IMG/VR virus record: IMGVR_UViG_3300044712_002668
Span: 124,001-188,000 of that record
Direction: 5' to 3' (one strand)
DNA: 64,000 nucleotides
DNA from: a virus
Shown piece after piece: positions 1 through 64,000 of the stretch. The position numbers and the translations under genes are program-made. Position 1 is the stretch's first letter. Each line of letters opens with the position of its first letter. Below the pieces are notes generated by a model that saw only the letters and a program-made list of their open reading frames with translations, did not search any database and was not told where the DNA came from.

Positions 1-418
1 TTGTTGTTTTATTATTAGCGATAATTACTAATTCATTTCTTTTTTCATTCCATGGTTTCCAGCCATTTATAATATTTTGTGCGGAGGGTGGTTGAAACCA
101 TGATGGGTGATTTATTGTAGTAACTTTATGTGATATAGCTGTATTTTCAAAAGCTTTTCCACACCATGCGAATATGTGTTTATGTTTATCCAAAAAATTA
201 AGATTATAATCACATGGGTTGATACACATTGGTTCTAGAACAAGGAAACAATCGTTTGGTTGTGGGTTTTGTCCGGAGTACCAATTTATAGCTAGATTAC
301 ACATGTCATCTCTGCGGTGAGATGACATCCATACTTTTCCTTTTTCATTTTCATATCTTGGAGTTGTTACTGGTCCATGATCCAGATAAATCATATTTAT
401 ATTTATTTTTTCGTTCAT
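1..418 (-). CDS. Partial gene, possible glycosyltransferase N-terminus
   Basis: An open frame on the reverse strand starts with ATG at 418 and runs without a stop off the left edge (at least 139 codons). The translation begins MNEKININMIYLDHG and contains LEPMCINPCDYNLNFLDKH followed by a hydrophobic IFAWCG segment. This pattern recalls the N-terminal half of fucosyltransferase/exostosin-like glycosyltransferases, but I cannot assign a family firmly. An internal ATG at 394 is an alternative start. It is divergent from the glycosyltransferase at 444, so the short gap probably holds divergent promoters. The reading frame is well supported by its length in AT-rich DNA; the function is a guess from context. 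Confidence 0.6.
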   Translation of the reverse strand, partial: MNEKININMIYLDHGPVTTPRYENEKGKVWMSSHRRDDMCNLAINWYSGQNPQPNDCFLVLEPMCINPCDYNLNFLDKHKHIFAWCGKAFENTAISHKVTTINHPSWFQPPSAQNIINGWKPWNEKRNELVIIANNKTT

Positions 419-443
419 GTACTACCTTGATATATTTGTTGGT

Positions 444-1196
444 ATGCAAGAAAAATCATTTGTCATAGTTATAGCTAGTTACAAAAATGCTCCATGGTAT
501 CGTCAGAATATACAGTCTGTATTGAATCAACGATACTCTAATTATAGGGTAATATATACTGATGATTGTTCTCCTGATAATACTGGTGGATTGATTGAGC
601 AATTTTTACAACAAAACGATCCTGAAAAGCGTGTAACTTTAATAAAAAATCAGGAACGTAAGGGAGCTATTTACAATTTATATCATATGATTCATTCATG
701 TAATGACGATGATATTATTATTACTGTTGATGGTGATGATTGGTTGACCAATCCAGATGTTTTATCTACACTAAACCAGGTTTATTCTAACGAAGATGTG
801 TGGATGACATATGGTCAATATAGATCTTATCCAGATAATAGAATTGGGTGTTCAAGGCAAATTCCACCAGAAGTAGTAAACTCTTCAGGGTACCGTAAGT
901 ATCATTGGTGCTCTTCACATCTTAGAACTTTTTATGCTTGGCTTTTCAAAAAAATCAAGCAAGAAGATTTCTTTCATAATGGAACATGGATTCCGATGAC
1001 TTGGGATTTGGCTATGATGTTTCCTATGTTAGAGATGGCAGGCACTCGGCATAAGTTTGTTTCCGATGTTTTATATATTTACAATTGTGAAAACCCAATA
1101 AATGATTCTAAGGTAAATTTACAATTACAACAAGGATTGGAGATGTTTTTCAGGTTTCAAAAACCACAATATCCTCGATTGAATAATAGGGAATAA
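444..1196 (+). CDS. Family 2 glycosyltransferase (GT-A fold)
   Basis: The protein opens with SFVIVIASYKNAPWYRQNIQ, a typical GT2 first strand and helix. It continues with TDDCSPDNTG (nucleotide-sugar binding) and VDGDDW (the metal-binding DxD motif). About 250 residues is normal for a single-domain GT2 enzyme. Such enzymes transfer a sugar from a nucleotide-sugar donor onto a growing glycan in the cytoplasm. I prefer the ATG at 444 because the nine residues after the upstream ATG at 417 (YYLDIFVGM) precede the conserved start of the fold; neither start has a clear Shine-Dalgarno. It is the first gene of a tightly packed + strand glycan operon, 2 bp before the fucosyltransferase gene. Confidence 0.85.
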   Translation: MQEKSFVIVIASYKNAPWYRQNIQSVLNQRYSNYRVIYTDDCSPDNTGGLIEQFLQQNDPEKRVTLIKNQERKGAIYNLYHMIHSCNDDDIIITVDGDDWLTNPDVLSTLNQVYSNEDVWMTYGQYRSYPDNRIGCSRQIPPEVVNSSGYRKYHWCSSHLRTFYAWLFKKIKQEDFFHNGTWIPMTWDLAMMFPMLEMAGTRHKFVSDVLYIYNCENPINDSKVNLQLQQGLEMFFRFQKPQYPRLNNRE

Positions 1197-1198
1197 AC

Positions 1199-1933
1199 AT
1201 GGCTTGTTTTAAAGAATTAGGTAAATATGGAAGGCTTGGTAATGCTTTATTTCAAATAGCAGCAACTATAGCTTATTCAAAAAGATATAATGAAAATTAT
1301 TGTTTTCCTAAATGGGAATATCAAGATTGTTTTAATTTTGATCAATCTAATTTTTTAAATCATACGCCAAGATATGATAATGTGTATAATGAAGATAAAT
1401 ATACCTATAGCAATATTCCATATAAACCAAACTGTAACTTACATGGATACTTTCAAAGTAAAAAATATTTTGAAGATCAAGAGGGTTATATAAAAAACAT
1501 CTTAACACCAAAAGAAAAAAAAGAATCTGGTTTATATGGTGATGTTTGTGGTATTCATATTCGTAGAGGAGATTATATACAATTTAAAGATTTTCATACA
1601 GTATTACAAGTGGATTATTATAGAAAAGCAATGAGTTGTATCCCGGTATCAAAGTTTTTGATTATTTCAGATGATCCGGAATGGTGCAAAATTGCTTTTG
1701 CATATGATGAGAGATGCACTGTAAAGAAACAAGGTTCTGTTATGGATGATTTTACAACACTATCAGCTTGTGGTCATAATATCATTGCAAACTCTTCTTT
1801 TTCATGGTGGGCGGCGTATTTGAATCCCAATCAAAACAAAACCGTGGTAGCTCCAAAAGAATGGTTTGGTCCAAAACTAAAAGATATTAATCCCATCTCT
1901 GATTTGATTCCTTCAGAATGGAGGTTGGTATGA
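1199..1933 (+). CDS. Alpha-1,2-fucosyltransferase-like (GT11)
   Basis: Family GT11 signatures are present in order: GRLGNALFQIA near the N-terminus, HGYFQSKKYFED in the middle, the donor-binding GIHIRRGDY at about residues 118-126, and the C-terminal ANSSFSWWAAYLN. The HxRRGDY motif binds the phosphates of GDP-fucose. At 244 aa it is somewhat shorter than typical 280-300 aa members. The enzyme should transfer L-fucose in alpha-1,2 linkage. Its donor can be made by the gmd and fcl genes at 11.8-13.7 kb of the same cassette. The stop overlaps the next start (ATGA). Family assignment is strong; acceptor is unknown. Confidence 0.88.
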   Translation: MACFKELGKYGRLGNALFQIAATIAYSKRYNENYCFPKWEYQDCFNFDQSNFLNHTPRYDNVYNEDKYTYSNIPYKPNCNLHGYFQSKKYFEDQEGYIKNILTPKEKKESGLYGDVCGIHIRRGDYIQFKDFHTVLQVDYYRKAMSCIPVSKFLIISDDPEWCKIAFAYDERCTVKKQGSVMDDFTTLSACGHNIIANSSFSWWAAYLNPNQNKTVVAPKEWFGPKLKDINPISDLIPSEWRLV

Positions 1934-2910
1934 CAAGAGTTATATATGCTCCGATTAATTTTGGTGATGTAGTACAAGACGGTGTTTACGATGCCTTTAG
2001 ACAAGCCGGTTGTGACTTGAATGTGTTTGATTATGTTCATAAACACTTATCAACCGGTCAGAATGATCATAGGGTTAGAGAAGAATTCTTGGATAATATA
2101 AAAAGATTTCAGCCAGATGTTGCTTTTTTACAAATTCAACATATGGGGATTATAGATGGGGAGACTATTAGACGGGCCAAGGATCTTTGTCGTAAGTGTA
2201 TTATGGTGAATTGGACGGGGGATGTAAGAAATTATGTTCCTGTTACTTACAGGCAAGCAGCTCAATATTGTGATTATAATATGATATCTTCAACTGGTCA
2301 GATAAAAACATTTGAAGAAATTATCGGTAAGAAAATTAGTTATTTACAAATAGGTTATAATCCAAAACTTTACTATCCTAGAGCTGAACAACCAAAAGAA
2401 TTTAAGTATGACTGTACTTTTATTGGGCATTATAATCCACGTGAAAATTACCCAGGAACTACGGTTAGAGAAAAGGCGTGTGAAATAATGCACCGTGAAT
2501 TTAGAGAGAGGTTTGGTTTGTTTGGTAGTGCTTGGCCTCCTCAATTTTGTAGTAAGGGATCTGTAGATCAAAGATCTTTAATTAATATTTATCATGATAG
2601 TGTTTGTAATGTTAGTATTAGTCATTATAATGATTTGAATCATTATTTTTCAGATAGACTTCTGATGTGTATGGCGAGTGGTAGGCCAACGATTTCTTTA
2701 ACCTTCCCAGGATGGGAAAGTTATTTTACAAATAATACAGATCTTGTTATGGTATCTTCTGTTGAAGAAATTCCAAATAAAATAAGATGGTTGAAAAATA
2801 ATCCTGATATGGCTAATTTTATAGGCACACAAGGCGCTGTGAAAGTAAAACATGAACATACGTATTTTACCATGGTAAAAAAGCTTTTAAATATTATAGG
2901 AATAATATGA
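1930..2910 (+). CDS. CgeB-like glycosyltransferase (GT-B)
   Basis: The C-terminal part has HYFSDRLLMCMASGRPTIS followed by FPGWESYF and a DLVMVSSVEEI stretch. This is the layout of the CgeB/spore-maturation type glycosyl transferase (family 1-like GT-B) acceptor/donor domain. The N-terminal half has a Rossmann-like pattern (DVAFLQIQHMG). I choose ATG 1930, which has GGAGG 6 bp upstream and overlaps the previous stop as ATGA; an ATG at 1918 lies inside the upstream gene without its own ribosome site. It likely adds a sugar in the same glycan pathway; donor and acceptor are unknown. Confidence 0.8.
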   Translation: MTRVIYAPINFGDVVQDGVYDAFRQAGCDLNVFDYVHKHLSTGQNDHRVREEFLDNIKRFQPDVAFLQIQHMGIIDGETIRRAKDLCRKCIMVNWTGDVRNYVPVTYRQAAQYCDYNMISSTGQIKTFEEIIGKKISYLQIGYNPKLYYPRAEQPKEFKYDCTFIGHYNPRENYPGTTVREKACEIMHREFRERFGLFGSAWPPQFCSKGSVDQRSLINIYHDSVCNVSISHYNDLNHYFSDRLLMCMASGRPTISLTFPGWESYFTNNTDLVMVSSVEEIPNKIRWLKNNPDMANFIGTQGAVKVKHEHTYFTMVKKLLNIIGII

Positions 2911-3569
2911 ATATATTTTTGAGAACTGCATGTTTAGGTCATTGGGTTAGAGATACTTTATTTGGAGATAAAACACCATATCATAATTATTTTAATCAAC
3001 AAAAGGTTAGAGCAGATCTTTTGATTGATATTTTAAATGGAAAAACACACAAACCTCCAATGAACTCCATTCTTGATAAGCATCTATCCAGGAAAGATAT
3101 GCGAGGAGTATATTCGCAAACAGAAAGTTTGTTGTGGATATCTTCTGGTGTAAAACCAGATTTATTTATTATAGATAGTTATTCTGAGTTGGTTGATAAA
3201 AGATTTATCAGTAATGAGGGTTGGTCTTTTTGTGGTTTATATGGTGACTTTGATACCTCATTTATTTCCAATATGCATGATGATGGTTTGCTTGAAGATG
3301 TATATACAGCGTATGATAATATGTTTTCTTTTATAACAACCAAATGGAATGTACCCATAATTTACATACACTTTCCAACAACTTTTGATGTAAGAGAAAA
3401 GTATATAAAGCAAGGTCTAAAAATAGATCAGGCCATGAACGAGATATGTAAAAAATATAACATCCAAAATATCAAGGCTGATCCAGATCAAATTGAACAG
3501 AAAGACTCTGATTATTATCACATGTCAGACAAGACAGTTAGAAATTTAGCTTCAAAGATAAGATTATGA
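2907..3569 (+). CDS. Glycan-cassette protein, paralogue of the gene at 10338
   Basis: Unknown protein of 220 aa, clearly paralogous to the 221-aa product at 10338-11003. Both begin with an xACLGxW motif, share FNQQKVRADL versus NNQQKVRSDL, SYSELVDKRF versus SFSELVDQKF, GWSFC, and a near-identical stretch IHFPTTFDVREKYIKQG versus IHFPTVFDTREKYIKQG. The alternation of hydrophobic strands and an N-terminal Cys/Leu/Gly motif resembles SGNH-hydrolase-like proteins of polysaccharide loci (DUF6270 type), which could act as acyl-/pyruvyl-type glycan modifiers. That is a low-confidence inference. It overlaps both neighbours by 4 bp. Confidence 0.75.
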   Translation: MNIFLRTACLGHWVRDTLFGDKTPYHNYFNQQKVRADLLIDILNGKTHKPPMNSILDKHLSRKDMRGVYSQTESLLWISSGVKPDLFIIDSYSELVDKRFISNEGWSFCGLYGDFDTSFISNMHDDGLLEDVYTAYDNMFSFITTKWNVPIIYIHFPTTFDVREKYIKQGLKIDQAMNEICKKYNIQNIKADPDQIEQKDSDYYHMSDKTVRNLASKIRL

Positions 3570-4327
3570 ATATTACTTTTGGAATAATAACATATTGTGA
3601 AAATGGGGCGAATAATTTTCTTATTGATGCTATCAAATCAATAAGAGATTTAAATATACCTGCATATGAAATAATTATTGTTGGTACTGCAGCTCATTTA
3701 AACCGACATGATATTATCGGTGAAGATGTTATTGTTTTAGATTTTAATGAAAGAATCCGTGACAAATGGATTACTAAAAAAAAGAACATGATTACTGATA
3801 AGGCAAAATATGATAATATAGTTTATCAACATGATTATTTTGCTTATAATACTGGTTGGTATGAGTCTTGGAGAGATTTTGGAGCGTTTCATGTTGGTAT
3901 GAATCGTTTGATAAATGAACCCACTGGATGTCTACAAAACAATGTAGATACAAGATATCGTGATTGGAGTATTTTTCCACATACCGGTGTAGTAGAAAAG
4001 GCTATAAATGTTTGTGGTTTTCAGGGACATGAGTGCCTCATACCATATGAGGAAACCGGCTTTAGTAAATTACAATACATATCTGGTGGGTGGTGGATAG
4101 CCAAAAAACATGTAATGGAAGAGTTTAGATTGAATGAGAGTTTGTGCTGGGGTCAGGGTGAAGATGTAGAGTGGTCATATAGAGTTCGTAACAAGTTTAA
4201 CTTCTCAATAAATAAAGAAGCCTCGGTAAGGTTATTAAAATATCATCATGTTTCATTTTCTCCCATGCGTCAAGAAGTGTATGTTAAAATGAAAGACTTT
4301 CTTAAACAAAACAATTTATATGGATAA
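3566..4327 (+). CDS. Galactosyltransferase-like GT-A glycosyltransferase
   Basis: N-terminal TFGIITYCENGANNF and IKSIRDL match a GT-A start. The C-terminal segment SGGWWIAKKHVMEEF followed by GQGEDVEWSYRVR is the hallmark of the galactosyltransferase C-terminal domain (GT2/GT7/GT27 type), where the ED pair contributes to catalysis. The central QHDYFAYNTGWY carries the acidic DxD-like position. At 253 aa it is a compact single-domain cytoplasmic enzyme. It sits in the glycan operon with 4-bp overlap upstream and 2-bp gap downstream. Sugar specificity cannot be read. Confidence 0.8.
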   Translation: MNITFGIITYCENGANNFLIDAIKSIRDLNIPAYEIIIVGTAAHLNRHDIIGEDVIVLDFNERIRDKWITKKKNMITDKAKYDNIVYQHDYFAYNTGWYESWRDFGAFHVGMNRLINEPTGCLQNNVDTRYRDWSIFPHTGVVEKAINVCGFQGHECLIPYEETGFSKLQYISGGWWIAKKHVMEEFRLNESLCWGQGEDVEWSYRVRNKFNFSINKEASVRLLKYHHVSFSPMRQEVYVKMKDFLKQNNLYG

Positions 4328-4329
4328 TT

Positions 4330-4932
4330 ATGACTCATGAAGAACTGGTAGAAGAGTTTAGGGAATATAATAAAAAACATGATGTAATGTTTAATTTTGA
4401 TTTAGATAGTACAAGTAATGTTTTAGATTTAGGCGGATATTTAGGAGAGTGGTCATCTGAAATAATTAAAAGATATAATTCCAATGTTTGTATTATTGAA
4501 CCTATACCTGAATTTTATCAGAGCATAAAGAATAAATTCATAAATAATAAAAAGATTATTATACTAAATAACGTCTTATCATATAAAGAGGAAATGGTTG
4601 ATATTTATTACAATAAAGATGGTTCTAGTGTTTATTGTAATTCAGATGTGAAAACATCAGTCCAATCTGTTAAATTAAGCAATGTTATTAATAATATACA
4701 ATGGGATTTTATAGATCTTGTAAAGATGAATATAGAAAACTCAGAATATGATGTTTTTGTTGATTTGATAGAATTATCTTTGTTGAAAAAATTTAAAAAT
4801 ATAATTGTACAATTTCATCGTGACATTCCTGATTATGAAAAAAAATATTATGACATTGTAAATGAGTTGGCTAAAACACATATACAGACATTTAAGTATG
4901 ACTTTATTTGGGAAGGTTGGAGACTTAAATGA
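4330..4932 (+). CDS. FkbM-family methyltransferase
   Basis: The SAM-binding motif I is VLDLGGYLGEWS at about residues 32-43, followed by CIIEPIPEFYQSIKNKF, the typical FkbM acidic loop and helix. A later IQWDFIDLVKMNIENSEYDV corresponds to the family's core DxxKxDVEG-like motif, and FKNIIVQFH follows. FkbM enzymes O-methylate sugars and other small molecules. In this cassette the likely substrate is a sugar of the glycan being built. 200 aa is normal for the catalytic domain alone. Confidence 0.8.
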   Translation: MTHEELVEEFREYNKKHDVMFNFDLDSTSNVLDLGGYLGEWSSEIIKRYNSNVCIIEPIPEFYQSIKNKFINNKKIIILNNVLSYKEEMVDIYYNKDGSSVYCNSDVKTSVQSVKLSNVINNIQWDFIDLVKMNIENSEYDVFVDLIELSLLKKFKNIIVQFHRDIPDYEKKYYDIVNELAKTHIQTFKYDFIWEGWRLK

Positions 4933-5549
4933 TCCGTGCTATTCTTTTTGATTTAGATGGTGTTTTAGTTGACGCTTGCGAATGGCACTATGTTGCTTTG
5001 AATAGGGCTTTAGAGGAAGTGTCAAGAACCTCTATTTCAAGAGACGAGCATATAAAAGTATTTAACGGTTTACCAACAAAAAAGAAACTAGAGCTTCTAT
5101 CCAATCAAGGAAGGGTTGATCCAAATCATCATAGTATGATTTGGAATAGAAAGCAAGAATTAACAAAAGACACGATAATGCAATTAGCCAAACCTGATCC
5201 TGTAAAAAAGGAATTACATGGATACCTTATAAGATCTGGTTTACAATCTATTTGTATTACTAATAGTATTTATGAAACGGCCAGATTGATGCTAGAGTGT
5301 ACTGATCAGTATAGATTTCTCACGGGAATTATATCTAATGATAGAGTGCGTTATCCAAAACCACATCCAGAGTGCTATATTTCTGGAATGGTTACATTAA
5401 TGAGTTATCCGTTTGAGACTATTATTGTTGAGGATTCTGAGGTTGGTCTTTTGGGAGCAAGGCATACCGGAGCTAATGTTTGGGCTGTACCAGGATACCA
5501 TGAAGTTACGAAAGAAAATTTTATTAAAATATTTAAAGATTATATATGA
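4929..5549 (+). CDS. HAD hydrolase, beta-phosphoglucomutase-like subfamily
   Basis: Motif I AILFDLDGVLVDACEWHY (residues about 4-21) carries the nucleophile Asp and the acid/base Asp. Motif II is CITNS (S/T), motif III is the Lys in RYPKPHPECY, and motif IV is IIVEDSEVGLLGA with the Mg-binding Asp. The helical cap after motif I is type C1, as in beta-phosphoglucomutase and sugar-phosphate phosphatases. It probably dephosphorylates or isomerises a sugar phosphate for nucleotide-sugar supply. 4-bp overlaps join it to both neighbours. Confidence 0.83.
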   Translation: MIRAILFDLDGVLVDACEWHYVALNRALEEVSRTSISRDEHIKVFNGLPTKKKLELLSNQGRVDPNHHSMIWNRKQELTKDTIMQLAKPDPVKKELHGYLIRSGLQSICITNSIYETARLMLECTDQYRFLTGIISNDRVRYPKPHPECYISGMVTLMSYPFETIIVEDSEVGLLGARHTGANVWAVPGYHEVTKENFIKIFKDYI

Positions 5550-6382
5550 AAAAAGTTTGTTTATCAATACCGATACATATGTCGTTAGATGTGGTTAGAG
5601 AACATATTAAAAATATTTTTATGTTTGTACCTGATAGCATAGTTGTTCTTCATGTAACAGCAGATCAGTCAAATGATTTTTATATGGGTGCTAAAGCTTT
5701 AGAATTGGAATTTTGTGAACGTGTTTTTGTAAATGATAAAAGGTATTCTACTTTTGATCCTGTTCATAATGTAGTTGGTTTAGCTACGGTTCATGTGTCG
5801 AATTATGAATATGTAAAAAAACTAATTAATTTTGATGTATTTTCAATACACGCTAGTAATGAGATGTTTATCAGAAAGGGTGTAGATAATGTTTATAATA
5901 ATCATTCAATTGGGATGACAAGTTATGAGCCTGTAGATTCATATTATGATGGAAAAATAATTTTCAATGACAGGTTTACGGCAGGTGAAAACAGAGATTT
6001 TCTGGCTAATGCTATAAACAAAATAATTCCAATTAAAAAAGTGTATTGGGGAGGTGTAGCTGAGGGTTATTTTTTTGATAAAAATATAATGGATGAAATT
6101 TCAAGAGTTGTATTAGCTTTGAATCATCGTGTTAGTTGCGAACCAATGGTGTTTTCAACTATTGCTTTGAATTTATTTCCAGAAGTAATACCTAGAGGGG
6201 CTGGAAGAGTTACGTTTACAACCAGTTCTCAAATTGTAAATGATACTGAGATTAATAATACTCTATATGGTATAAATGGTTTTGAAAGTTTTTTCGCATT
6301 AAAACAAGTACCAAGAGATATAAATCACCCTGTAAGAATAAAAATAAACAATATAATTAGAGATAAATATGGATCGTCCTAA
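5546..6382 (+). CDS. Putative glycosyltransferase-like protein of the glycan cassette
   Basis: No family is recognised with certainty. The 278-aa protein starts MKKVCLSIPIHMSLDVVREH, then IVVLHVTADQS, HASNEMFIRKG, VYWGGVAEGYFFDKNIMDEI and CEPMVFSTIALN. The order (first-strand hydrophobic segment, Asn-Glu-Met in the middle, an acidic EPMVFST late motif) resembles core-2/I-branching N-acetylglucosaminyltransferase (GT14-like) proteins found in phage and bacterial glycan loci. Treat the glycosyltransferase call as an inference from pattern and context. It overlaps the next gene by 14 bp. Confidence 0.6.
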   Translation: MKKVCLSIPIHMSLDVVREHIKNIFMFVPDSIVVLHVTADQSNDFYMGAKALELEFCERVFVNDKRYSTFDPVHNVVGLATVHVSNYEYVKKLINFDVFSIHASNEMFIRKGVDNVYNNHSIGMTSYEPVDSYYDGKIIFNDRFTAGENRDFLANAINKIIPIKKVYWGGVAEGYFFDKNIMDEISRVVLALNHRVSCEPMVFSTIALNLFPEVIPRGAGRVTFTTSSQIVNDTEINNTLYGINGFESFFALKQVPRDINHPVRIKINNIIRDKYGSS

Positions 6383-6728
6383 AACTATTATTTGCGATAT
6401 AGATGGAACATTATTCAAACATAATGGTGATATTTGTTCCCAACATCTTGGAACTCCCGTATTATTACCAGGGGTAAAAGAATCTTTACAAAATTGGGAT
6501 CGTAAGGGGTATCATATAATTTTAGTTACAGGGAGAAGGGAGGGTGTACGTACAGACACTGAACGTCAACTTTCAGAGGCTGGTGTGTTTTATGACACAT
6601 TGGTAATGGGTGTTGGTGGTGGAGTGAGGGTTTTAGTTAATGATAAAAAACCTGATGGAAATGAAGATACCGCTGTATGTGTGAATTTGATTAGAAACAT
6701 TGGTATTAAAGAATTGGAGAATTTATGA
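6369..6728 (+). CDS. Small HAD phosphatase (capsule-locus type)
   Basis: A 119-aa minimal HAD domain. Motif I is TIICDIDGTLF (residues 6-16, DxDGT), motif II is ILVTGRREG (Thr), and motif IV region is VRVLVNDKKPDGN. There is no cap domain, as in KdsC/HisB-N-like small phosphatases. These appear beside sugar nucleotidyltransferases in capsule loci, where they dephosphorylate sugar bisphosphates or phosphates. It is followed with 4-bp overlap by a cupin and then the nucleotidyltransferase-kinase fusion, suggesting one pathway. Confidence 0.78.
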   Translation: MDRPKTIICDIDGTLFKHNGDICSQHLGTPVLLPGVKESLQNWDRKGYHIILVTGRREGVRTDTERQLSEAGVFYDTLVMGVGGGVRVLVNDKKPDGNEDTAVCVNLIRNIGIKELENL

Positions 6729-7060
6729 TTATTCAAAAGCCATGGGGTCATGAAGAAATTATAGAACATAATAATAATTATGTTGTAAAAAGGTTGTTTA
6801 TGAAAGCCGGTCATAAATGTTCCTTGCAATATCACAATGAAAAACATGAAACGTTTGTTGTTTTATCTGGTAAGTTGAAGTTTTATGTTGGTGTTGATAT
6901 TGATTCTATTGAAGAAAAAATACTGATTCCTGGAGACTATTATGTAGTACCTCCAAAACTAATACATAGAATGGAAGGTATTGAAGACTCTCTATATTTG
7001 GAAGCCTCCACTTCACAGTTGGATGATGTAGTTAGACTTAAAGACGAGTATAACAGATGA
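6725..7060 (+). CDS. Cupin, mannose-6-phosphate isomerase type II-like
   Basis: A single cupin domain of 111 aa beginning IIQKPWGHEEIIEHNN, as in the C-terminal isomerase domain of type II phosphomannose isomerases. The metal-binding cupin 1 motif is QYHNEKHETFVVLSGKLKF (two His and a Glu), and cupin 2 is GDYYVVPPKLIHRME (the last His). Such proteins interconvert fructose-6-P and mannose-6-P or epimerise related sugars. It could supply mannose-6-P for GDP-mannose and GDP-fucose; free-standing cupins can also have other substrates. Confidence 0.75.
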   Translation: MIIQKPWGHEEIIEHNNNYVVKRLFMKAGHKCSLQYHNEKHETFVVLSGKLKFYVGVDIDSIEEKILIPGDYYVVPPKLIHRMEGIEDSLYLEASTSQLDDVVRLKDEYNR

Positions 7061-8607
7061 AGGTATTAATTACTACAAGTGGTGTTGGTAGTAGGCTTGG
7101 TGAGCTTACACAGTTCACCAATAAATCTTTGATACGTATTGGTAAGAAGCCAGCGATATCTTATATTATAGAGAATTACCCATCTGATTCTGATTTCGTT
7201 ATAACACTTGGTTATTATGGTAATCAAGTTAAGGAGTTTTTAACTTTAGCATATCCAGACTATAAGTTTATTTTTGTGGATGTCAATCCTTATGAGGGTA
7301 TTGGAAGTAGTCTTGGATATTCGATGTTATGTGCGAAAGAGCATTTACAAGAACCATTCATATTTCATGCTTGTGATACTATAATAAATGAAAAAATATT
7401 AGAGATTGATAGTAATTGGTTGGGAGGCGGGAATACAGGTTCATCTGCTCAATATCGTACCTTTTCTGTTATGGGAAGCAAAGTAAATACCATACATGAA
7501 AAAGGTGAAAAGAATTATGATTTCGAATACTTGGGAATATGCTCAATTCATGATTGGGAGTTTTTTTGGAAATCTTTAGAAGATGTTTATAACCAAAATC
7601 CAAATAACAACGGGTTAAGTGATTGCGATGCTTTAAGGGAGTGTATAGCTAATCAAACGTTTGGTTACAAAAAATTTGATTGGTTGGATATTGGAAATCT
7701 GGATTCTCTCAATAATGCTCGTAAAAAAATTGCAGATTATTTTGATCTGTTAGATAAGGTTGACGAATCTATATTTTTGTTTGACAAGTTTGTAATAAAG
7801 TTTTTTTTCAATGAGGAAGTCTGTAGTAACCGTGTAAAGAGAGCTGATATTTTGGGTAGGAGCGTGCCCAAGATGCTTGGGAGTTCCAAACACTTTTACA
7901 AGTATGAATATGCTGATGGTTACCTTTTTGCTGACGTTGCTAATACTAAAAACTTTAATACATTGTTAGATTGGTCCAAAAACAATCTATGGATTGTGAA
8001 GGGTTCAAAGTCAAAATCTTTCTATGAGGTTTGTAGGAAGTTTTATTTTGATAAAACCATTTCTCGTTTAGAGAAATTTCATATTGATAATAATCTAAAA
8101 GATCAAGAACATATTATAAATGGTTTACGTGTTCCAACATTAAAAGAGTTATTAGGCAGTATAGATGAAGAATGGTTGTGTAATGTAGAGCCTCGTGGCT
8201 TTCATGGCGATTTCATTTTAGATAATATGTTAATTGATTTTGATAATATTACACTTCTGGATTGGAGACAGGATTTTGGTGGCGATATTGAGCAAGGAGA
8301 TATGTACTATGACCTTGGTAAGCTAAATCATAATCTTATTGTAAATCATTCTATAGTACATAACAGTGGTTACAAAGTCGAATTTAAAATCAATAACATC
8401 ATTGTAGATATTTTGAGAAAAAATTCTTTAGTTGAATGTCAGGATGTTTTGTACGATTTCTGTACAAAAAATGGATATGATATTAAAAAAGTACAAACTC
8501 TTTCATCTATAATTTGGTTGAATATGGCACCGTTACACGATAAAAAATTTGGTATATTTTTATATTTATTCGGAAAATATAATTTATTCAAAGCTATCAG
8601 TTGTTGA
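7057..8607 (+). CDS. Nucleotidyltransferase fused to choline/aminoglycoside-kinase-like domain
   Basis: Two domains. Residues about 1-225 are a sugar/choline nucleotidyltransferase: MKVLITTSGVGSRLGELTQF is a variant of the GxGxR pyrophosphorylase loop, followed by NKSLIRIGKKPAISYIIE and an acidic ACDT. Residues about 240-516 look like an APH/choline kinase fold: FHGDFILDNMLID is the Brenner HxDxxxxN motif and ITLLDWRQDF is the DxD/DFG-like metal site. LicC and LicA carry these activities as separate proteins in phosphocholine pathways. Here one chain could phosphorylate and then nucleotidylate the same compound. The substrate is not known. Confidence 0.8.
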   Translation: MKVLITTSGVGSRLGELTQFTNKSLIRIGKKPAISYIIENYPSDSDFVITLGYYGNQVKEFLTLAYPDYKFIFVDVNPYEGIGSSLGYSMLCAKEHLQEPFIFHACDTIINEKILEIDSNWLGGGNTGSSAQYRTFSVMGSKVNTIHEKGEKNYDFEYLGICSIHDWEFFWKSLEDVYNQNPNNNGLSDCDALRECIANQTFGYKKFDWLDIGNLDSLNNARKKIADYFDLLDKVDESIFLFDKFVIKFFFNEEVCSNRVKRADILGRSVPKMLGSSKHFYKYEYADGYLFADVANTKNFNTLLDWSKNNLWIVKGSKSKSFYEVCRKFYFDKTISRLEKFHIDNNLKDQEHIINGLRVPTLKELLGSIDEEWLCNVEPRGFHGDFILDNMLIDFDNITLLDWRQDFGGDIEQGDMYYDLGKLNHNLIVNHSIVHNSGYKVEFKINNIIVDILRKNSLVECQDVLYDFCTKNGYDIKKVQTLSSIIWLNMAPLHDKKFGIFLYLFGKYNLFKAISC

Positions 8608-8628
8608 TAATTTTTTTGCATACTAAGT

Positions 8629-9618
8629 ATGCCAATTCCAAAGCTTTGTATAGGTCCTATGTCTAAAGAAATTGTAGATTGTATAATAGATTTTACGCAA
8701 TCTACAGGGAATATTATTTGGTTTATACCATCCAGAAGGCAGATAGAATATAATGGTGGGTATGTAAATAATTGGACCACAGAAAAGTTCTTTAAATATG
8801 TTCGTTACAAATCAAGTGTTAACATATTGATTCGAGATCATGGGGGTCCTGGACAGGGATTGTCAATGGATGATGGTGTAAAATCTATATTATGTGATGC
8901 ACATTTTATGGATGGTATTCATATTGATCCTTGGAAGCAATATAAAAACTTGGATGAGGCCGCAAGTATTACAGCTGATTTAATGACACTTTGTTATGAT
9001 GTCAATGATAAGTTATTTTTTGAAATAGGAACTGAACAAGCTATTAGATCTTTGTCTGTAGATGAAATGGAATCCTTTATCTTAAAGGTAAAAGATAAAG
9101 TTAAACCCGTATTATTTGATAGAATTTTATATTTTGTAATTCAATCTGGAACAGGTTTAAAAGAAAATCATAATGTTGGTACTTATGATAAACAAAAGCT
9201 TTCAGATATGATAGCTTTATGTAGAAAGTTTGGCTTTAAATCTAAAGAGCATAATGGTGATTATATCTCAAACAAAGATATCAAAGATAGATTTGATGGT
9301 GGGTTGGATACTCTAAACATTGCCCCAGAGTTTGGTTATATTCAGACAAGGTTTGTACTGAATGAGATTAGTTCAAATGACGAGCTGTACAACAAAATGT
9401 TCAAGATATGTTTTGATTCTAATAAGTGGCGTAAATGGGTTGATGATGATTTCAAACCTTACGATAGAAAAGATGAACTTATCCTAATATGTGGACATTA
9501 TGTTTTTTCACATCCTGAAATTAAAAGTATAACAGATAATATAGTTTGTTTTGAAGAAAGAGTCAAGTTGGTTATAAAACAAAAATTGCAAGATTATTTT
9601 GAGGTGTTAAGTGCTTAA
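8629..9618 (+). CDS. Aldolase-like TIM-barrel protein (GatZ/KbaZ-like)
   Basis: 329 aa. IRDHGGPGQG, GIHIDPWK, FFEIGTEQ, FVIQSGTGL and the KEHNGDY segment occur in the order and spacing of class II D-tagatose-bisphosphate aldolase non-catalytic subunits (GatZ/KbaZ: GDHLGP, HLD, IGTE, VQPG). This suggests a TIM-barrel sugar-phosphate enzyme. In this cassette it could form or cleave a ketose phosphate, or a carbon-phosphorus or alcohol intermediate for the fused kinase-nucleotidyltransferase just upstream (21-bp gap). Fold moderately supported, reaction not. Confidence 0.6.
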   Translation: MPIPKLCIGPMSKEIVDCIIDFTQSTGNIIWFIPSRRQIEYNGGYVNNWTTEKFFKYVRYKSSVNILIRDHGGPGQGLSMDDGVKSILCDAHFMDGIHIDPWKQYKNLDEAASITADLMTLCYDVNDKLFFEIGTEQAIRSLSVDEMESFILKVKDKVKPVLFDRILYFVIQSGTGLKENHNVGTYDKQKLSDMIALCRKFGFKSKEHNGDYISNKDIKDRFDGGLDTLNIAPEFGYIQTRFVLNEISSNDELYNKMFKICFDSNKWRKWVDDDFKPYDRKDELILICGHYVFSHPEIKSITDNIVCFEERVKLVIKQKLQDYFEVLSA

Positions 9619-10336
9619 TATAGTAATACCAATGGCGGGGCGAGGTAGCCGCTTTGAAAAAGCCGGTTATACATTTCCAAAACCTTTAATAGATGTAAAT
9701 AACAAACCAATGATCCAGGTTGTTGTTGAAAATCTTAATCTAGAAGCTAGATACATCTTTTTAGTTCTAAAAGATCATTATGAAAAATATTCTTTAAAAT
9801 ATCTTTTACCTCTAATTTGTGGAAAAAATAAATGCGAAATAGTTATTGTGGACAGTGTAACTGAAGGGGCGGCTTGTACCGTTTTGTTAGCACAACATTT
9901 AATAAACAATGATGATGAGTTGTTATTAGCAAACTCAGATCAATGGGTAAATTGGGATGGTCAACATTTCTTGAAGATGATGAAGGATAGTAAAGCTGAT
10001 GGTGGTATACTTACTTTTATTTCAACTCACCCAAAATGGAGTTTTGTTAAAATTGATGAGGAGAATGGTTTCATAACAGAGGTGGCTGAAAAGAAACCAA
10101 TTAGTAATATAGCTACAATTGGGATATATTATTTCAAGACCGGAAATAGTTTTGTATCATGTGCTGAAGAAATGATTAGAAAAAATATTAGAACAAACAA
10201 TGAATTTTATGTTTGTCCAGTATATAATGAGCTAATTGAAAAAGGAGGAGTGGTGCGTAACTATCCCATCGCAGAAATGTGTGGTCTTGGTACTCCAGAA
10301 GATTTAGATAAATTCTTAAAAACACATAAGGAGTAA
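9611..10336 (+). CDS. Sugar nucleotidyltransferase (RmlA/GlmU-like)
   Basis: Starts MLNIVIPMAGRGSRFEKAGY, the pyrophosphorylase signature loop GxGxRF, followed by FPKPLIDVNNKPMIQ. An acidic NSDQWVNWD gives the metal site. At 241 aa it is a single catalytic domain without the left-handed beta-helix. It activates a sugar-1-phosphate to a nucleotide sugar. It could be the GTP:mannose-1-phosphate enzyme that the downstream GMD needs, but nucleotide and sugar choice cannot be deduced. It overlaps the aldolase-like gene by 8 bp. Confidence 0.82.
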   Translation: MLNIVIPMAGRGSRFEKAGYTFPKPLIDVNNKPMIQVVVENLNLEARYIFLVLKDHYEKYSLKYLLPLICGKNKCEIVIVDSVTEGAACTVLLAQHLINNDDELLLANSDQWVNWDGQHFLKMMKDSKADGGILTFISTHPKWSFVKIDEENGFITEVAEKKPISNIATIGIYYFKTGNSFVSCAEEMIRKNIRTNNEFYVCPVYNELIEKGGVVRNYPIAEMCGLGTPEDLDKFLKTHKE

Positions 10337-10337
10337 T

Positions 10338-11003
10338 ATGTTATCAAGGGTTGCTTGTTTAGGTCAATGGTCATATCCTGGACATCACAATAATCAGCAG
10401 AAAGTTAGGTCTGATTTGTTTATGTCGGTTGTTAATGGTGGGTCAAGAACTCGTTTTACTGAAAGTATGGATGTTATATCTAACAAAGATATAGGGTATA
10501 TGATTAAACAACAGGAAGATTTGCCATGGCTAAGTGCGAAAGAAGAAGAATTTAACGGTTTATATATGGATTCTTTTTCAGAATTAGTGGATCAAAAATT
10601 TTTGCATAAAGATGATGGATGGTCTTTTTGTGCTTGTTTTTCAGATGTAGATAAAGAAAAAATGCAAAAAAAATTTTTATGTCAAGATTTAATTTCTATA
10701 GATGACTTAGAGGCATCGTATAATAACTTATTTTCTTGGTTTATTAGTAAAAACTCTAATGCTCCTATTATTTTTATACATTTTCCAACCGTTTTTGACA
10801 CAAGGGAAAAATATATAAAACAAGGGGCTGCCATTATTTCATCTATAAATAATCTTAAAAATAAATATAACATCTATAATATTATTGTGCCAAAAGATAA
10901 AATTGAACAAAATCAAAAAATTCCTTTTGTATATCATTTTGGAAAAACAACTGTAGATTACATTTCTGAGCGTGTTAAGAGTATTATTAATTTTGGGTGG
11001 TAA
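10338..11003 (+). CDS. Glycan-cassette protein, paralogue of the gene at 2907
   Basis: 221 aa, starting MLSRVACLGQWSYPGHH with an AGGAG ribosome site just upstream. It shares several blocks with the product at 2907-3569, the most conserved being IHFPTVFDTREKYIKQG and DSFSELVDQKF, and ends with a KIEQ...YHFGKTTVDYI block matching QIEQ...YHMSDKTVRNL. The C-terminal His after a Tyr is conserved in both and could be catalytic if the SGNH-like fold is right. Function unknown; the two copies presumably modify different positions of the glycan. Confidence 0.75.
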   Translation: MLSRVACLGQWSYPGHHNNQQKVRSDLFMSVVNGGSRTRFTESMDVISNKDIGYMIKQQEDLPWLSAKEEEFNGLYMDSFSELVDQKFLHKDDGWSFCACFSDVDKEKMQKKFLCQDLISIDDLEASYNNLFSWFISKNSNAPIIFIHFPTVFDTREKYIKQGAAIISSINNLKNKYNIYNIIVPKDKIEQNQKIPFVYHFGKTTVDYISERVKSIINFGW

Positions 11004-11480
11004 ATGTTTTATATAGCACACCGAGGTAATGTTCAAGGTCCAAATAAATCATTTGAAAATGATCCGGAATATATTCTTGAGGCTATTGATCTTGGATTTA
11101 CTGTAGAGATTGATGTTTGGTTTCTTGATAATCATTTTTATCTTGGACATGATAAACCGCAATATTTGATTTCTTCTAATTTTTTAATTGATAATAAATA
11201 TACTTTATGGTGTCATGCTAAAAATGCTTTAGCTTTAAAAGAGCTTTTGAGTTTAGATACAAATTGTTTTTGGCATAACATAGATGATATGGTTGTAACT
11301 AGTAAGGGTTATATATGGGCGTATCCTGGTAAAGAACTTACAGAATTAAGTATTGCTGTAATGCCTGAAACAGTTGATTGTTTTTCATATCATAAAACTT
11401 GGACTGATATAGATTTTTGTGCTGGTATTTGTTCTGACTTTATAATGGATTTCAAATATGAAAATAGCAAAATTGAATGA
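11004..11480 (+). CDS. Glycerophosphodiester phosphodiesterase-like protein (short)
   Basis: 158 aa. FYIAHRGNVQGPNKSFEND carries the HRG-x-ENT-like start of GDPD/PI-PLC-like TIM barrels, followed by DLGFTVEIDVWFLDNHFYLGHD, the EiDv..kDg..vv.HD metal and second-His motif. Full GDPDs are about 240 aa, so the C-terminal strands are missing or replaced; such short forms exist in capsule loci. It may cleave a glycerol- or polyol-phosphate diester in the glycan. It directly abuts the preceding stop and overlaps the next gene by 23 bp. Confidence 0.68.
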   Translation: MFYIAHRGNVQGPNKSFENDPEYILEAIDLGFTVEIDVWFLDNHFYLGHDKPQYLISSNFLIDNKYTLWCHAKNALALKELLSLDTNCFWHNIDDMVVTSKGYIWAYPGKELTELSIAVMPETVDCFSYHKTWTDIDFCAGICSDFIMDFKYENSKIE

Positions 11481-11781
11481 GATGTTCAAGGGTTGGTTTA
11501 TCGGAGATTTTTTTCCAACACTGGTGTCAACACAAGATGTTGAAGTTGCTGTAAAAAATTATTACAAGGATGATTATGAACCAAGTCATCACCATAAAAT
11601 TGCTAAAGAAATTACAGTAATAGTTGAGGGTCAAGTTAGAATGAATGACTCCATATATAATTCTGGTGATATAATTGTAATTGAGCCAAATGAATCAACA
11701 GATTTCAAAGTACTAAGTGATAAGTGTACCACATGTGTTGTAAAGATTCCTGGGGCTACTAACGATAAATATTTGGACTAA
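11458..11781 (+). CDS. Cupin-domain protein
   Basis: A 107-aa single cupin. The metal motif is [20 protein letters not shown], with three His and the downstream Glu, and the second half is [17 protein letters not shown]. In this second motif the usual His is replaced (NESTDF), so metal binding may rest on the first motif alone. It sits between the GDPD-like gene and gmd and overlaps the former by 23 bp. Likely a sugar isomerase/epimerase-like or small-molecule-binding protein of the glycan route; no substrate can be named. Confidence 0.68.
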
Positions 11782-11782
11782 A

Positions 11783-12784
11783 ATGAAGAAAGCTTGTATT
11801 ACTGGGATAACAGGACAAACCGGCAGTTATTTAGCAGAGATTTTATTAGAAAAAGGATACGAAGTTCACGGTCTTATGCGGAGAAGCTCTTCATTTAGTA
11901 CCGGTAGAATAGAACCAGTATATAAAGATCTTCACCTTACCTACGGCGATCTTTCAGATTATTCCTCTATTGCCAATTGGATCCAAAAGGTTCAGCCTGA
12001 TGAGTTTTACAACCTTGGTGCAATGAGTCATGTTCGTGTTTCATTTGATATTCCAGAATACACAATGGATATAGGGGCAACAGGTGTTGTTAGATGTCTT
12101 GAAGCAATTCGTCATTATAGTCCTCAAACTAAATTCCTTCAAGCTAGTACTTCTGAAATGTTTGGTGGTTTCAACCCACCTCAAAATGAAAATAGTCCAT
12201 TCTATCCACGCTCCCCTTATGGAGCTGCTAAGATTGCAGCGTATTGGTCTACTGTTAACTATAGAGAATCATATAATATATTTGGGGTAAACTCTATATC
12301 ATTTAACCATGAGAGTAAACGTAGGGGGGAAACCTTTGTAACAAGAAAGATTACACGTGCTGCTACAAGGATAAAACTTGGTTTACAGGAAAAACTTGTA
12401 CTTGGTAACTTATCAGCTAAGCGGGATTGGAATCATGCAAAAGATGTAGCCAATGCAATGCTCCTTATGATGAACGCGCCACAACCAGACAATTGGGTTG
12501 TAGCTTCTGGACAGATGCATTCAGTGCAAGAGTTTGCGGAGTTGGTATTCAAGAAGCTTGATTTGGATTGGGCTAAGTTTGTAGAAATAGATCAGAAGTA
12601 TTTTAGACCTACAGAGGTTGATGAGTTGTGTGGGGACGCAACTAAAATAAAAACACAGCTTGGATGGGTGCCAGAATATACTTTTGAACAACTTGTTGAT
12701 GAAATGATTGCAGAGGACCTTAAATTAGCTGAACAAGAAGTTATATTAAAGGTTCATGAGAACTCTTCTAGTCACCGGCAGTAA
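11783..12784 (+). CDS. gmd: GDP-mannose 4,6-dehydratase
   Basis: Extended SDR with N-terminal [13 protein letters not shown] (NADP-binding GxxGxxG), [16 protein letters not shown] (GMD-specific), ASTSEMFGG with the catalytic Thr/Glu, and [15 protein letters not shown] with the YxxxK pair. It converts GDP-D-mannose to GDP-4-keto-6-deoxy-D-mannose. At 333 aa it is at the short end for the family (about 340-370). It overlaps the GDP-fucose synthase gene by 29 bp, the classical gmd-fcl arrangement, and supplies the fucosyltransferase at 1199. Confidence 0.93.
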
Positions 12785-13721
12785 TTCGTTTCTTGGGCAT
12801 CATTTGATGCCGTTATTAAAAAATCAAAATCAATTTGTGGTGCTTGCCCCTACAAGACAAGAACTTGACTTGCTAGATGAGCAAGATGTTCTTGGTTATT
12901 TTGATATGTGGGGTCCAAATGTTGTTTTGCATATGGCTGCAGTTTGTGGCGGAATAGGGGCAAACAAAGATAGCCCAGCGGTATTCTTGGAATCTAATCT
13001 TAGAATGGCCACTAACCTCTTTCAAGCAATATCTAAATTTCAAATGGTAGATTGTTTTTATGGGCTTGGTTCGGTTTGTGCTTACCCTAAGTTCACACCC
13101 GTTCCTTTCAAAGAAACAGATATTTGGAATGGAATGCCAGAGGAAACCAATTTTCCCTATGGGCATGCCAAAAGAACCTTGATGTTATTACAGCAAACTT
13201 ATAGGGAACAGTATAACTTGAAAGGGGCACATCTAATCCCTGTCAATATGTATGGAGAATATGATCATTTCTCATTGAGAAATAGTCATGTCATTCCAGC
13301 CTTAATAAGAAAAATTGTAAATGCCAAAGATACTAAACTTTCCTCAGTAGAGGTTTGGGGAGATGGTACCCCTACCAGGGAGTTTTTATATGCTGGGGAC
13401 TGTGCCAAAATTATAGCTCAGGCTGTTTTAAGTAAATTTGATTATAGTGAGCCTATAAATATCGGAACCGGAGTTGATATATCTATATATGACCTAGCTC
13501 ATAAAATCAAGTCTATCATAGGGTATGATGGTGAAATTGTTTTCACTAATGACAAAGATTTGAATGGGCAACCACGAAGGAGATTGGATGTATCAAGAGC
13601 AAAAAGTTTTGGGTTCGTTGCTGAGACTGACCTTGATACAGGATTGCGTCATACCGTGGAATGGTATCAAAAAAACAAATTATCCGGAGCATTGGCTTCC
13701 GAACTTAAGGATGACAAATGA
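12756..13721 (+). CDS. fcl: GDP-L-fucose synthase
   Basis: Extended SDR of 321 aa, the normal GDP-fucose synthase length. It shows [18 protein letters not shown] for cofactor binding, [17 protein letters not shown] (family-specific), [11 protein letters not shown] with the catalytic Ser and Cys, and [11 protein letters not shown] with the Yxxx[19 protein letters not shown] is the conserved substrate motif. It epimerises at C3 and C5 and reduces GDP-4-keto-6-deoxymannose to GDP-L-fucose with NADPH. Directly coupled to gmd by overlap. Together they make the donor for the GT11 enzyme. Confidence 0.93.
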
Positions 13722-14752
13722 CATTGAAAGAAGAACTGAACAATGTAATGAAAGATCAGAGGTTATTATCTGTTGATGAATATTTAATCTTACGTGTAAC
13801 AAAAGAAACTGAAGATGATAAGCCAATAGAACCAAAGAAACCTAACCAAAAATATGAAGAGGCTCTTCAAAGATCAAAAATTACATTTGATGACATAAAA
13901 GAAACAAAAGATAAGTGTGAGGGTATTTTATCAACAGCTAGAAAAGCTGTCCCAGGTAAAACAGTTTTATCTCCAAAAAAAGAAGATAAACAACCAAAAA
14001 TTAAAGGGTGGCGTAGAACCAAACAGTTACTTGCCAAGAGGGCTTTAACTAAAAGTTTGGATAATGCTTTTATCCAGGGTGTGGACTGGGCAAAGAATGA
14101 AAAATCAGAAATCGAACCTTCTGAGGTAGATAAGGTAGATGTTAAGGATCTGGAAAATAATGTACCAGTAGAAGAAACTAAACCTCAAACTGAAGAGGCT
14201 CCTGTTGTAGAAGAGGTAAAACCTCATACGGTAGAAGAGAAAAAGGAAGAGTCTTTTCCAGACTTTGAAATACCTAGTATAGATCAATTACGAGAAGCAG
14301 CTCTTAAAAAGGCCGCACAGGTTCTATCAGATTTTCAAAAAGAACCTGAAGTAGGTTCTAAAAAAGAACCACCAAAAGTACCTGATTTTGATTTCAAGAA
14401 ACCAAAGAAACCAAGTGGAATAATTGGTGAGTTCAATAAATGGTATGATAACTTTAAAGTAAATGATTTTACTTTTCTTGAAGCATTGGAATATTATCAT
14501 AAAGTGTATGGGCCAACAGGTTGGACAGTTCAGAAAGCAAGAATACCACATTTAAACAATGATAATGTTGTTGTAACTCAAACAGAAATCGAGACAGCTT
14601 ATTTCTTTCACAGACTTGATATGAAAACCAATATTCCACTAAGAGTTTATAATGATGTTAAAACTTGGTGGAAGAAAAAGCGTAATCTGAAAAAAGAAGA
14701 ATCAAAATATTCCATATTAAATTCTTTCAATAATATATTCTATAGGAGATAA
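13718..14752 (+). CDS. Unknown charged protein with low-complexity middle
   Basis: 344 aa. Residues about 1-130 are Lys/Glu-rich. Residues about 135-235 are a Pro/Glu/Lys/Val linker with repeats such as VEETKPQTEE and VEEVKPHTVEE. The C-terminal third (GIIGEFNKWYDNFKVNDFTF onward) looks folded and ends with a basic tail. No signal peptide or membrane segment is visible. It begins with a 4-bp overlap on fcl, but the composition change suggests a new functional block with the two small genes after it. Function not recognised. Confidence 0.75.
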   Translation: MTLKEELNNVMKDQRLLSVDEYLILRVTKETEDDKPIEPKKPNQKYEEALQRSKITFDDIKETKDKCEGILSTARKAVPGKTVLSPKKEDKQPKIKGWRRTKQLLAKRALTKSLDNAFIQGVDWAKNEKSEIEPSEVDKVDVKDLENNVPVEETKPQTEEAPVVEEVKPHTVEEKKEESFPDFEIPSIDQLREAALKKAAQVLSDFQKEPEVGSKKEPPKVPDFDFKKPKKPSGIIGEFNKWYDNFKVNDFTFLEALEYYHKVYGPTGWTVQKARIPHLNNDNVVVTQTEIETAYFFHRLDMKTNIPLRVYNDVKTWWKKKRNLKKEESKYSILNSFNNIFYRR

Positions 14753-14753
14753 T

Positions 14754-15149
14754 ATGAGAAAGAAAAATAAAAAAAGTGTAGAATTTTTTGATTTTAAGTT
14801 TGAAGATTTAACTCTTGAAGATTCAGAAGAGAATAAAAGAAAAGAATTTAAAGAGTGGAAGGATTTAGAAAAGCTTGCTGAGAAAAAACCTCTAAAAATT
14901 AAGGAGGTAGTTTCGTTATCTGAGCCACATATACCTGATGCTGATCTTGATAAGGTTAGAGAGCATATGAAAAAAGTCAAAAAGGCAATGTGGAATGCAG
15001 TTGATGCAATAAATAAATTTCGTATGCTTTCTGGAATGAATCTGGAGGATTTGAGTCTACCAGATTCCATTCTTCAACAGAAAATGTTTCGTTTGATCAA
15101 AGCAAGAGATGCTTTACATGGACTTGGTAAAGGTGTTTTCCGTAGATAG
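14754..15149 (+). CDS. Small charged unknown protein
   Basis: 131 aa, preceded by TAGGAGATA, a good ribosome site. The N-terminal half is very rich in Lys and Glu, and the rest is predicted mostly helical (DKVREHMKKVKKAMWNAVDA). No family is recognised. It sits between two other unknown genes with similar AGGAGATA leaders and probably belongs to the same transcript. Confidence 0.75.
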   Translation: MRKKNKKSVEFFDFKFEDLTLEDSEENKRKEFKEWKDLEKLAEKKPLKIKEVVSLSEPHIPDADLDKVREHMKKVKKAMWNAVDAINKFRMLSGMNLEDLSLPDSILQQKMFRLIKARDALHGLGKGVFRR

Positions 15150-15159
15150 GAGATAGTAA

Positions 15160-15408
15160 ATGATAAATGATGGGTATGGAAAAGTAGTTTCTAAACAATC
15201 CAGTCAGGACTGGTATGACAATTGGCCGTATAGTCAAGAAGATGCTGCAGAACTTGCTACAGTTAATTTGGAGCAAGAATATATTTCAGCTCAAAAATCT
15301 CTTTTGAAAGCTAAAAAACTATTGGCTGTAAAAGAAAAGGAACTGGCTAAAGCAGAAGAAGCTTTACGTTCTCATTATAAATCTATTGGATTAAATGTAG
15401 ATGTATGA
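15160..15408 (+). CDS. Small coiled-coil unknown protein
   Basis: 82 aa with a TAGGAGATAG leader. Residues about 30-72 (EQEYISAQKSLLKAKKLLAV onward) form a clear heptad-rich helix with alternating Leu/Ala and Lys/Glu, a likely coiled coil. The N-terminus has DWYDNWPYSQEDAAELA. It overlaps the epimerase gene by 4 bp. No function recognised. Confidence 0.72.
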   Translation: MINDGYGKVVSKQSSQDWYDNWPYSQEDAAELATVNLEQEYISAQKSLLKAKKLLAVKEKELAKAEEALRSHYKSIGLNVDV

Positions 15409-16361
15409 AAAAGAAACTTTTAATTACAGGTTCAGGCGGTTTCGTTCTAGGTAATCTTATCAGACATTTTTTCTTTAACAGAAAGCAATATACAATTTCA
15501 AGTATTGATAAGGTTAGAGAAGAACACATTATACATAATATTTATGTAAATCTAGGACATGCTTTTCATATAGCTGATGTTTGTGATTTGCATATTTTAA
15601 ATGTTATTCTTCAAAAGGAACAACCAGATATAGTTATTCATGGAGCGGCTGAAACAGGTGTTGATAACTCTCAAAACTGTGTTCAGCCGTTCATTCATAA
15701 TAACATTCTTGGAACACAAAATGTTATAGATGTCTGTGTAAAGAATAACGCAAAACTAATTTATATTTCTACTGATCAGGTATACGGTTCTCATCTTTCT
15801 GAAAAAGAACCACTCTTTACAGAAGAGTCTGGACTCAATCCACAAAACCCATATTCAATAACAAAGTATTCTTCTGAATTATTAATAAAATCTGCCGCTA
15901 AACTAAAGGGTTTGAAATATAATATACTACGTCTTAGTAGTAATTATGGACCCTGGCAAACAGGAAACAAGTTCATACCCAAAATCATAAAATCTGTTTT
16001 AGATAACAAGAAGATAGAGATTTATGGTAAAGGATCTCAGGTTAGGGATTGGACCCATGTAACTGATACTTGTGAGGCAATCTGTAAAGTTATAGATAAC
16101 TGGAAAGATAATGAGATTTACAATGTAAGTGCAAATCAGGAATTTACTAATCTTGAAGTATTCCAGATAGTGTGTAATGCATTGGAAAAAGGCCATGATC
16201 TGATTTCGTTTGTCGAGGATAGGCCATACCATGAATACCGCTATGGTATTAGTGCGGAAAAACTAAACAAATTAGGCTGGAAAAAAGAAATAAAGTTCAA
16301 AGATGGTATTCAGCAAACAGCACAGTGGTATCTAAATAATGCATTCGTTTTGAGGTTATAA
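15405..16361 (+). CDS. NAD-dependent sugar epimerase/dehydratase (extended SDR)
   Basis: 318 aa with LLITGSGGFVLGNLI (cofactor loop), VIHGAAETGVDNS, YISTDQVYGSH (catalytic Thr/Ser and Asp, as in dTDP-glucose 4,6-dehydratases) and NPYSITKYSSELLI (YxxxK). DWTHVTDTCEAI is the conserved RDW.hV.D motif. It probably acts on a nucleotide sugar such as dTDP- or UDP-hexose. It is separated from the main glycan cassette by three unknown genes and is immediately followed (2 bp) by the FtsZ/tubulin-like gene. Confidence 0.83.
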   Translation: MKKKLLITGSGGFVLGNLIRHFFFNRKQYTISSIDKVREEHIIHNIYVNLGHAFHIADVCDLHILNVILQKEQPDIVIHGAAETGVDNSQNCVQPFIHNNILGTQNVIDVCVKNNAKLIYISTDQVYGSHLSEKEPLFTEESGLNPQNPYSITKYSSELLIKSAAKLKGLKYNILRLSSNYGPWQTGNKFIPKIIKSVLDNKKIEIYGKGSQVRDWTHVTDTCEAICKVIDNWKDNEIYNVSANQEFTNLEVFQIVCNALEKGHDLISFVEDRPYHEYRYGISAEKLNKLGWKKEIKFKDGIQQTAQWYLNNAFVLRL

Positions 16362-16363
16362 TT

Positions 16364-17704
16364 ATGTCAACAAAAACATCCGTTGAAACAGTACAACAAG
16401 AGGAAATAGTGAACGATTTAGAAAACAAGATCGATAATGATAAGATGGCTGAGCTGAAGGCCAGAATGGCTGCAAAGAAAGAAGAGGAAAAAACTATGCC
16501 TCCTAGAATTGTAGAAGAAAAAAGAAAAAGTATCCGTTTTGGTGTTGTAGGATCAGGGCAAGCAGGATCCCGTATTGCAGAAGCTTTTTACAAGCTTGGC
16601 TACCCTGCCATTGCTATTAACACAGCACAACAGGATCTGGAACATATCGAGATCCCTGAAAATAATAAGTTGTTTCTGAAGTATGGTTTAGGTGGAGCGG
16701 CAAAAGATCTGACCATTGGTCATGCTGCTGCTGAAACATATTCAGATGAAATTAATCAACTGATGAATCGTAAGGTGGGTAATGAAGAGTCTATTCTTTT
16801 CTGTACCTCCCTTGGTGGCGGTTCAGGTGCAGGTTCTTCTGAGGTTATTCTCAATCTTATCCTGCAAATGCAGGTGCCAATCATTGTAATCACTGTACTC
16901 CCACAAAACAGTGATGATGTTCAAGTCAAGTCAAATGCTTTGCAAACCTTAAGCAAGTTTACAAAGATGGCTCAAAATGAGCAGATTCAAAATCTTATCG
17001 TTGTTGATAATGCCAAGATTGAGCACATCTATAGCGATGTAAGCCCATTTAATTTCTTCAAGGTTTCAAACCAGGCAATTGTTAATCCAATTCATCAGTT
17101 CAATGTTCTTAGTGCAGAGGTTTCTGCAGTAAAGCCGTTAGACTCAAATGAGTTCGGTAAGATGTTTACCGATGGTAAGGGTTTGACAGTTTATGGTACT
17201 ATGAAGGTTGAAAACTATGAAGATGAAACTGCTATTGCCAGCTCTTTGATTGATAATCTCAGTGGGAGTTTATTGGCAGATGGTTTCAAGTTATCACAGG
17301 CCAAATATGTTGGCTTTATGCTGGCTGCTCCAAAGCGTGTTTGGGATAAGATTCCCAATGTCAGTTTGACGTATGCTAAGAGTGTTATCTCTGAAGCTTG
17401 TGACAATCCTTCTGGTATTTTCCATGGATTGTATGAGATTGAGTCAGAGGAAGAGTGCATTACCGTATACAGTATGTTCTCTGGTCTTGGACTCCCAACT
17501 GATCGTATTGAACAGTTGAAAACTGAAACGAAAGAAAAACTTGCTGCGGCTGCCAAGAAGGATGCCGAACGTAATCTTACATTGAAGTTGGATGTAGGTG
17601 AAACAAACGTTTCAGCGGTTGATGCTATCAAACAGAAAATTGCGGCAAAGAAGAGTAGCTTCGGAAAGCTACATGAGAAAGCCGTCATTGATCGTAGAAA
17701 ATAA
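16364..17704 (+). CDS. FtsZ/tubulin-like GTPase
   Basis: After a charged N-terminal extension of about 60 residues, FGVVGSGQAGSRIAEAF matches the FtsZ first glycine loop, AINTAQQDLEHI matches FtsZ AINTDxQAL, and TSLGGGSGAGSS (about residues 150-161) is a variant of the tubulin signature GGGTGTG. The C-terminal domain is present, followed by a basic tail. Related phage proteins (PhuZ, TubZ-like) form filaments that position or transport phage DNA and virions. Whether this one polymerises depends on the T7 catalytic Asp, which I cannot place with certainty. Base composition is slightly richer in GC than neighbours, consistent with high expression. Confidence 0.85.
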   Translation: MSTKTSVETVQQEEIVNDLENKIDNDKMAELKARMAAKKEEEKTMPPRIVEEKRKSIRFGVVGSGQAGSRIAEAFYKLGYPAIAINTAQQDLEHIEIPENNKLFLKYGLGGAAKDLTIGHAAAETYSDEINQLMNRKVGNEESILFCTSLGGGSGAGSSEVILNLILQMQVPIIVITVLPQNSDDVQVKSNALQTLSKFTKMAQNEQIQNLIVVDNAKIEHIYSDVSPFNFFKVSNQAIVNPIHQFNVLSAEVSAVKPLDSNEFGKMFTDGKGLTVYGTMKVENYEDETAIASSLIDNLSGSLLADGFKLSQAKYVGFMLAAPKRVWDKIPNVSLTYAKSVISEACDNPSGIFHGLYEIESEEECITVYSMFSGLGLPTDRIEQLKTETKEKLAAAAKKDAERNLTLKLDVGETNVSAVDAIKQKIAAKKSSFGKLHEKAVIDRRK

Positions 17705-17726
17705 AATCGAGAGTTAAATTGTTGCT

Positions 17727-17764
17727 ATATCCGTATTTAGGATCTTTATTCTAAATACGGATAT
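17727..17764 (+). promoter_or_regulatory. Long perfect hairpin before the UvsW-like gene
   Basis: A 14-bp perfect stem (ATATCCGTATTTAG and CTAAATACGGATAT) closes a 10-nt loop. There is no U-tract after it, and the ATG of the next gene follows 6 bp later with no separate ribosome site. It could be a processing or stability element at the end of the FtsZ-like mRNA, or could control translation of the helicase gene. The pairing is seen directly; the role is inferred. Confidence 0.6.
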
Positions 17765-17769
17765 GCTAT

Positions 17770-19245
17770 ATGGTTTCAACTATAATTAGATTCGATAATT
17801 TTTGTCAGATATATGATGAGGATAATGTAGATTTATTTAAAGCTTTAGATAAACATTTATCCTTTAAAATTCAAGGGGCGGAGCATTCAAAGGCATTCAA
17901 GGGATACATCAACGATAGAGGGGAGGAGGTTACATGGGATGGCAGACGTCATATAATGACGTCCAAGGGACGCTTTCCAGCCGGTCTGCTTCAGCGTGTA
18001 ATCGAGTTTTATAACAAATGGCAGGTTAGCCCAGAGGTTATAGATAAACGCTCAGAGCGTTCTTCTGGGGCTCCTATTGATATAGAAACGGTTCTACGCT
18101 CCATGCGTAAAGAACCCAGAGATTATCAGATAGAAACCGCTAATATTGCAGTACAACATGACAGGGGCATTATTCGTTCTGCTACAGGTTCTGGCAAGAG
18201 CTTGATTGCAGCATTGATTACCGCAAAAATTGGTAAGCCAACAATTATATATGTTATTGGTACTGATTTATTATATCAGTTTCATAAGTTTTTTACAAGT
18301 ATATTTGGGAAAGATGTTGGTATAATCGGGGATGGTAATTGTGATATAAAGGATATCAACATTGCTACTGTATGGAGTGTTGGCCAAGCTCTTGGTCTAA
18401 AGAAATCAGTATCTCTTGACGATGATGATACTGAGGAAAAGAAAATAGATCCTTTAAAATTTAGTCAGATAAAGACTATGCTTTTGCATACTAAAGTTCA
18501 TTTGTTTGACGAATGCCATTTAGCTGCTTGTGATACGATACAAACCATAGCACAAAATTTAAAAGCAGAATATGTTTATGGCATGAGTGCTTCTCCATGG
18601 CGTGATGATGGGGCGGATCTTCTTATTGAGGCATTACTTGGAAGAAGGATTGTAGATATTGGTGCCAGGGAGCTGATCAAACAAGGTTGGCTTGTTGAGC
18701 CAGATATACGGTTTTTAGCGCCTCCACCATACAGTAAGAAAGGTAAGTATCAAACAATATACTCAAAATATATTGTGGAGCATGAGGCTCGTAATCAGAT
18801 GGTTGTCAAGGGGGCAATCAAACTGGTCGAGCAGGGGTTCCCCTGTCTGGTTCTCTTCCATAGCATTCGTCATGGTAAGATCTTATCTGATCTTTTATCT
18901 AAACAAATACCAATTGGTTTATTAAGCGGTAAAGATCCTAGTAGGGTAAGGGAAAAAGTAAAAGACGATTTAGAAACTGGTAGGATAAACTGTATCGTTG
19001 CCAGTAAGATATTCGATATCGGTGTAGATCTTCCTACATTATCTGGTTTGGTTATAGCAGGTGCTGGTAAGTCTTCAGTGAGAGCTTTACAACGTATAGG
19101 TAGAGTTATCAGACCTTCACCAGGTAAAACAATGTCAGCCATTATAGATTTTGCTGACAGAGCACCATATCTTTTAGATCATGCAGAAGCAAGAAGAGAC
19201 ATCTACAGGCAAGAGTTTGACAACGTATCTTGGCCTCAAAAATGA
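17770..19245 (+). CDS. uvsW: UvsW-like SF2 DNA helicase
   Basis: 491 aa. The N-terminal domain (VSTIIRFDNFCQIYDEDNVD, then WDGRRHIMTSKGRFPAGLL) corresponds to the T4 UvsW N-terminal DNA-binding domain. Motif I is SATGSGKS at about residues 137-144, motif II is DECH at about 247-250, motif III is MSASPWRDD, and motif VI is QRIGRVIRPSPGK. UvsW-type enzymes unwind branched DNA and R-loops and help switch from origin-dependent to recombination-dependent replication. It opens a replication block with DnaC and DnaB homologues. Confidence 0.88.
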   Translation: MVSTIIRFDNFCQIYDEDNVDLFKALDKHLSFKIQGAEHSKAFKGYINDRGEEVTWDGRRHIMTSKGRFPAGLLQRVIEFYNKWQVSPEVIDKRSERSSGAPIDIETVLRSMRKEPRDYQIETANIAVQHDRGIIRSATGSGKSLIAALITAKIGKPTIIYVIGTDLLYQFHKFFTSIFGKDVGIIGDGNCDIKDINIATVWSVGQALGLKKSVSLDDDDTEEKKIDPLKFSQIKTMLLHTKVHLFDECHLAACDTIQTIAQNLKAEYVYGMSASPWRDDGADLLIEALLGRRIVDIGARELIKQGWLVEPDIRFLAPPPYSKKGKYQTIYSKYIVEHEARNQMVVKGAIKLVEQGFPCLVLFHSIRHGKILSDLLSKQIPIGLLSGKDPSRVREKVKDDLETGRINCIVASKIFDIGVDLPTLSGLVIAGAGKSSVRALQRIGRVIRPSPGKTMSAIIDFADRAPYLLDHAEARRDIYRQEFDNVSWPQK

Positions 19246-19255
19246 AAGGTAACTT

Positions 19256-19897
19256 ATGGCTGCTAGGAAAAAAGAAAAAGGAAAGCTGAGTGGTTTGAAA
19301 GATAATGGAGAGCCAAATGCTTACTGGAAAAGGTTCAAGCAACGTCTGGAACAATATTCTGATACACCAGATGCTGAATGGACGGCAGAACATATTTTAG
19401 GTCATATTATCAAAAGGTATAAAGACTATACCAATATGGATTGGGCTTTGTCTATGTCAGGCCCTCCAACAAAATGTAAAGAAATCTATTGTGTTAAAAG
19501 AATGCAACTGGCTTTGGGTAGTGAGGATGGCGGGCTTGCTCATAAGTATGTAGATTATTTGTTTGATACTATCATTGTACCAAAGCATGTTTTACTGACA
19601 AGTGTGGCTTTCTTTTTTACACCACATTTGATTTCAGAATTCAAAGCCAAGCAATATAAAGAGCGTAGGGCTAGTAGGATAACCAGAACAACACAATTAC
19701 CAGCAGAATATGAAAGCATGGCAAGTCAGCTTGACCTTAGTATTTCAACCTATGGTGATTTAGCGTTTGCAAAGATGGCTATAGCTCAGTCTCCTGATAA
19801 TGATGATTATAAACAATACAAATTATTAATTGATAATCTTGCAAATGATGGTTTTGATTTTACCATTCTTGATCGTTTGGAGGATAAATGCAGTTGA
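19256..19897 (+). CDS. Unknown protein in the replication block
   Basis: 213 aa with a basic N-terminus (MAARKKEKGKLSG), a WTAEHILGHIIKRYKDYTNM segment, and hydrophobic VLLTSVAFFFTPHLI in the middle that is probably a buried helix rather than a membrane anchor. It lies between the UvsW-like helicase and an Sm-like/DnaC pair. By location it could be a replication accessory protein. I recognise no family. Its end overlaps the next start by 10 bp. Confidence 0.75.
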   Translation: MAARKKEKGKLSGLKDNGEPNAYWKRFKQRLEQYSDTPDAEWTAEHILGHIIKRYKDYTNMDWALSMSGPPTKCKEIYCVKRMQLALGSEDGGLAHKYVDYLFDTIIVPKHVLLTSVAFFFTPHLISEFKAKQYKERRASRITRTTQLPAEYESMASQLDLSISTYGDLAFAKMAIAQSPDNDDYKQYKLLIDNLANDGFDFTILDRLEDKCS

Positions 19898-20322
19898 AGC
19901 CTGGAGATATTGTAAAAATTATCTGCAAGAATGGTTTGGTTGAAAATGGTTCCTTTGTAGAACAAGATGATAATCATCTTGTTTTGAAGTGTATTGATGA
20001 TTCTGTTCTTATAATACTGTCTCCTTATGAAAATATTGTAGCTATCAAGGTAAAAAGCCAATCTGAAATTGTTAGAAAACCACATGATGTTGCTATTACA
20101 GTACCGCTTCAATTAGAAGAAGAAACTTCTAATGAAAATTTAAGGTTGAAAAAACTTTCTGATCTTCATAAGTTACGAATTGAAGAGGAAAGAAAGAGAG
20201 CGAGGGAGTTATTAACTACTAAGACTCCAGTATTGTCTTTACCATCACCGGAGAAGTTTCATGGATACCCAACCAAACTTGGACCTGCTACCCTTCCAAA
20301 ACATACCCAGAAAAAAACTTGA
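19888..20322 (+). CDS. Sm-like (Hfq/LSm-fold) N-terminal domain protein
   Basis: 144 aa. The first 55 residues, LKPGDIVKIICKNGLVENGS then NHLVLKCIDDSVLIILSPYE and NIVAIKVK, have the five-strand SH3-like pattern of Sm/LSm proteins (G-x-V-x-I ... G-x-F ... N-x-L-V-L ... I-x-x-x-x-I-v-a-I). The rest is a charged helix and a Pro-rich tail. Sm-fold proteins bind RNA or act as small oligomeric adaptors. It overlaps the DnaC-like gene by 62 bp in another frame, so both must be translated. Fold assignment is moderate; an RNA role here is speculative. Confidence 0.65.
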   Translation: MQLKPGDIVKIICKNGLVENGSFVEQDDNHLVLKCIDDSVLIILSPYENIVAIKVKSQSEIVRKPHDVAITVPLQLEEETSNENLRLKKLSDLHKLRIEEERKRARELLTTKTPVLSLPSPEKFHGYPTKLGPATLPKHTQKKT

Positions 20323-20971
20323 TGATACTATTTTAAGCCTGCAAAACAGATTTGCACAAGATGGCGTATTGAATTCTGACGGGGCAAAATTATGTGACGC
20401 TTTTCAAAGATATTGGGATTCAAATATCCCTGTTGATTATTGGTTCAGGGACATGCATGACTTTTCAGGAGATAAAGGTCTTTTGAAACGTTATACAGAA
20501 ATTACAAGTGATATACCAAAATCATTTCAAGAAGGGGTGCGTATTTGTTTTGCGGGAGGGCATGGTGTTGGCAAGACAATGTCTTGTGTTTGTATCTTGA
20601 AACGTGTTGTAGAGCGTGGACAGCATGATGCTTTATATGTTAATTTGACTGACATAATTCATGTTATGACAAGCCCTGACTTTGAAACAAAGAATGAAGC
20701 CAGGCATCGGTTACTTAATGTGGATTTTCTTGTCATTGATGAGGTTGATCAAAGGTTTATGTCCACTGAGAATGCTGCCGATTTATTTGGTAGGATTCTT
20801 GAGCCCATTATAAGAACACGTATTCAAAATAGAATGCCCCTATTGCTTTGTACTAATAGCCCGAATGTGGTCGATAGTTTTTCTGGCTCTCTCAAGGAAA
20901 GCATCAAAAGCTTGATGAAGTTAGTGACTGTACAGCCAGTACTTGGTAAGGACTTTAGAGGTAATAAATGA
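20261..20971 (+). CDS. dnaC: DnaC-like AAA+ helicase loader
   Basis: 236 aa. Walker A is CFAGGHGVGKT at about residues 96-106, Walker B is VDFLVIDEVDQRF, sensor 1 is LLCTNSPN. This is the DnaC/IstB-like loader layout, and the gene lies directly before the DnaB-like helicase with a 4-bp overlap. It would load the replicative helicase onto single-stranded phage DNA. An unusually long 62-bp overlap with the upstream gene is accepted because the N-terminal residues DTQPNLDLLPFQNIPRKKLD look like a loader's helicase-interaction region. Confidence 0.87.
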   Translation: MDTQPNLDLLPFQNIPRKKLDDTILSLQNRFAQDGVLNSDGAKLCDAFQRYWDSNIPVDYWFRDMHDFSGDKGLLKRYTEITSDIPKSFQEGVRICFAGGHGVGKTMSCVCILKRVVERGQHDALYVNLTDIIHVMTSPDFETKNEARHRLLNVDFLVIDEVDQRFMSTENAADLFGRILEPIIRTRIQNRMPLLLCTNSPNVVDSFSGSLKESIKSLMKLVTVQPVLGKDFRGNK

Positions 20972-22425
20972 TTGATGAAGAGTTTGAAGTTACCCAGACA
21001 GAAGACATTCTTGATATCAAAATATTAAAAGGTCTGGCAGCAGATAAAGTAAATGCTATGACATTTACTTATTTATATGATTATACTTTGTTTGATAAAG
21101 ATTATCAAAGCTTCGCCAGATTGTTTCTTGATTATATAAAAACATTCAAAGCATCACCAACAAGAAATGTATTGCTGGATCGCCATTCTGGCAATCTAGA
21201 ACAACTAGAAGTTATCAATGAAATTTGGAATTCCATTGAATCACTGGAATATGATACCAAGGAATTCAATTATGATTTGGCCAAGCTAAAGAAGAGGTAT
21301 CAGACTGATGCTGCTGAGACTATCAGGGTCAAGATAGCCAATGATACCAGCGGGGATCCGGATCAGTTCCTAAAGAAAATAGCTCTTGATCTTCAAAAGA
21401 TTGCTCAGCTTGATTTGGCCAGGACTCATATCCATAAATCTGTAGCTCAGAATATAGATGAGTTCCTTGAGAAGTATGAGGCGAGAAAAGAAGCGCCAGA
21501 TCAAATACAGGAGATTATGACGCGTTACAGTATGCTTGATGCTGTAACGGGTGGTTTGGGCAATGCCGAATTGATAATGGTTGGTGGTGAAACTTCTGCT
21601 GGTAAAAGCGTTTTATTATCCAACCTTGGTATTCAAATGTGGTTACAAGAGAATACCATTGATACCAAGCCGGAGAATTTTTCAAAGGGATATAATATTT
21701 TATATTTTTCTCTTGAAATGAATTATGATGAGTGTTATGTTAGATTCTTGTCAAGACTTGCTAATGTTCCTCAAAGACAGCTTGGTAAAGCTGACTTAAC
21801 CGATGATGAATATCAAAGGGTTTTGAAGGCTAAAGAATTTATCAAAGCATATGAGGCAGCAGGGTGTTATTTTGACATAGTAGATGTTCCGAGAAATCTT
21901 ACAATTGAGGAGGTAGAATTAAGATATAATGATGCTTTGTTGAGATATCGTCCTGATGTAGTTATTATTGATTACATGGGTTTGATGCATAGCACATTAT
22001 TTGCGAAAGAACAAGACTGGTTACGTTTAGGTGCAATTGCAGCTTCATTACACGAATTTAGCCGTGCCTATGATTGTTTGATGATAACTGCCGCTCAGCT
22101 TACAGATCAGAAGAGGGGTTCTTCTCAGAAGAACGCTGATGAAAGCTTAAGAGTTGGCACTCATAGGTGGGGGCGTTCAAGTCTTATTATGCACCATGTT
22201 AATGTTGGTATCCAGATTGAAACAAGACCTAATGAAAGAAGTTATCCAGATATGAGGATACATGTGGTTAAAAACCGCAAAGGTCCCTTGGGACAAGGTT
22301 CTTTAATAAAGAATTTTGCCAATGCATCTTTAATAGATGTACCTTTCGATGAAAAAGAAATGCCAGGAGATATTTCTTCTAGTATTCCAGATTTGATAAA
22401 ATCTATTCAAGAAAGTAAAAATTAA
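20968..22425 (+). CDS. dnaB: DnaB-like replicative DNA helicase
   Basis: 485 aa RecA-type hexameric helicase. The C-terminal domain has GGLGNAELIMVGGETSAGKS (Walker A at about residues 206-214), YFSLEMNYDECYVRFLS, PDVVIIDYMGLMH (Walker B), and a late AAQLTDQKRG motif with the DnaB-type Gln and Arg finger region. It unwinds DNA at the phage fork. It is coupled to the loader by a 4-bp overlap. Two small genes follow before the sigma-like factor. Confidence 0.9.
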   Translation: MIDEEFEVTQTEDILDIKILKGLAADKVNAMTFTYLYDYTLFDKDYQSFARLFLDYIKTFKASPTRNVLLDRHSGNLEQLEVINEIWNSIESLEYDTKEFNYDLAKLKKRYQTDAAETIRVKIANDTSGDPDQFLKKIALDLQKIAQLDLARTHIHKSVAQNIDEFLEKYEARKEAPDQIQEIMTRYSMLDAVTGGLGNAELIMVGGETSAGKSVLLSNLGIQMWLQENTIDTKPENFSKGYNILYFSLEMNYDECYVRFLSRLANVPQRQLGKADLTDDEYQRVLKAKEFIKAYEAAGCYFDIVDVPRNLTIEEVELRYNDALLRYRPDVVIIDYMGLMHSTLFAKEQDWLRLGAIAASLHEFSRAYDCLMITAAQLTDQKRGSSQKNADESLRVGTHRWGRSSLIMHHVNVGIQIETRPNERSYPDMRIHVVKNRKGPLGQGSLIKNFANASLIDVPFDEKEMPGDISSSIPDLIKSIQESKN

Positions 22426-22440
22426 AAGAAAGAATTAAAT

Positions 22441-22620
22441 ATGAAAAATACAGAGGCTGTAGCGACAGCTGTTAGAATGGAATTTGATCAAACAAATGGA
22501 GATTTATATTTAGTCTTCAAGGTTATAGATGAATCTTTTAAACAAAGAGTTCGAGAGAACTGGTTACAGACTATAGACTTAGTTATGCTTGGAAAAGATT
22601 TAATCCAAAAAGGTGGTTGA
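22441..22620 (+). CDS. Small unknown protein (59 aa)
   Basis: An ATG at 22441, preceded by AAAGAAAGAATTAAAT, opens a 59-codon frame ending in TGA at 22618. The product starts MKNTEAVATAVRMEFDQTNG and has a beta-rich DLYLVFKVIDESFKQRV section. It fills the gap between the DnaB-like gene and the zinc-ribbon gene exactly, and its last bases carry the ribosome site of the next gene. No family recognised. Confidence 0.7.
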   Translation: MKNTEAVATAVRMEFDQTNGDLYLVFKVIDESFKQRVRENWLQTIDLVMLGKDLIQKGG

Positions 22621-22621
22621 T

Positions 22622-22882
22622 ATGCCGATTTATGATCATGAATGTACAAATCCTGAATGTATGAATGCTTGGGAGGATATTTATTCTATGAATACAGAAC
22701 CTCCAAAGGTTTGTCCTAAGTGTAATCAGGAAACGGCAAAACGTATTATATCCCGCCCAGGACAAGGTAAAGTGGAACTTACTGGACACGATCTGGTAAA
22801 GAAGCTCTGGGCCGAAGGGAAAGCTTTAGCTAAAGAAGCGAGAACAAATGAAAAATTAGCACAAGATTTGTATGGTAAATAA
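22622..22882 (+). CDS. FmdB-type zinc-ribbon protein
   Basis: 86 aa from ATG 22622, chosen because AAAGGTGG lies 5 bp upstream. MPIYDHECTNPECMNAWEDI and KVCPKCNQETAKRII give two Cys pairs (CxxxxC and CxxC) and a downstream Arg/Ile-rich strand, as in the FmdB putative regulatory zinc-ribbon family. A helical Lys/Glu tail follows. Many phages carry one beside replication or transcription genes. A nucleic-acid or protein adaptor role is likely but not shown. Confidence 0.78.
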   Translation: MPIYDHECTNPECMNAWEDIYSMNTEPPKVCPKCNQETAKRIISRPGQGKVELTGHDLVKKLWAEGKALAKEARTNEKLAQDLYGK

Positions 22883-22892
22883 CAGGAGCTAG

Positions 22893-23543
22893 ATGACCCA
22901 TGTTAATAAAGACAAGATAAATAATATTTTATCCTTGATAAATGATTTAGTTGACTTAAGACGTAAATGTAAAAAATCAAAAAGTAAAAAACTTCATAAA
23001 GAACTTACTTTCTTACAGCAAGCGGTTGCCAAAGAATTAGATTTTCTTGTAGAAGCACGAGCAAAGAGATATAAGAATTTTTCAAACTATGATGATTTGT
23101 GTCAGGATGGCAGATTGGCATTGTTTTTAGCGCTTCAATCATATGAGCCAGAGAAAGGTGATTTTTTCTGGTGGGCCAACAAATACATCAAGACCAAGAT
23201 TAGTCGAGAGGCCAATCGTCATAGTACTATTAAAATTCCGTTGAAGCATGCCAAGTTGGTTCAACCTTATAAAGTATCACAGTTACCTACTATCATAGAT
23301 AATGCTTTAGATCCTTCTGAAAAACTGAACCAGACTCAGGTTCAGGAAATAGTAAAAAATGCTGTGTCAAAGCTACCTCAAGATCAACAACAGATAGTAA
23401 ACCTGCACTTTGAATTACAATCATCAAAAGATGATCCTAGTTCGATTGGAAAAATTTGTGAGTCCCTTGGAATTTCAAGGGCAAATTGTATGAAGATTTT
23501 GAATGAAGCAAAGAAGAACTTGAAAGTAGAACTTAACATTTAA
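22893..23543 (+). CDS. Sigma-70-like RNA polymerase sigma factor
   Basis: 216 aa. YDDLCQDGRLALFLALQSYE matches sigma region 2.1-2.2 (DLxQEGxxGLxxAvxxFD). FWWANKYIKTKISREANRH matches regions 2.3-2.4 (FstYAxxWIrxxI). The C-terminal part, SIGKICESLGISRANCMKI, is a region-4-like helix-turn-helix for the -35 box. Regions 1 and most of 3 are missing, as in small alternative sigma factors. It could direct host polymerase to phage middle or late promoters. Its stop overlaps the next gene's ATG. Confidence 0.8.
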   Translation: MTHVNKDKINNILSLINDLVDLRRKCKKSKSKKLHKELTFLQQAVAKELDFLVEARAKRYKNFSNYDDLCQDGRLALFLALQSYEPEKGDFFWWANKYIKTKISREANRHSTIKIPLKHAKLVQPYKVSQLPTIIDNALDPSEKLNQTQVQEIVKNAVSKLPQDQQQIVNLHFELQSSKDDPSSIGKICESLGISRANCMKILNEAKKNLKVELNI

Positions 23544-26089
23544 TGGAGATTAACGTGAATAACAGACCTGCAATATCTGATGAAGTTTGGGAACAAAACT
23601 ATCGTGGACCTAATGAGACTTGTTTAGAAGATACTTGGGAACGTCAAGCCAAGGCATGTGCTCTGGTTGAAAAACCAGAAATAAGAGATCAAGTTGAAAA
23701 AGATTTTCTTTGGTTGTTGTCAGATTTCAACGGTATTGCAGGTGGTCGTATTACGGCAAACCTTGGAGTTGAGGGTCGTGCCGCAACTACTCTGATGAAT
23801 TGCTTTGTGCATCACCCTTCTGATGTTAATTATCAGGACCCTGATAGTATCGAGGGTATTTATGATATGTTGAAAGCCCAGGCCCATACCCTTAAATCAG
23901 AGGGTGGGTATGGTATGAATTTTTCTTGGATTCGTCCTGCTGGCTCTTATGTCAAAGGAATTGGTGGTCGTACCCCTGGTGTTTTGAAATTCATGGAGTT
24001 ATGGGATAAGTCTTCTGAAATTATAACCATGGGGTATGAAGAAGCCTTTGGTGGTAAGAAGAAAGAAGAGAAGAAAAAGATTCGTAAGGGTGCTCAAATG
24101 GGAATCCTCAATATCTGGCATCCAGAGATTGAGGCGTTTATTGATGCTAAACTTGTCCCCGAACGTTTAACAAAGTTCAATCTTTCTGTTGGTATCACTG
24201 AAGGGTTTATGGATGCTGTCAAGTCAGATGGAAATTGGAATTTGAGATTCCCTGATATTGAAAGTCCATTGTACAAAACTCAATGGTTTGGGGATATAGA
24301 ACAATGGGAAGCGCAGGGTTTACCAACAGTAATTCATAAGACGGTAAAGGCTCGTGATCTTTGGGATAAGATTATGAGGGCTACTTATACCAGAAATGAT
24401 CCTGGGGTTTTATTTCTTGATATTGCTAATAAGTTCAATCCATTAAGTTATGCTGAAAAGATTTTAACAACCAATCCTTGCGGTGAAATTGGAATGAGCA
24501 CTGGCGTTTGTCTGCTATTATCCCTCAATCTTGTTAAGTATTTGAAGGATGATAATGGTGTCAAATATTTTGATTTTGATAAATTCAAAAAGGCCGTAAG
24601 TGTAGCTGTTCGTTTCGCTGATAATATCAATGATATTTCAAGAGTTCCAATATTTGACTATAAAAAGTCAATGCTTGAAAAAAGAAGGATTGGACTTGGA
24701 GTTCTTGGTTTAGGATCATTGTTTTATATACTTGGAATCAGATATGGTTCCGATCAGTCAATAGAACTTACTAAACAGATATTTTCTGCAAAACTGGAAA
24801 CAGAGTTGTTAACCAGCGCTACACTTGGTCAAGAGAAAGGAAGCTTCCCATTATTTGATGCCCAAAAATATTTTTCAACATATTGGTGGAAGACCCTACC
24901 TATATCTGATGAGGTAAGAGAACAAATTGTCAGTATAGGGTGTATGAGAAACTCTCATCGTGCTGCTAATGCACCAACTGGTAATATGAGTATTTATTCT
25001 GGGGTTGTCAGTGGTGGTATTGAACCTTTATTTTTACCAGAATATGTTAGATGGATGATTGTTCCCGAAGGAGATCGTGCAGATTTACGTAAGGCAGGTT
25101 TCCAATTCCCAGATGTATTCAAGGGTGAATGGTTTGAGACACCTCATCTTAGAAGTGCCAAACGTGGTAATGATGATATCTTGATTGGTTCTTTCAATGG
25201 TATCAATTATCAAGTTGATAAAAATCGTGGTCTCACCAAAGAGAATATTGTTGAGGATTATGGTTGGCATTTTGTAAAGCAGAATCTTGATTCTTCTGTA
25301 TTGCAGAACAATAAAGAAGCTGGTTTGTATGCTACTACAGAGGATCTTACCGCCGAAGAACATATCAAAGTTTTGAAAGCTTTGGCTAGATATGTTGATA
25401 TGAACTCTAGTAAAACAGTCAATGTTCCTAATAACTATCCATATGATGATTTCAAGAATCTTTACATGGATGCTTGGGAGGCTGGTGTAAAGGGTATTAC
25501 AACATATCGTGCTGGTACAATGACAGCCGTACTTGAAAAGGTAGATGCAAACAAGGATGATTCAGGAAGGCCAACCAAGATTATAAAGTCACAAGCCCCG
25601 AAGCGTCCAAAGGAACTTCCATGTGATATCCATCAGGTAAAAATCAATGGAAAGAAATGGGTTGTTATTGTTGGCTTGTTAGGGGAACAACCTTATGAGG
25701 TATTCTCCGGGCCATCTGAGAACCTGCCTCTTCCCAAGAACGAAGTGTCTGGGCTTTTAAGACGCAAGGGTAAAGGTAACTACACTTTGATTATTGGGGA
25801 CCAAGAAATCAATGACATTGTAGAGACTCTTAGTGATCATGATAGTGCTTGGGCTACTAGATTGGTTTCTATGCCTTTACGTCATGGAATTCCTTTAGAG
25901 TTTTTGTGTGAGGTTCTATCCAAGGATGGGTTTGTTACCGATGTAAATAAAGGCTTGGCAAGAATACTTAAAAAGTATTCAAAAAATCTTCCTGAGGGTA
26001 AGACCTGTCCAGCATGTGGGAGTTCCAAGGTGAATCTAACTGAAGGATGTCTTGTTTGTATGGATTGTGGCCACGGAAAATGTGGATAA
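23543..26089 (+). CDS. nrdJ: Class II (adenosylcobalamin-dependent) ribonucleotide reductase
   Basis: 848 aa. MNCFVH has a radical-chemistry Cys at residue 87. NPCGEIG has Asn311, Cys313 and Glu315, the thiyl and active-site set, with the partner Cys at 323. NAPTGNMSIYSGVVSGGIEP is the late phosphate-binding loop. The C-terminus has CPACGSS and the final CMDCGHGKCG, the zinc-ribbon and swinging Cys tail of NrdJ. It reduces ribonucleotides to deoxyribonucleotides with B12, independent of oxygen. GGAG before a GTG at 23555 suggests translation may start four codons downstream of the ATG given. Confidence 0.93.
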   Translation: MEINVNNRPAISDEVWEQNYRGPNETCLEDTWERQAKACALVEKPEIRDQVEKDFLWLLSDFNGIAGGRITANLGVEGRAATTLMNCFVHHPSDVNYQDPDSIEGIYDMLKAQAHTLKSEGGYGMNFSWIRPAGSYVKGIGGRTPGVLKFMELWDKSSEIITMGYEEAFGGKKKEEKKKIRKGAQMGILNIWHPEIEAFIDAKLVPERLTKFNLSVGITEGFMDAVKSDGNWNLRFPDIESPLYKTQWFGDIEQWEAQGLPTVIHKTVKARDLWDKIMRATYTRNDPGVLFLDIANKFNPLSYAEKILTTNPCGEIGMSTGVCLLLSLNLVKYLKDDNGVKYFDFDKFKKAVSVAVRFADNINDISRVPIFDYKKSMLEKRRIGLGVLGLGSLFYILGIRYGSDQSIELTKQIFSAKLETELLTSATLGQEKGSFPLFDAQKYFSTYWWKTLPISDEVREQIVSIGCMRNSHRAANAPTGNMSIYSGVVSGGIEPLFLPEYVRWMIVPEGDRADLRKAGFQFPDVFKGEWFETPHLRSAKRGNDDILIGSFNGINYQVDKNRGLTKENIVEDYGWHFVKQNLDSSVLQNNKEAGLYATTEDLTAEEHIKVLKALARYVDMNSSKTVNVPNNYPYDDFKNLYMDAWEAGVKGITTYRAGTMTAVLEKVDANKDDSGRPTKIIKSQAPKRPKELPCDIHQVKINGKKWVVIVGLLGEQPYEVFSGPSENLPLPKNEVSGLLRRKGKGNYTLIIGDQEINDIVETLSDHDSAWATRLVSMPLRHGIPLEFLCEVLSKDGFVTDVNKGLARILKKYSKNLPEGKTCPACGSSKVNLTEGCLVCMDCGHGKCG

Positions 26090-26090
26090 C

Positions 26091-26480
26091 ATGAGAGAAA
26101 TATCGATATATATAAACAAGGAAGATAGAGATCAAGTAGAAGAAGAAGAAAGAAATTCATTTATTAAATCTATCCTTGAAGGTTTGGATATTCCTTTAGA
26201 AGAGGTTTGGCCAGATCTAAATCTTACAGTAGAACAAAAAGTACAATTAAGGAATTTTCTATCAAAATTAGATATCGAGATTGACCATGATGGAGATCAT
26301 GGTTATAAAATCTTTCATAATAAGGATTGTCTTGGACAGTGGTTTAAACCACGTTTTGTTCTAAGAGAAGATCCTACTGCTAAACATATAAGTAAAAGAT
26401 ATTTTTATGAAATGATAATAAAAACAGATAGTGTTTTTGAACAAGGAGAAAATAATGGAGAAGTTGACACAGTTGAGTAA
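26091..26480 (+). CDS. Unknown acidic protein
   Basis: 129 aa from ATG 26091, one base after the nrdJ stop. MREISIYINKEDRDQVEEEE opens an acidic helix. A later DHDGDHGYKIFHNKDCLGQW segment is His/Asp/Gly-rich and beta-like. It shares coding space with the next gene by 26 bp. No family recognised. Confidence 0.7.
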   Translation: MREISIYINKEDRDQVEEEERNSFIKSILEGLDIPLEEVWPDLNLTVEQKVQLRNFLSKLDIEIDHDGDHGYKIFHNKDCLGQWFKPRFVLREDPTAKHISKRYFYEMIIKTDSVFEQGENNGEVDTVE

Positions 26481-26706
26481 AGAAGTTTTGACCACTATTG
26501 AAACTGCCCGTGTAAAGGCTGTAAACCTGGCTTCAGAAGCTGATAAGGCAATTGCAAATGCCAAGGTTGCTGAGCTTGAATATCGCGTAATTGTTCAACA
26601 GGTTTATTTGAGCAATAAGTTGGATGCTGAGTGTAAAATAGATCCTACAACTGGGGTTATTACTTGGCCTGAAGAGCCAGTTACTGTTGAAGGTATAGCA
26701 GGATAA
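26455..26706 (+). CDS. Small helical unknown protein
   Basis: 83 aa from ATG 26455, chosen because AAGGAG precedes it by 6 bp; the upstream in-frame GTG has no such site. Residues 1-50 (LTQLSKEVLTTIETARVKAV onward) are a long amphipathic helix rich in Ala, Val and Lys, followed by a short acidic Pro/Val tail. It may be a coiled-coil oligomer. No family recognised. Confidence 0.7.
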   Translation: MEKLTQLSKEVLTTIETARVKAVNLASEADKAIANAKVAELEYRVIVQQVYLSNKLDAECKIDPTTGVITWPEEPVTVEGIAG

Positions 26707-26707
26707 T

Positions 26708-27175
26708 ATGGATATTGAAAATTTAGCTGCATTGATTGCTATACGTAATCATATAGTTTCTGTTTTGAATGATAGAAATTTAGTAACAAAAGATGGTGTG
26801 GTTGCTTTAGATCGTCTAAGGATTTCTATTGATAAAAAGTTTGTTGAGGAAGTTCAAAAGCTAGATGTAAACAAATTATTTGAAGTTTCTAAACCATCTG
26901 TTCATCCAATGCCTATTGAAGTTGCAAAGGTAAACAGGGTGGAAAATCCAGAGGAACATTATGATCTTTTGATTGAAAAGACTGAACAACCTCAGCAGTT
27001 AGCTCTTCCACTTGAACCAAAGAATGCTTTGAAAAAGCTTGAGCCAGTAAAAGAAGAGCCAGTTGTAACAGAAACGGATGAGGCTCTGGCAAAAAGGATT
27101 GCAGAGGAAAAAGCAAAGTTGAAAGCTTCTGGAAGAAGTAATAAAAAGAAGTCAAATAAAGATGACAATAAATAG
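26708..27175 (+). CDS. Unknown protein with basic C-terminal tail
   Basis: 155 aa. The first 60 residues are helical, the centre is a Pro/Glu/Val linker (LEPVKEEPVVTETDEALAKR), and the end is a Lys/Ser/Asn-rich tail (SGRSNKKKSNKDDNK). The linker composition resembles that of the unknown protein at 13718. A nucleic-acid-binding tail is possible. Overlaps the aminopeptidase gene by 14 bp. Confidence 0.68.
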   Translation: MDIENLAALIAIRNHIVSVLNDRNLVTKDGVVALDRLRISIDKKFVEEVQKLDVNKLFEVSKPSVHPMPIEVAKVNRVENPEEHYDLLIEKTEQPQQLALPLEPKNALKKLEPVKEEPVVTETDEALAKRIAEEKAKLKASGRSNKKKSNKDDNK

Positions 27176-27977
27176 AGGTGAAATAATAAACCTTAAAGAT
27201 GAGCAATGGCTGTCCAGACAAAAACATGCTGGACAAGCTGTTGCTCATATTCATAAAACCATTTCTCAGATAATAAGAAATGAAAAAAATGTTTCTTTAA
27301 AAAATCTTGAACAGGCTGCTGAGCGTCTTTTAAAGACATTTGATTGTGAACCAACCTTTTTTAACTATAGGGGTTTTCCTGGTAAGATATGTACTTCAGT
27401 CAATAACGTAATAGTGCATGGTTTCCCTACCGATTATATTCTTCAAGATGGAGATGTAGTTAAAGTTGATGTAGGTGCAACCTTTGAAGGCGCTATCGGG
27501 GATTGTGCTTGTACATACGTATACGGTAAAACAAAAAACCCTAAAATTGCAGAAATGTTATCTGCATGTTTCAATGCTTTGCATAAGGCTATAAAAGCAA
27601 TTGAAGTAGGAAAGAATTTAGGAATAATTGGTTCAACCATTTTTAAAGAATCAAAAAGAACAGGTTTTGGTGTATTGACAGATTATGGTGGTCACGGAAT
27701 TGATTATAATACTTTGCATGCTTCTCCTTTTGTTCCAAATAAATCAAGAGAAACTGATGGTATTATAATACAACCAGGACTGTCAATTGCAATTGAGCCA
27801 ATGTTTGTATTAGGAAATAATATAAACACAAAAACACATACAGATAAATGGTCCGTTTTAACTAAAGATATTGGATGTCATTTTGAACATTCAGTTACAA
27901 TTGATAGTAAAAATCAGTTACACATTATTACGGAACATTTATTAGAGATGAAAGATTTCTTGGAGGTCGAGGCATGA
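27162..27977 (+). CDS. map: Methionine aminopeptidase, type I
   Basis: 271 aa pita-bread fold. All five metal ligands are visible: Asp103 in VKVDVGA, Asp114 in IGDCACTY, His178 in YGGHGI, Glu212 in IAIEPMF and Glu242 in HFEHSVTI. The His in NVIVHGFP is also conserved. It removes the initiator Met from new proteins, a host function that phage copies may adapt to virion proteins or keep active late in infection. Length and order are typical of bacterial type I enzymes. Confidence 0.92.
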   Translation: MTINRGEIINLKDEQWLSRQKHAGQAVAHIHKTISQIIRNEKNVSLKNLEQAAERLLKTFDCEPTFFNYRGFPGKICTSVNNVIVHGFPTDYILQDGDVVKVDVGATFEGAIGDCACTYVYGKTKNPKIAEMLSACFNALHKAIKAIEVGKNLGIIGSTIFKESKRTGFGVLTDYGGHGIDYNTLHASPFVPNKSRETDGIIIQPGLSIAIEPMFVLGNNINTKTHTDKWSVLTKDIGCHFEHSVTIDSKNQLHIITEHLLEMKDFLEVEA

Positions 27978-28198
27978 AAATCCTCTTTGATGATGGTGGC
28001 TACCTGGAAATACAAAGGTCACAGAAACCGAACCATTCATGGGTTACGGTTGGTGTAAAACAACCAAATAATCCTTTGGAGCTTCTGGTAAACTCTGCAG
28101 AGATAGAATCTGTAAAGTTATTTGATATGGTTAAATCTGTTATTGGTCCCGTTAGATTAGACCAATTAATAGGAAAGGAAGAAAAAAATGGCAATTAA
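27974..28198 (+). CDS. Small unknown protein
   Basis: 74 aa, coupled to the aminopeptidase stop by a 4-bp overlap with GGAGGTCGAGGC just upstream. ILFDDGGYLEIQRSQ and SWVTVGVKQPNN look like beta strands, and the end is a helix with Lys/Glu. No family recognised. Confidence 0.68.
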   Translation: MKILFDDGGYLEIQRSQKPNHSWVTVGVKQPNNPLELLVNSAEIESVKLFDMVKSVIGPVRLDQLIGKEEKNGN

Positions 28199-28496
28199 AG
28201 ATACTGTAAAGAATATTAAGCGTTCTCAAATCAAGACAAATACTCAGCGTGTTGCTCATCGTTTGCTTACTGCTGATGGTGAGTGGGTTTCTCGTTCTCG
28301 TTTGGATACCATTCCATCTGTAGCGGCTCGTATCCGTGATCTTCGTAAGGATCAGTTTGGAGCTTTCCAGGTAGAGTGTAAGACCAATACAGCCCTTGGG
28401 CGTAAGACCAAGACTGGTGAGCGTGTATATTACTACCGCATTGATCCAACCTCAGTTACCGAGGTTCAGGTCAAGAAGGTGTTCAAGCTCGTTTGA
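28188..28496 (+). CDS. Helix-turn-helix/winged-helix-like DNA-binding protein
   Basis: 102 aa. A basic N-terminus is followed by RVAHRLLTADGEWVSRSRLD and IPSVAARIRDLRKDQFGAFQ, the pattern of a winged helix with a recognition helix, then a beta wing VECKTNTALGRKTKT. It ends with RVYYYRID. The gene is richer in GC and in CGT/CGC arginine codons than its neighbours, suggesting strong expression. AGGAAAGGAAGAAAA lies before its ATG, and a strong terminator follows, so it is the last gene of this transcript. Confidence 0.75.
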   Translation: MAIKDTVKNIKRSQIKTNTQRVAHRLLTADGEWVSRSRLDTIPSVAARIRDLRKDQFGAFQVECKTNTALGRKTKTGERVYYYRIDPTSVTEVQVKKVFKLV

Positions 28497-28514
28497 TAGG
28501 TATTTTTTACCTTG

Positions 28515-28548
28515 AAAAGGCTGGTAAGGAAACTTACCGGCCTTTTTT
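28515..28548 (+). terminator. Rho-independent terminator
   Basis: A GC-rich stem (GGCTGGTAAG paired with CTTACCGGCC, flanked by A-U pairs) closes a GAAA tetraloop and runs into six U. It separates the replication/metabolism block from the tail-fibre module and ends the transcript of the winged-helix gene. Confidence 0.93.
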
Positions 28549-28603
28549 GTTTTGCCTGCATAATCAGGAATATATATGAAAAACTTCCCGAATATGAGGC
28601 AAG

Positions 28604-29437
28604 ATGGTTTGTACCCCTAATCCACTTTTTATATACACTAGATACCCTTGTGATTATGACGATCCACGTCCTGCGATTGATACCAAGGGTTTACCTATTA
28701 CGGTTGATTTACAGACTCCAGTAAAAGGAGAGGTTGTCAACCGTCAAAGAGAATCCATCCTTGCTGTTGAGGAAGAACTGGGAATAAAACCCAGCGGAAC
28801 CTATACTACAGTTCGTGCTCGTTTGGATGCTCTTGAATCTCTAATCGCTCAGGGCGGTGGAGGTGGAGGAGGTGGTGGGGGTGGTGTTGTACCATACAGC
28901 GAGATATTGCCGGTATCTTTTAATGGACAAACAGCCTTTACTTTATCAGTATCACCTTTGAGTGGTATAGTAGAGCTTTATATAGGGGGTTTGAAACAGG
29001 ATGCTACAGAGTTTGTAGTAAGCGGAACATCACTGACCTATAACGGTTCTGTATCACTTTTGACTAGTGATGTTGTAGAGGTTGTTTACTTTATAAATGG
29101 CGGATTCATAGGTGCTAATGTAAATGTTCTAGGTGTTTTGAGTTTATCATCTAGTCAAAATGATTACTCCCCAGCAGGGTGGACAGCTTGTGATGTATTG
29201 CTTTTGAATGCGTCAGTAGGAGGGGTGAATATTACAGGCTTTAATTCAAATAGTATTACCCACTCTTTCAAAACAGTTATTAATACAGGATTAAATACAA
29301 TAACTCTTAAAAATCAAGATTCTGGTAGCTTGGCTTCTAATAGAATTTTGACAACAGGTAGTGATGTAGTATTGATTTCCAATCAAGCAGCGCGTTTGTT
29401 TTTTGATCCAGTGTTTAATATCTGGAGAGTTGTATAA
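28604..29437 (+). CDS. Putative tail-fibre/baseplate structural protein with poly-Gly hinge
   Basis: 277 aa. The N-terminal 85 residues include ITVDLQTPVKGEVVNRQRES and a helix ending VRARLDALESLIAQ. Next comes a run of eleven Gly at about residues 86-96, and then a beta-rich domain (YSEILPVSFNGQTAFTLSVS, VELYIGGLKQDATEFVVSG) typical of phage fibre or baseplate accessory domains. The Gly run probably acts as a flexible hinge between an attachment helix and a beta-sandwich. First gene of the fibre module after the terminator. Confidence 0.7.
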   Translation: MVCTPNPLFIYTRYPCDYDDPRPAIDTKGLPITVDLQTPVKGEVVNRQRESILAVEEELGIKPSGTYTTVRARLDALESLIAQGGGGGGGGGGGVVPYSEILPVSFNGQTAFTLSVSPLSGIVELYIGGLKQDATEFVVSGTSLTYNGSVSLLTSDVVEVVYFINGGFIGANVNVLGVLSLSSSQNDYSPAGWTACDVLLLNASVGGVNITGFNSNSITHSFKTVINTGLNTITLKNQDSGSLASNRILTTGSDVVLISNQAARLFFDPVFNIWRVV

Positions 29438-29455
29438 TTAAATATTTAGGAAAAT

Positions 29456-32400
29456 ATGACAAAACCTAGACAAGAATTTTTGGGTTCTATAAATCTGTTG
29501 GATAAAGCTCTTACTGGGACTATTGATCTGTCATCTGCACGAGTAACCAATGGAGCAGATCCTATAAACAATAAAGACCTTACTACAAAAGAATGGGTAT
29601 TATCTCATATTCCTGCCTCGAACCTTGGGGCAGTATTAAGTTCTGGAAATACAGCAGATGGTTATAATATAGACCTTCAAAATGTATCTAAGGTAATCAA
29701 CTCTCCTGATCCTGTAAATAGTCAAGATCTTGTAACTTTGAATTATTTTACTACTCATACCGGAGGAGTTCCAACATTATCTAATGTTTTGGCTACTGGT
29801 AATAGTACTGGTACTCATAACATTTCCGTTGTAGATGGTTACAAAGTTGTTTTTGGTAATAACGGTCTGGGTGTAGACTCTTACATCTCTGGAGCTGTTG
29901 GTGGAGATTTTCCAGGTACAGTAAATCTTTATGCAAATAACTCTACTATTAAAATTGCTCCAATAGTAAATCCAGCACTTCCTGATGCTAGCGGTCAAAT
30001 ATCAATAACAACATCATCTTACAGCACTCTTACAGGTGGTGGAAAAGAATCTTTATTTTATGTACAGCCAGCATTTTATATTCCGGGTATAACAGTTGAT
30101 ACATGGGGAAGTCCTGGTGGTTTGGGTTACAATGGTATTGGTGGAGGTCTTGGATGGTCTTTGGGAGATGGATATGCTGACTTTTTAGGAGGAAGCATTG
30201 GTTTTAGTGGCGGAGATCATTATACTAACGGTACTTATTCCGTAAAAGATGGTTATGGTGCTACTTGGCAAACGGTAGCTGCAGGTGGTACTTATAGTGG
30301 TCAGTATTGGGATGGTTGGCATGCATTTGGTGGCGCTATTGAGATGTTTCCTCTACACAGAGATCCTGCTAGTACACAGCATGTAACAATTGGTTTTGGA
30401 TCTTTATTGTATGCCAAGACGGTATCTGGAAACGCATACAGCTCACCAAAAGTTACTCCAGTTATCAATGAGCTTTTCTGGAAGCGTCAGGATGATACTG
30501 TTGAGCAGATAACTGGAATGAATTATGCCACCCAAACTTGGGTTGATGGGTACTTTGCATCCTGGGGATTGCCCCAGGTTCTGAACATAAACAGCTCTTC
30601 TGGTGGTTACAGTATAGATCTTGGTAATAACTCAAGAGTTATAAATGCTTTAGATCCTGTTAATAATCAGGACTATACTACAAAGGTATGGGTTACAAAT
30701 CTTGTTGATGGATATTTTGCCGGATGGGGTTTGTCACAAGTTTTGGCAGCAGGAAATTCTTCTGGATCATATGGTATAGATTTAAATAATACCAATAAAA
30801 TTATTAATGCCGCAGATCCTACAAGCCCACAAGATTATGCTACAAAAAACTATGTTGATGGATACTTCTCTTCTTGGGGATTACCAGATGTACTTGGTGT
30901 AAACCAGAACACATCTGGTCATGACATAGCAATGACCACAACTGACAAACTTCAGTTTACTAATGGTTATTTACAAGATAATGGTTCTATAAATATTGTA
31001 GCTGATACAGGTATTGATTTGAATTTGTACGCACCTCAAAATATAATAGCTGGTGCGAACAATAGTATTACCGGAGCATACCATTCTGTAATTTCTGGTG
31101 GTGCTGGAAATACTATATCCTATTCGCTTGCTGATGGGTATAATGTTATCACTGGTGGTAAGCTGGTAAATATAAATAACAGTTCTTACAGTTCTATTAC
31201 TGGCGGATCTTATGCAACCATAAATAATTCAAGCTATTGTTTGTTTGGTGTAGCTGATGGGTATTCTTATATTCAGAATGGTACAAAAACGGCAGTAATA
31301 GTGGGTGGAACCGGGACTACAGCAATTACAAACACTTCTGTTTTAGTAGTTGGTGTGACAGATGGTGGAAATGTAATAGATAGCGTATCTAATAGTTTTA
31401 TAGGATCAATAGATTCTGGCGTTACTGTTCAAGGCTCTTCAAATCATGTGTTTGTTGGTACAACACATAATGGTAGTAACATCAATGCCGCAACAGATGT
31501 GTTTATAGGATCTACAACAAATACAGATATAACTACAGTTAACAATTCTTTTGTAGCTACTGGAAACGCCTCATCATTAACCAATACAGATCATATATTC
31601 ATAGGAGCGGTAGATAATGCTACCGTTACTGGAGGTTCTCATTTATTTGTTGGAGCAGGATCTTCTCCAACATTTAATACTAGCACGACTTATACGGGTA
31701 TAGGTATTGTAGGTAGTTCTACAACTATAACATCAACTAGTAATAGTTTTATTGGGCATTCCAGTAATACTTTTCCATCAAATCTTAATACTGTTTTCAT
31801 TGGTTCTAGTGTTAATAACAGTACATCAATACAAAATATATCTTATTCAGCAATTGGATCTGCCTATGTTAATGGTGATATAAAGAGTTCTTCAAATATA
31901 TTTGCAGGAAATATTTCATATGGTGGAGGTGTAGTATTATCAAACAATACTTTTGCTGGATGTCTAACAAATGGGGCTTATGTTAAAAATATACCTGATA
32001 GCTCTATAGTTTTAGGAATTAATGGTTCATATATAGCTAAAGGATTGAAACTACAAGATAGCAATACACTTATCCGTTGGAAATTAGATGAAACATCTGG
32101 TCCTTGGTATAATAGTGGTACTAGTGGGTCTCTTGATCTTAATACTATTGGTGGGACCGTAGGTACTGGTGTTGGTGTAGAAGGAAATACTTTACTTGGA
32201 AATGCTATAAGTATTACTCCAGGAAATGGTGCGGTTTATACTGGTGATACAAGTGTACAGCCGACAGGTTCAGCTCTTACAGTGTCTGCTTGGGTAAAGT
32301 TAAATAGTTATACTTCTGGAGGAATGTTTGTTTGTAAGAAATATGATATAGCATCTGCTGGTTGGTCTGCTCCATATGCTACAATATACTTAGGTTTGAC

Positions 32401-34525
32401 AGGTGCTCTTGATGGTACTTGGCTTACTGGCGTGACGGTTGGCGGCACTCTTACACAGCCAACAATATCAAGCACTATACCACTTGGCACATGGACTTTA
32501 GTATCAATTACATTTGATGGAACCAATCTTAGAACATATTTGAACGGAAGTTTGGTAGACACTACTGCTGTTACTGGCGGACCAGGAGCGCTTGATTATG
32601 GAAATAATGGTCCATGGTCTTTGGGTGACTATATAGCTTCAAGTGCATTAGGTGGACAAATTCTTGATGGATTAGTTGATGATGTTAGAATTGAAGGTGT
32701 AGTTAGAAGCGCTAGTTATCTTTTGGGATTATACAATTCACAAAGCCCTTATGCACAGGGATGTTTTATAGGTACAGGAAGTACAGCTCAAATATATAAT
32801 AGTGATAGAGCTTTTATAGGAACAGCGGTATCTAGCTACATAAACGAATCATCATATTCTGCAATGGTAAGCGCAGCAAATAGCGCGTTTATGTATGACT
32901 CTGATTATGCATTTATGGGTGCAGTGTCTAATGGATCTAATATATCAAGTTCTGATAATGCTGCTATAATAGCATCTACAAACGGTTCATATATATCTAA
33001 CTCACAAGGTGCATTTATTGGTACGGCTAATTATGGAACAAACGTAAATGGCTCGGCAAATGCAGCTATCGTTGCTGGATCTAATGGTGCAAACATATTG
33101 AATTCTGCAAATGCTTTTATGGGTACGCCAGATCATTCAGCCTATATTACAGCATCGCCGCATGGGGTTATGGTCTCCCCTAATAACAGCTCTTATTTGG
33201 ACACTTCTCCACTTTCATTTATAGGAACGGCTAGCTCGGCTTCATATATCTCAGGGTCAAGTAGCGCATTCATGGGAGCTGTGGATAATGGTGCTCATAT
33301 AATAAATTCAAGTTTTGCAAGCATTCTTTCTGGAAATGGTGGTGCGGTGGTAATAACCGGATCTGCCGGATCTTCCATGATAAATACAACCAATGGTTGC
33401 TACATTGATACATCTCCACGTTCAACCATTATAAATGGCGACTATACATCATATATATTGAACTCTACTGGAAGTTTCCTTGGAGGAGTTACTAACGGAT
33501 GTTATGTAAGTGGTGGAACATATTCTGCCGTTGTCAGCGGTTCTAACAGCCATGTAATTACATCAAACTACTCATCTATCACCTCTGGTATCAATCATAT
33601 AATCGATACGTCTAGTGATGCATTTATAGGAGGTGGAGATACTAATCAGATTACTAGCGTTTCTGATTACGCAGCTATAGTGTCTGGTAGATTTGGAACA
33701 ATAACAGCCAGTGCAAATGCGTTTATAGGAAGCGGGTCTCAAAATACAATCTTAACAAGTAGCGGAAATTCTGCTATATTGGGTGGATCTAGCAACACAA
33801 TAACAAGCTCAACAGAAGCAGCAATAGCTAGCGGTAATAGCTGTTCAATAACCTCTGCTCAACTCAGTTTTATTGGAGGTGGGGCTACCAATTCTATTAG
33901 TAACTCTACTCAGTCATTTATTGGAAATGGTTATGGAAACAATATCTCGGCTACAGGTGGGGAGTTTAATGCAATTGTTGGTGGACAAGTTGGTTCAATA
34001 ACAGCCGGATCAAGCTCAACAATTATTGGTGGTTACAATAACAGAATTGATAACAGCTATTGTGTAATCAGCGGTAAAGATGGTTATGCCAGAATGTATG
34101 GTCAAGAGGTCAGGGCTAATGGTTATTTCTCAAGCCAAGGTGATGCTCAAAAATCAGAAATAATAGTAAAGGGTACAGCTGCAGCCGGAGTAGCTTTTGA
34201 TTTATATACTACCACTACTACAGAGATAGTTTTTGAAGACGGAAAGACCTATGATATATCTGTAAAGATTGTTGCGGTAGATATTACTGATGGAACAAAG
34301 AGAGCAAGGTGGTCATATGATGTTTTGGCCCATCAAACCGCTGGAACAATTACTATAGATGATTCTACCTTGATTTCAAGTGTAACAACTGGTACTGATT
34401 GGGCGGTTACCATAAGCAATGGTGGTGGATCATTGTTCAGGATAAGATTAGATGCATCTGCTGACGCTACTAGAGATAGAAGGGCCATGGCCACAATAGA
34501 ATGGAGAGAGATTAGAGCGGTATAA
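29456..34525 (+). CDS. Giant tail-fibre protein with repeat and LamG-like domains
   Basis: 1689 aa. The N-terminal 500 residues repeat a module of the type RVINALDPVNNQDYTTK plus VDGYFAGWGL, common in phage fibres. Long stretches before and after the middle are short Ser/Asn/Gly repeats like SSYSSITGG and NAFIGS, probably a beta-helical or YadA-head-like shaft. Residues about 865-1090 form a concanavalin A/LamG-like domain (IRWKLDETSGPW, SAWVKLNSYTSGG, YLNGSLVDTTA, DGLVDDVRIEG). The last 190 residues (ARMYGQEVRANGYFSSQGDA onward) match the C-terminal domain seen in other phage fibres. It likely binds host surface glycans. Confidence 0.88.
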   Translation: MTKPRQEFLGSINLLDKALTGTIDLSSARVTNGADPINNKDLTTKEWVLSHIPASNLGAVLSSGNTADGYNIDLQNVSKVINSPDPVNSQDLVTLNYFTTHTGGVPTLSNVLATGNSTGTHNISVVDGYKVVFGNNGLGVDSYISGAVGGDFPGTVNLYANNSTIKIAPIVNPALPDASGQISITTSSYSTLTGGGKESLFYVQPAFYIPGITVDTWGSPGGLGYNGIGGGLGWSLGDGYADFLGGSIGFSGGDHYTNGTYSVKDGYGATWQTVAAGGTYSGQYWDGWHAFGGAIEMFPLHRDPASTQHVTIGFGSLLYAKTVSGNAYSSPKVTPVINELFWKRQDDTVEQITGMNYATQTWVDGYFASWGLPQVLNINSSSGGYSIDLGNNSRVINALDPVNNQDYTTKVWVTNLVDGYFAGWGLSQVLAAGNSSGSYGIDLNNTNKIINAADPTSPQDYATKNYVDGYFSSWGLPDVLGVNQNTSGHDIAMTTTDKLQFTNGYLQDNGSINIVADTGIDLNLYAPQNIIAGANNSITGAYHSVISGGAGNTISYSLADGYNVITGGKLVNINNSSYSSITGGSYATINNSSYCLFGVADGYSYIQNGTKTAVIVGGTGTTAITNTSVLVVGVTDGGNVIDSVSNSFIGSIDSGVTVQGSSNHVFVGTTHNGSNINAATDVFIGSTTNTDITTVNNSFVATGNASSLTNTDHIFIGAVDNATVTGGSHLFVGAGSSPTFNTSTTYTGIGIVGSSTTITSTSNSFIGHSSNTFPSNLNTVFIGSSVNNSTSIQNISYSAIGSAYVNGDIKSSSNIFAGNISYGGGVVLSNNTFAGCLTNGAYVKNIPDSSIVLGINGSYIAKGLKLQDSNTLIRWKLDETSGPWYNSGTSGSLDLNTIGGTVGTGVGVEGNTLLGNAISITPGNGAVYTGDTSVQPTGSALTVSAWVKLNSYTSGGMFVCKKYDIASAGWSAPYATIYLGLTGALDGTWLTGVTVGGTLTQPTISSTIPLGTWTLVSITFDGTNLRTYLNGSLVDTTAVTGGPGALDYGNNGPWSLGDYIASSALGGQILDGLVDDVRIEGVVRSASYLLGLYNSQSPYAQGCFIGTGSTAQIYNSDRAFIGTAVSSYINESSYSAMVSAANSAFMYDSDYAFMGAVSNGSNISSSDNAAIIASTNGSYISNSQGAFIGTANYGTNVNGSANAAIVAGSNGANILNSANAFMGTPDHSAYITASPHGVMVSPNNSSYLDTSPLSFIGTASSASYISGSSSAFMGAVDNGAHIINSSFASILSGNGGAVVITGSAGSSMINTTNGCYIDTSPRSTIINGDYTSYILNSTGSFLGGVTNGCYVSGGTYSAVVSGSNSHVITSNYSSITSGINHIIDTSSDAFIGGGDTNQITSVSDYAAIVSGRFGTITASANAFIGSGSQNTILTSSGNSAILGGSSNTITSSTEAAIASGNSCSITSAQLSFIGGGATNSISNSTQSFIGNGYGNNISATGGEFNAIVGGQVGSITAGSSSTIIGGYNNRIDNSYCVISGKDGYARMYGQEVRANGYFSSQGDAQKSEIIVKGTAAAGVAFDLYTTTTTEIVFEDGKTYDISVKIVAVDITDGTKRARWSYDVLAHQTAGTITIDDSTLISSVTTGTDWAVTISNGGGSLFRIRLDASADATRDRRAMATIEWREIRAV

Positions 34526-34538
34526 ATAAAGGTGTGGT

Positions 34539-34964
34539 ATGGCTAATAGAAAAACAATCATAATAGTTGATGAGGCAATTGTTGATGGATATGTTCTAAC
34601 ATACTCATCTATAGATGGATATTTCAAACCATTGCCAGCTTCTGGCGGTATTGCGCCAGCAACAGTAACAGATGTATCATCCCCAACCTATACTGTAACT
34701 GCTTATGATTTCAACCAACGTTTTAGAATGCTATACAACGGAAGTAGCTGTCAGGTTACATTGCCAGCAGCGGCATCTTTAACAGAAGGTTCTACTTGGA
34801 CATTTAAAGATGTAGATGGATATGCTGGAACTTATACTTACAGTGTGGTTGCCGGGGCTAATACAACAATAGACAAGGCTAGTAGCTGGACATTCCCATC
34901 AGCTCCCTATACCGCTCTTAGCCTTGTATATCATAGTTTGTCTGCAAACTGGGAAGTTATTTAG
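34539..34964 (+). CDS. Small fibre-associated protein
   Basis: 141 aa. Its start MANRKTIIIVDEAIVDGYVL is homologous to the start of the giant protein at 38321 ([20 protein letters not shown]), so both may attach to the same structure. The rest (YTVTAYDFNQRFRMLYNG, VTLPAAASLTEGSTWTFKDV) is the short beta domain common in phage tail-fibre C-termini. The gene converges on and overlaps by 4 bp the antisense LamG-like gene. Confidence 0.75.
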   Translation: MANRKTIIIVDEAIVDGYVLTYSSIDGYFKPLPASGGIAPATVTDVSSPTYTVTAYDFNQRFRMLYNGSSCQVTLPAAASLTEGSTWTFKDVDGYAGTYTYSVVAGANTTIDKASSWTFPSAPYTALSLVYHSLSANWEVI

Positions 34965-36484
34965 TAGTTGATAAACTTAATCATTCTCCAAGTATTTGCC
35001 GAAGCATTTGCGCAAATATAAAACTCTCCAGTAGTACTTTTTCTAACCTCACAGTTGCCTGGGTTGGCAGGAAAAGCTGCGTCTGGAAATACGGTCAAGG
35101 CACTAGAGTCAAAGGCTGTAGAGTATACTTTACGTCCCGTAGTGATTCTTATTTCATCTAAACATCCATCAAGATAAGTATAGACAGATCCTGTATAGTA
35201 TTTACCAAAGCGTAATACTGGATAGAATCTAGTTATATTGTAATTTAATGAACCTGTAGAATATTTAGTGCCATTGACATACAGAGCTAGACATGATTGA
35301 TCCGTTGTACCTATAAATTCTCTTTGTATAGCTACATGGCTCCATGTATTAAGTGATATAGCAGAGGATTGTACGCTTACAAAGGTTGTATCAGTTCCCA
35401 TATATGCCGTTACAACACCATTTGATTCTAGTTTCAAATATACACCAACCAATCCTGCTGAATAATCCTGATAGAATATGGCTGATCCAGAGGCGTTGAA
35501 AGCTCTTGGATAAACCCAAGTTTCTATTGTCCATTCTTCAAAGCCTGCGTTTACTACAGTATCGCATATATTCACTTCAAGCACAGAGCTTGTACCATTG
35601 AAATCCAAAGATGCATTACCGAATTTATTGATTGAAGTGTTATAGGTCGTATTTATTAAAGCATAACAAGCTGGATATAATCCAAAGTTCATTCCATACA
35701 TTTTGTTATATTGATCGGCATAGTACGCTTGCGATCTTATTGTATTTTCTACACGAACATCCCAGATAGTAGCTTTACTTGTACCATTTCCCTGATCTCC
35801 TAAAACAGAATATTGTCCATGTGTTCCGTATGAGACTGGGGTTCCTGGCGTAGTATATTCTGTTCCAACCAAGCTTCCATTCATATATACTTTTAATAGA
35901 CCCAGCGATGCATCGTATGTCATTGACAGCAAATACCATGCATTTAAAGATAGCATGTGATCTGTAATAAGTATAACAGTACGAGATGATACTCCAAAAG
36001 CTACACCAGCATACCATCGTCCATTATTAGAGTCTGATATACCAATACCCCAGGACTCCCAGGGGCCAGTCCATGAGTTATCAGCTCTATATGATTTGTC
36101 AACAAAAGCTGCCCAACTGGAACTGAAACTATCAAGCTTTACCCAGAAACTTACAGACAGTGTGTTTGTATATTCACCTACAGAAGTGTATCCTGAACCG
36201 AGGCGGCATGTACCGTTGTTTGAGTTTACTGCGGTAGGGCTTGCTCCAAGAGGGCTATTTACTATTGTTGGAGTTCCGAAATCTTTTCCTAAACTTAGTG
36301 TTCCTGCATTACCTGTATTGACCCATGGTGAATCATTTTCACCCAATAGCCATTGGATACCAGTATAACCATCTACAGCCACAGTTGAGCTAGTAGTGGT
36401 GTTACAGTGAGCGTGATACATTGTATGTAATGTTGGCAGATTTGAATCAGTTAGCGGAATTCTTTGTGGTGGAAAGTAACTCAT
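34961..36484 (-). CDS. Two-domain LamG-like (concanavalin A-like) protein
   Basis: 507 aa on the reverse strand, starting MSYFPPQRIPLTDSNLPTLH. Residues about 45-265 form a LamG-like domain (WLLGENDSPWVNTGNAGTLSL split over the start, LSVSFWVKLDSFSSSW, VYMNGSLVGTEY, IWDVRVENTIRS). Residues about 275-470 form a second one (NASLDFNGTSSVLEVN, LYVNGTKYSTG, DGCLDEIRITTG). It ends with a short strand domain also found in its two upstream paralogues. Last gene of a three-gene antisense operon. Carbohydrate binding is likely. Confidence 0.8.
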   Translation of the reverse strand: MSYFPPQRIPLTDSNLPTLHTMYHAHCNTTTSSTVAVDGYTGIQWLLGENDSPWVNTGNAGTLSLGKDFGTPTIVNSPLGASPTAVNSNNGTCRLGSGYTSVGEYTNTLSVSFWVKLDSFSSSWAAFVDKSYRADNSWTGPWESWGIGISDSNNGRWYAGVAFGVSSRTVILITDHMLSLNAWYLLSMTYDASLGLLKVYMNGSLVGTEYTTPGTPVSYGTHGQYSVLGDQGNGTSKATIWDVRVENTIRSQAYYADQYNKMYGMNFGLYPACYALINTTYNTSINKFGNASLDFNGTSSVLEVNICDTVVNAGFEEWTIETWVYPRAFNASGSAIFYQDYSAGLVGVYLKLESNGVVTAYMGTDTTFVSVQSSAISLNTWSHVAIQREFIGTTDQSCLALYVNGTKYSTGSLNYNITRFYPVLRFGKYYTGSVYTYLDGCLDEIRITTGRKVYSTAFDSSALTVFPDAAFPANPGNCEVRKSTTGEFYICANASANTWRMIKFINY

Positions 36485-37377
36485 AGGTTTCCTCTTACAT
36501 ACCGTAAATCCATACCAGTATCATCAAGCCTTGTCCAAATATTAGATGCGTTTTTAATTGTTAAAGCATTATAACCATCTGGTTTAATTTCTCCAATGGT
36601 AGCTGATGCTGATGATATAGAATCTGTAAAAGCTTGAGTTGGTGCTAGAAAGTTCTTTGCAAGGATACCTGAGTCATAGAAATTACCACCACGATACCAA
36701 GTGTATCCGCTTGTAATTCTTACTTCATCAAGCCTGCCTGTTAAATATAAACCATTATGTGGATAGTATCCCATATACAAATCATATGGAGAATTGAAAG
36801 TATCAGTTGGTAACAACTTAACATAGTTCGTTTGCATTGCACCGTTTATAAACATTATTAGGAAATTGTTATCCCTACATATTGCTACGTGATTCCATAC
36901 ATTCAGTGGTAAAGTAGAGCTTGATAGGAGAACAGGTTTCCATGAGAAAATCCCGTTAAGAGTGTATAGAAAACCAATAAGAGGATCTGCCGGGTTACTG
37001 GTAGTAGCAAGATACCAACCTCTTTGATCCGCATTTGATGAGCAATTTATTATTGGTTTATCACTTGATTGTTGTGGAATGTTTATCCAGAACTCTATGG
37101 TAAAGTCTTTGTTAGATAAATTAACTATTCTGTCAAATTCTCCACAGTATACAGATCCGCCCCCACCAAAATAAAAACATCCAGTTCCAAATTTTGGATT
37201 TGTGGCATCAATTATAGCGTTTCCTAGCATGTTCAAAGTGTTATTATATATTGATGAGTCTACAGTGTTTGTTTGACCTTGTGTACCATTGGCATGACAA
37301 TGTAATTTGACATATTGACTATGTAAATTAGTATCTGTTGTAGCTGGTTTGAAATATGTTGGAGGTATATATGTCAT
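36481..37377 (-). CDS. LamG-like (concanavalin A-like) protein
   Basis: 298 aa, reverse strand. It begins MTYIPPTYFKPATTDTNLHS, like its upstream paralogue. The LamG-like core shows TGCFYFGGGGSVYCGEFD, FTIEFWINIPQQSSD, WNHVAICRDNNFLIMFINGA and GRLDEVRITSGYTWYRGG. A C-terminal IKPDGYNALTIKNASNIW block matches the other two antisense products. ATGA-type 4-bp overlaps join all three genes, so they are cotranscribed. Probably an alternative fibre-tip or decoration lectin. Confidence 0.8.
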   Translation of the reverse strand: MTYIPPTYFKPATTDTNLHSQYVKLHCHANGTQGQTNTVDSSIYNNTLNMLGNAIIDATNPKFGTGCFYFGGGGSVYCGEFDRIVNLSNKDFTIEFWINIPQQSSDKPIINCSSNADQRGWYLATTSNPADPLIGFLYTLNGIFSWKPVLLSSSTLPLNVWNHVAICRDNNFLIMFINGAMQTNYVKLLPTDTFNSPYDLYMGYYPHNGLYLTGRLDEVRITSGYTWYRGGNFYDSGILAKNFLAPTQAFTDSISSASATIGEIKPDGYNALTIKNASNIWTRLDDTGMDLRYVRGNL

Positions 37378-38222
37378 AGCACTCCTTTGAATACGGTGTT
37401 CTTTATTTGCTTCCAGGTTGGCGCAACAATATCAGTACACATATAAACATTTCCATATGCATCTTGTTTCATATCACCGACAAATGTAGCGGCTGGCATA
37501 ACAGGATTTGTCAATGGACCTGGCGTGAAATCTGCTGTATATAAAGCTTGGCCAATTGTAATACGAACATCATCAACATAACCATACATGCTTTTTTGTC
37601 CGCCAGGAAATGGTGAGTAATATCCTATATTCCAATTTGCACTTGATCTCATTAAAAATTTAGAATCTACTGGAATAGTATTTTGTAGTTGACCATTTAG
37701 ATACATTTTTATACTAGTAGTACTATTATTTCGTACAACGGCTACATGATACCATTGGTTTGTAGTAAATGCGCTTGAGCCTATTGCTGCCACCCAATTA
37801 TTTGTCCCCTTCCTAGCCCATATAAACAAAAATATGTTATTATCAGTAATCAATATAGGACCTTGTTGATCAGCGTCAGTATAACTACAAAGAAACGCTT
37901 GGTATCCAATATTTACTTGTGTGGGATATATCCACATTTCAATTGTGAAATCTTTATCATCAAAATTTAAAAGACCCCTACTATTATCCAGAGTTACTTT
38001 GTTTGTTACAGTGCCATCAAAATAAAGAGATGACGATCCATATTTATATACTGATGTAGATATTACAGCCGAACCAGAAGCAGTGTATGTTTTGTTATAC
38101 AAACTGCTATCTGTCATTGCTTGAGATCCATTAGTTCCTTCACAATGAAATAGTGTTTTTGTATAAAACGCAGAGAAATCTGCAATTGGTACTTTGGGTG
38201 GCATTGGTGGAATGTAAGTCAT
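37374..38222 (-). CDS. LamG-like (concanavalin A-like) protein
   Basis: 282 aa, reverse strand, first gene of the antisense trio. It begins MTYIPPMPPKVPIADFSAFY and has the LamG-like pattern YGSSSLYFDGTVTNKVTLD, DFTIEMWIYPTQVN, WYHVAVVRNNSTTSIKMYLN and YGYVDDVRITIGQAL. The end, MKQDAYGNVYMCTDIVAPTW, is the shared terminal block. Its start faces that of the giant + strand gene across a 98-bp divergent region. Confidence 0.8.
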   Translation of the reverse strand: MTYIPPMPPKVPIADFSAFYTKTLFHCEGTNGSQAMTDSSLYNKTYTASGSAVISTSVYKYGSSSLYFDGTVTNKVTLDNSRGLLNFDDKDFTIEMWIYPTQVNIGYQAFLCSYTDADQQGPILITDNNIFLFIWARKGTNNWVAAIGSSAFTTNQWYHVAVVRNNSTTSIKMYLNGQLQNTIPVDSKFLMRSSANWNIGYYSPFPGGQKSMYGYVDDVRITIGQALYTADFTPGPLTNPVMPAATFVGDMKQDAYGNVYMCTDIVAPTWKQIKNTVFKGVL

Positions 38223-38320
38223 TACATAAATACTTCGTTATTGGCACAGTGGTTTTTTCGTTTAAGCATACATATGGATAGTTTTACATAGAGTTGTAGT
38301 TTACAATAGCGGGCAAATGC

Positions 38321-41300
38321 ATGACAAATAGGCAAACTGTTATAATCCCTGATGGCGTTGTTTATCCAGACGGTTACGTGGTTACATATGAATTATCTAC
38401 AGATTCGTTTGTGCCAAAATCACCATTGACTGTGATAGGACCTACTGGTCTGGGGTATTCAGGTTTAACAACAAGCAATACTTTTGCTTCAAATGCTACA
38501 GGCACTTTGTTTCTCACTACAAACAAGTCCGCATCAGAGTTGGCTTTCAGTACAGGTGATAGAATCAGAGTTAGTTCTACCAATGTTACTACTGATTATG
38601 TAGAAGGTGTTATCACGTCATTTGTTGGTACGTTATTGACGTTGCCAATTGATAGAAGTTCAGGTTCTGGAACACATTCAAGCTGGAATATTGGATTGGT
38701 AGGTGATGTTGGAGCCACTGGATCTACAGGAGCCACAGGGTCTGCAGGAAACACAGGCCCAACCGGCCCTACAGGTCCAACTGGAGCTACCGGCCCTACA
38801 GGACCAACAGGACCATTATCAACAGTATTGGCAGTTGGCAATACCACTGATGGATACAATATTGTACTTACCGGATCTGATAGATTGTCAACTAGTGCTG
38901 GTTATCTTGCAAAATCAGGAACACAGATACAGTTATACGGTCTTGATGGTGTTACAGGACTAGATGGATATTCTGTTTATATTCATTCAGGAAATTCTAC
39001 GGATGGATACTCTGGTACTGCTGCTTTAATATCGGCAGCCACTTCTGGTGTTAGCGCTGGCGGTTTGAATATTTACACAGGTAGTTATGGAAGTTATGGC
39101 GGGGCTGCAAGCGTTAATGTTAATGGCGCAAGCTCTTCCGGTTCTGCATATTGGTATTTCAACTCTGGTGGTTTCGGGGGTAGTACAGGGTCTACTTTTC
39201 AATTAGGGTATGCATCACCAACTTCGTCATATGGATGGGGACTTACAGGAGGCAGGTTTAACAGTATTGTAGGAACCGGTGCCTCTATTGAGGGAGATGC
39301 TGTTACAGCATCTCAAGGGTCTAGAATATACATGAGCACCGGTATTTCAACCGATGGGTATACCGGATCATCATTAACACTTGGAAGAGCTATTAATGGA
39401 ACTAATGCTGGTAGTTTCAATTTATATACAGGAAGCTATGGAAGTTATGGTGGTGCTGCTAGTGTAAACGTTAATGGGGCAAACTCCTCTAGTTCTTCTT
39501 ATTGGTATTTTAGTTCTGGAGGGTTTGGTGGAAGTACCGGGTCTACTTTTCAACTTGGATATTCTTCAGATACATCGGCATATGGATGGGGTTTAACAGG
39601 AGGTAGATTTAATAGCGTTGTAGGAACTGGAGCGTCTATTGAAGCGGATTCAGTTACAGCATCTCAAGGCGCTCAGATATACATGAATACAGGAACCTCT
39701 ACTGATGGTTATAGCGGAGTAGCTATAACATTAGGAAGGGCTGTTAATGGAACACAGGCTGGTGGTTTAAACCTGTATACTGGAAATTATGGAAGTTATG
39801 GTGGAGGGGCAAACGTAAACATTAATGGAGCAACAAATTCAAGCTCTGCTTATTGGTATTTCAATTCTGGAGGGTTTGGTAGCAATGCAGGCTCTAGTTT
39901 TCAGCTTGGTTATTCAACACCAACATCAGCGTATGGTTGGAAACTTGCTGGAGGAAAGGTAGGAGGAATTAGCACTACGGGAGCATCTATTGAGGGAGAT
40001 GCCGCCACCACAACTCAAGGTGCTCAGATACAGATGAGTACTGGTATATCAACTGATGGTTATAGTGGTACGCAGTTAACATTGGGAAGGGCTATTAATG
40101 GAACTAATGCTGGTAGTTTAAACCTGAGCACTGGAAATTATGGAAACTATGGTAAAAGCGCCAGCGTGAATATCAATGGAGCAAACATCTCCACCTCTGC
40201 ATATTGGGCTTTCAATTCTGGAGGATTTGGATCACATACAGGATCTAGTTTTAGACTGGGGTATGCAGATGCGACACAATCTGATGGCTGGGCTTTAACT
40301 GGTGGCAATTATAACGGAGTAAGTGATACTGGTGCTAGTTTCTCAGGATCTTCTGCATTATCAACAAATGGTTCAAACATAACTCTTACATCTGGAAAAT
40401 CTACTGACGGGTACTTGGCAGCTACAGTAAACGTATTTGGTGGTAATAACTCTACTAGAGATGGTTATGTTGATATCAATTCTTGGTTGATGTTGAGAAG
40501 AAAGTCAGCGCCTGTCGGTTTAACAAACACTTTATATGCGAAGTCAGCTACAAATGAACTTCATTGGATAGATAACACTGGTAGTGATAATATCATATCT
40601 CCACCAGGATCGGGACCCACCGGCCCAACAGGTCCAACAGGAGCAACTGGGCTTGGATATGCTGGAAATCAGGCGATTAGCCCCAACGTCCTTTTGCCTT
40701 TCACAGGTTCCCAGGTTTTCACCTGCACACAGAATGCTGGGACTAACGCTTTTGCTGCTGGAACCTACATAAGACTAGCCCACCCAACCACCCCTTCGAC
40801 GGATTTCATGTTGGGTACGATCACAGCCTATGCCCCTAACGGGGATATGACTGTTAACGTAACGTACAGCACCCAGAACGTGGTTAGTAGTTCGGTATGG
40901 GCCATTTCTGTAGCTGGCATTCCTGGGCCTACGGGAGCCACTGGAGCTACAGGCCCAACAGGTGCTACTGGACCCACAGGCCCGGCAATATCAGGTAGTG
41001 ACGGATATGTTCTTCAATATCAAAATACAACACTAACAGCACAATCTGCTTTGTATACAACACCAACTGCAAGGGCAGCGGCACCAACTTTAGGATTTAT
41101 ACGTTCTGCTAATGGTGATTCAATAATAGGTACAAAAACATCTGGTGGTACTAGCTTTACTGCTTTGGGATATGGATCGGCTTCTTCTGATCGTTTGCAG
41201 CTTGGTGATAGCACATCTTGCTCTTTTACAGATATTAGAGCTTCGAGCGCTGTTACTTTTGCAGTGAATGGTAGTGGTGGGTTATATCTTTCAACATCAG

Positions 41301-43546
41301 TATTTCAGCTAAATGGAATACCATTGGATTTGGTTGCGGACACAGCTTATGCTGTTGGTGGTACTATAAAAGCTGTAGGAACAATATCAGGTTACACTGG
41401 AATAGCTGCTAATACAGCCGGTGGGGCTGTAACTATAAAGGGCGGAGATAGATACAACTCTGCTTCTGGCAATAGTGGTGGAAGTGTTAGTATTTTAGGA
41501 ACTGATGGATATAATCCAGGTGCTGTAACAATACAATCTGGATCTGCAACAGGAACAGTTGCAGGGGGTAATGCCCCAACAATCACCATTGCTGGTGGAG
41601 CTGGTAATGCTTATACAGATGGCAGCTCTATAAGTTTATCTGGTGGTGCTGGTGGTGCTGGAAGAAATGGTGGAAGTATTACACTTACATCAGGTGGCGG
41701 CGCCGGTCCAAGCGGTGGTATAACAATACAAACATCATCTTCTGGCGGTATTGCTGGTCCTATTGTTATTCAGACAGGAAACTCATCTACATCAAGTGAT
41801 ATCACTATTCAAGCTCAAGGCGGTTCTAGTGGTAACGTTAATATTTACACTTCTGCAGGAAGTACTGCTGGAAATATAAATATCAAAGCAGCACTTGGTG
41901 GTTCATCAGGCGGTGGAGGAAATGTAAATCTTTCTTCTTGTAGCGGTACAACGGGTACAGCAGCATCTTTATCATTAATAGCGGCAAACAATACTACTGC
42001 TGTAAATGCTGATGGTCAGATAAGTATGATTGGCGCACAGATAATATCTGCCAACATGATAAAATCAAGACAGTATCCAAACGATAGCAATACTCAGCTT
42101 TGGTATAAACTTGATGAAACAGGAACACCTTGGGCTAACTCTGGAGCGCTTGGCACATTGAATATGACAAAAACAGGAGCTAGCACAGTATCAGTTGTGC
42201 CAGGTTTATTTGGAACAAATGCCGTTTTGTTTACTGCAGGAAACTCTTCTATATTGACTACAGGAGCAACCTCATTAGGAGAATATTCCACTTTCACACT
42301 TTCGTTTTGGGGTTATTTGAACTCATATTCGAGCGGAGGAATATTTGTAATAAAGCATTATTGGTTGGCCTCTAGTATTTGGGGAACGCCATATGGTTTG
42401 ATTGTATCTCTGGATGGTGGTGGAGTGGGTGGATGGATGATTAACGTTCCAGATAATTCTGGAACCACACAACATCAAACTGTTATGCCTACAAAGCTAC
42501 CACTAAAGAAATGGATACATATAGGAATGACAGTTGACGGCTCTAATAACATAAACCTATATCAAAACGGAGCTTTAGTATATTCAGCAGCTCTTGGGTA
42601 TACAGTAGGATATGGAAGTACTCATGGTGCTTGGAATATAGGAGGATATGTAGCTTCAAATGCTGTTGGTCAGCCATTGGACGGCATTGTTGAGGATGTT
42701 AGGATGGAAAACGTTGTAAGAAATCCTAAGTATTTCTCTGATGTTTATGGAATGGGTATAGGTAAGATTATGTATGATGGAAGTACTGCTGCTGATACTA
42801 ATACATATCTAAAATGGACATTTGACGAACAGAACGGACCTTGGGCACATAGTGGAAGTTATGGTAGTGCTTTATCTATGGCTTCCGGTCAAGGAACAAC
42901 AAATATAGTTCCAGGAATAATTGGAAGCGGAATAAATACATCAAATGGTCATGTTCTAACGGCTGCTACTAGCGTTTCCCCAGGAAACACATTTACAGTT
43001 TCAGCTTGGGTTTATCTTTACAACTACATATTAGCAACGGCAGATAATCAGCAAGGAATCATTGTATCAAAGAATTATAATACTGCATCATGGGGAAATC
43101 CATTTATTTCAATACATATGGAGTTAACAAATGATCGTGATGGTTCTTGGACGGCTTATGTAAATAACGGATCTCTTAACTCAATTACTATTCAAGAGCC
43201 TTTCAAAATACCTCTAAACACATGGTCTTTGGTAGCTATAACATATGACGGATCATCTTTTAAAGCATATCTGAACGGAGTTTTGGCAGGATCAATACCT
43301 GTAACTGGAAATGTAAATTATGGAAATAATGGACCATGGATGGTTGGTGGTCACTCATGGGTATCTCCGTACCAATTTTTTGATGGTGTTATTGATGATG
43401 TTAGGATTGAAAACACTGTAAGAAGTGCGGCTTATTTGCAGGCAATGTATCAAAAAGCTTTTGCTGGTATAACATATGTAGATAGGGACGGAAATTTGGT
43501 GTATCAATCACCAAATGGCACTATCTCTGTAATGGGAGCTGGTTGA
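38321..43546 (+). CDS. Giant tail-fibre protein with collagen-like, tandem-repeat and LamG-like domains
   Basis: 1741 aa. Order: N-terminal attachment-like segment ([12 protein letters not shown]), a GLGY module at about 45-125, a collagen-like Gly-x-y segment at about 130-166, four tandem repeats of about 117 aa each between about 225 and 690, a second collagen-like/GLGY/collagen-like block at about 766-888, a Gly/Ser-rich shaft, and two LamG-like domains at about 1245-1475 and 1480-1720 ([30 protein letters not shown]). Collagen-like stretches form trimeric shafts in phage fibres. This is the likely main receptor-binding fibre. Confidence 0.88.
38990..40400 (+). repeat. About 350-bp tandem repeats inside the fibre gene
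   Basis: Matching points GASIEGD, GASIEAD, GASIEGD and GASFSGS fall at about 39281, 39632, 39981 and 40333, a period of 349-352 bp or 117 aa. Each unit holds [41 protein letters not shown] and [10 protein letters not shown]. Units differ by synonymous and conservative changes, so they are not a recent assembly artefact. Copy number may vary by recombination and change shaft length. Confidence 0.85.
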
Positions 43547-43558
43547 TTCGGAGAAATT

Positions 43559-44203
43559 ATGTCTTTAGGAGTAACAAAATCACAATCATATTCTGGAGAG
43601 TTCAGATCTACAGTAATTAGACCAGGCTCTTCCGCAGACGCATTCACTATAATGACTATAAACATTTCTAAGCTTCCATTGGTTTTTAATGATCTATGTA
43701 ACGTGTTCATAGATGCTACAATTATGTTTAGTAAATATACAACAACAAATGGTCGTCATGTTATGGCAACATATACTGGTGGAATGCAGAAAAGCATGAG
43801 AGCTTTTTACGATCCAACACTAACATATCCTTTTTCTAATACTCCGTCACAATCTGCAACAGCCACAAGACTTATGACATATAAAGGTGGTGATTGCGAT
43901 CCTGATATGTCATTTCAAATCAGAACTGGAGCAAGTACAGATTTAGATTTGTATAATTGGGGTTATTACATACCAGATAATTCTGGAGGCGGTTCTGCAA
44001 ACGTTCTTACAGAAACCGTTGGTAGATTGAACTTTTCAACAAGATCAACCAAAGACATATCAACAGCGGAGCCTAATAGCGTAAATATAAACTGTGCAAG
44101 TCTTGCTAGTACTGCAAATTATTCATTACCAGCAACTACCGTTATAAATTATAGCTGTATTGCAAAGGTAGTTGTTGTGCAGGCTAATTTGTATGGAGCG
44201 TAA
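43559..44203 (+). CDS. Unknown, probably fibre-associated structural protein
   Basis: 214 aa, 12 bp after the giant fibre gene with a GGAGAAATT leader. Beta-rich with few charged runs: SYSGEFRSTVIRPGSSADAF, GNVF-like VFIDATIMFSKYTTTNGRH, and a C-terminal IAKVVVVQANLYGA. No family recognised. Position and composition suggest a virion component, for example a fibre-tip or chaperone-like domain. It abuts the glycosyltransferase gene with a 1-bp overlap. Confidence 0.65.
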   Translation: MSLGVTKSQSYSGEFRSTVIRPGSSADAFTIMTINISKLPLVFNDLCNVFIDATIMFSKYTTTNGRHVMATYTGGMQKSMRAFYDPTLTYPFSNTPSQSATATRLMTYKGGDCDPDMSFQIRTGASTDLDLYNWGYYIPDNSGGGSANVLTETVGRLNFSTRSTKDISTAEPNSVNINCASLASTANYSLPATTVINYSCIAKVVVVQANLYGA

Positions 44204-45000
44204 TGAAAGCTAGTAAGATCATTATAATATGTCCATTTTCACGTCCAGAATTTGCAAAAAGTGTATATGATAATTTTTTAAGACAAGATTACCAAAATAA
44301 AGAGCTTATCATAATAGAAAATGGCAAAGCAATTGGAGCTTGGAAATATCCAACAGGAACTGTTTTACAATCTGCTAATCACCAAGCTGCTGCAAAAAAC
44401 AAAGGGCTTGAATATATTGGAGATAAATTCAAAGGACAATTCTGGACCACTTGGGATGATGATGATTATTATGGAGCCAATCAATTATCAGAACTGGCAG
44501 AAAACTCTGATAAAGCTGATGTTGTTGGAAAATTGAATATTTTTATGAGAGCCAGCAATGGTAAGTTACGATTTATAGATATGGGTGCTGAGAATGATTT
44601 TGTGGAATCTCTTTGGGGTTGTTCAATATCATCATGGATACAAGATGTAGAATTCCCTGATACTGGAGTGTGGGGAGAGGATCTTTCTTGGATTGATATA
44701 ATGAAAGGTAATGGAGCAAAGCTCTGGGCTACATCTAGGTACAACATCTGCATAAACCGTTTTCATGGGAATAATACTTGGAAAACAACAGATCAGAATA
44801 TTGTAAATACTAGCAAAGAAGTATTTGAGTATGATTTTGATCTTGATATTGTAAATAATATAAAACAAGTAGATGGTAAGTTGATAGATAGAAATACAGA
44901 GTTTGATTTTTCTCATATGGAAGAGATGATTGATCATTCATTTTTTGATAAGTTTATAGAAGAAAGTTTGAAGGGAGATATATGTCTGGTAAAATCTTAA
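44203..45000 (+). CDS. GT2-type glycosyltransferase in the fibre module
   Basis: 265 aa. KIIIICPFSRPEFAKSVYDN and YQNKELIIIENGKAIGAW are the GT2 first strands. FWTTWDDDDYYGANQL holds the DxD metal motif, and DTGVWGEDLSWIDIMK holds the late ED acid/base motif. It lies directly behind the fibre genes, not in the 0-13.7 kb cassette. A role in glycosylating fibre or virion proteins is a reasonable inference. Its end overlaps the next gene by 19 bp. Confidence 0.8.
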   Translation: MKASKIIIICPFSRPEFAKSVYDNFLRQDYQNKELIIIENGKAIGAWKYPTGTVLQSANHQAAAKNKGLEYIGDKFKGQFWTTWDDDDYYGANQLSELAENSDKADVVGKLNIFMRASNGKLRFIDMGAENDFVESLWGCSISSWIQDVEFPDTGVWGEDLSWIDIMKGNGAKLWATSRYNICINRFHGNNTWKTTDQNIVNTSKEVFEYDFDLDIVNNIKQVDGKLIDRNTEFDFSHMEEMIDHSFFDKFIEESLKGDICLVKS

Positions 45001-45335
45001 CACCAACAGATGGGTATACAATAAACAGTGGATATTTTACAGTTTCTGGGGAACTAGATTCTGTTGATGGTTATGCTTGGATTTTTATGGGAAGGAGTGA
45101 TTATCACTATCTGATGTGGCCAAAGATACAAGTACCTATGGGAAATTTTTCAGTATCTGTTTTTGAAGGTGGGGATCCTGGTGCTGTGGTGTGTAGGTTG
45201 GTACAGGTAAATCAGCATGACCATGAACGTTGCTTGGCAGCTTATACTACCGATGAAGGTATTCACTGTCCTGATTTTATTCAATTTGATTTTGTTAATT
45301 TGAATAAGATTGGCGATAGAATGATTAAACCTTAA
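44982..45335 (+). CDS. Small beta-rich unknown protein
   Basis: 117 aa starting MSGKILTPTDGYTINSGYFT with GGGAGATAT upstream. The pattern (TVSGELDSVDGYAWIFMGRS, FSVSVFEGGDPGAVVCRLVQ) resembles a single Ig-like or carbohydrate-binding beta-sandwich. It shares the TDGYTI phrase frequent in the fibre proteins. Probably a virion or fibre-related protein; no family recognised. Confidence 0.65.
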   Translation: MSGKILTPTDGYTINSGYFTVSGELDSVDGYAWIFMGRSDYHYLMWPKIQVPMGNFSVSVFEGGDPGAVVCRLVQVNQHDHERCLAAYTTDEGIHCPDFIQFDFVNLNKIGDRMIKP

Positions 45336-45350
45336 AAATAGGAGTTATTT

Positions 45351-46001
45351 ATGGATTTCAATACTTTCAGCACCAATATGAAAAAACATTATTCTTTCTC
45401 TGTTGATTTCAAAGACAAATCATTATTAATGAAAGTATTATCTTATATATTGTTTTTTGTTAAAGGGTTTATGACAAAATATATAACAACCATAAATAAC
45501 GTAATATATTTCCCAAAACAAAGTGATATAAACTCACCAGGAGCAGCTCCCATATTAGCACATGAAATCAAACACATACAACAATCAAATAATTATACAT
45601 TTGTATTGTTTTCATTGTTATATTTGTTTCCTCAATCCTTGTCATTATTATCTGTGTTAGGGTTTTTAGGTTTTATATATTGGCCTTTATTTTTATGTTT
45701 TGCCTTCATAATAGCCTTGGCACCATTTGGAGCTTACTGGAGAATGAAGTTTGAACTTGAAGCATATACTGTATCTTTATATTGTTTGAATCTTCAACTG
45801 TCAAACCAGGATGAGCAAACCAGGCGCAAGGTATTACAAGATGAAGCTGTGTGGATAAATACACAGTTCACCTCATCCAATTATTATTGGATGTGGCGTA
45901 GTGGTGTTCTGGATGAATTGAATAATAAAATAGAATCTATACTGGATGGTAGTATAGAAAAAAATGATTCTTACCTTCTGCAGGTCAAGGAACTATTTTA
46001 A
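45351..46001 (+). CDS. Membrane protein with HExxH metalloprotease-like motif
   Basis: 216 aa. APILAHEIKHIQQ carries HEIKH at residues 71-75, a zinc-metalloprotease HExxH motif. Two to three hydrophobic segments follow at about residues 83-130 (TFVLFSLLYLFPQSL, LCFAFIIALAPFGAY), and then WRMKFELEAYTVSL provides a possible third zinc ligand Glu. An N-terminal hydrophobic stretch (LSYILFFVKGFM) may also enter the membrane. It could process or degrade an envelope protein. It has an AGGAG leader. Activity is inferred from the motif only. Confidence 0.72.
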   Translation: MDFNTFSTNMKKHYSFSVDFKDKSLLMKVLSYILFFVKGFMTKYITTINNVIYFPKQSDINSPGAAPILAHEIKHIQQSNNYTFVLFSLLYLFPQSLSLLSVLGFLGFIYWPLFLCFAFIIALAPFGAYWRMKFELEAYTVSLYCLNLQLSNQDEQTRRKVLQDEAVWINTQFTSSNYYWMWRSGVLDELNNKIESILDGSIEKNDSYLLQVKELF

Positions 46002-46246
46002 GTTTTCTTTTTAAAATCCACCTTTATAACCTTACATTCTTTCTGCGGTTTTATAACTCTATAAGGTTCATCAAATTCCAGTGAAGCTGTAAGCTTATTT
46101 TCTGGAACAATTAGTTCGGTATTGCAGATATTACACCAAATAAGAAGGGCGAAATTGCCTTTTTTAAAAACCATAGTCCATTGTAAATCTTGTGTCTTAC
46201 AGTTACAAATCGGTTTTGAGAAATGAATTGACATTGATTTAAACAT
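45998..46246 (-). CDS. Small Cys-rich (zinc-binding-like) protein
   Basis: 82 aa on the reverse strand (77 aa if started at the second Met, position 46231). PICNCKT and IWCNICNTEL give CxC and CxxC pairs that could bind zinc. The C-terminus is basic (VIKVDFKKKT). It converges with the membrane protein gene with a 4-bp stop overlap. One of few reverse-strand genes here. No family recognised. Confidence 0.6.
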   Translation of the reverse strand: MFKSMSIHFSKPICNCKTQDLQWTMVFKKGNFALLIWCNICNTELIVPENKLTASLEFDEPYRVIKPQKECKVIKVDFKKKT

Positions 46247-46281
46247 ACTACGTATCTATATCTTTGAATTTGTGATATATT

Positions 46282-47535
46282 ATGAAAGTTGAGATGAATT
46301 ACGATATAGGAATAATAGGCGCAGGGGTTGCTGGGGTATTTGCAGCTCTAAGATTAGCAGAAAAATACAAGAATGTAAAAGCTATAGTTTTTGAATTTGG
46401 ACCACCACCTCCAAATTGTCTTAGACAGGATCCTATAAAAATAAAACGTAGGCGGCGTCAACTGGAAGGATGGTTTGGTTGTTTCCCAACAGGGGATGGT
46501 AAGCTTTATGTTCAAGATGATACGCAAAAACTTTGCGATATCGCTGATACCAGGAAAACAAAAACTATCAGTAAATGGTTCTCGGATCAGATTGAAGCTG
46601 TCAATAGTGATAAGGTTATTATCACAAAAAATGTTTCAAATAATATAAAGAAGCACGCTGAAGGATTAGGATTTGTCTATTCTAACCACTCCTATCAGCA
46701 ATGGTCTCCGGACAAGATACATCAGCTATCGAAAATATCAGCTGATAAAATAGACTCATCTGGAAATATAGAACTGTCATTTGATAATGAGGTGTTTGAT
46801 TTCATAAAGAAAAACAATCATTTCCAAGTCAATACTTCTTCGGGGGAGTTCAATTGTAAAAAGCTTATTATTTGTACGGGTAGAAGTGGGTGGCGTTGGA
46901 CCAATAATATATTTAAAAAGCTTGGTATACATGTTGAAGATACTGTTTCTTCATATGGTGTCAGGGTAGAGATGCCAAGTTCTATTATGAAAGATTTCAA
47001 CAAATCTCATTGTTCTTTTACAAGGCAAGATATAAAGGTTGGGCCTTTATGCTGGTATGGCTCTATTATTCAAGAAGATCATGCTGACTTAACTACAGCA
47101 GCTTTCAGGTCCAATGAAGATCGCTGGAAAACAGATAAGGTTTTCTTCTCGGTACGCAAGTACACAAATATAGCTTTAGATGGAATAAAGAATACTGAAC
47201 GAGTTGCGAAATTAGCCTTCCTTTTATCAGGAGATAGGGTTGGAAGGGAAAAAATAAAAAAATTCTTAAAAAGTGAAAGTCAGATAGGTCTTGTTCCTGA
47301 ATACGCTGGGTTTCAGGAGATATTCTCAGAGCTTGAAGTATTTATACCGAACATTGTTAGTAGAGGATATCTTCATATTCCAGATATTGAAACTGTTACA
47401 TCAAAAATAAATATTGCATCAAATTGTGAAACAGAGATTGATGGTCTATTTGTGGCTGGAGAAAGTGCTGGGGTTTCTGGTTTGGCAGCCGCTGGAATTA
47501 TGGGTGCCTTGGCTGTGGAAGGAGCTTTAAAATGA
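46282..47535 (+). CDS. FAD-dependent oxidoreductase
   Basis: 417 aa. YDIGIIGAGVAGVFAALRLA is the Rossmann FAD loop near residue 10. KLIICTGRSGWRW is the second dinucleotide-binding segment, and the C-terminal IDGLFVAGESAGVSGLAAAG is the FAD-contacting motif of the HI0933/COG2509-like flavoprotein family. An internal basic stretch IKIKRRRRQLEGWFG is unusual. Members are poorly characterised dehydrogenases; a cytosolic redox role, perhaps on a nucleotide, tRNA or sugar substrate, is possible. Overlaps the next gene by 4 bp. Confidence 0.8.
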   Translation: MKVEMNYDIGIIGAGVAGVFAALRLAEKYKNVKAIVFEFGPPPPNCLRQDPIKIKRRRRQLEGWFGCFPTGDGKLYVQDDTQKLCDIADTRKTKTISKWFSDQIEAVNSDKVIITKNVSNNIKKHAEGLGFVYSNHSYQQWSPDKIHQLSKISADKIDSSGNIELSFDNEVFDFIKKNNHFQVNTSSGEFNCKKLIICTGRSGWRWTNNIFKKLGIHVEDTVSSYGVRVEMPSSIMKDFNKSHCSFTRQDIKVGPLCWYGSIIQEDHADLTTAAFRSNEDRWKTDKVFFSVRKYTNIALDGIKNTERVAKLAFLLSGDRVGREKIKKFLKSESQIGLVPEYAGFQEIFSELEVFIPNIVSRGYLHIPDIETVTSKINIASNCETEIDGLFVAGESAGVSGLAAAGIMGALAVEGALK

Positions 47536-47864
47536 AGACTTATGATAAGTATACAAGTGAAGATGATGATTTTTTCTTTGATGAATCTAAACATCAAAAA
47601 GGAGTTGCCTTAAGACAAGATCATGAATTGTTTACTGATGATGATAATGTCCCTGGTAATATACTTAGAGTTCGTAGGAAAAAAGGAGAATTTGAAATCT
47701 TTAAAAATAAAGATTTATTATTTTCAATTCCAGATTCCAAATTTACTTTAAAGGAAAAAGAGTTTCTTACAAGCGCAAATGGAATGCTTTTCTTTATTGA
47801 TTATGTTAAATCAGGATGGGTTTCCATGGCAGATCTAAAAAGAAAGATCAAGGAAAAGGTATGA
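47532..47864 (+). CDS. Unknown acidic/charged protein
   Basis: 110 aa. The first 45 residues are very acidic (TSEDDDFFFDESKHQ, FTDDDNVPGN); the rest is a small mixed fold ending with basic MADLKRKIKEKV. Coupled by 4-bp overlaps to the oxidoreductase and to the next small gene. No family recognised. Confidence 0.7.
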   Translation: MKTYDKYTSEDDDFFFDESKHQKGVALRQDHELFTDDDNVPGNILRVRRKKGEFEIFKNKDLLFSIPDSKFTLKEKEFLTSANGMLFFIDYVKSGWVSMADLKRKIKEKV

Positions 47865-48037
47865 TAATTTTTAATGGAACAAAAAAGGTTGGACATCAAT
47901 CCTATCTTTTATTCGGAAACACAAAGGAAATCATTATCGAGGTTCCGGTTTCATCATCTGAACTTGAAAAGTTCTTGTTGTACTTTGATCGGTTGGAACC
48001 AACCAAGATGCCAGTCGAGACAGGGGACGAGCCATAA
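47861..48037 (+). CDS. Small unknown protein (58 aa)
   Basis: ATG 47861 is chosen because AAGGAAAAGG precedes it and it overlaps the upstream stop as ATGA; an earlier in-frame start lies inside that gene. The product MIIFNGTKKVGHQSYLLFGN is beta-like and then has an acidic helix (SSSELEKFLLYFDRLE). No family recognised. Confidence 0.65.
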   Translation: MIIFNGTKKVGHQSYLLFGNTKEIIIEVPVSSSELEKFLLYFDRLEPTKMPVETGDEP

Positions 48038-48052
48038 CCCTCTCTGCTAGAG
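48038..48052 (+). promoter_or_regulatory. Hairpin overlapping the ribosome site of the exonuclease gene
   Basis: CCTCT and AGAGG pair across a 5-nt loop just after the preceding stop. The 3' arm is the Shine-Dalgarno (AGAGGAAAG) of the gene at 48062. Short, but placed where it could tune translation. Pairing seen; function inferred. Confidence 0.35.
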
Positions 48053-48061
48053 GAAAGAAAT

Positions 48062-48727
48062 ATGGCCTACGTTCTTTATGTTGCTGATACGGAAACAACA
48101 GGTACAGATGCTGAGAAGCATGACATCATAGAAGTATGTTTTTGGAGAGTTGGATCTCTAGATAACATACTTACCCAAGATGACAATAAAACTTGGTGGA
48201 TGAAACCATTGAACGTAGCCTCCATTGAAGATGAGGCTTTACGGGTAAACAAACACAAAAAAGAAGATATTCTACATAAGACTGCAGAAGGTAAGGAAAA
48301 GTATAAACATCCATCTGAAGTTCTGCCAGAAATCGAGATGTGGTTTATGCAGGATGGGGCGGCAGCAGAGGAACGTGTACTCGTAGGTCATAACCCAGAT
48401 TTCGATTATAAGTTTCTTCTCAAGTTATGGGAAAAGTCTGGCAATGCCAATGAGTTTCCTATTGGCTATTGGATAGATAACAGTGATGGTACAAGAAGGC
48501 ATCAGATCTTTAAGTATGATACAATGGAGCTTGTACGTTTGATTGATCTGTGTACAGGAAAGAAAAGAAACTACTATAATCTAAGCTCTTTGGTTAAAGC
48601 CTTTAACATAACAAAGGCTCAGGCACATAGAGCTGATGGTGATACAAAAATGACAAAAGATTTGTTCCTCAAAATTATCGAGGTGCTAAAACCTGTTTTG
48701 AGTGAGAAGTTTTCTGATTGTTACTAG
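48062..48727 (+). CDS. DnaQ-like DEDDh 3'-5' exonuclease
   Basis: 221 aa. YVADTETTGTDAEKHDIIEV is ExoI with Asp and Glu metal ligands, VGHNPDFDYKFLLKLW is ExoII, and AQAHRADGDTKMTKDLFL is ExoIIIepsilon with the catalytic His and last Asp. It fits the proofreading epsilon/RNase T superfamily and could act on DNA or RNA ends. A second, divergent copy lies at 56709. Confidence 0.85.
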   Translation: MAYVLYVADTETTGTDAEKHDIIEVCFWRVGSLDNILTQDDNKTWWMKPLNVASIEDEALRVNKHKKEDILHKTAEGKEKYKHPSEVLPEIEMWFMQDGAAAEERVLVGHNPDFDYKFLLKLWEKSGNANEFPIGYWIDNSDGTRRHQIFKYDTMELVRLIDLCTGKKRNYYNLSSLVKAFNITKAQAHRADGDTKMTKDLFLKIIEVLKPVLSEKFSDCY

Positions 48728-48728
48728 A

Positions 48729-49574
48729 ATGAAAATATTCATTGGAGCAAATAACAATAGCGGATCAAATCTTTTCTTATCTTCTTTTATTAATAATGCA
48801 AAAGATTGTGAGTTCAAGACAGCTTCTTTCTATAGAAATAGCTTTCTATTAAAGAATATAGATTGGATTCTTGATGTAGTTTATGATGTAAATAAACACA
48901 GCAATAACTATCTGGAAACTCTAGGGTGCGCTAACCCTCCAAAAGTATCTCCTATTTATGCGGAGATGATTTTAAATCATCTAGCTGATTGGAAGCCTGA
49001 TCTGGTTATCAGTGAGTGTGAACCATTTTCAGCGCATATTGCAAAACTCTTTGAAGTACCTTTATGGTACTGTAGTTCTTTTTTACAGATTCCATCTTTG
49101 AATATAAATGGGTTTTTCCCTGTAAAAAACAGTTTAAAAAAACTACCCAAAGGGGATAGGTATTTTGTTTATTCCTTTATTGGGAACATAGAAAAACAAC
49201 CATCAATAAATGAGGGGTATGAGTGGGTTTCTCCTTACCCTGAAAGTATAGGAGATAGGTTTTTATCGTTTGAAGAGGATAGCGTACTATCTACTCTTTC
49301 AAAAAAAATTTATGTTACTACCGGTGAAACAGGGTTTGTATCTTATTTGCTTGAAAATGATATTGAATTTGTTGTATCACCATCAATTGATAATTATGAA
49401 CAAACACTAAATGCTGTTGTTTTGGAGCAATACGGTTTAGCCAATAATATAGGGAAACCAAAAAGTATTAGCTTTGGACTAGAGAAGGTTTCTGTAAGCA
49501 CAAAGAAAGTGTCATATAATAAAAAATGGCCTTTACTTCACGAAAGAATAAATAATGAATTTTGTAGCGTTTGA
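48729..49574 (+). CDS. Putative GT-B glycosyltransferase
   Basis: 281 aa from ATG 48729 (an in-frame GTG at 48702 lies inside the exonuclease gene). MKIFIGANNNSGSNLFLSSF is an N-terminal Rossmann start, and PDLVISECEPFSAHIAKLFE then VPLWYCSS recall UDP-glycosyltransferase/GT28-like proteins that test for a prior-substrate pocket. Later IYVTTGETGFVSYLLENDIE matches the sugar-donor region (T-x-G-E-T/S-G). Donor unknown. Its end overlaps the next HAD gene by 20 bp, suggesting a paired role. Confidence 0.6.
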   Translation: MKIFIGANNNSGSNLFLSSFINNAKDCEFKTASFYRNSFLLKNIDWILDVVYDVNKHSNNYLETLGCANPPKVSPIYAEMILNHLADWKPDLVISECEPFSAHIAKLFEVPLWYCSSFLQIPSLNINGFFPVKNSLKKLPKGDRYFVYSFIGNIEKQPSINEGYEWVSPYPESIGDRFLSFEEDSVLSTLSKKIYVTTGETGFVSYLLENDIEFVVSPSIDNYEQTLNAVVLEQYGLANNIGKPKSISFGLEKVSVSTKKVSYNKKWPLLHERINNEFCSV

Positions 49575-50163
49575 TATTGGTAATGTTTTATGTAGGGTTG
49601 AACTGGATAGTTTTCTTTTCTATTTAGTGGAGAAGGAATTGTTTGCCGGTTACACTGAGGCTTATGATTTCCTTGAGGGAATTCAGGTTGCTCAGGATCT
49701 TGGAATGTGTGATATGAAAATGGGTTTGAAGAGTCTCAAAAGACCTTTGAATCAAAAAATACTAAATGACATATTAGAAAAATGGAATAGTATTATCTAC
49801 CCATCAGAAGATATGTTATCTTTAATAGATACTTTACTTTCTAAGAATTATAAAGTTGCATTATTAAGTAATATTGGTAAAGATCATGGGGCTTTGGTAA
49901 GAGAAAGATTCAAGATATTTTCAAGGTGTATTCAGCATTTTTCTTTTGAAGTTGGTGCTAGGAAACCATCTGAGTTGTATTTTCAGAGTTTTGTTTTGAA
50001 ATACAAATGGCCATTGACTACAATATTCTTTGATGATAGGGAAGAAAACATTGTAGCTGCAAGTGATTATTTTACTTCTGTAAAATTTAACTTGTATGAT
50101 TATGATAATGACAATGAGGCTGTGGAGTTTATCTCCAAAACCGTAGGTATTTCTGATATATAA
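49555..50163 (+). CDS. HAD hydrolase, YihX-like (FDxGNV type)
   Basis: 202 aa. NFVAFDIGNVLCRVE is motif I in the form FDxGNV, where the usual second Asp is Asn as in the YihX alpha-glucose-1-phosphatase group. VALLSNIGKDHG is motif II, GARKPSELYFQ supplies the motif III Lys, and TIFFDDREENIVAA is motif IV. Likely a sugar-phosphate phosphatase working with the neighbouring glycosyltransferase-like protein. Confidence 0.8.
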   Translation: MNFVAFDIGNVLCRVELDSFLFYLVEKELFAGYTEAYDFLEGIQVAQDLGMCDMKMGLKSLKRPLNQKILNDILEKWNSIIYPSEDMLSLIDTLLSKNYKVALLSNIGKDHGALVRERFKIFSRCIQHFSFEVGARKPSELYFQSFVLKYKWPLTTIFFDDREENIVAASDYFTSVKFNLYDYDNDNEAVEFISKTVGISDI

Positions 50164-50178
50164 GTATCAGGATACTTA
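50161..50178 (+). promoter_or_regulatory. Hairpin between HAD gene and small gene
   Basis: TAAGTATC and GATACTTA pair (8 bp, with the two innermost pairs probably open), starting at the upstream stop codon. CGGAG for the next gene follows directly. No U-tract, so not a strong terminator. Confidence 0.4.
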
Positions 50179-50187
50179 CGGAGTTTT

Positions 50188-50373
50188 ATGATTTTGCACA
50201 AAACACTTTCCTTTGAGGAAGCTTTAGAATACCTTGCTTATGCCGTAATGATGCGTGATTTACCAGACGGATTTGATGGTAAAATTACATGTGAACTTAA
50301 TGATGATGGGTCTATAGATATATACGCCGCACCATCAGAAACCGAAGAAAAAGAAAATAATACTATGAATTAA
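50188..50373 (+). CDS. Small unknown protein
   Basis: 61 aa with CGGAGTTTT upstream. Helix SFEEALEYLAYAVMMRDLPD followed by a strand KITCELNDDGSIDIYAA and an acidic Glu/Asn tail. Its end converges with the antisense hydrolase-like gene with 11-bp overlap. No family recognised. Confidence 0.62.
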   Translation: MILHKTLSFEEALEYLAYAVMMRDLPDGFDGKITCELNDDGSIDIYAAPSETEEKENNTMN

Positions 50374-51328
50374 ATATATTTTTCAATATATCTCCGCCCA
50401 TGTTCAAAACATCAACGTGTTGTTTCTTCAAGCTATCTAATGGTACTTTTGAATTATCGAAAGCTTGAAACACTTGTAAGCCACCTTGACCGGCTTTGGA
50501 GGCAATATTGACACCTCCTATATTTTCATTTGCTTTGTTTCTTTGCAATCCAAGTGTTTGTAATAAATAATTTGATGTTTCAGTGGTAGATCCATAATCT
50601 GTTGGGATGGCAGAGTGGGCAATATAGAATTTCTTGGAAGGATCTTTCATAGCTTCCTTTGCCCATTCAACCCATTCTTTCATATCATTAGGGTTTACAT
50701 TACCATTTGTTTTTGAACTATGCATTCCATCAAGAAGAACAACAGAATCCAAGTTGTTTTTTATTGGTGTAGCTAAATTGTTTTTATCTTTAAGTATTCT
50801 TCTGATAGGATCATAGCCACCAGACCATCCAACAAAAGCTACCTTTCCTACTTTAAGATCATTTCTGTTTAGCTGTTGTTTTAGTTGGTTCATTACTGAG
50901 CTTACAGCATTGTTTACAAATGCAGCGTTTCCATATACCAAACCAGCAGCCATTCCTCCCATACCAGTAGCATCTGGTGGTAATCCCCATTTTGCCTTGA
51001 AGGCAGCACTTGCGGCCGGATCTTTAGGAATATTTACAGACATTATATCTGCTGTAATCAATATTGCATTTGAATTCGCTTGTGCTAGAGCTTTGGTATT
51101 ACCACCCCTGAACCATATAATAAAGTTTACAGATCCATCGGGTTGTATCACTTGTGGTCCGGGCCAAAATACAGAAGAACATCCAGGTGGCCCGCTTAAA
51201 GAAACTTTAAGCTGAGAATATTTTTTCTCACCACCAGAAGATGGAAAAGCTTTTTCTACAGCATCAGTAAGTGGACCTGCTAATTTTTGTAGCTGTTCAA
51301 GTGCTAGTTTTCTAAAATTTCTATCCAT
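50363..51328 (-). CDS. Alpha/beta-hydrolase-like protein
   Basis: 321 aa on the reverse strand. VAFVGWSGGYDPIRRIL contains GWSGG, the GxSxG nucleophile elbow. LDSVVLLDGMHSS provides a strand ending in Asp, and the C-terminal KKQHVDVLN provides a His, so a Ser-Asp-His triad is possible. FIIWFRGGN sits where an oxyanion-hole strand would be. No signal peptide. Substrate unknown. It is oriented against its neighbours and starts 33 bp from the divergent zinc-ribbon/PARP operon. Confidence 0.7.
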   Translation of the reverse strand: MDRNFRKLALEQLQKLAGPLTDAVEKAFPSSGGEKKYSQLKVSLSGPPGCSSVFWPGPQVIQPDGSVNFIIWFRGGNTKALAQANSNAILITADIMSVNIPKDPAASAAFKAKWGLPPDATGMGGMAAGLVYGNAAFVNNAVSSVMNQLKQQLNRNDLKVGKVAFVGWSGGYDPIRRILKDKNNLATPIKNNLDSVVLLDGMHSSKTNGNVNPNDMKEWVEWAKEAMKDPSKKFYIAHSAIPTDYGSTTETSNYLLQTLGLQRNKANENIGGVNIASKAGQGGLQVFQAFDNSKVPLDSLKKQHVDVLNMGGDILKNIFNS

Positions 51329-51361
51329 AGTATAATTTCAAATTAAGCAGAGAGTCTGTTT

Positions 51362-51574
51362 ATGGTTATATCCATGGTTATGGATACAAACCTAGAATTA
51401 ATAAAAGATACTCTGCTTCATTTGTTTACTGAGGGCCAGGTCTTGCCTCGCTGCCCGCATTGTGCTATGTTTCTCGGCCCCAAAGAATTGAATGGTAAAT
51501 GTTCTGCTTGTTCCGGTAGAATTGAATTTTCTACCGTAGTCTGGATAAGTACCGACAACATTCCGAAAGCATAA
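51362..51574 (+). CDS. Small zinc-ribbon protein
   Basis: 70 aa (later ATGs at 51374 or 51380 are possible starts). PRCPHCAMFLGPKELNGKCS followed by AC gives two CxxC knuckles 14 residues apart, a zinc ribbon. It ends 2 bp before the PARP gene and is probably cotranscribed with it. A TATAAT-like box lies about 28 bp upstream (51335). A partner or nucleic-acid adaptor for the PARP is possible. Confidence 0.65.
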   Translation: MVISMVMDTNLELIKDTLLHLFTEGQVLPRCPHCAMFLGPKELNGKCSACSGRIEFSTVVWISTDNIPKA

Positions 51575-51576
51575 AG

Positions 51577-53082
51577 ATGTCAAAAGATAAAGTTAAGACG
51601 GAAGATAAGCCTCTTATTCCAGAAGGTAAATATGATGTTACCGATGTCAAAGAATTGAACTTCTTTGATCTATCTGGAGAAAAGGCAAAAACAAAAGGTA
51701 CTTCTAATAAGTTTTATCATGCCGAAATCCAGAAAGAAAAATCTGGAACTCGTGTTCAGCTATATACTATGTACGGTGCCACTGGAAAAGTACAAGCCAG
51801 GGAGTGGCGGTATTTTTCAGATGAGCTTGCTGCCAAGAAAGAATTCAATAGAATTATTTCCAGCAAACTAAAAAAAGGATATGTAGAGATTGATGTAGCT
51901 CAAAGAGCTTTAGGATCTGATTCTGCTAAACAGATAACCAAACCAGTTGTTTTGGCAAATGCAGATCATCTTGTTACGCCTGTTTCTTCAAAGCTTGATG
52001 CTGGACAAAAAAGAATTGTTGAAATATTCTTTGGAAGTCAGGATCATTTCGTAGCTACCACTCTTAAATGTCCACTAGGACAGCTATCAAATACACAGAT
52101 AGATAAAGGCCGTGACGTTCTAAATCAAGCCAAAGATATTGTAAATAGTGGTAGTATTGATAAGAATAAGCTTACTGATTTAACCAATCAATTTTACGGC
52201 TTGATTCCACATAATCTAGGAGGAGGGGCTAGAGGTCAGATGACCGAGCTTCTTCTTGATACTCTTCCAAAGATTGTGGGAAAGGAAAGCGATCTTGATA
52301 CCTTGCTTGATGCGAAGCAAGTCAATGCTGTTTTGAAATCCGATTCAACTATTGATACAAAGTATGATAGTTTGAATTGTGATTTCCTTTCAGTAGATCC
52401 TTCTAGTGATATTTTCAAATTTATGTCCTCGTATTTTCAGGATACAAAAGTACGTGGACATGGTTATGATAAAGAGCGTGTAGTAAATATTTGGGAAATG
52501 AACCGCAAGGATGATAAAGAAAAAGCATTCTTGAAGAATACTGATATAATTGCAAAGCAATGTGGTAAACATTCCTTTGTTTCTGAAACTGAACGTTTAT
52601 CAGGTGGGAAGAATAAGCTGTGGACTCCTGATAAGCGTCCTGATTTAGATAAAGATTTGGTAAAGCTATATACCAATGCAAATGTTTGGTTGTGTTGGCA
52701 TGGAACCAGATCTGCTAATCTGGTTGGTATTACCAGGCGTGGTTTGTTGATTAGACCATCTGGAGCTGTGTATACTGGATCCATGTTTGGAGATGGTAAG
52801 TATTTTGCCTGGCAAAGTACAAAGTCTTTGAACTATACAGATGGTGGATATTGGACTGGAGGTAGACATAATGTATCTTCCAGGTTTATGTTTATCATGG
52901 ATGTTGCTATGGGTAAGCAACACATCTCTCATAATTCACACTTTTTCAAAAAACCACCAGCCGGATTTCATTCTGTATATGGTAAGGCAGGCTCTGGCTT
53001 GTGGAATGATGAAATGATTACATACGATTTTGATGATAAGGATAATCAGTCTGCAATAAGATACTTGTTGGAAATCGTTTAA
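51577..53082 (+). CDS. WGR-domain poly(ADP-ribose) polymerase-like protein
   Basis: 501 aa. Residues about 40-110 resemble a WGR domain (FYHAEIQKEKSGTRVQLYTM, then AREWRYFSDELAAKKEF), with the WGR tripeptide itself degenerate. Residues about 135-260 look like the helical PARP regulatory domain (VLNQAKDIVNSG, YGLIPHNLG). Residues about 365-501 are the catalytic domain: His375 in CWHGTR, Tyr420 in KSLNY, and Glu479 in NDEMITYD form the H-Y-E triad of true PARPs. MFGDGKYFAW is the donor loop. It should transfer ADP-ribose from NAD+ to proteins or nucleic acids. No signal peptide is seen. Confidence 0.88.
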   Translation: MSKDKVKTEDKPLIPEGKYDVTDVKELNFFDLSGEKAKTKGTSNKFYHAEIQKEKSGTRVQLYTMYGATGKVQAREWRYFSDELAAKKEFNRIISSKLKKGYVEIDVAQRALGSDSAKQITKPVVLANADHLVTPVSSKLDAGQKRIVEIFFGSQDHFVATTLKCPLGQLSNTQIDKGRDVLNQAKDIVNSGSIDKNKLTDLTNQFYGLIPHNLGGGARGQMTELLLDTLPKIVGKESDLDTLLDAKQVNAVLKSDSTIDTKYDSLNCDFLSVDPSSDIFKFMSSYFQDTKVRGHGYDKERVVNIWEMNRKDDKEKAFLKNTDIIAKQCGKHSFVSETERLSGGKNKLWTPDKRPDLDKDLVKLYTNANVWLCWHGTRSANLVGITRRGLLIRPSGAVYTGSMFGDGKYFAWQSTKSLNYTDGGYWTGGRHNVSSRFMFIMDVAMGKQHISHNSHFFKKPPAGFHSVYGKAGSGLWNDEMITYDFDDKDNQSAIRYLLEIV

Positions 53083-53278
53083 CCTACGCTTGACTGTTCC
53101 AATCGTCATGCTACCGTCACCGCTCTGTCACAATTAGGCCAACTGGTCATACCAGCTAAAGGTCTTGATCTGTCTATGCATATGTAGACAAAACTCTTAC
53201 CTGGAGGTGAGAAAACTAGATTGTAAGATATCTATTTTGGTACTGATAGGTGAAAAACATCAAAGAGGTAAAAAACAC
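53083..53278 (+). other. Untranslated stretch with several short hairpins
   Basis: About 196 bp without a convincing gene. Three hairpins are visible: CTGGTCATACCAG near 53140, GTCTA with TAGAC near 53173-53190, and CTTACC with GGTGAG near 53198-53213. GTCAC repeats occur near 53115-53131. It may be a long leader for the lytic gene or a small RNA. The in-frame upstream extension of the lytic gene to 53165 is unlikely to be translated. Confidence 0.4.
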
Positions 53279-53914
53279 ATGCTAACTTTCAAACACATTC
53301 TACTAATTCTCCAAAGCATATCTCCTTATTATGAGGATAAAGAGACAGCCCAAGAGAGAACAGACCGTATGACTATACTTGCAAACAGTATAGATTATGC
53401 TGCTCATGCGTCTGTATGTCAGAAACTATCAGCAGAAGGCACTAAGAAGTGCAAGAAGCTCTTTGATGGTGATCCGATTTATATGGCAGCTATGTTATTG
53501 ACCATTGGACGCTTTGAGTCCGCATTTGCCAAACATGTGCATGAAAATAAATGCCGCACAAAACAAGGTGAATGTGACGGGGGTAGAGCTAGAAGTCCAT
53601 GGCAGTTTCAGAATACTCCACTCACCAGCAAGTGGTGGGTGAAGTATAAGGGCGCTGATTTAAAATCAACAAAAATTGGTGCTTGGGCTGCTACCAATGT
53701 AATCGCTAATGCCTTCAAGGGTTGCGGTTCATGGCAGGGTTCCATCGCAATGTATGCTACTGGATCTACATGTAAGTGGTCCAGGGCAAAAGAAAGATAT
53801 GATTGGTTTGTTAAAACCAATATTCAACTAAGAAAACTCATCAAGCAAGATGAGGAAGAACAAGAAAAGCAAAAAGAAAAATCCGAAGATTCGGATAAGA
53901 TAGCTCAACGATAA
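53279..53914 (+). CDS. Lytic transglycosylase/endolysin-like protein
   Basis: 211 aa from ATG 53279, with AGAGG upstream. AAMLLTIGRFESAFAKHVHE carries the catalytic Glu of SLT-like lysozyme folds (ExSxFxxxA type). GGRARSPWQFQNTPLT matches the sGlxQi-like substrate loop, and a late GSIAMYATGSTCKW matches the ALxxYNxG motif. The tail is a Lys/Glu/Gln-rich helix. It likely cuts peptidoglycan for lysis or entry. No signal peptide, so a holin would be needed. A terminator follows. Confidence 0.78.
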   Translation: MLTFKHILLILQSISPYYEDKETAQERTDRMTILANSIDYAAHASVCQKLSAEGTKKCKKLFDGDPIYMAAMLLTIGRFESAFAKHVHENKCRTKQGECDGGRARSPWQFQNTPLTSKWWVKYKGADLKSTKIGAWAATNVIANAFKGCGSWQGSIAMYATGSTCKWSRAKERYDWFVKTNIQLRKLIKQDEEEQEKQKEKSEDSDKIAQR

Positions 53915-53934
53915 ATCATATAGTCGAGAGCTTG

Positions 53935-53969
53935 GGCCGGATTACCTGAAAAGGTATCCGGCCTTTTTT
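53935..53969 (+). terminator. Rho-independent terminator
   Basis: GGCCGGATTACCT pairs with AGGTATCCGGCC (one bulged U) around a GAAA loop, then six U. It ends the transcript of the lytic gene, 20 bp after its stop codon. Confidence 0.92.
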
Positions 53970-53989
53970 ATTGCCCAGAAAGTTTATAT

Positions 53990-55012
53990 ATGAAAATTGT
54001 AAAAGGATATTCGTTTGATGATGTTCTTCTGGTTCCAAAAAAATCAGATATTCCTTCTCGTAATTTACCTCTGGATGTAAAATTACCTAAAGGTTTCAGT
54101 GTAAAAATTCCAATCGTTTCAGCTAACATGAAAACTGTTACTGAAGTTTTTATGGCGCAATCCATAGCACGCCAAGGAGGAATGGCTTTATTACACAGAT
54201 TTGATACAACAAAAAACCTACTGAAAAATTATCTAGATTCTATTCTTGCTTTTTCAAGAGATATAGAATCTAGACAAAATATTGGCGTATCTTTAGGAAT
54301 AAAAGATGAAGATATGTCTCTTGCTAAAGAGTATATAGATTTAGGTTGTAAATTGTTCTGTGTAGATGTGGCTCATGGTCATCATACTATGGTTATTTCT
54401 TTTATAGAAAAATTAAGAAGTAACTATCCGGATATTTTGATTATAGCTGGAAATGTAGCTACACCAGAAGGTGCAAAGGATTTATGGAATGCTGGTGCTG
54501 ACATAATCAAGATAGGTGTTGGGCCAGGATCAATCTGTTCTACAAGAGTTGAGACTGGTAATGGTTATCCACAACTAAGCGCATTGGATTTAATATGTAA
54601 TACTTATTATAATCCAAGAAACGATGAACAGCCTATGTTTATAGCTGATGGCGGGATTCGTTTTGCTGGTGATTGTGTCAAAAGCTTATGCTTTGCAGAT
54701 CTTGTTATGATTGGTAACCTTTTTGCAGGTACCGATGAATCACCAGGAAAAGTTGTTTCTTTTCATGATAAAAAATATAAAGAATATGCAGGTTCTTCTA
54801 CACATAAAAGTTCAAGAGTAGAGGGAGTTGTTGGGCTTGTTCCATACAGAGGATCTGTTGAAGGTATAATCAAAAAACTTTGTGAAGGCATTCAAAGTGG
54901 TATGAGTTACCAGGGTGCTCATACTCTTAAAGAGTTGAAACTAAATCCTGAATGGGTAGAGATCTCTGGTTCAGGTTTAATAGAAAGTCATCCACATGAT
55001 ATATTGAGGTAA
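53990..55012 (+). CDS. guaC: GMP reductase/IMP dehydrogenase family enzyme, GMP reductase-like
   Basis: 340 aa TIM barrel without CBS domains, the length of GMP reductase. SFDDVLLVPKKSDIPSR is the family start. IIKIGVGPGSICSTR contains the catalytic Cys loop, and VETGNGYPQLSALDL matches GMP reductase (GYPQLSA) better than IMP dehydrogenase. MFIADGGIRFAGD follows. GMP reductase makes IMP from GMP with NADPH, rebalancing purines. Near ThyX, it supports nucleotide supply for phage DNA. IMP dehydrogenase is the alternative. Confidence 0.85.
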   Translation: MKIVKGYSFDDVLLVPKKSDIPSRNLPLDVKLPKGFSVKIPIVSANMKTVTEVFMAQSIARQGGMALLHRFDTTKNLLKNYLDSILAFSRDIESRQNIGVSLGIKDEDMSLAKEYIDLGCKLFCVDVAHGHHTMVISFIEKLRSNYPDILIIAGNVATPEGAKDLWNAGADIIKIGVGPGSICSTRVETGNGYPQLSALDLICNTYYNPRNDEQPMFIADGGIRFAGDCVKSLCFADLVMIGNLFAGTDESPGKVVSFHDKKYKEYAGSSTHKSSRVEGVVGLVPYRGSVEGIIKKLCEGIQSGMSYQGAHTLKELKLNPEWVEISGSGLIESHPHDILR

Positions 55013-55013
55013 T

Positions 55014-55874
55014 ATGTTTAAAGCTAAAATTATTACAGATTCTATTTCAGAAAGAAATAATAGATTAACTACTTTTGAAATTACTTTTCCAAGAATTATT
55101 CTGGCTGAATTCAATACCCATAGAGTATTTTCAAGAAACTCTGCATCTTCTCGTGCCATACCTGTTGAGAAAATGATCAAGATGGTTGAGGAGAATCCTT
55201 ATATTCCTGAAAAGTGGGGTAGGAATCAAAAGGGTATGCAGTCTTATGAGTTTCTTACTGATACTGCAGAAATAACCAATGCTAAAGATGCATGGCTCAG
55301 AGCGCGTGACAATGCAATTAGAAGCGCCAATGAGCTATTAGGTATCGGCATCCATAAACAAATAACAAACAGGCTCCTAGAGCCGTTTATGTGGCATACA
55401 GTTATTGTTACAGCTACCGAGTGGAGTAACTACTTTCATCTTCGTAATCATAAGGAGGCTCATCCTGATATTTGCAGAATTGCCAGTATGATGCAGGAAG
55501 TATATGAAACATCTGTTCCAGTATTATTGAAAAATAAAGAATGGCACATACCATTTATCACAGAAGATGATATTAGCGATGCGAAATGTGCTGGATTCAG
55601 GAAGAACATAGATATTGACTGGGAAAGGTTGATAAAGATATCAACGGGAAGATGTGCCAGAGTTTCATATCTTACCCATGATGGAAGAAGGGATTATTAT
55701 GAAGATATCAAGCTTCATGATAGGCTTTTGACATCAGGGCATATGAGTCCGTTTGAGCATCAGGCTTATCCGGTTGATCATGATGGATTTATTGGTAATT
55801 TTAAAGGCTGGAGACAATACAGGAAAACTATTTCTGGCGAGTTTGATATGTTAGGAAGATCAGGTAATTCTTAG
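55014..55874 (+). CDS. thyX: ThyX-type flavin-dependent thymidylate synthase
   Basis: 286 aa. THRVFSRNSASSRAIPVEKM matches the ThyX motif RHRxxSxNxxSxR with the first Arg replaced by Thr. TATEWSNYFHLRNHKEAHPD supplies the FAD-binding His and Asn region, and RMT-like GRCARVSYL and HMSPFEHQAYP follow. It methylates dUMP using FAD and CH2-THF. One base separates it from the GMP reductase-like gene. The loss of the first Arg is common in phage-type ThyX proteins, so activity is plausible but not certain. Confidence 0.85.
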   Translation: MFKAKIITDSISERNNRLTTFEITFPRIILAEFNTHRVFSRNSASSRAIPVEKMIKMVEENPYIPEKWGRNQKGMQSYEFLTDTAEITNAKDAWLRARDNAIRSANELLGIGIHKQITNRLLEPFMWHTVIVTATEWSNYFHLRNHKEAHPDICRIASMMQEVYETSVPVLLKNKEWHIPFITEDDISDAKCAGFRKNIDIDWERLIKISTGRCARVSYLTHDGRRDYYEDIKLHDRLLTSGHMSPFEHQAYPVDHDGFIGNFKGWRQYRKTISGEFDMLGRSGNS

Positions 55875-55907
55875 ATATATTGTCAGATTCTTTTTGTGAG
55901 GAAATAG

Positions 55908-56426
55908 ATGACAAATAATCTTAAAAAAATTGCTACTTTAGCAGCAAAGAAAGCTGCCATTGAGACATATCGTTCTATTATGAAAATGGCCGATAGTGGT
56001 GGTGAAAAACAAATTAGTGCTCAAGAAGTTATAGAGAAAGCAATAATGCAATGGATTAATTATCTAATGCAAAAAATGCCATCTGATATTTTTGATTTAG
56101 TCAGAGGTAGAGAAACACAGTTTAATATTGATCCTGGCTGGGTAGTTTCTATTGGAGATACATTTGTTGTACCAGATGAAGAAAAAAAACTACCTGCAGA
56201 AAAACAAGAAACAACAATTTTAAATACTAAAATTAAGAATTATTTAATGTCTCAACTTCCAAATTTGACTAAACTTGTTGATAATGCAATTGCTGTAGAG
56301 AATAAAAGACGTCGAGATGAATATAATAAAATTCCTCCAAATAAAAGAATGGAAGCTGATAAGCATTTATTAAGACCTTATACTAAAAATGAATTTAGTA
56401 GACACTATCCAATATCTTGGGGTTAA
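55908..56426 (+). CDS. Unknown protein
   Basis: 172 aa. N-terminal helix KKIATLAAKKAAIETYRSIM, then a SGGEKQISAQEVIEKAIMQW region and a C-terminal basic helix (VENKRRRDEYNKIPPNKRME). No membrane segment or motif. GTGAGGAAATAG precedes its ATG. Function not recognised; it overlaps the next frame if that gene starts at the upstream ATG. Confidence 0.65.
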   Translation: MTNNLKKIATLAAKKAAIETYRSIMKMADSGGEKQISAQEVIEKAIMQWINYLMQKMPSDIFDLVRGRETQFNIDPGWVVSIGDTFVVPDEEKKLPAEKQETTILNTKIKNYLMSQLPNLTKLVDNAIAVENKRRRDEYNKIPPNKRMEADKHLLRPYTKNEFSRHYPISWG

Positions 56427-56427
56427 T

Positions 56428-56649
56428 TTGCCTACAAAATATATAATTCTAGTAGAAGCTATAGCTCCAATTCAAGCAGAATTTGAAGTTATGGCAAATG
56501 ATGCAGAAGAGGCTTTCAATCTATTGCAGCAGGGTAAGTCTATACAGCTAAGACAAAAACCAAATGTCAATCTATTAAAGATGATAAAGAAAAAGGTTAC
56601 AATAAAAGAATATAATACTTCAATGATAAAACTAATCAAGAATATGTAA
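56428..56649 (+). CDS. Small unknown protein
   Basis: 73 aa if started at TTG 56428, which has TTGGGG 5 bp upstream and follows the previous stop; an ATG at 56389 would give 86 aa with a 38-bp overlap. YIILVEAIAPIQAEFEVMAN then DAEEAFNLLQQGKSIQL looks like a small alpha-beta fold similar in shape to short phage or single-strand-binding accessory domains. No family recognised. Confidence 0.55.
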   Translation: MPTKYIILVEAIAPIQAEFEVMANDAEEAFNLLQQGKSIQLRQKPNVNLLKMIKKKVTIKEYNTSMIKLIKNM

Positions 56650-56672
56650 ATTCAATGTCGAGCAGGCTGCTG

Positions 56673-56704
56673 AAAAGGACTCCCATAACCAAAGGAGTCC
56701 TTTT
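56673..56704 (+). terminator. Terminator-like hairpin
   Basis: AAAAGGACTCC and GGAGTCCTTTT pair perfectly (11 bp) around a 10-nt loop. The U-run is inside the stem and is followed by CATT. It ends the ThyX-region transcript or works as a bidirectional terminator. Its 3' arm contains AAAGGAG, the only ribosome site for the exonuclease gene at 56709, so it may also control that gene. Confidence 0.65.
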
Positions 56705-56708
56705 CATT

Positions 56709-57347
56709 ATGTCCATAATTTTTTACGTTCTAGATACAGAAACGACAGGTTTGAAAACTGGATGGCATGAAATCAATCAAATATCAGTTCTTAACTCTGC
56801 ATCAAAAGATCAGATAACAATTGATATATGTGTTGACTACCCCGAAAGGGCTTCCAAAGAAGCCTTGGAAGTTCAAGGCAAATCAGTCCATGATCTGGAT
56901 AATGGAATTTCTCTGAAAGATGCAGTCATTCAAGTTAATGAATTCTTTCAGAAAGATAATTCAAATAAAGCTGCCAGGTGTATTGTGGCTCACAATGCTC
57001 CTTTTGATCGTAAATTTTGCCACTCAGCTTGGGACTCTGTTGAGTTGGAATTTCCTGCCGATTTGTGGATTTGTACCAAACAGTTGGCTCAAAGATATGT
57101 TAAAAAGTATGGTGGAGAAAAAATAGCTCAAGCTCAAAGCTCCCCGAAACCAAAGTTCGGTTTGAACAACTTCCTTCAAGGGGTAGGAATTACTCCAAAA
57201 TTAGGAGCACACCGTGCTGATACAGATACAATCAATACTCTTGAACTTTTCAATTGGTTGCTAAACTCTCAAACAGAATATGTTTCTCTTATCGAACGTA
57301 TCCCTCATAAAAAAGAAAACGTTAAAGATTTATTAGATTCTTATTAA
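56709..57347 (+). CDS. DnaQ-like DEDDh 3'-5' exonuclease
   Basis: 212 aa from ATG 56709, the start that directly precedes IIFYVLDTETTGLKTGWHEI (ExoI Asp and Glu); the longer frame from 56655 runs through the terminator hairpin. CIVAHNAPFDRKFCHSAW is ExoII. GAHRADTDTINTLELFNWLL is ExoIII with catalytic His and Asp. It is related to but clearly distinct from the exonuclease at 48062. It lies just before the Ro60 block, so trimming of RNA ends is a possible role, as exonucleases work with Ro60 in bacteria. Confidence 0.85.
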   Translation: MSIIFYVLDTETTGLKTGWHEINQISVLNSASKDQITIDICVDYPERASKEALEVQGKSVHDLDNGISLKDAVIQVNEFFQKDNSNKAARCIVAHNAPFDRKFCHSAWDSVELEFPADLWICTKQLAQRYVKKYGGEKIAQAQSSPKPKFGLNNFLQGVGITPKLGAHRADTDTINTLELFNWLLNSQTEYVSLIERIPHKKENVKDLLDSY

Positions 57348-57354
57348 TTTTTTA

Positions 57355-57464
57355 GCAACATCTACGCATACGGCGGAATAAGATGTTGCGCACTAGATTT
57401 TTCTTGACAGGGCGCACCAGATGAATACACTGTGTTTCTTGGGTTTTTACCCGGCTGTGCGCCC
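57355..57464 (+). ncRNA. Structured RNA leader upstream of the Ro60 operon
   Basis: Two nested features. GCAACATCT (57355-57363) pairs with AGATGTTGC (57381-57389), 9 bp around a 17-nt loop. Then GGGCGCAC (57410-57417) pairs with GTGCGCCC (57457-57464), 8 bp, enclosing a small GGGT/ACCC hairpin at 57441-57452. The region is much richer in GC than its surroundings. It lies in the 146-bp gap before the small basic gene and Ro60 gene. It may be a regulatory leader or separate small RNA. Confidence 0.55.
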
Positions 57465-57493
57465 AGATGCCACCAGGCAAGAAAGGCGCATAA

Positions 57494-57691
57494 ATGACAC
57501 AATTTGTAGGTAATTTGATTTCAGAATCTGTAGAAGCTCTTGATAAAGAAGAGACTGAGAAACGCAGATTAAAGAATAAAGCAAAAGCCTCTCGTAGAAA
57601 AGCGAGAGGCAATGAATCTGATCTGGAAAGAATTCAGAGGAAAAAAGTAAATTCTCTAAAAAAGAAGAATTCTTCTTCTAAAGAGAAATAA
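57494..57691 (+). CDS. Small basic protein before the Ro60 gene
   Basis: 65 aa, very rich in Lys, Arg, Glu and Ser. SESVEALDKEETEKRRLKNK then KASRRKARGNES is a charged helix that could bind RNA. AAGAAAGGCGC lies upstream. It is the first gene after the structured leader and ends 40 bp before Ro60, so they are probably cotranscribed. No family recognised. Confidence 0.62.
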   Translation: MTQFVGNLISESVEALDKEETEKRRLKNKAKASRRKARGNESDLERIQRKKVNSLKKKNSSSKEK

Positions 57692-57696
57692 GTCTA

Positions 57697-57714
57697 CGCC
57701 ATACTTTAATGGCG
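57697..57714 (+). promoter_or_regulatory. Hairpin just upstream of the Ro60 ribosome site
   Basis: CGCCAT and ATGGCG pair around a 6-nt loop. AGGAGG, a strong Shine-Dalgarno, begins 8 bp after it and leads to the ATG at 57732. It may keep the ribosome site open or mark a processing site. Confidence 0.45.
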
Positions 57715-57731
57715 CGAAATAGGAGGCATAC

Positions 57732-59327
57732 ATGTCTAGCGCAAAGTTTGTACAGCAAGTTATTGGTAACGATCCAAACCGTAAGGTTATCAAGATTGAT
57801 TCTTATTTGTCAGCTAACGAGACTGCTGAAGAGGCAGTGGCTCGTGTATTGCTGACTGGTATTTTGAAGAATCAATTCTATCGTTCGGTAGATGATATTA
57901 CAAAGGAAGCCCTACCTCTTGTAGAGAATATGGCAGATAGCAATCCTGAATATCTGCTTAAGGCGGCTTGTATTGCTCGTAATAGCCATATGAAGGGTAT
58001 GGTCAAGGTTGCCATTGCAGCAATCAACGGGCATGCAAATGATACTTTCTTGAATCGTGATGAGATCAAGGAAGCTATTGTTTCTTTGTTAGCAACATTC
58101 CATCCTGGTCAGTTGATTCAGTTTGTGGAACTGTGCAAGTCCAAGAAGTTTGGGCGTGGATTTGGTTCCAGACCCCAGAAGTGGGTTCGTTCTGCCATGG
58201 AGCGTTGGAATGCGTGGAAGCTTGAGGAGAATACCCTTAAGTATCCAACAGCATTGAATCAACTTGTACGTTTGGTTCATCCACGTTTCAAGGATGAGCG
58301 TGCTGGATTGGTATTGTACGTTCTTGATGGCAAGAAGTCTGAAGCAACTGGTGCTAAGCAGAAGGTTGTGGAAACTTTAAAGGCTGACACTTCTGATAAG
58401 AAGAAGATTGCCAATGCCATCTTGGATCATAAGATTCCATGGGATGTTATCAAGGGTTTTGCAGGCTTGGATGGTCCTATTGCCATGGCTGCAATGACTC
58501 AAATGGGATTGACGGCTTTATTGCTTAATATCCGTTCTTTGGAAGAGCATAATGTTTTCTCTACCACAGATGGATTGAGGGCTCTAAGCCTCAAGATGGA
58601 TGAGGTCAAGGATGGTCGTGCCATTCCTATGGACTTTGCAAAGCCATATATCTACGCTACCAATAGCAAGGTAAAAGATATCTTGCTGGATGCGATGGTA
58701 TCTACTCTTGATGTACCAATGCCTGCTATCGAAGGTAGGAAGGTTGGTGTGTCTGTTGATATCTCTGGTTCTATGGCCGGTGAAACTCTTAAAACTGCCG
58801 GTCTTCTTGCAGTTCCTTTCCTGAAGGCAAATGATTTGTGGTTTACTACTTTTGATACTTCATTGTATGAAGAGGGTAATACCATTAATCAGGGACGTAG
58901 GGATTTTTGGGGTTATTCCTCAAATGGTTTCTGTCCTAAGTTGAAGGGTAGGAGTCGCAAAGATCAAGTGAAGTCTTTGCTTGATTTGAAGACCGCTGGT
59001 GGAACCGATGTCTCCCAGCCAATTGTTCATGCAATTGCTTCACAAAGGTTTTTGGATGTTATGGTGCTTATCACCGATGAGCAGCAGAATGCCGGAACTC
59101 CTTTGATGAGGGTTTGGAATGAGTATTTGGCAAAGGTAAACCCAAGAGCCCATCTTTGGGTAATCAATGCCACAAATTCAAACTGGCATGCTGCAGATTT
59201 TGGTCATAGGAATGTTACAGTGTATCAGACTATGACCCCAGCATTATTCAAGAATCTTGAATACGTTGGTCAGGACTTGGTCAAAGCCATCAAAGACTTT
59301 GATTTCAAGGATGTTGGGAAGCGTTAG
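57732..59327 (+). CDS. rsr: Ro60/Rsr homologue (TROVE and vWA domains)
   Basis: 531 aa, the normal length of bacterial Rsr and vertebrate Ro60. Residues about 15-330 are the HEAT-like TROVE ring (ILKNQFYRSVDDITKEALPL, KAACIARNSHMKG, KKFGRGFGSRPQKWV, AMTQMGLTALLLNIRSL). Residues about 335-531 are a vWA domain with an intact MIDAS: DISGS at 343-347, Thr425 in GGTDVS, and Asp449 in ITDEQQ. Ro60 binds Y RNAs on the ring's outer surface and misfolded RNA ends in its cavity, and in bacteria it tethers to exoribonucleases. Codons are richer in GC than neighbours and the Shine-Dalgarno is AGGAGG, suggesting strong expression. Confidence 0.95.
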   Translation: MSSAKFVQQVIGNDPNRKVIKIDSYLSANETAEEAVARVLLTGILKNQFYRSVDDITKEALPLVENMADSNPEYLLKAACIARNSHMKGMVKVAIAAINGHANDTFLNRDEIKEAIVSLLATFHPGQLIQFVELCKSKKFGRGFGSRPQKWVRSAMERWNAWKLEENTLKYPTALNQLVRLVHPRFKDERAGLVLYVLDGKKSEATGAKQKVVETLKADTSDKKKIANAILDHKIPWDVIKGFAGLDGPIAMAAMTQMGLTALLLNIRSLEEHNVFSTTDGLRALSLKMDEVKDGRAIPMDFAKPYIYATNSKVKDILLDAMVSTLDVPMPAIEGRKVGVSVDISGSMAGETLKTAGLLAVPFLKANDLWFTTFDTSLYEEGNTINQGRRDFWGYSSNGFCPKLKGRSRKDQVKSLLDLKTAGGTDVSQPIVHAIASQRFLDVMVLITDEQQNAGTPLMRVWNEYLAKVNPRAHLWVINATNSNWHAADFGHRNVTVYQTMTPALFKNLEYVGQDLVKAIKDFDFKDVGKR

Positions 59328-59964
59328 TAGACGCTGAAGACATTGGTACGTGAATGTAGCGGACCTCGGGCGTAGCAGCTCGGGGTCCGTTGCAGTTTGG
59401 TAGCTGCAATAATTGCGTTCCTATCAAACCACCAATTCCAATCAATAATCCAACCAACAATCTAATCATTGCAGTTTGACGTTCTTCGCTGACCTTTTGA
59501 TCGCTCTTTTTCTTTTCGTGTTGAAGTTCTAGTTCTTTATCTATACTGTTTCTATGGCGTTTTTCTTCTTCGGTTATTTTATCTTTTACTTCTGTTACAG
59601 TACCAACAATTTCGCCAACTTTTTTACTGACAGCTTCAACATCATCTTTTATAGATGATAAATCTTTCTGACTGTTTTGATGTACATCTATATGGGATTC
59701 AAGCCATTTTTCTATATTTGATATTCTTTGTTCTATAAGGGCCATTCTAGTTAAAATAGAAGTAGCCCCATTACCATCTCTTATTACATCTGATAGGGCT
59801 TTTACGTTTTCTCTTAATATATTTAATTCTGTTTTTACAGTAGCAAAATCAGCTTCTGATTCTTTGATTTCATTTAAAAGAGTATGTGTAAGTTGAGATG
59901 TGGAATCCAAACCCTCTGCTAATCGTTCAAGTAAAACATCATTTATGTTCTTGGGAGGTGCCAT
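59305..59964 (-). CDS. Coiled-coil protein with C-terminal membrane segment
   Basis: 219 aa on the reverse strand from ATG 59964, which has GGAGAAG 6 bp upstream. Residues about 20-160 are continuous coiled coil (KTELNILRENVKALSDVIRD, IEQRISNIEKWLESHIDVHQ). RLLVGLLIGIGGLIGTQLL near residue 180 is a single transmembrane helix, followed by a Pro/Ser/Thr-rich tail. This topology fits phage holin-accessory (XhlA-like) or spanin-like proteins, or a membrane anchor. It converges on rsr with a 23-bp overlap. Confidence 0.72.
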   Translation of the reverse strand: MAPPKNINDVLLERLAEGLDSTSQLTHTLLNEIKESEADFATVKTELNILRENVKALSDVIRDGNGATSILTRMALIEQRISNIEKWLESHIDVHQNSQKDLSSIKDDVEAVSKKVGEIVGTVTEVKDKITEEEKRHRNSIDKELELQHEKKKSDQKVSEERQTAMIRLLVGLLIGIGGLIGTQLLQLPNCNGPRAATPEVRYIHVPMSSASTNASQHP

Positions 59965-60112
59965 GAGTAACTTCTCCAATTATTTGGGCAGTATTTTTAC
60001 AAGCCTCTCTACAATATCTTATATTTTTAATAGTTCTTTTCAATCGGAATTTTAATTTATTTATATTACTTTCTAATTCTTCAACTGTTCTATTGATATC
60101 ATCTTCACTCAT
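59939..60112 (-). CDS. Small coiled-coil protein (57 aa)
   Basis: ATG at 60112 with CGGAG 8 bp upstream on the reverse strand opens a 57-codon frame ending at 59939. The product MSEDDINRTVEELESNINKL continues into a basic helix (KFRLKRTIKNIRYCREACKN). It overlaps the start of the next reverse-strand gene by 26 bp, so the two form an operon. Confidence 0.68.
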   Translation of the reverse strand: MSEDDINRTVEELESNINKLKFRLKRTIKNIRYCREACKNTAQIIGEVTHGTSQEHK

Positions 60113-60249
60113 AATATACTCCGATTTGTTTCCACATTAATAAGTGATCTTATGCATGTAATACTTGTTTTCAGGGTCGAGAGTCTGAAAAAATCGTACT
60201 TGAGGTTTAATTCTTTGAAAAACTGGTAATATTTAGTCATATACCTGAG

Positions 60250-60338
60250 GCTGTCAGAAAACGGTAGAAAGCCGTTGACAGGCTGGGTGAGACAGGTTAG
60301 ACTGGGTGAGTTCGGTTGGCTTTCTAAACCATCCGAGC
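60250..60338 (+). ncRNA. Structured segment with direct repeat, possible small RNA
   Basis: CTGTCA and TGACAG (near 60252-60279) close a stem with an inner AACGG/CCGTT pairing. CTGGGTGAG then occurs twice, about 20 bp apart (near 60281 and 60302). TCGGTTGG and CCATCCGA form a further hairpin with one mismatch (near 60312-60336). GC content is above that of the surroundings. It may be the 5' part of a precursor with the adjacent Y-like element or an independent RNA. Confidence 0.45.
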
Positions 60339-60340
60339 AC

Positions 60341-60457
60341 TGGTAAACGCGCCGTAGACGTTTCATCATCAATCAACGATTCTAGGTGGTTCGAATCCAC
60401 CAGACGGGCTTGGTAACGGGGAAACCCGGCCTATTCGTCTGCATCTTTCGTTTACCA
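60341..60457 (+). ncRNA. Y-like RNA element 1 with permuted tRNA-like arms
   Basis: The closing stem is TGGTAAACG (60341-60349) with CGTTTACCA (60449-60457), 9 bp. An internal loop (CGCC / ATCTTT) follows, then GTAGACG (60354-60360) with CGTCTGC (60436-60442). Inside are TTTCATCA, a small AATC/GATT hairpin, a perfect tRNA T-arm (GGTGG-TTCGAAT-CCACC, 60385-60401) and then a D-arm-like part with GGTAACGGGG and a CGGG-GAAA-CCCG hairpin (60417-60428). T-arm before D-like arm is permuted relative to tRNA, as in bacterial Y RNAs. No acceptor stem fits a normal tRNA. Confidence 0.75.
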
Positions 60458-60496
60458 ATTTTATTCCTATCATTATGTAAAAGTGATGGTAGGGGC

Positions 60497-60570
60497 TATT
60501 GAACGCGCTAGCTGATCTTTCATCAATATTGCTAATTGAACCTGTGGGTCAGCGTAATTTTCGTTCAATA
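60497..60570 (+). ncRNA. Y-like RNA element 2
   Basis: TATTGAACG (60497-60505) pairs with CGTTCAATA (60562-60570). An internal loop separates it from GCTGATC (60511-60517) paired with GGTCAGC (60547-60553). TTTCATCA follows the inner stem's 5' strand, and TCAAT/ATTGA (60523-60539) forms a 5-bp hairpin with a 7-nt loop. Eight U follow the closing stem, so this RNA may end by intrinsic termination. Same invariant AACGCG and TTTCGTT as the other elements, but no tRNA-like T-arm. Confidence 0.7.
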
Positions 60571-60643
60571 TTTTTTTTATTCATGGAATAAGGTGATATA
60601 TAAATGAATATGAATTTGTCAGCTCGAATATGAACGCCCATTT

Positions 60644-60724
60644 GGGGCGTGAGGCATCTGGTAGAGGCCGCCAGTCTTATAAACTGGGAAGATAACGAGC
60701 AGAGTTCAAATCTCTGACGCCCCA
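60644..60724 (+). tRNA. tRNA with anticodon UAU by position (Ile, AUA)
   Basis: Acceptor GGGGCGT/ACGCCCC (7 bp), D-arm GGC...GCC with GGTAGA loop, anticodon stem CCAGT/ACTGG with loop CTTATAA, T-arm CAGAG-TTCAAAT-CTCTG and discriminator A; CCA is not encoded. The anticodon reads UAU. The 12-nt variable region (GAAGATAACGAG) is long for tRNA-Ile. An upstream ACGCCC (about 60634-60639) could compete for the acceptor 5' strand. AUA is a frequent codon in this AT-rich genome, which would justify the gene. Confidence 0.75.
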
Positions 60725-60747
60725 CTGGGTATAGTGAAAATTTAATA

Positions 60748-60819
60748 CGGGGTATAGGACAGAGGTAGTCCGCTAGTTTTGGGAACTAGAAGTCGCTGGT
60801 TCAAATCCAGCTACCCCGA
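60748..60819 (+). tRNA. tRNA-Pro (anticodon UGG)
   Basis: Acceptor CGGGGTA/TACCCCG (7 bp, C1-G72 as in tRNA-Pro), D-arm GGAC-AGAGGTA-GTCC, anticodon stem CTAGT/ACTAG with loop TTTGGGA, a 5-nt variable loop, T-arm GCTGG-TTCAAAT-CCAGC, and discriminator A. CCA is not encoded. A canonical, probably functional tRNA reading CCA and other Pro codons. Confidence 0.93.
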
Positions 60820-60821
60820 CA

Positions 60822-60898
60822 GATAACGCGATACAATATCTTTCATCATAATAATTGGGATATTACACGAAAACAAGGTATTGTTAATTTTCGTTATC
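60822..60898 (+). ncRNA. Y-like RNA element 3
   Basis: GATAACG (60822-60828) pairs with CGTTATC (60892-60898), 7 bp. After an internal loop, ACAATATC (60833-60840) pairs with GGTATTGT (60877-60884), 8 bp with one G-U. TTTCATCA follows, then TAATA/TATTA (60849-60865) with a 7-nt loop. It starts 2 nt after the discriminator base of tRNA-Pro, so the tRNA 3' end and this RNA probably share a transcript. The strong terminator follows 5 bp later. Confidence 0.7.
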
Positions 60899-60903
60899 AA
60901 CTT

Positions 60904-60927
60904 AAACCACCTTTTGGTGGTTTTTTT
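60904..60927 (+). terminator. Rho-independent terminator of the RNA cluster
   Basis: AAACCACC and GGTGGTTT pair perfectly around a TTTT loop, followed by a run of U (T to 60927). It ends transcription of the tRNA/Y-like RNA cluster before the next protein gene. Confidence 0.92.
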
Positions 60928-60967
60928 GTTTTAAGGGAATATTTTTGCTTATAGGTGGCAGGTAAAT

Positions 60968-61837
60968 ATGGGATCACCTAATTTGAATAAGTTTCTTTCT
61001 TCATTACAAGAAATGTCTACGTTTTTCACTACTGATGAGAGTTTTAAAAAAACAGAAGCATCTCCTTACAAACCTATTGTAAACTGGTGTGCTACTTTCT
61101 TGCAAAAATATCCAGCAAGCGTAAAAGATATAAATTGGGATGCTCAGTTCAATTCGATGCTTGTTAGTTTCAATAATACTATAAATCAAGTATCTAAAGA
61201 ATATAGAATAAACGTACCAAGAGATAGTCTTAAAATATTTCCTCCAGGTAAAAATTCTTTTTCTGATAAGCCAGATGAAAATCTTAGATTGATAGAGAGT
61301 TCTTCTGAAGAAAATTATCAAATTATAACAAGATGGGTTTCTGGTATTAAAACTGGCTTTGTTTGGAGTGGTCCAGTTGGCAGGATGGTTACGCAGTTTA
61401 AACAACTTTCTGAATTTATTTTAGATGAAGGTGTTCAAGAAGGTTTGAAAAAATTAAATAATATAGCTTTGCAAGTAGCTTTGACTTCATGGGCTAAACA
61501 AGGTAGAGCATTTATATTTTACCCACAATTTGGTTGGGATGATAGATTAGATAAATATTTAGAAATGTGCAATACTTGGTTTGCAACTATGGGATTTCTT
61601 AAAGTTAAATTCCAATTATCAGCAAGACAGGGTAGAGAGCATAATATAAAAACCATTACCCAAGAAAATGATAAAAGAGCTCTATTTAATATAGATTTAT
61701 TAAAAAAAATAGCAAACATCTTACAGAAAAGATTAGGATTACATGTAAGAGATGTAGCTCAAAAGAAAGCTAATAAATCATTAAAACAAATAGAAAAATG
61801 TGCTTCATACTTTTTATCTCATTGTAAAAAATCTTGA
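60968..61837 (+). CDS. Unknown protein downstream of the RNA cluster
   Basis: 289 aa, preceded by GGTGGCAGG. Mostly helical, with WVSGIKTGFVWSGPVGRMVT and an aromatic WAKQGRAFIFYPQFGWDDRL segment; the end is Lys-rich with two Cys. No motif, signal peptide or clear membrane helix. No family recognised. It is followed by a structured RNA, not a protein gene. Confidence 0.68.
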   Translation: MGSPNLNKFLSSLQEMSTFFTTDESFKKTEASPYKPIVNWCATFLQKYPASVKDINWDAQFNSMLVSFNNTINQVSKEYRINVPRDSLKIFPPGKNSFSDKPDENLRLIESSSEENYQIITRWVSGIKTGFVWSGPVGRMVTQFKQLSEFILDEGVQEGLKKLNNIALQVALTSWAKQGRAFIFYPQFGWDDRLDKYLEMCNTWFATMGFLKVKFQLSARQGREHNIKTITQENDKRALFNIDLLKKIANILQKRLGLHVRDVAQKKANKSLKQIEKCASYFLSHCKKS

Positions 61838-61839
61838 GG

Positions 61840-61927
61840 TCGAGGGCAAGGGTACAGCAAGCAATCTGTATTGCTAACTCAATATGGCATTTCATATTGA
61901 GGGATAGCAACTTGTCCTTTATCTCGA
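61840..61927 (+). ncRNA. Three-way-junction RNA before the HAD gene
   Basis: TCGAG (61840-61844) pairs with CTCGA (61923-61927), and GGCAAG (61845-61850) continues with CTTGTC (61911-61916) across a 3' bulge. Two hairpins branch off: AGCAAT/ATTGCT (61860-61875, 6 bp, CTGT loop) and CTCAATATG/CATATTGAG (61878-61901, 9 bp). It starts just after the upstream stop and ends 9 bp before the next ATG, with no ribosome site in between. It may be a riboregulator or small RNA; it lacks the AACGCG/TTTCGTT signature. Confidence 0.55.
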
Positions 61928-61936
61928 AGTTAAAAA

Positions 61937-64000: not shown

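Follow-up and report, generated by a model that had tools for sequence, protein, structure and literature searches.

A WGR-domain PARP with a complete H-Y-E triad and a replaced WGR arginine in a small clade of phages

The virus record IMGVR_UViG_3300044712_002668 (335,988 bp) contains, within the 64,000-nucleotide stretch that we analyzed (positions 124001-188000 of the record, hereafter the window), a gene whose 501 aa product is predicted from its sequence and from a structural model to be a PARP of the H-Y-E type, with a WGR domain, a helical regulatory domain (HD) and a catalytic domain (CAT). The clade to which this protein belongs naturally carries a substitution, loss of the WGR arginine, that uncouples human PARP1, PARP2 and PARP3 from DNA, and its catalytic and regulatory residues are kept. 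As judged from the alignments, this arginine loss in a small phage clade is what is new here, as a variant of the phage PARPs already known. It turns a general resemblance to PARPs into a testable question, and the clade offers a clean test both of how PARP allostery is rewired and of how phages use PARPs.

Domains, catalytic triad and fold

The PARP gene, the gene upstream and the features discussed below, all on the plus strand of the window, are as follows.

51362..51574, plus strand: zinc-ribbon gene (candidate partner), 70 aa, CxxC-x12-CxxC (C31, C34, C47, C50) (ORF, alignment)
51577..53082, plus strand: PARP gene, 501 aa, WGR, helical regulatory domain, catalytic domain (ORF, Pfam, AlphaFold2 model, Foldseek, profile)
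51685..51894, plus strand: WGR domain, aa 37-106 (Pfam WGR, 40.1 bits, 4e-10, cut-off 22; alignment columns)
51778..51780, plus strand: codon of A68, at the position of PARP1 R591, PARP2 R140 and PARP3 R103 (alignments; PMC4081085)
52063..52371, plus strand: PARP_reg helical (autoinhibitory) domain, aa 163-265 (Pfam PARP_reg, 58.1 bits, 1.3e-15, cut-off 26.8)
52414..53079, plus strand: PARP catalytic domain, aa 280-501 (Pfam PARP, PF00644, 72.4 bits, 4.7e-20, cut-off 26.7, match aa 280-471; profile match to human PARP1/PARP2)
52513..52680, plus strand: insert at roughly aa 313-368, largely helical by prediction, immediately ahead of the catalytic histidine (alignment; model secondary structure and pLDDT)
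52699..52701, plus strand: H375, equivalent to PARP1 H862 (alignments)
52801..52803, plus strand: Y409, equivalent to PARP1 Y896 (alignments)
53011..53013, plus strand: E479, equivalent to PARP1 E988 (alignments, profile)

The original prediction, made from the DNA letters, of a complete H-Y-E triad in a 501-aa frame that also encodes WGR-like and regulatory domains was borne out: all three Pfam domains score above their cut-offs and they stand in the order of the DNA-dependent PARP1-3 type. H375, Y409 and E479 are invariant among 14 phage PARPs and again in an alignment of 26 phage and cellular PARPs. A profile built from the latter (A4) matched human PARP2 (7e-60) and PARP1 (1.2e-57) across the WGR, helical and catalytic domains and placed E479 on E988, whereas the best single-sequence alignments stopped short of the catalytic glutamate. 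Residues K416 and S417 align with PARP1 K903 and S904, and the triad and the K903 equivalent are kept in every aligned sequence. In the helical domain, leucine occupies the columns of PARP1 L698, L701 and L713, and aspartate those of D766 and D770. The AlphaFold2 model of the protein (pLDDT 80.6, pTM 0.76) has human PARP1 and PARP2 on DNA as its top Foldseek matches in the PDB (E 7.6e-24) and can be superposed on both. Conservation of these residues suggests that the protein is very probably active as an enzyme and that its helical domain probably gates that activity.

Replacement of the WGR arginine

The WGR signature of the window protein, whose alteration the original prediction overlooked, reads Y66-G67-A68-T69-G70. 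The arginine is replaced in seven phages, by alanine in the window protein and by proline in six relatives, giving the signature x-G-(A/P)-T-G in the window phage and in L015, L017, L016, L002, L003 and L004; these seven sampled members, one of which is a 54-kb contig, form a clade with support of 99/98. Arginine is present in 47 of the 47 other sequences that have this WGR column (21 phage, 24 cellular, and human PARP1 and PARP2), a further phage sequence being gapped there and lying outside the 47. In a bacterial survey, no site of the WGR domain coevolved more strongly than this G-R pair (PMC5966428). In the human enzymes, the substitutions R591A (PARP1), R140A (PARP2) and R103A (PARP3) abolish DNA-dependent activity, and R140A and R103A leave DNA-independent activity in place (PMC4081085). 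By analogy with these mutants, we lean toward the view that canonical DNA-end activation has been lost or rewired in the phage enzymes. The suggestion that the protein might respond to DNA breaks during infection is weakened, since the arginine on which DNA-dependent activity of the PARP1-3 type depends is alanine (A68) here.

Elsewhere in the WGR domain N44, K45 and G67 are conserved; G67, T69 and G70 are invariant across the five closest sequences, and mean column identity within the clade is 73%. Because the WGR and helical domains are well conserved apart from the arginine, its loss looks like a remodeling of the protein and not like its decay. The insert, predicted to be helical, lies in the segment preceding the catalytic histidine, which is 45-57 aa long in the ten-phage clade containing the window protein and in one 595-kb phage (L009), and 12-19 aa in all others.

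A linked zinc-ribbon gene

The small zinc-ribbon gene that was predicted to be linked to the PARP gene is real. Its stop codon is 2 nt ahead of the PARP start, and homologues lie directly 5' of the PARP gene in the four nearest relatives (L015, L016, L017 and L002) with gaps of 9-17 nt. Altogether the zinc ribbon is present in five of the 11 records searched, namely the window genome and these four, and was not found in the six other records of relatives; the sole extra match, in the window genome, was not significant (E 0.23). All four cysteines are invariant in the five homologues, in which the other invariant residues are just Met1 and one glycine. L003 and L004 have neither the WGR arginine nor the zinc ribbon; the two traits coincide imperfectly. 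Some of the other neighbors differ among the phages that bear the zinc ribbon, so the pairing of PARP and zinc ribbon outlasts local rearrangement.

The idea that this protein echoes the zinc finger of PARP is not supported: the short CxxC-x12-CxxC protein has no Pfam, PHROG or NCBIfam match and no Foldseek match in the PDB at E <= 0.001, and no recognizable family or fold of a PARP1-type zinc finger. It is short and fast-evolving, and linkage by itself is no demonstration of interaction. We regard it as a plausible, though tentative, candidate for a partner of the PARP.

Known phage PARPs and phylogeny

Phages were already known to carry H-Y-E PARPs, and the premise of the original prediction, that known phage ADP-ribosyltransferases are of the R-S-E group, is contradicted by several sources. 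Perina 2014 described phage PARPs with the H-Y-E triad, including those of Aeromonas phage Aeh1 and Cellulophaga phage phi4:1, and reported that three of the four PARPs from viruses have the triad (PMC4245714). Iyer 2021 referred to the PARP of jumbo phage XacN1 (PMC7824862), a 2022 survey counted PART(PARP) as one of the commonest ART families of viruses (PMC9503650), and the depositors of GenBank entry QQV91759.1, from a cultured Klebsiella phage, named its WGR, regulatory and catalytic domains. Our own tblastn searches located PARPs in 15 phage records, and scans of IMG/VR gave further ones. A search of the literature found no phage PARP with a demonstrated role.

In our tree phage PARPs are polyphyletic, falling in at least three places among the cellular ones. 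The window protein belongs to a clade of ten environmental phages (98/94) that is sister to human PARP1/2 together with Bacilli megaplasmid PARPs (100/100), in a tree whose sampling does not extend to canonical bacterial PARPs such as CdPARP and HaPARP. A first tree had this clade beside human PARP1/2, and phages were considered as ancestors of eukaryotic PARPs; that reading was dropped since the Bacilli megaplasmid PARPs, once added, adjoin the human ones and leave the phage clade as their sister. WGR-PARPs also occur on bacterial plasmids of 360-900 kb (loci L054-L061; Bacilli, Pseudomonas, Vibrio and Variovorax), and the Variovorax plasmid PARP has SSB and Rad52-family genes nearby.

Genome context and ADP-ribose-related genes

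The 335,988-bp record has a terminase-like gene (phrog_2, 3.9e-8) and also encodes a DnaB-type helicase, RNR and a tail-fiber match, so its designation as a phage is well supported. Shine-Dalgarno-like motifs precede 53% of start codons, as against 15% in shuffles. Neighbors of the PARP gene include an IMPDH/GMP reductase-like gene, ThyX, two DEDD exonucleases and a Ro60-like gene. The last of these (57732-59327 of the window) encodes a Ro60/TROVE-like RNA-binding protein of 531 aa (Pfam vWA_Ro60, NCBIfam Rsr, PHROG 850); Rfam, used with its gathering threshold, gave no Y RNA. Two further neighbors, at 50363-51328 on the minus strand and 53165-53914 on the plus strand, have no Pfam or PHROG match, and the window phage shares the former with L015 and L016 only. 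Most of the window is coded on the plus strand; a minus-strand block at 34961-38222 includes two proteins with concanavalin A-like lectin (Laminin_G_3) domains. The protein encoded at 16364-17704 weakly matches the phage tubulin PhuZ (PHROG 4733, E 1e-4), and genes for tRNA-Ile (anticodon tat) and tRNA-Pro (tgg) lie at 60644-60820, with an odd tRNA-like match that lacks a full anticodon at 62967-63039.

A macrodomain protein resembling SCO6735/BT1257 is encoded at G000:188612-189124 (L039 1396-1908), just past the end of the window and ~11 kb downstream of the PARP gene; it also matches DarG models. Our reading of the alignment gives it Gln/Ala where TARG1 has Lys84/Asp125, as in the SCO6735/BT1257 subgroup (PMC5087735). 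SCO6735 removes Glu-linked ADP-ribose (PMC5087735) and also thymidine-linked ADP-ribose made by DarT (PMC9411070). A KptA/Tpt1-like NAD-dependent RNA 2'-phosphotransferase gene in the same genome (G000:222980-223471, minus strand, 172 bits) suggests NAD-dependent RNA repair. The macrodomain could serve the PARP, have an anti-DarT function or clear the by-product of KptA. We do not claim a writer-eraser pair of PARP and macrodomain: the macrodomain is found in 9 of 11 PARP-bearing records of at least 200 kb, a count made among PARP-bearing records only, and its relatives occur in 821 phage records. Such a pairing is also weakened by the action of SCO6735 on the DarT product and by KptA, whose by-product may be the substrate of the macrodomain. 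A search for ADP-ribosyl-glycohydrolases found nothing, and one for PARG by PF10021 gave no match, the PF10021 controls being silent everywhere too.

Proposed mechanism and alternatives

The reading that we favor, with middling confidence, is that of a competent, HD-gated H-Y-E ADP-ribosyltransferase with a rewired trigger, perhaps acting via the zinc-ribbon protein. The helical domain would hold the enzyme off until the trigger arrives. With alanine or proline in place of the arginine that links the helical domain to a DNA end, this coupling would have changed, and a new trigger might come through the helical insert gained beside the catalytic histidine, through the zinc ribbon, or through both; in the closest five phages the zinc-ribbon protein encoded alongside may stand in for the lost contact, be it with nucleic acid or for activation. 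Once released, the enzyme would modify itself and, in its vicinity, proteins of the host or phage or nucleic-acid ends, adding ADP-ribose from NAD+ either singly or in chains. A role in host takeover or in protection of the replicating genome is weakly suggested. We are doubtful of the more specific proposal of a split two-gene PARP, in which the clade would be uncoupled from canonical DNA-end sensing and activated by the zinc-ribbon protein in trans, as a natural R591A-type enzyme; if true, action in trans would make this a compact two-part PARP switch.

The main rival to a rewired trigger is continued activation by DNA ends through other contacts. The protein would then be an ordinary DNA-break-activated poly(ADP-ribose) polymerase: its WGR domain would still bind ends, the insert, the zinc ribbon or other residues would make up for the missing arginine, and during infection the enzyme would detect nicks or ends, whether in phage DNA or in degraded DNA of the host. 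The domain order of PARP2/3, the conservation of N44, K45 and G67 and the best structural matches, which are DNA-bound PARPs, are all consistent with this, and PARP1 differs from PARP2/3 in its use of the WGR arginine, which counts against a rewired trigger. Of the bacterial homologues, CdPARP and HaPARP make PAR in a DNA-dependent manner (PMC5966428), and therefore DNA activation could persist here via compensating contacts. We nevertheless consider it somewhat unlikely, as the one WGR residue invariant in 47 other sequences is alanine or proline in these phages, and alanine at that position ends DNA-dependent activity in three human enzymes.

Human PARP2 and PARP3 keep DNA-independent activity without the coupling arginine (PMC4081085), and surveys allow that phage PARPs may act like other phage ARTs (PMC7824862). 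The phage protein might on these grounds be a DNA-independent, host-targeting ADP-ribosyltransferase in the manner of T4 Alt, ModA and ModB, directed for example at the translation machinery or at RNA polymerase, its WGR and helical domains doing no more than dock the substrate. However, the inhibitory-core residues of the helical domain are kept, and no head genes adjoin the PARP gene in the stretch examined, where its neighbors are nucleotide-metabolism genes; this possibility appears quite improbable. A phage-encoded superinfection defense or NAD+-depleting abortive effector is very improbable: although other ADP-ribosyltransferases take part in phage-bacterium conflict, such as an mRNA ART reported to serve in anti-phage defense (PMC11618068), PADLOC models match neither the PARP nor the zinc-ribbon protein, and no toxin-antitoxin-like neighbor was recognized. 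Finally, that the gene is a decaying or inactive remnant, as the altered WGR signature might indicate, is hardly credible given the open frame, full triad, within-clade conservation and retained gene linkage.

Comparison with known systems

Like the window protein, the PARPs of XacN1 (BBA65562.1) and of Stenotrophomonas phages CM1 and RAS14 are phage-encoded and have a WGR motif and the H-Y-E triad. They differ from it in sequence (about 27% identity), in keeping the WGR arginine, in having a 15-aa segment and no long insert before the catalytic histidine, in lacking a zinc-ribbon neighbor and in grouping with actinobacterial and Variovorax PARPs in the tree. Klebsiella phages FBKp34 (QQV91759.1), 05F01 and KP13-16 encode proteins with the same WGR-regulatory-catalytic order; these are about 26% identical over their full length, keep the arginine, have no insert and form a separate branch. 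Cellulophaga phages phi4:1 and phi17:2 and Aeromonas phage Aeh1 likewise have PARPs, but those of Cellulophaga phages are distant, on a long branch, and YGR is kept in phi17:2.

Among cellular proteins, CdPARP, HaPARP and the Bacilli megaplasmid PARPs share the domain order of the window protein. The megaplasmid PARPs reach 31% full-length identity to it, yet keep Y/N-G-R and have 12 aa and no insert before the histidine. The T4 enzymes Alt, ModA and ModB are, like the window PARP's type, phage-encoded NAD+-dependent ADP-ribosyltransferases, but they belong to the R-S-E clade and not to the H-Y-E clade (PMC9503650). Human PARP2 and PARP1 resemble the window PARP in the modeled fold, domain order, triad and HD residues; in contrast, both keep W-G-R and have no insert before the catalytic histidine, and PARP1 carries its N-terminal zinc fingers within the same chain.
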